Source: an uncultured bacterium
GTDB lineage: Bacteria; Patescibacteriota; Gracilibacteria; Absconditabacterales; Absconditicoccaceae
Length of the DNA stretch: 39,523 nt
Reading direction: 5' to 3'
NCBI GenBank assembly: GCA_903953935.1
Contig: CAJBLF010000052.1
Span: forward strand, 1 to 39,523
Part shown: piece by piece, positions 1 through 39,523 of the stretch
Numbering within the stretch: position 1 is the stretch's first letter
How the letters are laid out: every line of letters begins with the position of its first letter
Program-made: the position numbers and the translations under genes
The notes under the pieces: model-generated
Databases searched by the model: none
What the model was told of the DNA's origin: nothing
The model's input: the letters and a program-made list of their open reading frames with translations, nothing else

Positions 1-321
1 ATCAACTCCTTGGGCAATATCAGGCGATTGTTTGTGAAGCAAATTTACGACAGAACAATTGTTTCCATCAAAATACTTACGATCACCATCATATCAGATA
101 TCCAATACGACATTTCTAACGATAGATTCATAATCGATATTAGCCTTGGTAGTAATTTCACCAGTAACGATAACTATTCATGTGGTAGTAAGGGACTCAC
201 AGGCTACTCTAGAATACGGATCTTGTGCTAAACAAGCATCCAAAACGGCATCAGAAATCTGGTCACACATCTTATCAGGATGTCATTCGGTAACAGATTC
301 ACAAGTAATAAAGTGTTTCAT
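1..321 (-). CDS. metK: S-adenosylmethionine synthetase, 5' part (cut by window edge)
   Basis: MetK makes S-adenosylmethionine from methionine and ATP in the cytosol. The first 107 residues are present and the gene runs off the left edge. The N-terminus [20 protein letters not shown] carries the family's ESVTEGHPDK motif. [18 protein letters not shown] and the following IGYDG also fit MetK. Three TGA codons fall where MetK has Gly: TEGHPD (283-285), TTTGIV and IGYDG. ATG at 319-321 fits the usual MetK start, and no Shine-Dalgarno motif is seen. A SAM-I riboswitch and a terminator lie directly upstream, so the gene should be switched off by its own product. Identification is firm; only the truncation limits it. 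Confidence 0.96.
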
Positions 322-340
322 GAAAAAGAGGGTTAACAAT

Positions 341-372
341 AAAAAAAAACTCTTAATCACGAAGAAAGAGTT
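341..372 (-). terminator. Intrinsic terminator of the metK leader
   Basis: On the minus strand AACTCTT (366-372) pairs with AAGAGTT (348-354) and is followed by a run of nine T. It lies between the SAM-I aptamer and the metK start, the expected expression platform of a transcription-terminating SAM riboswitch. Confidence 0.85.
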
Positions 373-396
373 CAAAAACAGTAATAGTGCTTTTTA

Positions 397-494
397 ATAT
401 CTTTCCCGTGAGGGTAGGATTTAGCACCACTCCCAATGGAAGGTTGCTGGAACGATTAATAACGAGCCTAGTCTCTATCGTTCACTCTAGATAT
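397..494 (-). promoter_or_regulatory. SAM-I riboswitch aptamer (S box)
   Basis: Read on the minus strand, the leader holds the conserved S-box core: CCAGCAACC, then GTGGTGCTAAATCCTACC. The closing stem P1 pairs ATATCT (489-494) with AGATAT (397-402). A P2 stem is formed by GAACGA and TCGTTC around GAGACTAGGCTCG. The aptamer is followed by a terminator and then metK. Binding of SAM should favour termination. A possible -10 TATACT lies upstream on the minus strand near 510, with only a weak -35. Confidence 0.92.
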
Positions 495-919
495 ATATTG
501 TGCCATAAAAGTATAGATACAGAGAAAAAATACAAGTGATTTTTGAAAAAAAATATAATATTATTATAACCATAGCAAAATATTCGTGTTGAGTTTTCCT
601 GCTGGAAAATCCGCTCTGATGGTCTAGTGGGGAAAAATGAAATGGCGGATCATTTTTCCTAGAGTTTTTTCGTTACTTTTTGGGGCAATGCCAAAAAGTA
701 ACCCCAGCGGAGCGTTTAAAAATATATGAAAGAAATATTTCTTTGAAATTTTAAAACTTAAAAACAATATAACAAAAACATACTGGATAACATTTTTATA
801 TTTTTGGTGAGTAAATAGCCATTTTAAGCACAAAATAAAACAACAAAATTGCATTTTTGAGTATATTAGATATACTTATAAAGAAATCTAGCATTCGATT
901 TTAATGAAACAAATACCCT
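495..919. other. Gene-free stretch between metK leader and the T4SS-like ATPase gene
   Basis: No convincing gene. It should hold the divergent promoters of metK and the gene at 920, and contains copy 1 of the palindromic repeat (661-720). An 83-codon frame with UGA as Gly exists at 637-891 (+), but it runs through the repeat hairpin and resembles no family I know. The remainder is AT-rich without other structure that I can see. Confidence 0.6.
661..720. repeat. Interspersed palindromic repeat, copy 1
   Basis: GTTACTTTTTGG (672-683) and CCAAAAAGTAAC (691-702) form a perfect 12-bp stem with a 7-nt loop. It is flanked by GAGTTTTTT on the left and CCAGCGGAGCGTTTAAA on the right. A diverged second copy with the same order of elements lies at 38861-38949. 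The two stems differ at one base pair that is changed on both arms, so the pairing is preserved. Confidence 0.8.
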
Positions 920-3400
920 ATGTCCAACCTACTTATAATCATCATTATAGCATGAGGAATATGGCTAATTGGCTCAATGATAGTCAAAGCTATATTTTCA
1001 TCAATATACAAAAAGCATAGAAGGGAACAAGCAACCAAACTAAGATATATTCAAGTAAAAATACCTAAAAGTGTTACCACCAAGTCAGGAGATGATTGAG
1101 GAGATACCATTAAAGATATGAAGCAAAACATGCAAATCATGAATCAGATATATAAAAATTTTTATTCAATAGTTGAAGACAAACGATTTCATAGAAAATT
1201 CTGACACAATTATATTAGCATGGAAATGTTTATCGAAAAAGAAGTTATTAAGTTTATCATGGCAATACCAGAAGAACACATAGATAATATGGAAAAACTT
1301 ATTTCATCATTTTATATAGGAGCAGTAGTAGATCCTATTGATCAACCAAAGTTACTTGAAGCAGGAAAATATATGGCAGGTGGAGAATTCGTTTTAACAA
1401 AGGATAATGCGTATCCACTCAAAAACTACGAATCATTTGAAGCTGATCCTATGGATAGCTTACTCTCTGCATATTCCAAAGTACTAAACGACGAGAAAAT
1501 GTGCTTACAAATACTCATTTCTCCTCTTGATGAAGATGCACTCAAAGAACTAAGAAAACAATCTAAAAGAATAAAAGACGGAAAAAACAAAGGATTTATG
1601 TGACTTTTACTCAAAGATATTCGAAGGGGTATCGTAAGTGCGAATACGGACAGTAAAGACGCACCAAAAGACGAGGAAAAGAAAAACGACCTTACACAAC
1701 AACAAACCGGTGATCTCGACAAAAAAACAGAAGATGAAATTTTTGCTGTCAAAATAAGAGCATTGGTTACCTCACCAGATCCTAAAAGACCAGAAAGAAT
1801 AATTGAAGATCTTGCAAGAGGGTTTAGTCAATACAGTTATATAGGACTCAATGCTTTGAAGTTTAAAAAAGCAAAGAAAATTCAAGAATTTGCCAAAGAA
1901 TTTATCAATAGAGTATTTCGAAGTGATAATGGTACCATTCGCAATCTCTACAGGCGAAATAAAAAGATGATTATAGGAATAAAAGAGCTCTCCTCTATCA
2001 TTCACATACCAAATGCAAAATTTAATAGAAACCCACGTATCAGTCGACAAAAATATAAAATCATACCTGCACCAGACAACATTCCAACAGAAGGAATTCT
2101 TCTGGGATATAACACCTATGCATGAATAAAAAAAGAGATTAGAATCCTTTCAAATAATGATGATAGGTTTAGACATACATATATTATCGGACAGACTGGT
2201 TCAGGTAAATCGACCTTAATGCTTACATCACTTTTGGAAGATATAAGACTCGGAAATGGATTTTGTGTTATAGATCCACATGGAGATTTGGTTGAATTTG
2301 TCATGAAGCATTATCCAAAAGAAAAAATAGATGATCTGATTTATTTTGATCTAGCAAATACTGATTATCCAATCGCATTTAATCCTTTGGATGGGACAGA
2401 AAATGAAGATGAAAGAGATGTCGTGACAAATGATTTAGTAGAGATGTTTGTCTCCATGTATGGAGAAGAAATTTTCGGACCACGTATTCAGGATTACTTT
2501 AGAAATGCATGTTTCTTATTGATGGAACAACCAGAAGGAGGAACACTAATCGATATCATGAGACTCTTTACCGACGATGCATTCGCAGAAAGTAAAATAA
2601 GAAACGTAACTAACCCAGTTATAGCAGCTCGATGGAACAAGACGTACAAAAAAATGGGAGACAGAGAAAAAGCAGAGATCATACCATTTATTCAAGCAAA
2701 ATTCTGACCTTTTACTACAGGAACATTTATTAGAAACATTATAGGGCAACCAAAATCATCATTCAACTTTTTTGATGCTATGAATCAAAAGAAGGTTATA
2801 TTAGTTAATCTAGCAAAGGGTCTTACAGGAGAAGAGCCTAGTAAAATAGTAGGAAGAATGGTTACTATGCAACTCAAACTTTCGGCACTCAAAAGAGCAA
2901 GACTCGATCCAAAAGAAAGAACACCTTTTTTTCTCTATATCGATGAATTCCAAAATTATGTATCAAAATCTATTGAAAGTATCTTATCAGAAGCAAGAAA
3001 ATATAAATTAGGGCTCATTATTGCTCATCAATATATCGATCAACTTAAACAAGAATGATTGTGAGGAAATCTCGATCTCTCTAAAACAATATTTGGTAAC
3101 GTTGGTAATTTCTTTATTCATAAGGTCGGTGCACCTGATGCAGAATTTTTGGAAAAAGAATTTTGACCAGAATTTTCAGCGATAGATATGGTTAATGGAG
3201 ATACATTTAGAGCAGTATCCAAAATAGTAGTCAACAACCAACCAACAAGACCATTCAGCTTTACAACAAGAGTACCATACGGAGATCCCATTTTAAATAT
3301 ACCAGAAAAAGTAGAAATCATGAAACAGATTTCTGCACTTAAGTGGTGAACAAAAAGAGAACTCGTTGACAAAGAAATTTACTTTAGAGTTGGAGTATAA
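920..3400 (+). CDS. VirD4/TraD-like ATPase of the type IV secretion coupling family
   Basis: An 826-residue protein with an N-terminal membrane helix (MSNLLIIIIIAGGIWLIG), a roughly 400-residue linker region, then a motor domain. Walker A is GQTGSGKST at about residues 424-432, followed by FCVIDPHGDLVEFVM. Walker B is FFLYIDEFQN near residue 675, followed by SEARKYKLGLIIAHQ, typical of VirD4/HerA-type DNA-pumping ATPases annotated in many CPR genomes. About ten in-frame TGA codons sit at plausible Gly sites. No other secretion or conjugation genes are nearby, so a role in DNA export or uptake, or in pilus-linked transport, is inference only. The start is the first ATG giving an N-terminal helix. 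It ends 21 bp from convergent tatD. Family is confident, role is not. Confidence 0.85.
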
Positions 3401-3421
3401 AATATTTTTCACAAGAGTAAA

Positions 3422-4270
3422 TTATAGTTCATATACCGCTTTAATATTCTTTTCAATTTGAAGAGAAAGTGTTGCAATATCTATATGTAACTGATCAGCA
3501 ACAAACTCATAAATGTATGTAACATTCGCTGGATGATTGGTAGTACCACGAACCACTTGTGGACTCAATCGAGGTGCATCTGTTTCCAAGAGCAATTGAT
3601 CTAAAGAAACTTTAGCCAATGAATCTCTAAGATTTTGTGCATTCTTATAGGTAACATTTCCACAAAAACCAATAAACAGATTCCAATTCAATTTTCAACT
3701 CTCAACTTTCAACATTTCAACTTCCTCTGGTCCAAATCCTCGACAATGAATATAAATAGTCAAGTCACGATAGTGTTGAAGGATTTCAAACGCAGAATAA
3801 AAATCTTTCCTGATATGAATCATCAATGGAAGATTAAGCTCTTGTGCTAGATCACATTGTAAAATAAATAGTTTTTTTTGTAAAGGTAAGAATTGCTCAG
3901 TTCAAGGATAATAAGTATCAATTCCACATTCACCAATGGCGACAACATAGTCCTTATTATCTTCATAAAGTGTTCTCAAATCAACCATTTTCTGCTGAAT
4001 ATTTTCTTCAGTTATCTCTCCATCTTCACAAGATCATGGATGGTATCCAATAGTAGATTTGATGATAAAATCTGAGGGTATTTCGACGTTGTCACGTTTC
4101 AATGCTTCAATATGTTTAGTTATTTCAATACCTCTGACATTATATTGTTCGCTCGCTCAAGAATTAACCAAACCAGCTCCTCAAACATGAATGAATTGCA
4201 AAAGATAGTCTTGTCGTTGATCATATAAATCAGGAGTATTCAAGTGAGTATGTGAATCAAACAATCTCAT
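3422..4270 (-). CDS. tatD: TatD-family metal-dependent deoxyribonuclease
   Basis: 282 residues, the normal length for TatD. The N-terminus MRLFDSHTHLN supplies the HxH metal ligands (H7, H9). VAIGECGIDTYYPG holds the conserved Glu; LPLMIHIRK, IYIHCRGFG and LLLETDAPRLSP are the remaining TatD blocks with metal-binding His and Asp. TatD enzymes are 3'-5' DNases acting in DNA repair or turnover, and some process tRNA. TGA codons encode Gly in HVGGAG and GYHPG. An unusual piece at 3690-3720 consists of near-repeats of TCAACTT inside the frame, encoding VEMLKVESGKLNWN. Divergent from rseP, with a good promoter at 4307-4334. Confidence 0.93.
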
Positions 4271-4306
4271 CCTTAGAAAGAAATCAGATAAAAATACGTT
4301 GCTTTG

Positions 4307-4334
4307 GTTATACAATTCCGTAAATAGTAGTCAA
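4307..4334 (-). promoter_or_regulatory. Sigma-70 promoter for tatD
   Basis: On the minus strand TTGACT (4329-4334), 16 bp, TATAAC (4307-4312), then about 36 bp to the tatD ATG. It lies in the divergent gap between tatD and rseP. Confidence 0.6.
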
Positions 4335-4378
4335 CGAAAAACATTGGTTCTTATTTTTTTAATTGTTAGACAGATAGT

Positions 4379-5578
4379 ATGGGAATAGTATTATGAATAC
4401 TCATGTTTATGGGCCTCGTGCTTGCTCATGAGTTTGGACATTTCATCACCGCAAAAAAAAGCGGAGTAAAGGTGCTGGAATTTGGTATCGGAATTCCACC
4501 AAAAGTATGCAGACTCTGGAAAGACAAATCAGGTACAGAATATACACTCAATCTTTTGCCACTTGGTGGTTTTGTTAGACTCAAAGGAGAAGATCCAAAA
4601 AATGAAGCAGATTTCAATGCGAAAGATAGCTTTATCACAGCAAGATTGGGAAATAAAATTTTGATTTTGCTTGCTGGAGTGACCATGAATTTTTTGGTAG
4701 CATGGCTTATCTTTACAGGGATTTTCTATGTGGGAACTAAACCATTCCAGATTATTCCAGAAAACGCACTCAAAACAAGTAGTCAAAGTTATCTTATGCC
4801 GACGCTTTCCTTTCTACAATCACAAGGATTAACGAGTGGTGACATTCTTGCGATTCCCGTAAAAATAGATGAAGTAGTATCTGGAGGTATAGCAAGCAAT
4901 ATGAAGCTACAGTCAGGTGATATTCTCTTATCAATAAATGAACAAAAGGTTTCAATACTCAATGTAAGCACCTTACTCAAGTGATTTATTGGGCAACCCA
5001 TCACGATAAGTTATCAAAGAAACAATAAGATAGCAAACTGAACAGCTAACTGTGGTAGAGATGATTGTGTACTAGGTATTAGCTTCTTAAATGCTGGAAA
5101 CCTAGAAGTTAAACTTATTAAGTTTCCACTGGGTCAAGCTATGTGGGCAGGACTTAAAGAAATTGGGGCAGAAGGCAAACTAACATTAAGTACACTGGGA
5201 ACTTTAGGATCAAACCTACTTTCTTTTAATAAAACAAGAATTAGTTGATCAGTAAATAAACTTACATGACCCGTAGGTATTGTCAAAGTAGTTCAAAAAC
5301 TTCGAGAAGAAAAGAAACGAAGTCCACTCCTTTGACTTATTGGAATCATTTCTCTAGCACTCGCATTATTTAATGTACTACCTATCCCTGCTTTGGACGG
5401 AGGAAGATTGTTAGGAGTATTGATCCAAGGTATCGGTAGACTTAAACCAGAAAAATACTTCAATATAGAAGGATATATCAATCTCATATTTTTCATAGCA
5501 CTTATGGGATTATGAGTATATATCATCCTCAAAGACTTAGTCCGTTTTCGAGATATAAAAATTCCATTCTTAGGATAA
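4379..5578 (+). CDS. rseP: Site-2 (M50) intramembrane zinc metalloprotease, RseP/RasP type
   Basis: 399 residues. The zinc motif HEFGH is at residues 17-21 in the first membrane helix. A PDZ-like middle region follows (LQSGDILLSINEQKV), and the third zinc ligand is in NVLPIPALDGGR near residue 340. These proteases cleave membrane-bound anti-sigma factors and remnant signal peptides. TGA supplies Gly in VLGILM, LTGPVGIVK and LLGLIG. LTGPVGI matches the conserved TGPVGI block of the family. The start at 4379 is the only ATG between an in-frame TAG (4367) and the catalytic helix. It is followed by a strong terminator. Confidence 0.93.
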
Positions 5579-5585
5579 GAAAACA

Positions 5586-5618
5586 AAAAAAAACTCTGCC
5601 GTAATGCAGAGTTTTTTT
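5586..5618. terminator. Bidirectional terminator between rseP and a convergent gene
   Basis: ACTCTGC (5593-5599) pairs with GCAGAGT (5606-5612) with A-run before and T-run after, so it can stop transcription from both sides. It serves rseP (+) and the small membrane protein gene ending at 5638 (-). Confidence 0.85.
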
Positions 5619-5637
5619 AGAAATTAAACATTAAACA

Positions 5638-6045
5638 TTATCTAGCACAATTATCAATCATTTGTTTATATTCGTTTGCTTTGCGCATATATCCAGGCAA
5701 ATTTTCTTCCAATGTTTTGAGTCATTCTTTCTGAAGATTAAGATAGGTTTCATTAATTTCAGTAAGTATTGCGGGATCAGTACATTTTTTCATTTCTGCC
5801 ATATTAATAAGTTCACCATATGTTTTTTCATAATCAAATTTTCTTTGGAATGCTTCAGAGTTGGTATTTGTTATCTTATGAACATATACCACAGCTCTTT
5901 GCCAAAGAACCTGGAAACCAGAAAAAATAGATGCTTTTTCAGCAGGATGACTCTGAATATAAGAAATAGAAAATCACAACAATATAAGACCAATAATAAA
6001 TTTTATAATATTTCTTCTCAGAAACACCTTTTCTTCTTTGTCCAT
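5638..6045 (-). CDS. Small membrane-anchored protein, unknown function
   Basis: 135 residues: a short basic cytoplasmic start (MDKEEKVFLRRNIIK), one membrane helix (FIIGLILLGFSISYI, with Gly from TGA), then a mostly helical extracytoplasmic part rich in Lys and Glu. Two cysteines are present, KKCTDP in the middle and DNCAR at the C-terminus, which could form a disulfide. I recognise no family. The stop codon lies within a period-7 AT-rich micro-repeat (5622-5640). It shares the terminator at 5586-5618 with rseP. Confidence 0.75.
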
Positions 6046-6271
6046 GATACATACAAAAAAACATAAAACAGCTCTTGAATACTACCACGCCCGCAAAAGG
6101 CGAGGATAAAACGACTGATTAATAAGATTTTATGAGTTTTTTTCAAGCGGTTATGACAGGAAAATATATTCCTTGCAATATGAACGCAAAAACGATACAT
6201 TGATAAAGATACATCAATCAAAAATGTGATATAGGAGACAAAACGAGCTTTTATCATTTTATCAAAAAGCA

Positions 6272-7378
6272 ATGAGATTTGCTTTTGTACATTGCCGAAT
6301 AATGCCAGGATGAGCACTTTCAGTACTCCAAAATCTTATCGACGAACAAAAAGATATTGATCATGCAACGATATTTACGCTATATTCTGAAAGCAAAATA
6401 ATCAAGACAGAACACCATACCATCAAAGTTATCACTGCTTTGCCACAGCGAGCCAACACACTATTTCTCTGGTGCAGAATGCACAAGGTACCTGTTCTTT
6501 CACGACTCTTTGATTATCGCAACTTGATGTTTTTCTATCCAAGCTTAATGAAAATACTTTCTTATAAGATAAAAAAACGAAAACCTGACTATATCACAAT
6601 TTCATCTTTTGCAATAGCAAAGAACATCACACCAATATCAGGAGTACCCATGATGGTATATCTTCATTCACCTATGCAATACATTCGGACACACTATGAC
6701 GAATACAAAGAAAAATTAACAGGCATCAAAGGGACATTATTCAAACGAATAGTACCAAAATTAAGAAGACGAGACCTTAAATTTACCAAGTTCGACAAGG
6801 TCTTTACCAATAGTAAATATACAGCTAATGAAGCAGAAAAACTCTATGGGATGAAAAATATAATGATAAAATACCCACACATTCCAAACAAATTTTTCAT
6901 TCCTGCGGTACAGGAGATACCACAAGAATACTATCTCTATGTAGGTAGATTAGTAACATTCGTCAGAGAAGCTGACAAAATAATAAAATTATGTAATGAA
7001 TTAAAAGTACCACTTATCATGATGGGAAGCTGACCAGATGAAGCATATCTCAAATCCATCGCAGGTCCGTCAATCATTTTTATAGGATGGGTAACAGATA
7101 TAGATGAAAAAATAAAAATCATAAGCCAAGCTAAATGATTGATGAATTTAACCAAAGAAAGCTACGGAATTGGAACCGTAGAAGCGATGCTACTTGGCGT
7201 TCCTATTTTTGGATATAATGAATGAGCAACGACAGAGTTGGTAGATAAAGACTGTGGAGTATTGGTTAAAGATAAGAAACATACTACACTCGTAGAAGGA
7301 TTTAAAAAATTTATGAATACCAAACGAGATAGAACCATGATATCCAAAAGAATCAGAGAAAAACGGAAGCATAAATAA
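6272..7378 (+). CDS. GT-B glycosyltransferase, GT4-like
   Basis: 368 residues. The N-terminus MRFAFVHCRIMPGGALSVL shows the glycine-rich loop of GT-B enzymes, two thirds supplied by GG with a TGA. VYLHSPMQYI and FTNSKYTANEAEKLYG belong to the acceptor domain. YYLYVGRLVTF, MGSGPDEAYLKS, FIGWVTD and KESYGIGTVEAMLLGVPIFGYNEGATTELV form the donor-nucleotide domain; ESYGIGTVEAMLLG is the EX7E motif of GT4 retaining transferases. It should transfer a sugar from a nucleotide donor onto a surface glycan or lipid. The usual C-terminal cross-over helix is very short. An in-frame ATG at 6224 exists but MRFAF at 6272 is the family-like start. Confidence 0.85.
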
Positions 7379-7400
7379 TATTTATAAGATAATAAGACAG

Positions 7401-7946
7401 ATGGATACCGAAAAAATTATTCAAAAATTTTACGATAAAGAATCTAGATTATATAAATTATTAATTATTCATAGCAAAGCAGTAACAAAAAAAGCCATAG
7501 AAATTGCGAAGCGTATACCACATTTACATCCTGACATAAAATTTATAGAAGAAGCTGCGATGTTACATGATATTTGAATTTTTTTGACACACTACCCTAA
7601 GATGGATTGTTTTGGTAATAACCCATATATTTGTCATGGATATTTAGGAAGAGAAATACTAGAAAAAGAAGGATTACCAAAACATGCACTTGTATGTGAA
7701 AGACACACAGGAACAGGCATTTCTCGTGAGGAAATAATGACAGATAAATTACCAATACCAGCAAGAGACATGTTACCCATATCGATTGAAGAACAAATAA
7801 TATGTTATGCTGATATGTTTTTTTCCAAAATAATAGAACCACTAGATAAAGAAATAGAGAGAGAAGAAATAAGAAAAGAACGTTTAACATTCGGTAAAGA
7901 AAAATTATATATATTCGATCAATGGACTAAAAAATTCTGAAAGTAA
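7401..7946 (+). CDS. HD-domain phosphohydrolase
   Basis: 181 residues. HSKAVTKKAIEIAKR gives the first metal His, EAAMLHDIGIF the HD pair (Gly from TGA), CHGYLGREILEKEGLP and CERHTGTG further metal His residues. This order fits the small HDIG-type hydrolases that act on nucleotides or nucleotide second messengers; the substrate cannot be told from sequence. It ends 65 bp before another HD protein gene of a different subfamily (8012), and 22 bp after the glycosyltransferase, so the three may be co-transcribed. Confidence 0.85.
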
Positions 7947-8011
7947 TTCCTCTAGATCGAAAAAAGAGTAAGAGTTAAACAACGTATATATTTATACTTT
8001 AATATACTTAT

Positions 8012-8545
8012 ATGGTGAGTTTCACAGGTATGTTTGAAAAAGCATTAGAATTTGCTTTAGAAAAACACAAAGGACAATATAGAAAAAATACTCATATACC
8101 ATATTATTGGCATCCCATCAATGTAGCAAAAAACATTGAAGAATTTAAAGCATCAAAAAATATAGAATTATTAATGACGGCAGCACTTTTACACGATACG
8201 GTAGAAGATTGTAAAAATGTGACTTTAGAAAAAATAGCAAAAAAATTTGGGTATATGGTGGCATCATTAGTAGATGAATTAACATCTGATGAAAAAGAAA
8301 TCACAAAGATAGGCAAGACAGAATACTTAAAAAACAAGATGACAAAATTATCTTCATATGGATTGGTAATAAAGTTGTCTGATCGTTTAGATAATGTAAG
8401 AAGCCTAAAAGAAACCACAAAACAGTTTCAAGAAAAATATACAAAAGAAACCAAAGACATTTTGGATCATCTTGAATCATGAGTAAGAAAACTTACCCAA
8501 ACACACAAAAAGTTAATTGAAAAAATAAGGGAAGCGTTAAAATAA
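8012..8545 (+). CDS. SpoT/MESH1-like small alarmone hydrolase domain protein
   Basis: 177 residues consisting only of the HD hydrolase domain of RelA/SpoT proteins. Visible motifs: ALEKHKGQYRK, PYYWHPINVA, ALLHDTVEDCKN (HDTVED is the signature of (p)ppGpp hydrolases), and VIKLSDRLDNVRSL matching the VKLADRLxNM block. No synthetase or TGS/ACT domain is present. By family it should remove the 3' pyrophosphate of (p)ppGpp, or of a related nucleotide. No alarmone synthetase is in the window. ATG 8030 is an alternative start. One TGA (Gly) near the C-terminus. Confidence 0.87.
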
Positions 8546-8611
8546 AAACAATAATGATAACAATAATATGAAGATGAGATACGTTTAGTTTATGCTAATT
8601 TTTATAAAATA

Positions 8612-8635
8612 AAAAACTCCCCTTATAGGGAGTTT
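8612..8635. terminator. Terminator shared by convergent genes
   Basis: ACTCCC (8616-8621) pairs with GGGAGT (8628-8633). On the minus strand a T-rich tract follows (GAGTTTTTTATTTT), so it mainly ends the gene at 8658-9188; the plus side is weaker. Confidence 0.75.
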
Positions 8636-8657
8636 CTTACGTATTTAGATAAATTTT

Positions 8658-9188
8658 CTAGTCATCCAAATCATTTCCACCTCTTTCTTGCATAAGATCT
8701 TTTGCAATAGGAGCATTACAAGACTTAAGGCTTACTCTATAGTCACTCCAAGCCTTTTGTACCACATTTTTTTTTGTTTTTTGTGCAGCCTTCATAGCTT
8801 TTTCACTAGTTTTCCATGCAAGTTCCATAGCCTTTTTCATCTCCTTTTTGTCAGTAAGAGAAAGAGCAGCGGTAAATGCAGCGGTTCTAGCATCAAATGT
8901 TGTTATCCATGTAGCATTATACATAGCCATTCATGACTTAATAGCAGCATCTCTTACAACTACAGCGTTTGTTACACAAACGATAGCACCAGAAGATAAG
9001 CCTGTAAATACTTTTTTAGTTTCTTTTCCTGTAGAATCAGAACCTTCTTGACGATTTCCAGAATGATTAGAAACTTCTTGATTATCTCAGGTATGATTAT
9101 ACTCTTGAGATTCATTGTCGTTTTTTGCAGAAACAAAAATACCTAGCAAAAACAATGATATAAAAGCGAAAGATAATAATTTTTTCAT
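8658..9188 (-). CDS. Secreted protein of unknown function
   Basis: 176 residues. A signal peptide MKKLLSFAFISLFLLGIFVSA is followed by a polar Asn/Ser/Glu-rich linker and an Ala/Lys-rich helical region with the pattern AMELAWKTSEKAMKAA. A cysteine pair, one in AIVCVTNA and one in LKSCNAP, may be oxidised after export. It ends in an acidic tail. I know no named family, but exported Ala/Lys helical proteins with repeated A-W-K patterns are common in this lineage. TGA gives Gly in HTGDNQ and KSGMAM. Confidence 0.75.
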
Positions 9189-9339
9189 AAACAAAACAAT
9201 AAAAAAATAAAACGATATGCATATATATATACGAATAAACAACTATCTTGTGACCACAAACGGTTTGACAAAAAAACATTACATGATGCTTTTCGAAAAA
9301 CACAAACGATCAGTAATGACATAATACCATAGAGTATAC

Positions 9340-9648
9340 CTAGTTTTGTAGTACATAAGCTACAAGAATAATAATAAGTGGCAATATAGTATCTACGACA
9401 ATATTAATTGTCGTATGGCGTATATTTGGACAAATTTTTTTTATATAGTAATAATAGAATCATTCATTAGTAGATCAAAACTGTAGTTTGCTTAAAACAC
9501 ATCCACTAAAAATTATTAGTTGAAGCCTATAAAGTATAAAAATAATAAGTATATACTGCCGAGGAAGAATCCAAGGAGTAACACAAAGAAAAAAAATAAG
9601 AAGTACATGTATTGTTGGAAGAATCCAATGACGTAATATGTTTTTCAT
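9340..9648 (-). CDS. Small integral membrane protein, unknown function
   Basis: 102 residues with three or so hydrophobic stretches: ILPTIHVLLIFFLCVTPWIL, YILIIFILYRLQLIIF and TILPLIIILVAYVLQ. Between the last two is a loop with GCVLSKLQFGSTNEGFYYYY, in which TGA gives both Gly of FGSTNEG. Its ATG is 30 bp after the pheS stop on the same strand, so it probably shares the pheS transcript. A TTG at 9678 could extend it by ten residues. No family recognised. Confidence 0.7.
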
Positions 9649-9678
9649 AAAAAAAACAAAGAAAAAAACAAAAAGCAA

Positions 9679-10701
9679 TTATGCAAATGATTTTGCAAAC
9701 CTCAAGTCACCATTGGTAAAATATCTAATATCTTTGATACCATATTTGACGGCAGCAAGTCTACTTACTCCTACTCATCGAGCGAAACCTGACCATTCTT
9801 TGGGATCTAATCATGCGTTCTTGATAACATTGGGATGTACCATACCAGCACCGAGCAATTCTATCCACCCAGAACCCTTACATAAACTACATCATTTTCC
9901 ACCACAGATAGGACATTGTGCATCTATCTCAAAACCAGGCTCAACAAAAGGAAAATAACTCGGTCTAAGTCTGATATTGATATTTTTTCACAAAATACCG
10001 GACAAAAGTTTTTGCATAGTATCTTTGAAATGAGCTATACTAAGATTTTTGTCTACAACGATTCCTTCAGCATATCGAAACATCACATCATGAGAAGCAT
10101 CCATACTATCGAACCTATATACCCTTCCTGGTGATCATAATTTCAAAGGAACACCATATTTCATAATATCCTGGACTTGATGAGCAGAATTGTGTGTCCT
10201 GAGGATAAGATTTTGGCCACTAGGATCCTTATCTTCAAGATAGATGGTATCGTGCATTTCAGTAGCAGGATGAGAAAGTGGTATGTTTACAGATTCAAAA
10301 TTTTCAAATTTAGTGACTATTTCATGACCATAATCGATAATGAAACCCATGGATTTATATACTTCTTCGATTTCTCTTCTGACTTTTGCAAGCAAAGAAT
10401 AAGACCCTTGATCACTAGAGACATCCAAGCTAATATCTATAAGATCTTTCTCAAGTTGAACATTAATCTGTGCCAACTTAAACGTCTGCTCTTTGATTTC
10501 GTATGCTTCTGTCAATTTTGTCTTTATTTCAGAAAGCTGAGCTCCTCTCTGTTTTTTTTCTTCAGGAGCCAAATCAACCATTACCTTAAATTCTTCGTTA
10601 AGTAATCCTTTTTTGCCAAGATATATTTGAAAAAAGTTTTCTAACTGAACAACATCAACGACCTTATCCAATTCTCATAAGGCATGTTTCAACTCTATCA
10701 T
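9679..10701 (-). CDS. pheS: Phenylalanyl-tRNA synthetase alpha subunit
   Basis: 340 residues, normal length. The N-terminus is helical (tRNA-binding coiled coil). Class II catalytic blocks follow: [12 protein letters not shown] (motif 1 region), [13 protein letters not shown] (motif 2), and [15 protein letters not shown] with a final [15 protein letters not shown] (motif 3). A zinc-ribbon-like insertion [16 protein letters not shown] precedes the last part; such cysteine pairs occur in many PheS. It charges tRNA-Phe together with PheT, whose gene is not in this window, so the subunits are not encoded side by side here. Confidence 0.96.
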
Positions 10702-11059
10702 TCTTTTTAACTAAAAGATTAAAAGATTATTAAAATCAAAAAACAATATATAGACGAATTATGAATTACGGAATATAAATAAATAATTCTGACAATAATT
10801 CAACGCCTTATAGTATTTCCCATCATTTTACTATTGAATCGTTCGATTTTAGACAATCTTGGTCTATTTTAATGATTTTGTCAATCTAAAGAGCAAAAGG
10901 CGAGGGATTTATTTTGCAAAATAAACTTTTTGAGGATATACTTAACTATAGAAACAAACATTGGCATGAAGCTCAAAATATAAAGCATAAAGTAATGTAC
11001 AAGCAAAATTACCTTATTATACATCGAGTATCTAACATTTAGCATTTAGCATAGTAATT
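10702..11059. other. Gene-free divergent spacer between pheS and the FtsE-like gene
   Basis: No gene found in either strand under code 25. It must contain two divergent promoters but no strong consensus pair stands out. Features seen: period-7 or 8 AT-rich micro-repeats (10711-10733, 10753-10776, 11034-11054), a GCAAAAGGCGAGG stretch near 10892 that also occurs near 6092, and a small palindrome ATTTTGCAAAAT. Confidence 0.6.
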
Positions 11060-11728
11060 ATGGACAAATTAGCTCCATTGATAGAGATCAAAAATCTCAG
11101 CCGATGATATCTGGACAATCCAGTACCGCTATTTGATAAATTAAGTTTTTCTCTAGAGAAAAATGAGTTTTTTGTACTCACAGGAAAATCAGGTACAGGA
11201 AAAACAACATTAGTGAAATTTATGATTGGTAAACTTACTCCTCCAGAAAAAACAATATTTTACAACAGACAAGATATTTCAAAGTTTTCACTAGAAGACA
11301 CCCAAATACTAAGAAAAAGATTGGGTATCGTTTTTCAAGACTATGAGCTTTTAGAGGATCTCAGTGTCAGAGACAATATAGTCTATCCACTTGAATTATA
11401 CCAACTTGGAGAAACAATTATAGAATCTAAACTCAGACAAGTACTACAAAAAGTAAACGTAAAACATCTCTTGGATAAACCAGTAAAGATTTTGAGTGCA
11501 TGAGAAAAACAAAGAGTAGCAATAGCAAGAGCACTCATTCATGATCCAGAATTCATTATAGCTGATGAACCCACAGGAAACCTAGACTGGGAAAATACTC
11601 AGATAGTAGCAGATATTCTTATAGAAGCAAACAAAACAGGGAATACCATATTTCTAATTACCCATGATATTCACTTATTAAACTATCTCAAAACAAAACA
11701 TCACATCAAATTACATGTTATTAAATAA
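11060..11728 (+). CDS. ABC transporter ATP-binding protein, FtsE/LolD-like
   Basis: 222 residues with Walker [13 protein letters not shown]-loop [17 protein letters not shown], signature [15 protein letters not shown] (its Gly coded by TGA at 11501-11503), Walker [13 protein letters not shown] and switch LITHD. The sequence is closest to the FtsE/LolD/MacB subgroup. FtsE works with membrane partner FtsX in septal peptidoglycan hydrolysis, but no FtsX or other permease gene follows here; the next gene encodes a soluble protein. An FtsE assignment is therefore likely but not proven. Confidence 0.88.
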
Positions 11729-11804
11729 AATATCAAAAGTAATCTAGGCAAAATGTTCTAAGCAAACAAACATCCATTTTATCTCTTCTAATATCAATCT
11801 TCGT

Positions 11805-12302
11805 ATGACTGATAGCAAAAAAGACATCATAAGTAAAAATATTGTCGAAGAATTGGATACATTAGATATTGCTGGATATCTCAAACAAGAGGTAAAAGAT
11901 TTTTTGAAATATTTGCATTATTACAAAATCAAGAACATACTTCAAAATATAGACGCACTCAAAGAATATCTCATTTGTCTTGATCATCAAAACACAAACC
12001 AAATCCATGAATTGGAATATAAAAAAAATATAGACATGGTAATAGGAGATCATGATATTTTCTATTATATTTCCACAAAAGGATTAGAAAAAGTAGGAGA
12101 ACACAAAATTCATCAAAAAATACGAGAAAATGATTTCAATCTAAGTTACATCATGCAGGGAATAAAAGGTTTCTTAGTCTTAACAGCTGATGAATTCTGT
12201 AACGCATCCCCTACGAGAATGTCCATCAATAGGATGCTTTGGCAAAAACAATTACAAAGTACGGAAATCGTAGATGAAGATGATGAATCAATCACAGATT
12301 AA
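11805..12302 (+). CDS. Unknown soluble protein, 165 residues
   Basis: Predicted soluble, with no signal peptide or membrane helix. Helical N-terminus (IVEELDTLDIAGYLKQEVKD), a middle part with DHDIFYYISTKGLEKVGEH and a C-terminal acidic tail DEDDESITD. It has no TGA codon. I do not recognise it. It lies 76 bp after the FtsE-like gene in the same direction and ends at a terminator, so it may be the second gene of that transcript. Confidence 0.75.
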   Translation: MTDSKKDIISKNIVEELDTLDIAGYLKQEVKDFLKYLHYYKIKNILQNIDALKEYLICLDHQNTNQIHELEYKKNIDMVIGDHDIFYYISTKGLEKVGEHKIHQKIRENDFNLSYIMQGIKGFLVLTADEFCNASPTRMSINRMLWQKQLQSTEIVDEDDESITD

Positions 12303-12326
12303 TACTATAAAAAAATAAATAATAAG

Positions 12327-12347
12327 CCTCTAAAAGAGGTTTTTTTA
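12327..12347 (+). terminator. Intrinsic terminator
   Basis: CCTCT (12327-12331), AAA, AGAGG (12335-12339), then a T-run. It closes the transcript of the gene ending at 12302. Confidence 0.8.
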
Positions 12348-12435
12348 TTTATTATAAAGTAAAATAAGGACAATATGTGTAATACAAAAAGAAATGAACT
12401 ATAGTTAGGCGATGATAAGCTTTTAGTAAAACTCC

Positions 12436-12463
12436 TTGAAAATTTACAAAAAAACTATATAGT
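12436..12463 (+). promoter_or_regulatory. Promoter upstream of hrcA
   Basis: TTGAAA (12436-12441), 16 bp, TATAGT (12458-12463). The predicted start near 12470 puts the inverted repeat at 12478-12493 in the early transcribed region. A TTTACA half-site (12443-12448) lies inside the spacer. Confidence 0.55.
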
Positions 12464-12477
12464 CAAGACAACAAAAA

Positions 12478-12493
12478 TGTAAACAATTTTACA
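12478..12493. promoter_or_regulatory. Candidate operator, inverted repeat TGTAAA-N4-TTTACA
   Basis: A perfect 6-bp inverted repeat TGTAAACAATTTTACA just after the hrcA promoter. It is not the classical CIRCE element (TTAGCACTC-N9-GAGTGCTAA). Position and symmetry suggest autoregulation by the HrcA-like repressor, an inference. Confidence 0.45.
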
Positions 12494-12515
12494 CAATAGA
12501 CAGTGTGGTTTTCGT

Positions 12516-13187
12516 ATGACAGATTTCGATCAAAAACTCTTAGCTCTGCTCGATGTAGTAATCGACAATTATATCAACAAATGAGAGCCTGTCGGTTCAA
12601 AATTTTTGCATTCATTAGAGGATGCCGAATACGCTCCATCTACACTAAGAAAATATCTAAACATGCTAGAAAAAGCAGGTATGGTATATCAACCCTATAA
12701 TAGTTCGGGAAGAGTCCCTACCGTACAGGGATTGACGACCTATATACAAAATTACCTGGTCGTACAAGAAGACGAAAAACAAGATGAAGTAATTAAAGTA
12801 AGAAGTGGATTAAAAGAATTAGTAGAAAGTATCGGCGCTCTAGCTGACGGCGTTGTTGTAGGTTTTTTGAGAAACGATGAATATTATTATCTCTGAATCA
12901 ATAACCTCTTGAGAGACGATATGGTAGATGAATACCAAACCACGAAGAAAATCATCTCATTCATCGAAGAAAAAAGAATCGTAAAATTTATCGATAGCAA
13001 AATCTTAAAAAAGAATCAGATATATTATACGTTTATAGAAGATCAAAAAACGATGATATCATGCTTGTATACTAAGATAACAATCGAAGACTATGATTGT
13101 ATGCTCTGTATTATAGGTCCCACGAGAGTAAATTACAAACAAAACTTAGCAATATTCCAAAAGATATTACAGTCTTTAGCTACGTAA
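12516..13187 (+). CDS. hrcA: HrcA-like heat-shock repressor
   Basis: 223 residues, shorter than the usual 340. The N-terminal winged helix is clearly HrcA: VVIDNYINKGEPVGSKFL (Gly from TGA), APSTLRKYLNMLEKAGMV, SSGRVPTVQGLTTYI. The C-terminal GAF-like part ends with IIGPTRVNYKQNL, matching the IGPxRMxY block. The dimerisation insertion typical of full-length HrcA appears much reduced. HrcA represses chaperone genes by binding CIRCE with help from GroEL. No dnaK, grpE or groE gene is next to it; the following gene is unrelated. Identity is well supported, targets unknown. Confidence 0.87.
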
Positions 13188-13196
13188 TCCTTATTG

Positions 13197-13676
13197 ATGA
13201 ACAACATAGAACAAAAAAATGTAGAAGTCTGAACGTGATGATGAACAGGAGAAACAAAAGAATATGTTCCAAGTAAACCAAAATTTTCAGAAAACAAGAA
13301 AGATGAGAACATAAATATAAATCGAGATGAAGAATATAAGAAGACAGGAGTAAGTGCAACAGAATATCAAGCAACGAAGTGACAAGAAAAGTGAGAAGAA
13401 AAGTGAGAAGAACAAGCATTAACCTACGAACAAAAAACACTAAAGATAACAGACATATTTCTAAAAAACAATTTGGATCCAAAACAATATGTCACAGAGA
13501 TAAAAAATCTGGCAAATCGTATTTGAAGACCAGACGAAAAGGTAATCATGGAAATAATGAGGGCAAATACCAAGATAGAAAATGATATGCAAGAGATGAT
13601 GAAGATACCAAAAAAGATACGAACGGGTATCCAATCGTTTTTTAAATGACCATCCAAAAAGGAAACACCAGCATAA
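13197..13676 (+). CDS. Unknown charged protein with three consecutive UGA codons
   Basis: 159 residues, starting 9 bp after hrcA stops, so almost surely co-transcribed. Residues 1-70 are low-complexity and polar: a Gly patch VGTGGGTGET, in which Gly 12 and Gly 14-16 are coded by TGA (three TGA in a row), then KGQEKGEEKGEEQ. The C-terminal half is helical (ITDIFLKNNLDPKQYVTEIK, VIMEIMRANTKIEND). It is not GrpE: the GrpE dimer and head motifs are absent. No family recognised; a client or adaptor role in the heat-shock response is only suggested by position. Confidence 0.75.
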
Positions 13677-13726
13677 GAGTAAATTTTCATAAGACGAATT
13701 TTTTAGTTATTTTATAGTAACAGAGT

Positions 13727-14227
13727 ATGTCACCAATTATTCAAAGTGCTTGATGAATTGTTTATTATATTGCTTCAGATTGAGAGCCAAGATATCTACT
13801 CATAAAAAGACATGCATTGAGTGGAAAAATCGAACGAGTTGCTCCTAAAGGAAAAATTCAAGGCAATGAAAACATCCAGAAAACCGCACTTAGAGAAGTA
13901 AGCGAAGAAACGGGTATTCCTATAAATCAAATGAGAATTAAACAACAATTGGGGATGACACAACTCAGAAACACTGAGCGCCAAAAAGGACAGATGGATA
14001 AAGATGTAACGTATTTTCTTATGGAATATACGGGGAATCCAGATTTTGTTAAAATAGAACATGCGGAAGGATATATTGGTATTCATAAACGATGCACCCT
14101 CAACGAAATATTAGCACTCATCTATTATCAGGATATCAGAGAATTGATAAGAAAAAGTTATTCATTGATAAAAGATAGTCAAAAAAACCAAAACATCAAA
14201 AATGATTTTATGAATAAGCTCTGATAG
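13727..14227 (+). CDS. Nudix hydrolase
   Basis: 166 residues. The Nudix box is complete: G-x5-E-x7-REVSEETGI, beginning at GKIQGNENIQ (about residues 43-65). The N-terminal strand SAGGIVYYIASDGEPRYLLI is typical, with three Gly from TGA. The family hydrolyses nucleoside diphosphates linked to X; RYLLIKRH and APKGKI recall the diadenosine polyphosphate or (d)NTP hydrolases, without certainty. The frame ends MNKL-TGA-TAG: the TGA is read as Gly and TAG stops. Confidence 0.9.
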
Positions 14228-14244
14228 TACCGGAGAAAATACAA

Positions 14245-14272
14245 TTGAATTTCTAGACCGATTAGTTATATA
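14245..14272 (+). promoter_or_regulatory. Candidate promoter for hpf
   Basis: TTGAAT (14245-14250), 16 bp, TATATA (14267-14272), about 60 bp before the hpf ATG. Confidence 0.45.
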
Positions 14273-14331
14273 GACAAAAGTAAGCAACGGACCTTGTCCC
14301 TTCTCTCTTTTACCTTGTATCTGTTAGAAAA

Positions 14332-14652
14332 ATGGCCAAAAATCCAGTAATTTCATACCAATTCACAGATGTACGTCCAGAAAACCAAGAACTTGTAAAA
14401 AAACTTATACAAAAAAACATCGAGGGAAAAATGGATTCTTATTTTAAAAAAATCTATACAAACAAGGAAACAGCTGAAATCAGAATCGATTATAAAATTA
14501 CAGGAAACAAACAAGGAAAATATGCAGGAGATTTCAAATTCAATTATGATGGTAAAATATTTACATGGAGTACAGGCGAAGGAGGATTTAAAATCATAGA
14601 AGACGTAGTAAATCATGCTTTCGAACACTTTAAAATGCACCTATCAAAATAG
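14332..14652 (+). CDS. hpf: Ribosome hibernation/stress factor, HPF/RaiA (S30AE) family
   Basis: 106 residues, short form. The pattern is beta-alpha-beta-beta-beta-alpha: ISYQFTDVRPENQELVKKLI, YFKKIYTNKETAEIRIDY, GKYAGDFKFNYDGKIFTW, then the helix IIEDVVNHAFEHFKMHLSK, as in the S30AE domain. Such proteins sit in the 30S decoding channel and inactivate ribosomes in stationary phase. The long-form dimerisation tail is absent. The sequence is divergent, so this is a fold-level assignment. Confidence 0.72.
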   Translation: MAKNPVISYQFTDVRPENQELVKKLIQKNIEGKMDSYFKKIYTNKETAEIRIDYKITGNKQGKYAGDFKFNYDGKIFTWSTGEGGFKIIEDVVNHAFEHFKMHLSK

Positions 14653-14684
14653 ACCATATCATATACTTTTAATTCATTTACAGC

Positions 14685-15197
14685 ATGTTAGTTATGAAAA
14701 AAAATTACCTTACCAAAGAGGGATATGAACAACTAGTCCAAGAACTTAATGAACTCAAAAAAATCAAACTTCCTAGTGTCTTGGAAAGATTAGGAGAGGC
14801 TAAAGCTATGGGAGATCTTTCAGAAAATTTTGAGTACAAATCAGCACTCGAAGACAAGGATTTCATAAATTCAAGGATCGGAGAGATAGAAAAGTTAATT
14901 GAAGACGTAGAAATCATCAAAGAAGAAAAAAAAGGAAAATCAGAAAAAATAGTAGATTACGGTTCCAAGGTAACTGTTCAAATGATGGATGACAAAGACA
15001 TCTACAATGTAACTATCGTCGGAACATGAGAAACTACTATGGAATTTGACAAGAACTACAAAACAGTTAAAGATTCAATTAAGATATCACTTGAATCACC
15101 ATTGGGACTAGCAATAAGATGAAAAAAATCATGAGACCTCGTGAGAATGAGACTCAATAATGATAGAAAAGATATCAAAATATTAGACGTAAAATAA
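14685..15197 (+). CDS. greA: Transcription elongation factor GreA
   Basis: 170 residues. Starts MLVMKKNYLTKEGYEQLVQE; the N-terminal coiled coil carries the family motif AKAMGDLSENFEYKSALEDK with the acidic tip (D and E) that helps RNA polymerase cleave backtracked RNA. The C-terminal FKBP-like domain has VTVQMMDDKDIYNVTIVGTGE and SPLGLAIRGKKSGDLV (Gly from TGA), ending in ILDVK. ATG 14694 (MKKNYLTK) is closer to the usual start. Ends at a very strong terminator. Confidence 0.95.
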
Positions 15198-15231
15198 TTT
15201 AGGAAAAAATACATATATTTTCAAATACCCA

Positions 15232-15264
15232 AACTTGTACATAGAGATATGTACAGGTTTTTTT
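15232..15264. terminator. Strong terminator after greA
   Basis: A 12-position stem, AACTTGTACATA (15232-15243) with TATGTACAGGTT (15248-15259), loop GAGA, followed by seven T. The T-run overlaps the stop codon of the convergent histidine phosphatase gene. Confidence 0.9.
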
Positions 15265-15814
15265 AGAATTCATATGTTTGAATTTCTGAGTTTCCAATGA
15301 TAAAACCAAAGAATTCATCATCGGATATGTTCGGATTGAAATATTTGTGTATGACTTTGGAAGTAAAGGCATGAGTAACTATCAAAATATCATTAGTAAC
15401 AGTAGATTTAAGTTCATCAAGCTTAGAAAAAACTCTTTTTTCTACATCTTCTATAGTTTCTCAATGGGTAGGAGCATCTTTATATTGTCTGGTAATATTA
15501 AGCTTCCATAAATTCGGATATTTTTCTTGCGCCTCTTGCCTCGTTAATCATTCATATACTCACATATTTCTTTCCAAAAAAGCTCTTTCCTGTAGCAAAG
15601 GAACATTACGAACATTGATTATGTGTGCAGTTTCATTCGTTCTTTGTGTTGGAGAAACATATATCACATCAAAGATTAGATTTTTTATATATACTTTGGC
15701 TGTTTGAACTTGTCTTCTTCAATACTCATTGAGAGGGATATCACTTTGACCTTGATATCTAGATTGAACATTATAATCAGTTTCACCATGTCTGAGTATG
15801 TAGACTTTGCTCAT
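15263..15814 (-). CDS. Histidine phosphatase (phosphoglycerate mutase-like)
   Basis: 183 residues. The catalytic motif is at the start: MSKVYILRHGETDYNVQSR (RHGE). QGQSDIPLNEYGRRQ, VSPTQRTNETA, ERNMGVYEGLTR, DAPTHGETIEDV and the second catalytic His in ILIVTHAF complete the family pattern. Members are cofactor-dependent phosphatases or mutases; this length fits a broad-specificity phosphatase (PhoE/CobC-like). Gly from TGA in EYGRRQ, GVYEGLT and THGET. Confidence 0.93.
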
Positions 15815-15853
15815 CGGATTGCTGCATACAAAGTAAAGTAGCGATTATGAAAT

Positions 15854-16828
15854 TTAATTAAATTGGACATCAGAGACATTCCAACTGTTTCGAAGGTCAA
15901 AAGCAATCTTGCACGTAGCAGGATTTTTTTTCTTATCAAGACCCTGAAGATCAAGTGTAAGAATATATGGATCAGTATACGCAATAGTTCCTTCAGAATC
16001 TATACTACTAAGCTGGGCAAAATCATTTTGACAATGAGATTTGACGAGATTTAATTTATTCTCTACAACAAAATCTTTATTGACTATCTTAAACATATTA
16101 GAAATATCAAGGACCATCTCGTCAGATATATTTTTAAAGAGAAATCCAAACTGATTATCATCAAAAGTAGTTCGAAATCACGTACCATGTTTATAAAACG
16201 TATATCCTCGATATGACTCAAACGTATCTTTATTATTTTTAATATAATCAGTAATCAAATACGTACAGTCACGCGATTTAAGGATTTTACTACAGACAAA
16301 ACGTTCTATATTCACTACAGGATTTTCATTGAACATTACCTGAATATTATTTCATGACCTAGAAGCACTCAATTGAGGTTGTGTAGAAAAGTCAAGAAAC
16401 ATAAGTTCTTTAACAAAAAAATACCTATTAGCAGTGATAATAAGTCACTGATCAGGAATCTTAATAGTATCTACTTCTAGAATAGGCGTCAATTTAAGAT
16501 ATTTTTTGACTCTTCCAACAAGTTCTATTTTTTTATCTTTATAAGTATTGAGGTTTATTGTAGAACTTTTTAGTCCAATAATTTTTCATTCCTTATTGAT
16601 AATTGAATGTGTATAATGAGGAAAATTATTGTCTACGAGAATTTTACCAGAGAAGGTAAGTGTAGCGCCCAAAGTATACAGAGCATCAGGAGGTGTTGTT
16701 TGCGTAAATCTATCTGCAATTCATGTGATAAGCTTACTCAAAAAATATATTCCTACACAAAGAATAATTAGCCGCAAAAATGTTTTTGTATTTAGTATTT
16801 TTTTTTGCTTCAGGTTTCTTATAACCAT
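15854..16828 (-). CDS. Membrane-anchored extracytoplasmic protein, unknown function
   Basis: 324 residues. One N-terminal helix (FLRLIILCVGIYFLSKLITG) follows a basic start. The rest is probably outside. Residues from LYTLGATLTFSGKILVDN to YKDKKIELVGRVKKYLKLTP, LEVDTI look like an OB-like or beta-barrel domain; the remainder is beta-rich with paired cysteines (RFVCSKI, SRDCTYL, KSHCQND, PATCKIA). No family recognised. The frame stays open upstream to 16939, but ATG 16828 gives a standard signal-anchor. Divergent from rsmG. Confidence 0.8.
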
Positions 16829-16941
16829 ATGGATATATATTATGTAAAAAAAACGAATACAGTGACATACTATAAGGATTTTAAGGAAGAAAGCAAGACA
16901 ACCAGAAAGGACAAAAATTTTAGCTAAGAAGCTTATCACCT

Positions 16942-17517
16942 ATGGAATCACAACGAAAATCGCTAATAGACCAGTTTATAGCAATAAACTCACATACCAA
17001 TCTCTCAGCCATCAGAGACCCAGAGGGTATTCAAGTAAAACACATCCAAGACTCACTAGAAATCAATAATGCTCTAGTACTCAAGCCGGGTTTAACCCTA
17101 TGCGACGTAGGTACGGGTGGATGATTTCCCCTTTTACCAATAGCAATAAGCAATCCAAAAATACAATGCACAGGAATCGACTCAACAAGAAAAAAAGTAG
17201 ATGCAGTAAATGAGATAATAACCAACATCAAGATACCAAACGCCAAAGCATTGCGAATCAGAGCAGAAGAACACAAAGAAGAATACGATTATGTAACAGC
17301 AAGAGCTGTCAGTTATATAGATAAATTACTGCCACAAGTCCATCATCTCGTCAAAAAATGAGGTCGTCTAATTTTATATAAGCAATACAGTCCCGAAGAA
17401 AGTCAGGATATTATTCATTTTGGAAAAAAATATCGTTTAGTTGTACAAAAAAAACACAAATATCAGCTTTTTGACTGAGATATACCAAGGATTATATATG
17501 TATTGAAAAAAATTTAA
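16942..17517 (+). CDS. rsmG: 16S rRNA (guanine-527-N7) methyltransferase
   Basis: 191 residues, compact for RsmG. Motifs: NSHTNLSAIRDPEG, VKHIQDSLEI, SAM-binding loop LCDVGTGGGFPLLPIAI (third Gly from TGA, 17122-17124), TGIDSTRKKVDAV, VTARAVSYIDKLL and KKGGRLILYK. The enzyme methylates N7 of G527 in 16S rRNA. An in-frame TAG at 16921 limits the start to 16942, which lacks most of the usual N-terminal helix. Confidence 0.94.
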
Positions 17518-17588
17518 TTCGAACGTCAATTTCTGTTGTTTACAGAATTGGCTGAGAGAATTATAATTACTAGGTAAATACGTTCGAA
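17518..17588. ncRNA. Possible structured RNA element (three-way junction)
   Basis: TTCGAACGT (17518-17526) pairs perfectly with ACGTTCGAA (17580-17588). Inside are a long hairpin, CAATTTCTGT with ACAGAATTG, and a short one, TTAC-TAG-GTAA, joined by GCTGAGAGAATTATAA. It starts at the rsmG stop codon and lies about 80 bp before the next gene, so it could be a leader of that gene or the 3' end of rsmG. There is no T-run, so it is not a terminator. The strand is not fixed. Confidence 0.45.
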
Positions 17589-17671
17589 AGATAATAAGGG
17601 ATTACAACAATACTTGCTTTATAATAGAATAAGGATATAAGTTGGGTCAAAAAAAATAAATAACAAAAAAA

Positions 17672-18214
17672 ATGAGAAAAGTAAAAAATTTTTTCTTTTC
17701 CAGATTGGCTATTATATTACTAGTGTTTATCTATATCATCACAGCTATCGGCTCAGGATATATAGAATATTTCAATGGTGCAAGTCTCAAAGCAGTAATA
17801 TTTCTTAGAGGAGGAACTATACTTATTGATTCATTAGTAATTGGTTTAGGCATATACACATTCACACGTAAATGGCTAAACAAAAAATTCTTAGAAAGAG
17901 ATTTCTTTAGAAAAAGGCTATTCTGGTTAGCATATATCGCTGAAACATTGGCGATATTCTTCTTATTCTATCTACCGTATGTAGGAAGATCTTTGTATCT
18001 CGTATTAGACGGAGAACAGATAGGGATACCATTAAGCATGAATGTTTTTATCATAAATCTCGTTTTGGGTTTTGTTTTCATGATTGTACTTGGTGCAAAA
18101 ATGAAAGAAATAATCGAAAAATTACAAAAAAGAACCGAACAAAACGGATTTACAAAAGAAGAACCAAAAACATGACCCCTATCCCCTTACAATGTGTATA
18201 CATTTTGTGAGTAA
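17672..18214 (+). CDS. Four-helix membrane protein, unknown function
   Basis: 180 residues. Hydrophobic segments: LAIILLVFIYIITAIG, FLRGGTILIDSLVIGLGIYT, WLAYIAETLAIFFLFYLPYV and NVFIINLVLGFVFMIVLGA, with basic loops and a charged C-terminus. I do not recognise it. A TGA at 18173-18175 (KT-TGA-PLSPY) lies right where a terminator hairpin begins; read as Gly, the protein gains 12 residues and stops at TAA inside the hairpin loop. A structured element lies upstream. Confidence 0.8.
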
Positions 18215-18228
18215 GATAGGGTTTTTTT
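18177..18228 (+). terminator. Terminator overlapping the end of the membrane protein gene
   Basis: CCCTATC (18177-18183) pairs with GATAGGG (18215-18221), with inner pairs CTTAC/GTGAG and ATGT/ACAT, followed by seven T. The last 12 codons and the stop of the gene form the hairpin. Confidence 0.8.
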
Positions 18229-18243
18229 AATTGAGACCCAATA

Positions 18244-18434
18244 AAAACGCGAAGTATTGAGTGTTTTTATGTGGTCGAAATTACATTTGCGTTTCAGAAA
18301 ATGTAATTGATACAAAGTAAAACGCGAAGTATTGAGTGTTTTTATGTGGTCGAAATTACATTTGCGTTTCAGAAAATGTAATTGATACAAAGTAAAACGC
18401 GAAGTGTTGAGTGTTTTTATGTGGTCGAAATTAC
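18244..18434. repeat. 75-bp tandem repeat, two identical units plus a partial third
   Basis: Units at 18244-18318 and 18319-18393 are identical; a third covers 18394-18434 with one substitution. Each full unit contains two potential stem-loops: AAAACGC with GTGTTTT, and AATTACATTT with AAATGTAATT, each with a 10-nt loop. The 14 bases before the first unit (AATTGAGACCCAAT) resemble the unit's end (AATTGATACAAAGT). The array sits between two convergent genes, and the partial unit ends at the stop codon of the ZIP gene. Confidence 0.95.
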
Positions 18435-19174
18435 TCCAAGAGTAATAACGTAGACATAATGCCAATTCAAAGGAGGAAAAATAATATCTGAGGAATGCTA
18501 TGAGCCAATGTATTTTCCTTATGAAGTTCAGGAATAAGGTCCGAACCAGCAATATAGATAAATGTTCCAGCAGCAAAAGGAATCAACATAACTATAATAC
18601 CATCAGTATAACGATAGAGCACAAAAGCAATAACCACTCCTATCACCGCTGTCAATGCAGTCAAAAAATTGAGGAGCAATGCTTTTCTTCTACTAAATCC
18701 ACCATGGATAAGCACACCAAAATCTCAGATTTCTTGAGGGATTTCATGTAAAACCACTGCAAGTGTAGTTGCAATTCCTACAGGGACACTAACCAAATAA
18801 CTTGCACCAATAATCAATCCATCAATCAAATTATGAACCATATCTCAGACTAAATTCATGATTGCAACCGGATGTGTATGTTGTTTCGTAATCGGCATAT
18901 GACAATGATTTCGACGAATAACTTTTTCTGTAATCAAGCCAAAAAGTATTCATCAAAGAATCCACAAAGATGCTGAAATAGGTCGTCATCAGTCACCTAT
19001 CACTTCTGGCAAAAGATGAAAAAAAACATCACCAAGCAATGCGCCAGCAGAAAAACTCACAAGCCACAAAACTATTCTTTTAAGCAAAGACAGACGAAGT
19101 CATAAGGTAACAATACCTACCAACGCCACTATACTTACAATCAACACACTAACTAACGCATACAAAAAAGGCAT
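18431..19174 (-). CDS. ZIP family divalent metal transporter
   Basis: 247 residues with about eight membrane helices. The helix IV/V metal site is clear: DMVHNLIDGLIIGASY and VVLHEIPQEIGDFGVLIHGG, as in ZIP/ZupT. A His-rich cytoplasmic loop NHCHMPITKQHTHP lies before it. It should import zinc or iron. Gly from TGA at several places, including LVGDMVHN and EIGDFG. Its stop codon TAA is formed by the edge of the 75-bp repeat array, so the array may have altered the C-terminus, which nevertheless looks complete (last helix ILFFLLGIGIMSTLLLL). Confidence 0.93.
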
Positions 19175-19200
19175 ACTATTTTAGTACAGAGAATAAAAAA

Positions 19201-19479
19201 TTATGTGCAAATAACGCATCATAATTGATGTTTTTTTTTCCAAGCAATTAATGTCCTAGAAGAAATACGATAAGATTCAACAATATTTTTTGCAGTAAAA
19301 TTTTGGTGACAATATTGATCTACAACCATTTCAACAAATGCTTTAGAATATGTCCCTCTAATTCCTTGAGGAGTAAAAGTAGAATGACAAGTAGTACACA
19401 AAAGTCTCTGACTTCAAGCTCTTCCATGACCATATTTAATGGTAGCGTCACTAGTGCATTTAATACATTCCATAGACAT
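19201..19479 (-). CDS. InsA/IS1-like zinc-ribbon helix-turn-helix protein, orphan
   Basis: 92 residues. MECIKC-TS, then KYGHGRAGSQRLLCTTCHSTF forms a four-cysteine zinc ribbon of the type at the N-terminus of IS1 InsA and related transposases; then FVEMVVDQYCHQNFTAKNIVESYRISSRTLIAWKKKHQL is a helix-turn-helix. No DDE transposase frame or terminal inverted repeats follow; the next gene is the ZIP transporter 27 bp away. It is either a remnant of an insertion sequence or a domesticated DNA-binding protein. A TGA near the end extends it by seven residues to TAA. ATG 19473 is an alternative start. Confidence 0.7.
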
Positions 19480-19538
19480 ACGCAGCAAGTAAATATTTTA
19501 CTTGTGTTGGTATAGTAAAATAAAAAACGATTACAAGC

Positions 19539-19573
19539 AAAAAAAAGAATGAATGATTAACAATCACTCATTC
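19539..19573 (-). terminator. Terminator after alanine racemase gene
   Basis: On the minus strand GAATGAGTGATT (19562-19573) pairs with AATCATTCATTC (19547-19558), one mismatch, then eight T. Confidence 0.85.
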
Positions 19574-19600
19574 AAACGCAAATATCAATTCTCGAGCAGT

Positions 19601-20737
19601 TTAAACAATTTCCCTCCTGATTCCTCTATCAAGTTTAACCAAGGTCTCATAGACAATAGTACCACTTTGTTCTGCAAGATTCACCAGAGAATTTTTTGTA
19701 CGAGGATTGTCTGAAACAATCTCCACTTCGTCACCAATATGTACAGAAGCATCAACTATATAGGTAGAAAGGTTCATACAGATAGCACCTACCTGAGAAA
19801 AAAATGCTTTACGATGCTTGATATATATTTTACCAGAAGTATTTCTTGAAAGTCATTCAGCATAACCAAAAGGTAAGGTAGCGACGATTTCCCTATCACT
19901 AGGTTTATATTCATGATGATAGCTCACTCACTCTCATGGTCGAATCGTTTGTAAACTTATCACCCTGGAAACTATAGAAAGTGCAGGAAGAAGATTATTT
20001 CCATGTTTGTATAATGGATCTTGAATATCTAGCGGATTATATCCATACAAAGCTAATCATGGCCTATAAGCATTGAAAAAATCATCCTTGATTTTGAACA
20101 TACCAGCACTATTACCTATATGCCTTCGATTTGGAGTAAATCAAGCATCCAATACTTTATAATACATGCGTTTAAACGTTTGCATCTGAGTAGTGAGTGT
20201 TGTATCCGAAATATTATCTGCATCAAAAAAATGTGACAAAACTCATTCGACAATAAGATTGGGATGACTCTGAAGTTCTTTAAGGAATCCAGGCAATTCA
20301 TCTTCCTGGATACCCTCTCTATTCATACCAGTATTGAAAAAAAGGTGGATTTTGGTTGCCTTACCCAATCTTCAAAGATGTCTAATAGTTCAGGCATTAT
20401 AAACACAAAACGTAGTTTTTTTATGATCAAATTTTTTATAATTTTCAAGTAAGGTCTCTCACAAGATGAGTATAGGGAGTGTACAATATTTTTTAACAAC
20501 CACATATTCTGGATAACTATCTACAGCAATATAGGGAACATCACTTTTCGCAAGTATTTTTACCACTTGCTTCAAACCATGACCATAAGCATTGGATTTC
20601 AAAACAGGAAAAATAGCAGCTTGTGGCTGGATAGACTGAAGATATTCTAGATTCTGCAAAAGGACTTTTTTACGAAGCCAGATGATATTCATAGGCTTGA
20701 CTGTGGGACTAAACAAAGACCTCAAAAATCATAACAT
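19601..20737 (-). CDS. alr: Alanine racemase
   Basis: 378 residues, normal length. FPVLKSNAYGHGLKQ contains the PLP-binding lysine. HLFFNTGMNREGIQ, GVLSHFFDAD, RRHIGNSAG, RPGLALYGYNP and LPFGYAEGLSR follow the family order, and QVGAICMNLSTYIVD has the CMD block with Asn instead of the usual Asp. The catalytic Tyr is within GEGVSYHHEY. It interconverts L- and D-alanine for peptidoglycan. Many Gly are TGA-coded, including AEGL and GEGVSY. Its presence suggests that the cell makes its own peptidoglycan precursor, or at least D-Ala. Confidence 0.95.
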
Positions 20738-20966
20738 AATCACACGAATAACAATTAAAAATGGACAAGCAACAATACTACTATAGATTATTAATGTTTT
20801 ATCATACTTCAGGCTTTGAGCTTTAATATTAGAGATTAAGAAAGAGTAACAATAAGGAGAAAATAATCAAGAAAACTTAAAAAATCAATAGTATAGATAT
20901 ATTTTAGATTTTTTATGGGTGCATACTATGTAGTGCTATTGAATTTACCTCTCAAAAAAATACTGT

Positions 20967-23576
20967 ATGAAAATATCGGTTTTACATTGGATCCTGAAAA
21001 GCATGTTTTCACAGATAGAGACGCTACTTACAAACAACTCAAACTCATGCATAACCCACGCAAATACCTTAGCATTTACTAATAGACAAAAATCAATTCA
21101 TGGTGAAGATCTTTTTTGGGGAATTTCAACATTTCTCAAACATCAAGATCTCAATACTATTTTTTGGAAATTACTTGGTGTTTCAGAAGAAACATTAGAA
21201 AAATATTTTGAAAATAAGTACAATAGAAATACAATACTAAGACAATTACAAGAAGCAAAAGAGTTACCATTGAGTAAAAAAATTTCTCAGGCACTCACCA
21301 AACACATAAAGAAGACGACGAAAACAGTAGATCTCGATATACTATTTTTTGTATCATTTCATGATTTGTCAAATCAATTTACCAAGCACTTATATGACCA
21401 CCAAATAGACACAGAAACAATAGTTGAGAACTACAAAAAACTCAACAAAAACCCCCTAATAGTTAAGATGTGATTATTTGCTTTTTTACAAGTCTTAAGT
21501 AAAATCTTTATAACGTTCAATTTAGATGTTAATAAGATTAAACTCATGGAAATAGAGAAAATACAGAAAATAGACAACATCAATATGCTTTTGGATGCTG
21601 TAGAAAGCGAAATAGTAGAAAAAGAAAATACAGTTACTACAGGAGACAAAGCCAAAAAAGAAGAAAAAAAACTTACGATAGAATATTTCGGTACAGATTT
21701 GACCAAAGAAGTCAAAGACGGACTTATCGATCCAATTATCGGAAGACAAAACGAAATAAATCAAATCATCTACACGCTTTTGAGGAAAAACAAAAACAAT
21801 CCACTCCTTATAGGAGAAGCAGGAGTTGGTAAAACAGCTATTGTAGAAGGATTAGCACAAAAAATAGTCCAAGGCGATGTTCCAGAAAAACTCAAGAATA
21901 AGAGAATATTTTTGCTTGATATGGGAACATTAGTTGCAGGAACAAAATATAGAGGAGAATTTGAAGCAAGAATGAAATCCATACTAGAAGAAGCTATGGA
22001 TCCTACGAACAATATCATCCTCTTTATCGATGAAATCCACACCATTATCGGCGCTGGAGGACAAGAAAATGGTGATGCAGCACAAATGCTAAAACCACTC
22101 CTTTCTAGAGGCAAGATAAAGCTTATCGGATCAACAACATTCAATGAATATCAAAAATACATAGAAAAAGATGCTGCACTCAAAAGAAGATTCCAAGAAG
22201 TTATCATCAACGAACCAGATGTAGAAACTAGCAAACAAATTCTTCTCGGATTGAAAAAAACGTACGAAGATTTTCATGGTGTACAGATCAATGATGAAGC
22301 ACTTGATGTAGCTATCAACCTCAGCAAAAGATTTATGATGAATAAATTTTTGCCGGACAAAGCACTCGATATTCTCGATGAAGCTTGTGCAAGAAAATCA
22401 ACAATGAATCAAAAACTCGGTAACGATAAAGAATATAAGAAATATGAAGAAACACTAGTCAAAATACAGAAAAAAATAGAAGACGCTATAGAAAAACAAG
22501 ATTATTTTGGAGCAGCAGAACTCAAAGCAAAAGAGGAAGAAGCCAAAGTAGAAATGCAAAAGATCAGAACCAACAAAAACATTCCGATAAATCTTAGACA
22601 GATTATCAGCAAAGAAGATATCGGGAACGTTTTAGCAGACAAGACAGGTATTCCTACAAATATCGTCAACGAATCCGAAATAGAAAAACTTAGAAGATTG
22701 AGTGAAGAATTGAAAAAAAATATTGTAGGTCAAGACGAAGCTGTAGAAGCTGTAGTTAAAACGCTGACAAGAAGCAGATTATCAGTCATTAAATACACAA
22801 AACCAATTGGATCATTCCTTTGTTTAGGACCAAGTGGTGTAGGTAAAACATACTTAGCTAAGCTTATCGCAAAAGAATATTTTGGCAATCCAGACGCAAT
22901 GATCAGAATAGATATGTCTGAATTTATGGAAAAATATTCAGTATCCAAACTTATTGGTTCACCAGCAGGATATGTAGGATATGAAGAGGGAGGTTGACTT
23001 ACCGAAGCAGTCAGAAGAAAACCATATTCAGTAATATTATTTGATGAAATAGAAAAAGCATCTAGCGATGTATTAAATATTCTATTACAGATTCTAGATG
23101 AAGGACATCTCAAAGATGCCAAAGGCAGGATGATTGACTTCAAAAACACTATCATCATCATGACATCAAATATTTGATCAGAAGAATTCGTGAAGAAACA
23201 AAGTACAATTGGCTTCGCAACCGGAGAAAAAGGAGATATCAAAGATAAAGCATTTGAACAAGTCAAAGAAAGGGTAATCGAAGAAATGAAGAATTTTCTT
23301 ACTCCTGAATTGCTCAATAGAATTGATTACAAAATCGTATTTAAGCATCTCAGCAAAGAGACTTTGGCAATGATTATGAAAAACAAGATTGAAGTATTTT
23401 TGAATGCACGAAAACTGAATTCTGAAATTGCATTACCAAAATATTCTGACAAACAAATCAAGGATATTATCGAGAAGATCTATGAACCACAATATGGAGC
23501 AAGACCACTCGAAAGATATATTCAAGATGAAATCGAACCACTGTTGATCAAGAAAATCATGGAAAAAAAGAAATAA
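20967..23576 (+). CDS. clpC: ClpC-type AAA+ unfoldase of the ClpCP protease
   Basis: 869 residues. A divergent N-terminal Clp domain; D1 with Walker [11 protein letters not shown] near residue 282, [16 protein letters not shown] and [11 protein letters not shown]; a short middle region with a UVR-like motif [20 protein letters not shown]2 with [14 protein letters not shown] near residue 620, [11 protein letters not shown] and [15 protein letters not shown]. The short middle domain and the tripeptide IGF in [10 protein letters not shown], at the place of the ClpP-binding loop, point to ClpC rather than ClpB. Gly from TGA in [16 protein letters not shown] and TSNIGSEEF. An in-frame TAG at 20931 fixes the start region. 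The partner ClpP is not in the window. Confidence 0.94.
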
Positions 23577-23595
23577 AGACAAAAAAGATATAAGG

Positions 23596-23620
23596 CCCTG
23601 CACATACGCAGGGTTTTTTT
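23596..23620 (+). terminator. Terminator after clpC
   Basis: CCCTGC (23596-23601), loop ACATAC, GCAGGG (23608-23613), seven T. Confidence 0.9.
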
Positions 23621-23683
23621 ATTTAAGGTTTATTTAAGGGAAATCGATATACACAAGCAAATATTTATATAATAATTAAACGT

Positions 23684-24064
23684 ATGACAAACAAACAACG
23701 AAAATATTTAGCTAATATTGTAGGCATTTGTGGTGTGCTGACTATGCTGTGAGGATGCCAAAAGAACACAGAAACAATAGATTCTACAAACACAATACAA
23801 ACAACAAAGCCGACAAGTACGACAGATATTCAAGCATCCATCACAAAAGATACAGAAAGCATAGGGGAAACAAGTACCAAACAACAGATAAGTATCAACA
23901 ATAAATGTGTGTGATGTGGAAAATGTGCAATGATAGCACCAGAAACATTTACTTTACAAGGAAGAAGGGCAGAGATAATATCTCAAAAACAAGTGACAGA
24001 CAACAAAACACAACAAGCAATAAGAAAGTGTCCTGAAGGTGCAATTGAAATAATAGAAGTATAA
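23684..24064 (+). CDS. Exported ferredoxin-like lipoprotein with one 4Fe-4S motif
   Basis: 126 residues. The N-terminus (MTNKQRKYLANIVGICGVLT) leads into MLGGC, a lipobox with Cys for lipidation. A Thr/Ser/Gln-rich linker of about 50 residues follows, then a mini-ferredoxin: CVGCGKCAMIAPETF, and AIRKCPEGAIEI, i.e. C-x2-C-x2-C...C-P as in single-cluster 4Fe-4S ferredoxins. Gly in LGGC and CVGCG is TGA-coded. A cytosolic ferredoxin would have no signal sequence, so this one may carry electrons at the outer face of the membrane. Partner redox proteins are not adjacent. Confidence 0.85.
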
Positions 24065-24085
24065 AAAACTTTTTTTCTATAAAAA

Positions 24086-24340
24086 GCGAAACCCTCGCGT
24101 TCGTCTATAGAACGCAAGGGGTAACAAAATAGGTGATAAAAATACCAGACATACTCAATAATCCGAAACGGATACAGGAGCAAACTGGGGTACTAACGTC
24201 CGTGGCGACGTAAACTGATTGGCCCGAAAAGGGGCACTATCCCATAACGCAAGGTGGTAAGCCTTGGTAATCATCTTTGGTGATGTAATTTCCACAACTA
24301 TTACGCCATTGATGATGGAAATATTATATATATTTTTTTT
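24086..24340 (+). ncRNA. Candidate structured non-coding RNA, family unknown
   Basis: A stretch clearly richer in G and C than its surroundings, without a gene, between the ferredoxin stop and the promoter of the next gene. Stem-loops seen in order: ACCCT-c-GCGTTC with GAACGC-a-AGGGGT (24091-24122); ATCCG-AAA-CGGAT (24161-24173); ACGTC-CGTGGC-GACGT (24196-24211); GCCC-GAAAA-GGGGC (24222-24235); CAAGG with CCTTG (24250-24266); ATCATC-TTT-GGTGAT (24270-24284). GGGGTA and CTATCCC may enclose stems 3 and 4. A T-run ends it at 24333-24340. Strand is assumed plus because of the T-run. I could not match it to tmRNA, SRP RNA, 6S or a known riboswitch; GTCCGTGGC plus GTAAAC recalls bacterial RNase P RNA, but the invariant GAGGAAAGTCC and ACAGAA parts are missing. 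Confidence 0.6.
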
Positions 24341-24405
24341 AATAAATCAAGTGATTTTTACACTTTTTTATATAAATAATTATACGAAGCATGATCTAAG
24401 TATAT

Positions 24406-24433
24406 TTGACTTTACAGAAGAAATATATATAAA
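24406..24433 (+). promoter_or_regulatory. Promoter of the gene at 24465
   Basis: TTGACT (24406-24411), 16 bp, TATAAA (24428-24433). It lies after the structured stretch, so that stretch is not the leader of the next gene. Confidence 0.6.
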
Positions 24434-24464
24434 ATAATTGATGTTTATTCTTTAATCAAAGAAT

Positions 24465-25277
24465 ATGATCAAAAAACTATCGTCAAAATTCGAGAAAACA
24501 TGAGCATCCAGATTCGTCACCTCAGTGGTAGTGGTAGGTACTGCCCTTCTCGTTCTTCTAAAACCAGGAGTAAGTACCGCAAATAATGAAGTAAAAGATG
24601 AGATATTTAAACTATTAAACAAATATCCAGACAAAGAATATATCATACAAGAAGATCAGACCAATACCCAGACCCACACTTTCAATCAAGCATCTAATAC
24701 TATGAACGGAGGCAATGATGCCCTCAGCTATGCAAGCACAAACGTCAGCAAATATTACCCAGACATGAAAGACCATCTCATTACCATGATCAACAGTTTC
24801 CGAGATCAAGAACATAAAGACGCAACCATGAATTTACTCAATAAGATGGTAAGCAACATAAGCAATCCAGAGCAAAAAACTGGAGCCATCATTTACGCGC
24901 TAGAGATGAGTGTTTTCAACAAATGATTGTTCGTAAATAAATATGACAGTAAAATAACAGATGAAACATTCAAATATGTGGGAAGTTTTGATACCGAATA
25001 CAAAGCACGATTTAGATGATATTATGCAAGATTGGAGGCAAGCATAGAAACAAAACAGAATACTTTGAAGCAAAAACAAGATAATTTAGGACAGAAAAAA
25101 ATGGAACTCAAACAAGGATGCCAAGAAATTGAAGCAATAATGGACAAATTCACTCCTATACAAGTCAAGACATCAGAAGCTATCAAAAAACTCGTAATAC
25201 AGACCCAAGACTTATTTATAAGCAGTGGTTATATATTTTCTTCACACACCAAGACCTTATTTGAGGCATTACACTAA
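24465..25277 (+). CDS. Membrane-anchored coiled-coil protein, unknown function
   Basis: 270 residues. An N-terminal signal-anchor (RFVTSVVVVGTALLVLLKPG) is followed by an extracytoplasmic helical part, with coiled-coil character in IETKQNTLKQKQDNLGQKKM and the following 40 residues. A single Cys is in KQGCQEIEA. Gly from TGA in EKTGAS, FNKGLF and FRGYYA. No family recognised. The large gene at 25350 starts 72 bp later from its own strong promoter. Confidence 0.8.
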
Positions 25278-25288
25278 AATGTATAGAA

Positions 25289-25317
25289 TTGACAAAATAG
25301 ACACATCTGAATATACT
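25289..25317 (+). promoter_or_regulatory. Consensus sigma-70 promoter of the 676-residue gene
   Basis: TTGACA (25289-25294), 17 bp, TATACT (25312-25317). Transcription would start about 25 bp before the ATG, leaving a very short leader without a Shine-Dalgarno motif. Confidence 0.75.
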
Positions 25318-25349
25318 TAGAGTATACTTTTTTATTATAGCAAAAAAGT

Positions 25350-27380
25350 ATGTGAGGAACATGAGAAAAAATAGATCAAAAGGCTGAGATTGGAGATGGA
25401 ACAAGTACTGCTAATGTACAAAAATCTACCATCGAAAACGCCCTCAAACAAAAGTTGCCAGACACAGAAAAACAACAATTTTTTCTTAATATATTCAAAA
25501 ATCAAAAAATAAACCAATCTTTTTCAGAATCCGATATAATAAATTATATACAAGGCAGAGAATTGTCAGGATACTGAAGAAAACTAAAAATAGAATTACC
25601 AGAACAACAAATAAAATTTATGATAGAAGATATGGATCAATATTTTAAAGAACATTGATGAATAAAAGAGATAAATGTTCAATTAGATCAACAGACTACG
25701 CAAACAATACAACAAACCGCTCAAACAGAAACACAGATCGAAATAAAAGATACCCTTCTTGAATCACGAAAAAAGACCAAGGAATCTTACGATGCATTAG
25801 ACAAATCCAAATATCCAGTGCCCACAGAAGAAGAAATCAATATACAAAAAGCAAACATACAAGCACAGACACAGCGTCAACTAGAAGAGAAATGATTGAA
25901 TATCGAAGACTATAGCAAGTTCCTTATTATGGAAAAAAAACATGAAAAACAACTCAGAAAAGAAGGCAATACAAGCTTCTTAGACAATCTGAAAGAATTG
26001 AAACAATGATTGGGGGAGGTCACAACAATGGCAGAAACCACTGATCGTAGACATACCGATCTTATTGTAAACAATAATCCATCACTCACCTCCTATACAC
26101 AACAATCTGCGACGCTCAACAAACTCACCATACCAAAAATACCTGAATTCAAAGAGTTTGAAAAAGAATTTAAAGTCTATGTCAAACTCATTCCTGATGA
26201 AAAGATAAGAAAAAACATAGAGAAGAATAAGAACCTTATCAAAGAATATAAAGAAATTTACGATAAAGATGCTGAAGACGCAAGAGACATAGAGGGACAG
26301 AAAGCGTACGAGGAATACACAAACGCTATTGATGATGTCAAAGAAAAGTTGCCCGATAAAACACAAGCAATAGCAAAACAAAGAGTCTTGTGATCGTGCA
26401 TCACAGGTTTAGCAAAATATTTTGACACCAGTACCATCAACAAAGAAAATTTCGCTAATGATTTTGATATCGATACCCAAGAGGGTTTTCATATACAAAA
26501 AGGAACGGGAGAAAGCGAAACAAACGATGATATCCTATATATCAATGGACATATCAATGGGAATAGTATAGGCTTCTACTATAATCTGACCAATCCAGAC
26601 GCTCAACTCCAATCAGACGACTTCCTCCATTTCAACAAAGAGACAGAGTCCTTCGCATTTGGGGTAAAGTGATGAGGACAAAATAGACTTGGAGTAAAAT
26701 TACCAACAATAGCGACACTAAGTAATGAAGCACAAATGATTATCGATAAAGAGTTTACTACAGAACTAGAGAAAGCAAACACCATGGACGAATTCGAAAC
26801 ATCGTTCAAAGACAAGATAAGCGCTCAGCTTTTGAAAAATTATGGTCAAGAAGCATTAGTCAAAACACGTGTAGAAAGAGATATAGAAAAAAACATTACT
26901 ACTCAGACAGTACAAAACACTTTTTTTCCAGAAGCAATACGTACAGAACTCAATAGAGATAACACAATCAGCAAAACAACAGAACATAAACCATGGAAAA
27001 TAATGGAGATATGGGATAAGAGCACAGAGAATATGAGATCAGACGAACTCAGGACATTGAGATGACTGATACAGAGATTGGATCCATTGATAAGCAAAGA
27101 ACATCATCCCAATCTAGAAACAAAACGAAAAAAACTCTTACAGAGTATGGAAAAAGAAAGATTAGCAGTCACATACACCCAAGATCGAGGGAAGTATGTA
27201 TTGAAATTTTTAAAACAATTCAGTCATGCTGACAAAATAGATCTTCAAAACTTAGAAACATTTATCATAAGTTTAGAAAAAGAGGAAAGTATCTCTGAAA
27301 ATATAAAAAAATTCTCTCGAGAGTTTCAGACAACAGAAGATTCCACGAATGCTGACTCATTATTAGAACACATTGCATAG
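25350..27380 (+). CDS. Large Gln/Glu/Lys-rich protein, unknown function
   Basis: 676 residues, no signal peptide or membrane helix. It begins ATG-TGA-GGA-ACA-TGA (MGGTG). The first 220 residues are helical and rich in Gln, Thr and Glu (TTQTIQQTAQTETQIEIKDT). A middle part (LTSYTQQSATLNKLTIPKIP) leads to a domain with beta character, GFHIQKGTGESETNDDILYI and INGNSIGFYYNLTNP; the C-terminal 200 residues are again helical. I cannot assign a family. About a dozen in-frame TGA codons. The strong promoter suggests good expression; with the preceding membrane protein it may form a lineage-specific pair. Confidence 0.82.
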
Positions 27381-27384
27381 ACGA

Positions 27385-27410
27385 CCGCAAATTTTTGTAG
27401 GTTTTTTTTT
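27385..27410 (+). terminator. Weak intrinsic terminator
   Basis: ACC-g-CAAA (27385-27392) pairs with TTTG-ta-GGT (27395-27403), followed by T-run. Confidence 0.5.
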
Positions 27411-27462
27411 ATTCAAAAAAACGACAGAATCACTTCCATCGTCATTGGTTGTTAGTTGTTAA

Positions 27463-28941
27463 TTATTTTCATAGCCAGTCTACAAAAACCTCATAATCAT
27501 GGGCCATATCCTCATCTTTTTTGAGTTTTTTTTCGGTATTGTTGATTGCATAGATAACAGCTGCATGTCATTTACCACCAAAGTGATCGCCTATCCTTTC
27601 TAGAGTTCGATGAAAATATTTCTTAGCCAACAACATCAGGATTTGACGTGCATTGGTAATCTCTTTTTTTCTCGATTCAGATTTCAATTCTTGCACAGAA
27701 ATACCATAATACTGAGCGACCATATCAACCAAAAGATCAAAATTCTTGGTTCATTTACTATTTGATTGAACTGCTGTTTGTGTCGCTTCTGTACTATGTT
27801 CTATAGTGTATCACAAAGTCTTGAGACATTCGAACACATCTTGTTGTTCAACATCTTTGTGTAAGATAGCCTTTCTGCTAAGGAGAATATTAAGTGCTCA
27901 TTCAAGTTCTCTAACATTGTCTTTGACATATTTGGCGATGATTTCCAGCAAATGAAAGTCCAAATCTTCTCATTTACTCATAAGTTTAGATTGAAGAATA
28001 GCTATTCTTGTTTCAAAATCGGGCGATTTGATATCAGCAACCAATCCCAAAGCAAAACGTGATTTAAGTCTAGGCTCGATATGTACAAGCTCCTTCGGAG
28101 GACGGTCAGAAGAAAGAATAATTTGTTTATGTTTGAGTTGAAAATCATTGAATATATTATGAAATATCTCCTGGGTCTTGTCTTTGTCTGCGAGGAATTG
28201 AACATCATCGATAAGCAGCACATCTACGTCATCAAATTTTTTCAATACATTGGTCAACTTATTTCCTTTGATAGCGGTTACGATTTCATCAATCAATTTA
28301 CTCGTAGGTAAATACACAACGACCTTATCCGGATATTTTGCCATGATATCGTTTCCTATCGCTTGCATCAAATGAGTTTTTCCTAAACCAACAGTTCCAT
28401 ATAAAAATAATGGATTATATGCTTGTCCTGGATTGGCAGTTACAGCTTTGGCAGCAGAAAAAGCAATATTATTGGTAGCTCAAACAACAAAAGTATCAAA
28501 GGTAAATTTCTGATCAAAAAGAATACCAAAAAACTCAGACAGTTCATGTTTGATAGTTTTTTTCTCTTGAGTAAATTCAGTAACTTTACTTTCCTTGATA
28601 TGTAAGAGTTTTTTGAGATCAACTAACAAATCGTTGTTACTGGAAAACTTTGTATACAGTATAAATTTGACAGAAAAATGAGGATTATATACTGCGTTGA
28701 TAGCTTCTTTGAGTGGCTTCGAAAAAAATTTTTTGACTTGCGTGAGGATAAATTCATTAGGAACACCAAAAATGACGACCTTATCTTTTTCATCTAAATC
28801 AAGAATACCTACCTTACCCAAAAAAGAAAGAATTTTTTTATGGTCCTCCTGTTGTGCGAGATGCAAAAGTGTTGTCTCCCAAACACCGCGAAACAAGGCT
28901 ATTTTTTCTGCATCATACTGTTCTACGACATCAAGAAGCAT
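27463..28941 (-). CDS. dnaA: Chromosomal replication initiator DnaA
   Basis: 492 residues. Domain I (VWETTLLHLAQQEDHKKIL to VPNEFILTQVKKFF), linker, then AAA+ domain: FTFDTFVVGATNNIAF, PLFLYGTVGLGKTHLMQAIG (Walker A near residue 182), VDVLLIDDVQFLADK (Walker B), ILSSDRPPKEL and RLKSRFALGL. Domain IV has RKKEITNARQILMLLAKKY and IGDHFGGKHAAVIYAI, the DnaA-box binding signature. Gly from TGA in VVGATNN and KGEDLD. It ends DWLGK. It is the last gene of a minus-strand run. No cluster of TTATCCACA boxes is seen around it, and dnaN is not adjacent, so the origin is probably elsewhere. Confidence 0.96.
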
Positions 28942-28952
28942 AGATTGGGCAT

Positions 28953-29381
28953 TTAGGAAATAAAGTATGTATCGATACGATGTGCTATATGTTTAGAAAG
29001 TTGATAATCAGTATAAAGGATTTTTAGACACTCTTCAGTCTCTGGTTGAGTGAATCATTGAGATAGTAACAATTCAGATAGATTTACATAGGGTTTGTTT
29101 GTAATAAATTTTTCTAGATATTCAATGAATAATACAAGTTTAGGCTTGCCAGATGCTTTGAGTATTTTTTGATGCAAGAGTTGTTGTGCAAGCTGAGAAG
29201 ATTGATGATCAAAAGAGTCCAATTGATGTATCAATGTCTTATTTCTGCGGTATATCATCCAAAAATAGAGAACAAAAAACAAACAGACCCCAAAGAAAAA
29301 AACAATACCAATGATCTGAATATACCATCACAGACGCATACCTTCTATATTGGGAACAGCTAAGAACGAAAAATCTGACAT
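28953..29381 (-). CDS. Single-helix membrane protein upstream of dnaA, unknown function
   Basis: 142 residues. A short outside part MSDFSFLAVPNIEGMRLG, one membrane helix (IIGIVFFFGVCLFFVLYFWM), then a cytoplasmic helical part with KPKLVLFIEYLEKFI and TEECLKILYTDYQLSKHIAH. It ends 11 bp before the dnaA ATG. No family recognised; the layout, helix followed by charged cytoplasmic domain, is like membrane-bound partners of VWA/AAA systems, but that is only a guess. Confidence 0.75.
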
Positions 29382-29387
29382 ACTCCA

Positions 29388-29487
29388 AGACTAATTAAGA
29401 ATGAAAAGTGAATAATGAATAATCTAGGTTTTTTTATAAATATTTTCCATCATCATTCATCATTAATTATTAATTTTTCATTATATT
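29388..29487. repeat. Period-7 AT-rich repeats in inverted arrangement
   Basis: Left arm in heptads: AAGAATG AAAAGTG and AATAATG AATAATC (29396-29423). Right arm: CATCATT CATCATT and AATTATT AATTTTT (about 29451-29478). The right arm is close to the reverse complement of the left, so a long imperfect hairpin can form. It fills the gap between two genes of the dnaA run and might end or process the transcript. Confidence 0.6.
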
Positions 29488-30225
29488 TTACAGCAATACC
29501 ACTAAAATAACTAAAATTCACAATACCACATACAGCACTATACGTTGTGACATAGGCAAAGCAATACCATGAGACAAAAGTTTTTGAACGGAAAAGTCAT
29601 CAAGATTGGTCAAAGTGGTATAGGGAAGTCCTAATGATTGAGCAAATTGGTCATTACGAGCACTAAAAACAGACTTTCCATTATCATAATAAAGAATTCC
29701 ATTGGCATATCTAACCTTATCTCAGGCTGATGATCAAATACCTATCAATGTTGTTCATCTAGAAAGATTAACACCACGTTGAGGATCTGCATCAAAGTCA
29801 GAGAGCATAATATATGATGCATAGGTATCTGTCAAAAATCAGCTCAATTGGACAAAATCTTTGGATCAGTCGGGAAGAAGATTAGTCGTTATACCACTTA
29901 GATACAAGAGAAAAGTTCACGTATCAAAGGTAGGCGGAACGATATAATCAGATCAGACATTAAAAAGAAGAAGCCCATACGAAAATTGAGGATCAGAAAG
30001 AATAGTTTTTTGTATAAAAAATTTAGCAGCCTGGAGTCTAGAAATTAATTGGCTTCCAGAAAAGACATCTTTGGTATTCATAGTCCTATTGATATCCAAG
30101 ACAAAGACAATTTTTTGATCAGGAGTACGTTCTTTATTTGTATCAAAAAAAGCCAAAAAACCCGCCAAAAATAAAGCGACACAAAGCAGAACAAGTTTTA
30201 TAAATGACAAAAATCTATATGACAA
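29488..30225 (-). CDS. VWA-domain membrane protein (BatA/BatB-like)
   Basis: 245 residues with an N-terminal helix (FIKLVLLCVALFLAGFLAFF), a von Willebrand A domain and a C-terminal helix (IVLYVVLGILVILVVLL). The metal-site strand is KIVFVLDINRTMNTKDVFSG: DINRTM instead of the usual DxSxS, and later SYIMLSDFDADPQRGV. Gly from TGA in NVGSDY, DTGTF, SRGTTLIGIG and SAGDK. Such proteins act with MoxR ATPases in many bacteria; no moxR gene is in the window. No ATG is available after an in-frame TAA, so TTG at 30225 is the likely start. Confidence 0.78.
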
Positions 30226-30288
30226 ATGACGAAATTTAGAAAATTAAAATACGTACCACTAAAACAATATTCACAATACTGATAAAAA

Positions 30289-30942
30289 CTAACGTTTACA
30301 TAAATCAACAACAGCTTGTTTGTCCTTATTGCTAACATGCGTAAAATGTTGTAATACATAGGCAATATATCAATCTACTAACAATGTTTGTGATTGTTGC
30401 TGAGTCAATCCTCTGCTCATCATATAAAACAATTTCTGTTGATCAAGCGTATCAATATTCGCTCCATGTGCAGCAGTGACATTATAAGAAGCTACATTGA
30501 GTTTGGGTAATGTTTTGAGCGAGATATTTTTACCTAAAACGATGTTCTGCTCAAGTAAACGGCCGTGGACCTGATCAAGATGCATTCAGACATCGATAGA
30601 ACCATCGATAGAAACTTTTGATCCATCATAAAGAAAGGAAATAAGTTCCACATCAGCAGAAGTATGAGAATGAGCCAATGAAACCTTAAGCGTACCAGAA
30701 ATAGCATGAGTACTATCAGAAGGAAAGATTCCAAAAACTTTGCAAGAACAATGCGATCCTTTGGTAATAAATTGAATATCAATATCAGGATGAGAAGTCA
30801 CCACAAGATACGTCAAAGAGCTATGTGGAGATAATTCTATTGTTTTCTTTCACGCAGCAGTAAAAAATTCAATAAGTTCAAGAGTATCTCAAGAACCTAC
30901 AGACACAGCATGAAGCGATGAAAGTGAGTTATTTTTGGACAT
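30289..30942 (-). CDS. SufD/SufB-like protein, shortened
   Basis: 217 residues, about half of SufD (around 430). The C-terminal part is SufBD-like: ITKGSHCSCKVFGIFPSD, VHGRLLEQNIVLGKNISLKT, PKLNVASYNVTAAHGANID, QQKLFYMMSRGLTQQQSQTL, ending in a helix. SufB/C/D assembles Fe-S clusters. No sufC, sufB or sufS is adjacent. The frame is open farther upstream; ATG 30963 is also possible. It overlaps the preceding gene by 14 bp, so translation is coupled. Whether this short form still works in Fe-S assembly is unknown. Confidence 0.8.
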
Positions 30943-31384
30943 TTGGACTGTTTTGGATAACATTAAGAAGTTGGTCTCTAGAGGTAGTTCCAGATGATAT
31001 TTGTGAACCAGAAGAAGGTTGTTCATCAGTAGTAAATCAGAAATCTTGTCCGCTAGAATCAGAAAGTGATCCATCAGAAACGGAATTTAAATCCTCTTCA
31101 AAACTTGGATCGTAAACATCTAAACCAGAAAGCTGATTATCTCATGTATCATTGGAAAACATATCTGCAATTTCTCATGATCACTGATAGGTATTTGACC
31201 AGAAAGGATCACTCCATGTAGCAGGTTGAGACCAATGAAAGACTGATCGATCATTGCTATTCAAAAAAGATATATACGCACCTGTATCCCAATTCATCTT
31301 AGCCAATCACATAAACAAAAGGAATATGATAATGGAAAATAGCGATCGTAAGAGATATTTTATAAATCTACCGAGAAATTTCAT
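30929..31384 (-). CDS. Membrane-anchored Ser/Asp-rich protein, unknown function
   Basis: 151 residues. Basic start MKFLGRFIKYLLRS, one helix (LFSIIIFLLFMGLA), then an outside part with several Trp (FHWSQPATWSDPFWS) and a low-complexity Ser/Asp/Gly tail. Several Gly are TGA-coded, including two in YQGSGE. It is the first gene of the minus-strand run ending with dnaA and overlaps the SufD-like gene by 14 bp. No family recognised. Confidence 0.72.
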
Positions 31385-31422
31385 GAGAAAAAACTATGAT
31401 ATAAAAGATAGGTATACAAAAA

Positions 31423-31450
31423 AATATACGGATTATCGGACCACTATCAA
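31423..31450 (-). promoter_or_regulatory. Candidate promoter of the dnaA run
   Basis: On the minus strand TTGATA (31445-31450), 16 bp, TATATT (31423-31428), about 40 bp before the ATG at 31384. Confidence 0.45.
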
Positions 31451-31509
31451 TATTATCTTACAGTAAGGAAAATCGACTTTCATTATAGGTTTGTTTGCAC
31501 ATAAAATAT

Positions 31510-31537
31510 TTGACAAAACCACTAAAAAGATTATAAT
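31510..31537 (+). promoter_or_regulatory. Near-consensus sigma-70 promoter
   Basis: TTGACA (31510-31515), 16 bp, TATAAT (31532-31537). Both hexamers are perfect consensus, the strongest promoter seen in the window. It drives the repetitive exported protein gene at 31578. Confidence 0.8.
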
Positions 31538-31577
31538 TAAACAGATAAAAATCTACGTACTTTTACCCATTTATGAT

Positions 31578-33038
31578 ATGATTATGAAAAAAATTTTATT
31601 AAGCATGATCCTTGTAGGAATCTTCTGAGGACTTACATCGCTGGCATCTGCAAACAACACAAGTTGCAAGAATGTAGAATTTTCTAATGGAGTAACTGCA
31701 TGTGTAAATATTAATAAAATAAGTTCAACCAGACGAGAACTTGAAACAACTGCAGACAACTGATCAACATCACTTTTGAGATGTGATATTATGACACCAG
31801 ATTCTCAACTCAAAAGCGTATCTTCATGTAACGGAGAATTCGCATATGATGTAAGTAGAGCAGGAAGAATAAAACTTTGGATCAGATATAATGAAGTTGC
31901 ACCTATTGATCGAGAAGGAAAACCAGACAACACAAGTGAATGGACCTATCCACAACGAATATATGATTTCGACAACGAAGAGCGAGTAGATGACAATCTA
32001 AGTAGCAATTCTAATTCCAATGGTGATCTAGATAATTTCTACCTCACTACTGATGATACTACTCCTTCTACTTCTCAGTATGTTGATCTTACTGTTGAAG
32101 TGAGAGATAGCAGTGATGATACTGTTACTGATTATACAGATAGCATCAATTTCAAGGTCTACTACAGATCTTCTAGCTCTTCTTCTTGGACTCCAACTAC
32201 CTCTTCTACTTACTACACTATGAGCTCTTCATATTCCAATGGATATGATTTCACGTCTTCTAACAATGGAATCAAGACATTCACCAATCTTATCAAATTC
32301 AACAAGAATAATTATGATTATAAAGTAAGAGTATATGATGAAAACGATACCTCTATCTACAGAGAGATAACCTATTATGTAGGTTCAAGTAATTCTAATT
32401 CCAATGGTGATTTAGATAATTTCTACCTCACTACTGATGATACTACTCCTTCTACTTCTCAGTATATTGATCTTACTGTTGAAGCAAGAGATAGCAGTGA
32501 TGATACTGTTACTGATTATACAGATAGCATCAATTTTAAGGTCTACTACAGATCTTCTAGCTCTTCTTCTTGGACTCCAACTACCTCTTCTACTTACTAT
32601 ACTATGAGCTCTTCATATTCCAATGGATATGATTTCACGTCTTCTAACAATGGAATCAAGACATTCACCAATCTTATCAAATTCAACAAGAACAATTATG
32701 ATTATAAAGTAAGAGTATATGATGAAAACGATACCTCTATTTACAAAGAGATAACGTATTATGTAGGTTCAAGTAGTAATTCCAACGTTGATGGATTTAC
32801 ATCAAGCGAACTCAATACCGTACAAGGTATTTACGATGCACGAGACAATCTGATTGGTGATTTGGAAAATCAATATTCTAGACTTAGAAACAGCACAAGA
32901 CGACAGACTATGTGAGATGAACTAAAAGTTGCAATGCAGGAAATTATTGATGATGACACAAACAAGACCTATGATAACTTTGATGATTTTTATGCTGCAT
33001 GGTTAGATCGATATAGATATACCAACAGTATAAAATAA
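31578..33038 (+). CDS. Exported Ser/Asp-rich protein with two 128-residue repeats
   Basis: 486 residues. Signal peptide MIMKKILLSMILVGIFGGLT ending in SLASA. The N-terminal domain has paired cysteines (TSCKNVE, TACVNI, LRCDIM, SSCNGE) suggesting disulfides. Two repeats follow, each starting at SNSNGDLDNFYLTTDD with DYTDSINFKVYYRSSSSSSW and KVRVYDENDTS, beta-rich and Ig-like in pattern, then a helical tail LNTVQGIYDARDNLIGDLEN. The repeats are almost identical, a recent duplication. It is probably secreted or cell-surface, perhaps an adhesin; that is inference. The perfect promoter suggests abundance. ATG 31584 is a second possible start. Confidence 0.85.
32007..32774 (+). repeat. 384-bp tandem DNA repeat inside the exported protein gene
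   Basis: Unit 1 at 32007-32390, unit 2 at 32391-32774, in frame (128 codons). The units differ at only a handful of bases; protein changes seen are V/I, V/A and R/K. Confidence 0.93.
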
Positions 33039-33070
33039 GACAAAAGCATATACTATACAAACAAATATAA

Positions 33071-33097
33071 AAGTGGACAAACCTGTCCACTTTTTTT
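33071..33097 (+). terminator. Terminator after the exported repeat protein gene
   Basis: AAGTGGAC (33071-33078) pairs with GTCCACTT (33085-33092), then T-run. Confidence 0.88.
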
Positions 33098-33181
33098 ATT
33101 GAAAGCCTAAACCAAATAAGTAAAACCACCATAGAATATACCATTCCATATTTCGGTCATTTTATTGTTTAGTTGTTGTGT

Positions 33182-34381
33182 ATGAAAAAAAGGTGATATC
33201 TCCTTTGAAAAAGAAAAGGGTTTACATTACTCGAAGTGCTGATAGCTACCACAGGTTTTTTTATATTGTTGGCAGTAATCATGACTATCTATATGAGGAT
33301 GATTAGACTCAAATACAATATACAAGCAAGAACAAACATTATACAAGACTCTTATTTTACAATAGAAAAGATAAATATTCTACTCAAAGATTATACCATC
33401 GATTACGAAGAATATTTCAACAGAAAAAATGTTGGATGTGATGAATATACAGAACCGTTTATACGATCTGGAGGATGAATAAATGGATACTGCGACATGT
33501 TTACTGCATATGGAAACAATAACAATACAGATTCCTTAGCCCCTACATCACAATATATACCGCCAAACGAACGCAAAATATATTTCTGTAGTTCAAATAC
33601 GACTACTGATCCAAACGAGCCACAAAAAGTTATTACCAATACTGATATACAAAATGGATCATGATGTCTAAATACAGGACAACAATCGTTCGGACAATAT
33701 TATCGACAATTCCGAGACGTAAAATATGATGTAGATTCGATGACAGGAGCATGGAATGATGATGACGATGAAAATGTTATGAAGTGACCAAGTGCAATAG
33801 ACGATGCTACTGGAACACAAGAACTCTATCTCATTTCTCAGGACGGTAAATCAAGGGTACTTATGAGAAGAGTACTCATAGAAAGTGGAGATTGGAACCA
33901 CGACTGAACAACAGGAGACAATGATACAGAAGAACGATATACATTACAAATATTAAAACTCAGAGGATTCGATGCAGGAAACAAACATGACTTTGATGTA
34001 GATAATTCTTCATGAGTCTATGATGGAAAAATAGATACTCGAGCCTGTGACTATGCACAAGGATTTGTATGTGCTTGAACTGATATAGACACTACACTCT
34101 ATCCATGATATAAACTTCCTACTGACCAAAACGACGGCCGAGTAAACTTATTTCAAAAAAATATCACCATCAGCGATCGAAATCTCATGATCTATCCAAC
34201 GAAAAATCCAAAATATGCATTAGCAGAAGATGACGTACAAATAAATCCATATTTCACCTTAAATATGACGAGTAAGCTCTACGGAAAAATACGACAGCAA
34301 AGACTTGGAATGGAAGATATTGGCACATTCAAAATAGATATACAAACTACATTCAATACTAAAAATTTTTATACCAAATAA
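33182..34381 (+). CDS. Type IV pilin-like protein with prepilin cleavage motif
   Basis: 399 residues. The N-terminus KRKGFTLLEVLIATTGFFIL is a class III (prepilin) signal: cleavage after KG before FTLLE, with Glu at position 5 of the mature protein. A long outside domain follows with several Cys (NVGCDEY, GYCDMF, YFCSSN, SGCLNT) and Asp-rich stretches such as WNDDDDENV and WNHDGTTGDNDTEE that could bind calcium. It is far longer than a major pilin, so a minor or tip pilin or pseudopilin is more likely. No pilus assembly genes are nearby. Rich in TGA-coded Gly. Confidence 0.83.
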
Positions 34382-34420
34382 TTGTATCATAGAATTATTT
34401 TATCGTTTTATTACTTCATC

Positions 34421-36616
<2,196 letters not shown>

Positions 36617-36624
36617 AAAAAATT

Positions 36625-36647
36625 CCCGCAAAACGCGGGTTTTTTTA
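36625..36647 (+). terminator. Terminator after lysS
   Basis: CCCGC (36625-36629), loop AAAAC, GCGGG (36635-36639), then eight T ending just before the stop codon of the convergent receiver gene. Confidence 0.85.
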
Positions 36648-37022
36648 TTATACTCTAGAAAGTAGAGACGCAATAAGAGAGAAAAGATGTGTAAGAGCAG
36701 GAGACAGTATAGGTTTTCTTAGATATGCATCATAACCAATCTCTTGATAAGTTTTCTCAATATCATTACCAGTAATAGAGACAATAATGAGTTTGGGACA
36801 ATGTTTTTTTATTAACCTGGTAGCAGTATCGCCATTCATAATGGGCATATTACCATCCATAAAGACCACATCTACTTTTTGATCAGAAAGACACATATCC
36901 ACTGCCTCTTGTCCATTGGCAGCAAAAAGTACGTCAAAACCGTAATAACCAACGAGTTCGCCAAACTCTTTACGAGTCATGGCATGATCATCAACAATAA
37001 GAGCTATATTTTTTGTTTTCAT
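36648..37022 (-). CDS. Stand-alone response-regulator receiver domain
   Basis: 124 residues, one REC domain and nothing else. ALIVDDHAMTR holds the acidic pair, VDVVFMDGNMPIMNG the phospho-accepting Asp, IIVSITGND the Thr switch and DAYLRKPI the conserved Lys. With no output domain it works like CheY or Spo0F, by protein contact. No histidine kinase gene is near. It follows the arginine decarboxylase gene by 68 bp on the same strand and may share its transcript. Confidence 0.92.
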   Translation of the reverse strand: MKTKNIALIVDDHAMTRKEFGELVGYYGFDVLFAANGQEAVDMCLSDQKVDVVFMDGNMPIMNGDTATRLIKKHCPKLIIVSITGNDIEKTYQEIGYDAYLRKPILSPALTHLFSLIASLLSRV

Positions 37023-37090
37023 AGAGAGTGTTTTTTCTATCAGTATATATTTCTATAAAAAAAACAATAATAAATATTTTTGTAGAGGAA

Positions 37091-37636
37091 CTATTCCAAA
37101 ATAAAAACAGCTGACGAAATAACAGTAGTCCACAAGCCGTCTTTGTTTCATTGTGCAGATTGTGCTATATTTCTGGTTTTGAATATTTTTCCACTAGCGA
37201 TATATTCTTGTTTTCTTTCATCTCGATTTTTATCAACATCAAACTCAATTCACAAGGTAGTAGCCAACATAGTAGCTGCGAGATCTTCAGCATAATCTCA
37301 ACACTTTTCTTCAGTTTCTCAGTATCCATGATGTTCGGAGAGATATCCATAGTTTTCACTATCTGCTGGTATCGCCAATCCGATGGAAGCGGAAATAAGT
37401 CTATTCGGTTCGTTAGTATCCATCCTTGCCATAACACAAAAGGTTATCTGACCTGGTGCAAGCAATTTTTCTCATTCAGATTTTGAAAGGATTTTACACG
37501 TAGGAGGATAAATACTTGATACATACACAAGATTGCATTTTTCTATTCATGCTTGTCTCAAAGCCAATTCAAAGCTAGCTAACTTATCTTTGTGTACACC
37601 AACACCTTTAGTAAAGAAAACTTTTTTTGGAATCAT
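37091..37636 (-). CDS. pdaD: Pyruvoyl-dependent arginine decarboxylase
   Basis: 181 residues. [48 protein letters not shown] matches the PvlArgDC family of archaea and Chlamydiae. Self-cleavage takes place in the VSSI motif between the two Ser, the second becoming the pyruvoyl group. Later blocks [20 protein letters not shown] and [19 protein letters not shown] are also family-like. It converts arginine to agmatine for polyamine synthesis or acid resistance. No agmatinase or antiporter is adjacent. Confidence 0.92.
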
Positions 37637-37814
37637 AAAAAAAATTTAAAAAAAATAAAAGATAGTTGTATATGTATTCTTGTAAGCAAAAAAAACAAGA
37701 TGGAAAATCATTTTTTTGTTTTACCATACAACAAATTAAATGTTGTTTTTACCAGCAATATTTTTATGCTCTGGTATCGTTTAGTGGCTTTATAATATAA
37801 ACGTTTCATAACAT

Positions 37815-38726
37815 ATGTTCATAGGTAATCAGGAAAATATTAAAACATTAACAAAATACCTCGATATGTTCTTTGCAGGAGACACCAAGGCTCCACATTT
37901 TTTGATTATAGCAGGACCACAACATATAGGAAAATCCAGTATCATCCAAGAATTACTCAAGGAAAGAATGGGGAATTATTTCGTAACGGATACGCTACAG
38001 ATAAGAGATTTTTCTGAACAATTAGAAAAAAAGCACAACCTCAAAGTAAAAACCGTACCAAACGCAGAGACCTTCAAAACATTGATTAGGGATCATAATT
38101 ATCAAGATATCGGAATCAGAGACGTTAACGCTCGATTACAACAATCAGCAATAGGAAAGCACAAAGTTGTGTTCTTAGAAAACATAGAAAGAATGATTGG
38201 AGAAGCGTCCAATGCATTTCTCAAAACATGCGAAGAACCATTACCAAAAAGACTGATAATAACAACAACATCAAATCCTACACAACTACTCGAAACCATA
38301 CTTTCCAGAGCATTGATGATAAAATTCAATGAACTCTCAGATAATGAGTTATCACAACGAATGAGCGATAAAAATATCTTCACCGAAAACAAAGAACTTA
38401 AACAATTGGTAATAAATATGGCTATGGGAAAGCCATGAATAGCGCAACGCATATATGATCTTATAGAAAAAGAACCAGAATTAGAAAAAACATTTACCGA
38501 TCTTATTCACAATCTTTCTACAGGAAAAAAACGTTTTTTCGCTCACGATGCATTAAAAAAACTATACAAATACGGAATCCTAGAGGCATTTATCGATGGA
38601 CGAATAAGCTATTGTGTAAACAATAATATGCAAGAAAAATGACAAAGACGATTAACAACAAAAAAACTTATGAGAACCAACGTAAACACAGAAAACTTAC
38701 TCCTCTACTGATTACTCGATAACTAA
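37815..38726 (+). CDS. holB: DNA polymerase III delta' clamp-loader subunit (HolB-like)
   Basis: 303 residues. Starts MFIGNQENIKTLTKYLDMF, with a variant Walker A AGPQHIGKSSII, the DnaX/HolB blocks GIRDVNARLQQSAIGKHKVV, FLENIERMIGEASNAFLKTC, EEPLPKRLIITTTSN and LLETILSRALMIKF, followed by a helical lid and C-terminal collar. The SRC-like motif reads SRA. Together with DnaX and HolA it loads the sliding clamp. The gap of 178 bp upstream contains small A/T hairpins and a TATAAT (37791-37796) 19 bp before the ATG, with no clear -35. Confidence 0.87.
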
Positions 38727-38741
38727 ACAAACAAAAATTTG

Positions 38742-38891
38742 ATGAATTTTCTCATTATTGTAGGAGATACTCAGAATTTTGTCGATTGTAGTATCGCTGA
38801 ATGAAGTAGTCATATCAAAGAGTATCAATTTTTAATAAAGATGAAGGGACAATCGACGAGGGGTTTTTTGGTTTCTTTTTGGACCTGGTAG
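38742..38891 (+). CDS. Doubtful 49-codon frame running into the palindromic repeat
   Basis: ATG at 38742, TAG at 38889 with UGA as Gly. The first 35 residues (MNFLIIVGDTQNFVDCSIAE, then GSSHIKEYQFLIKMKG) read like protein, while the rest is encoded by repeat sequence (GFLVSFWTW). It may be a gene cut short by the repeat, or chance. No family recognised. Confidence 0.25.
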
Positions 38892-38949
38892 CCAAAAAGA
38901 AACGCCCAGCCGGCGAGGCGATAGAAAAAGGAAGTCTAACGAAGCGTTT
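38861..38949. repeat. Interspersed palindromic repeat, copy 2
   Basis: GTTTCTTTTTGG (38871-38882) and CCAAAAAGAAAC (38892-38903) form a perfect 12-bp stem with a 9-nt loop, preceded by GGGGTTTTTTG and followed by GCCCAGCCGGCGAGGCG and, after about 20 bases, GAAGCGTTTAAA. The order matches copy 1 at 661-720. It lies just before the UPF0489-like gene. Confidence 0.8.
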
Positions 38950-38965
38950 AAATTTTTTAAAAAAT

Positions 38966-39523
38966 ATGTACAAAATCTGAACATATATCACCGACCCGAT
39001 TTGAAACAACGAATTTCATTATAATGAAAGAATCGCACTTTGATCGAAAGGGGAAATTTTTATTCCAAATCTGATTCAAGGAAATCTAGATAATCTCGAA
39101 GAAGGATCAGAAATAGTTTTTGAAGAAATTGAAAATGGAAAACTAAGAAGTTGTACCGGACTCAAACATTTTATACAGACAACATATAAGGAAATACCCA
39201 CCTACATTTTTGACAATCACAATCATGCACTTTTTTTCCGATACCGATATACAAAACAGTTTGAAGATACGAAACCATTTGTAGTAATACACATCGATCA
39301 ACACGCAGACACCAAAGAAAACAAAAATAGTTTTAACGTAGCACACGCTTCACCACAAGAAGTATTGAGTTTTACCAACTACGGATGTAATGTAGGTAAT
39401 TTCCTCACCTCAGCTAAAGACGCATGAATTATAGAACAAGTCATCCAGATCAGAAGCCAACACGCGCTACACAATATGAAGACATTAGATTTTCATACCT
39501 ATAATTATATCCTGGATATTGAT
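38966..39523 (+). CDS. UPF0489-family protein, 5' part (cut by window edge)
   Basis: The first 186 residues; the gene continues beyond the window. IPTYIFDNHNHALFFRYRY matches the DNHNHAL motif and FVVIHIDQHADTKEN the metal-like HxDxHxD motif of UPF0489 (C5orf22-like) proteins, a family related in pattern to arginase/deacetylase folds but without a proven function. TGA codes Gly in YKIGTY, PIGNNE, ALGSKG and KDAGIIEQ. The start at 38966 follows the repeat element; no Shine-Dalgarno motif. Confidence 0.8.

Follow-up and report, generated by a model that had tools for sequence, protein, structure and literature searches.

The window (the whole stretch of 39,523 nucleotides analysed here) corresponds to contig 52 in a genome of 1.3 Mb that is 96% complete (labelled G000 below), and was read with code 25. 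In the region considered, clpC, a gene of protein quality control, is followed by a ferredoxin-like gene, a gene-free block and a protein gene of unassigned function (Table 1). The product of the ferredoxin-like gene carries its domain on a lipoprotein-like N-terminus, and the gene appears to have been gained or lost at the clpC locus among congeners (present in G000 and G001; absent from G008). The block at 24086-24325 has a GC content of 0.44 against 0.328 window-wide, a value reached by 0.05% of the 240-nt windows, and none of 328 sampled 240-nt windows, whichever the strand, reached its folding energy. For each strand, six or more local stem-loops were predicted, and reading-frame and Pfam checks gave no plausible gene inside. 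The block was thus as the sequence-only reading of this DNA had described it (gene-free, GC-rich and multi-hairpin). The promoter at 24406, which that reading had assigned to the next gene, corresponds to a plus-strand promoter-like site in the consensus scan (TTGACT-18-TAAAAT) before the gene at 24465-25277. On the other hand, the T-run at 24333-24340, which had been taken as the 3' end of the block, is the A-rich spacer of a promoter on the minus strand, and the terminator-like end lies at the opposite edge (24120-24081, minus strand).

Table 1. Genes at the clpC locus and parts of the predicted minus-strand RNA (positions in the window)
Feature	Position	Strand	Basis or remark
ClpC-type ATPase gene (clpC)	20967-23576		upstream of the ferredoxin-like gene; named from its own sequence only
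Ferredoxin-like lipoprotein gene	23684-24064	+	Pfam Fer4_13, E 2.4e-10; convergent with the RNA
Predicted ncRNA, about 235 nt	24081-24316	-	promoter and terminator positions, syntenic G008 homologue, most stable fold of the window
Putative intrinsic terminator: 11-bp stem CCCUUGCGUUC/GAACGCGAGGG, then UUUCGCUUUUU	24081-24120	-	terminator scan; hairpin 24120-24092 and U-run
Hairpin UGCUC..GAGUA, inner UCCG-UUU-CGGA	24152-24182	-	pairing probability near 1 in G000
Possible three-way junction: closing helix 24244-24238/24192-24186, hairpins 24235-24222 and 24211-24196	24186-24244	-	fold; homology only suggestive
Small hairpin CAAGG..CCUUG	24250-24266	-	fold; falls in a gap of the G008 alignment, so absent there
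5' hairpin, outer stem AUCAUC/GAUGAU	24270-24316	-	sequence and pairing kept in G008; transcription predicted to start at its first base
Apical loop UUGUGGAA, candidate seed or protein site	24290-24297	-	identical in G000 and G008
Promoter TTGATT-16-TATAAT	24323-24350	-	consensus scan, 10/12; inside the segment conserved in G008
Upstream conserved flank	24351-24380	-	within the G000/G008 local alignment
Protein gene, function unassigned	24465-25277	+	divergent from the RNA; no Pfam match over the cut-off

The minus-strand signals delimit a putative transcript whose predicted start, about 7 nt downstream of the promoter, coincides with the base of the 5' hairpin. In the ensemble computed for G000, long-range pairing was preferred over this hairpin (outer stem, about 0.28; inner stem, 0.006), and no counterpart of the competing pairing was seen in the G008 fold. 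Within the possible three-way junction, the two hairpins have pairing probabilities near 1 in G000, and the closing helix is weak (0.006).

The block was compared with known RNA families by covariance models. At the gathering threshold, Rfam 15 gave no match anywhere in the window; at the block this holds for 6S RNA, SRP RNA, riboswitches and all other families, and the models of RNase P RNA (RF00010) and tmRNA (RF00023) did not match there. Cmscan with relaxed cut-offs, a check proposed with the sequence-only reading, left three chance-level matches around the block (E 1.3 to 5.1) and hence no recognised family. Although the block shares with RNase P RNA and tmRNA the character of a GC-rich structured RNA within an AT-rich genome, the genes of both were found elsewhere in the same genome (G000:C21:24385-24774 and G000:C22:12690-13052, respectively). 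A divergent copy of either was excluded because both genes sit on other contigs, and the short resemblance to RNase P RNA that had been pointed out is due to chance. 6S RNA is likewise similar in length and encoded by a free-standing gene, but the block RNA does not form a single long, interrupted hairpin with a bubble at its centre, and no 6S match appeared even at the relaxed threshold.

Homologues were searched for with a covariance model built from the single minus-strand sequence, without use of genomic position. Among eight congeners there was one convincing match, G008:C43:2946-3144 (contig CALMEO010000043.1; E 3.9e-5); the only other match had an E value of 0.49. The G008 homologue occupies the syntenic position, flanked by clpC and the 24465-25277 orthologue and with no ferredoxin gene, and gave only sub-threshold matches to Rfam. 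Local alignment of the two intergenic regions scored 103, against 36 for the best of 1000 dinucleotide shuffles. The conserved stretch (24380-24269, about 110 bp) covers the upstream flank, the promoter and the 5' hairpin, in which two inner pairs still pair in G008 despite changed bases; past this hairpin the RNA body has diverged, and a different terminator-like hairpin stands at the same place in G008. Lack of conservation in relatives, which would have counted against a structured RNA, was therefore not observed, the promoter and the 5' part being conserved in one congener. Blastn of the block against the eight congeners returned only short AT-rich matches. A second model, R2 (promoter and 5' hairpin), found the element in G000 and G008 only, that is, in two of nine genomes of the genus and two of 49 of the family; when 380 genomes sampled from the phylum were searched, it found only its own source, under strict filters, with few candidates scored per genome and with G008 apparently outside the sample. 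An exact-pattern search gave eight matches in genome contigs, of which R2 confirmed the element in the G008 contig alone, and none in viral contigs. The block is single-copy in its own genome. G001 retains the order of clpC, the ferredoxin gene and the next gene (the 24465-25277 orthologue), has a short gap of about 100 bp and lacks the block; the syntenic loci of G004 and G006 are without the block, and those of the other congeners hold no relative of the RNA body. As a separate observation, a GTCATTCCGGCAGCCTGCC-like stretch in the gap between clpC and the ferredoxin gene of G001 (C223; L095) looks like a dispersed repeat.

The strand was judged from the signals and from wobble pairs. The sequence-only reading had placed the RNA on the plus strand, and a plus-strand ncRNA, or an RNA derived from the 3'-UTR of the ferredoxin gene, would end at the T-run 24333-24340. 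The dinucleotide-shuffle z of the full block is indeed better on that strand (-3.94 on plus vs -2.85 on minus; about -3.3 on both strands for the trimmed block), and it is only there that a G-U pair is preserved in the helix closing the possible junction. However, two helices are unbroken only on the minus strand, namely the strong terminator stem (T-G pair; C.A on plus) and the hairpin 24182-24152 (G-U pair; A.C mismatch on plus), the T-run forms the spacer within a conserved promoter of the opposite strand, and no ferredoxin gene precedes the G008 homologue. The conserved promoter, the 5' hairpin and the terminator all read on minus, and the end formerly proposed as 3' is really near the 5' end; we thus regard a plus-strand RNA as unlikely.

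The minus strand of G000 also contains a frame of 66-78 codons that is open through the block under code 25, with an AUG at the same aligned site in G008, as would suit a 5' leader followed by a small protein. In G008, however, a net insertion of 2 nt relative to G000 puts the frame out of register, and early stops reduce it to 22-27 codons; each of the three changes seen among the first nine aligned codons is a replacement. The frame has neither a Pfam match nor a Shine-Dalgarno-like sequence. The indels and replacements against G008 leave no conserved protein frame through the block, which had been named as an observation that would speak against an RNA, and a small protein is very unlikely.

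The concentration of conservation in about 110 bp upstream of the 24465-25277 gene, together with the divergence of the body, could instead reflect regulatory DNA, i.e., a divergent control region that serves that gene and holds operator-like palindromes, and the remainder would be filler without constraint. The conserved promoter points away from this gene, however, and conservation runs past the start into the hairpin with the invariant loop; a promoter-like site of the gene's own lies at 24406, and filler is not expected to be the GC-richest and most stably folding part of the window. We consider this explanation improbable as well.

For the RNA body, covarying pairs in homologues had been proposed as a check, and two sequences were available. 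In a structure-fitted alignment of G000 and G008, 12 pairs change on both sides; as proof of covariation these were rejected, the alignment being fitted to the structure and the argument circular. In a fair control, the three-hairpin template could also be fitted to 46 of 400 shuffled G008 bodies (11.5%). A sequence-only model gave another alignment of the body (19.0 bits vs 24.2 with structure). For these reasons we make no claim of covariation in the body. When folded separately, G000 and G008 each form two adjacent hairpins in the same order, and homology of the body hairpins may be regarded as only suggestive.

On these grounds the block is probably a free-standing gene for a small ncRNA of about 235 nt, read on the minus strand from about 24316 to 24081. 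The RNA would be transcribed from the promoter at 24350-24323 to the terminator at 24120-24081. As to the earlier choice between a new RNA class and a divergent housekeeping RNA, the structured ncRNA stands (absence of an Rfam match, the syntenic G008 homologue, the conserved promoter and 5' hairpin, and absence of a conserved frame), and the housekeeping option is rejected in view of the RNase P RNA and tmRNA genes elsewhere and of the narrow distribution. The best reading of the sequence is accordingly worded as a putative orphan, lineage-specific RNA and not a housekeeping RNA in disguise. The attributes of a trans-encoded sRNA are seen at the sequence level (own promoter, own terminator, no protein frame), with conservation in relatives found in G008 and for the 5' part. 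With about half of the confidence given to the gene itself, hence tentatively, the RNA might act in trans as a regulator; a target RNA or protein would then be contacted through the invariant UUGUGGAA loop, and the rapidly changing body, with the terminator hairpin, may serve as a stabilising scaffold. The predicted gene resembles intergenic sRNAs with a sigma-70-type promoter and an intrinsic terminator (e.g., trans-encoded sRNAs of Enterobacteria) in being a free-standing intergenic gene for a structured RNA of 50-300 nt with a U-run terminator hairpin, in its narrow phylogenetic range and in the short invariant loop as a possible seed. It differs from them in being without a known target or chaperone and without Rfam similarity, and in its code-25 host lineage. 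A literature search, with subscription journals mostly outside its reach, found no description of a small RNA from code-25 bacteria. In other respects the gene would be of an ordinary kind, as bacteria often have orphan small RNAs. With a defined strand, start, terminator and invariant loop, it is a concrete object for searches of metatranscriptomes, and it suggests that reduced genomes of this type still gain lineage-specific RNA genes.

Other structured blocks were found behind clpC. G005 (C19, 2190-2640; L092) has at the syntenic place a block of about 430 nt that is likewise rich in hairpins but different from that of G000 (z about -5 for either strand). Rfam gave nothing notable for it, and elsewhere in the genus only its promoter and short end pieces recur. 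Its minus-strand promoter resembles that of G000 and G008 (28 bits with R2; local score 43 vs a maximum of 39 in 100 shuffles), and its body is not alignable to the G000/G008 RNA. A match of a G005 hairpin in G000:C33 seems to be a coincidence within a protein gene and was discarded. A structured intergenic stretch of unrelated sequence is also present downstream of clpC in G002 (C48; L097; z -3.3 on the clpC strand). Such a different block at one locus, and the presence or absence of the G000 block among congeners there, would also be expected of a mobile element, present as a remnant or as a non-autonomous copy and rich in hairpins by accident. The single copy in G000, the conserved promoter and hairpin, and the phage and plasmid collections, in which blastn of the block gave only short, AT-rich chance matches, make a mobile element highly improbable, and a small RNA gene remains the preferred reading. 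It is conceivable, though doubtful, that the place behind clpC is a seat for antisense-oriented structured RNAs, at which promoter and position are kept and the body is replaced or diverges fast (G000, G008 and G005); code-25 bacteria would then have a new class of RNAs that evolve fast and might be connected with stress or Clp regulation.

The promoter pattern CTTGnTTT..AAAyATrTrTArTA gave 11 matches in the nine genomes of the genus, against one for the reversed control. Six precede orthologues of one protein gene, one precedes a short frame of G002, one lies upstream of the G007 tmRNA gene, and the structured blocks of G000, G008 and G005 have one each. The G005 block is at most a possible homologue of the RNA, because the same promoter precedes protein genes. 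A dispersed repeat suspected in the G005 block proved to be this shared promoter and a terminator-like piece at the query edge, found before protein genes as well. In G007 (C51; L119), the tmRNA gene has the same promoter type upstream. An unusually conserved promoter, approximately CTTGCTTTTTATAATAAAATATrTATArTA, stands before the orthologues of a protein with the motif FFxIKPFKDNDR in seven genomes (L110-L115, L101); five of these loci (L110, L111, L112, L113 and L115) also share an almost identical leader, AGTTTCAACTGTATTTCC(T/C)TTGRAACTTTA, in which a hairpin may form.
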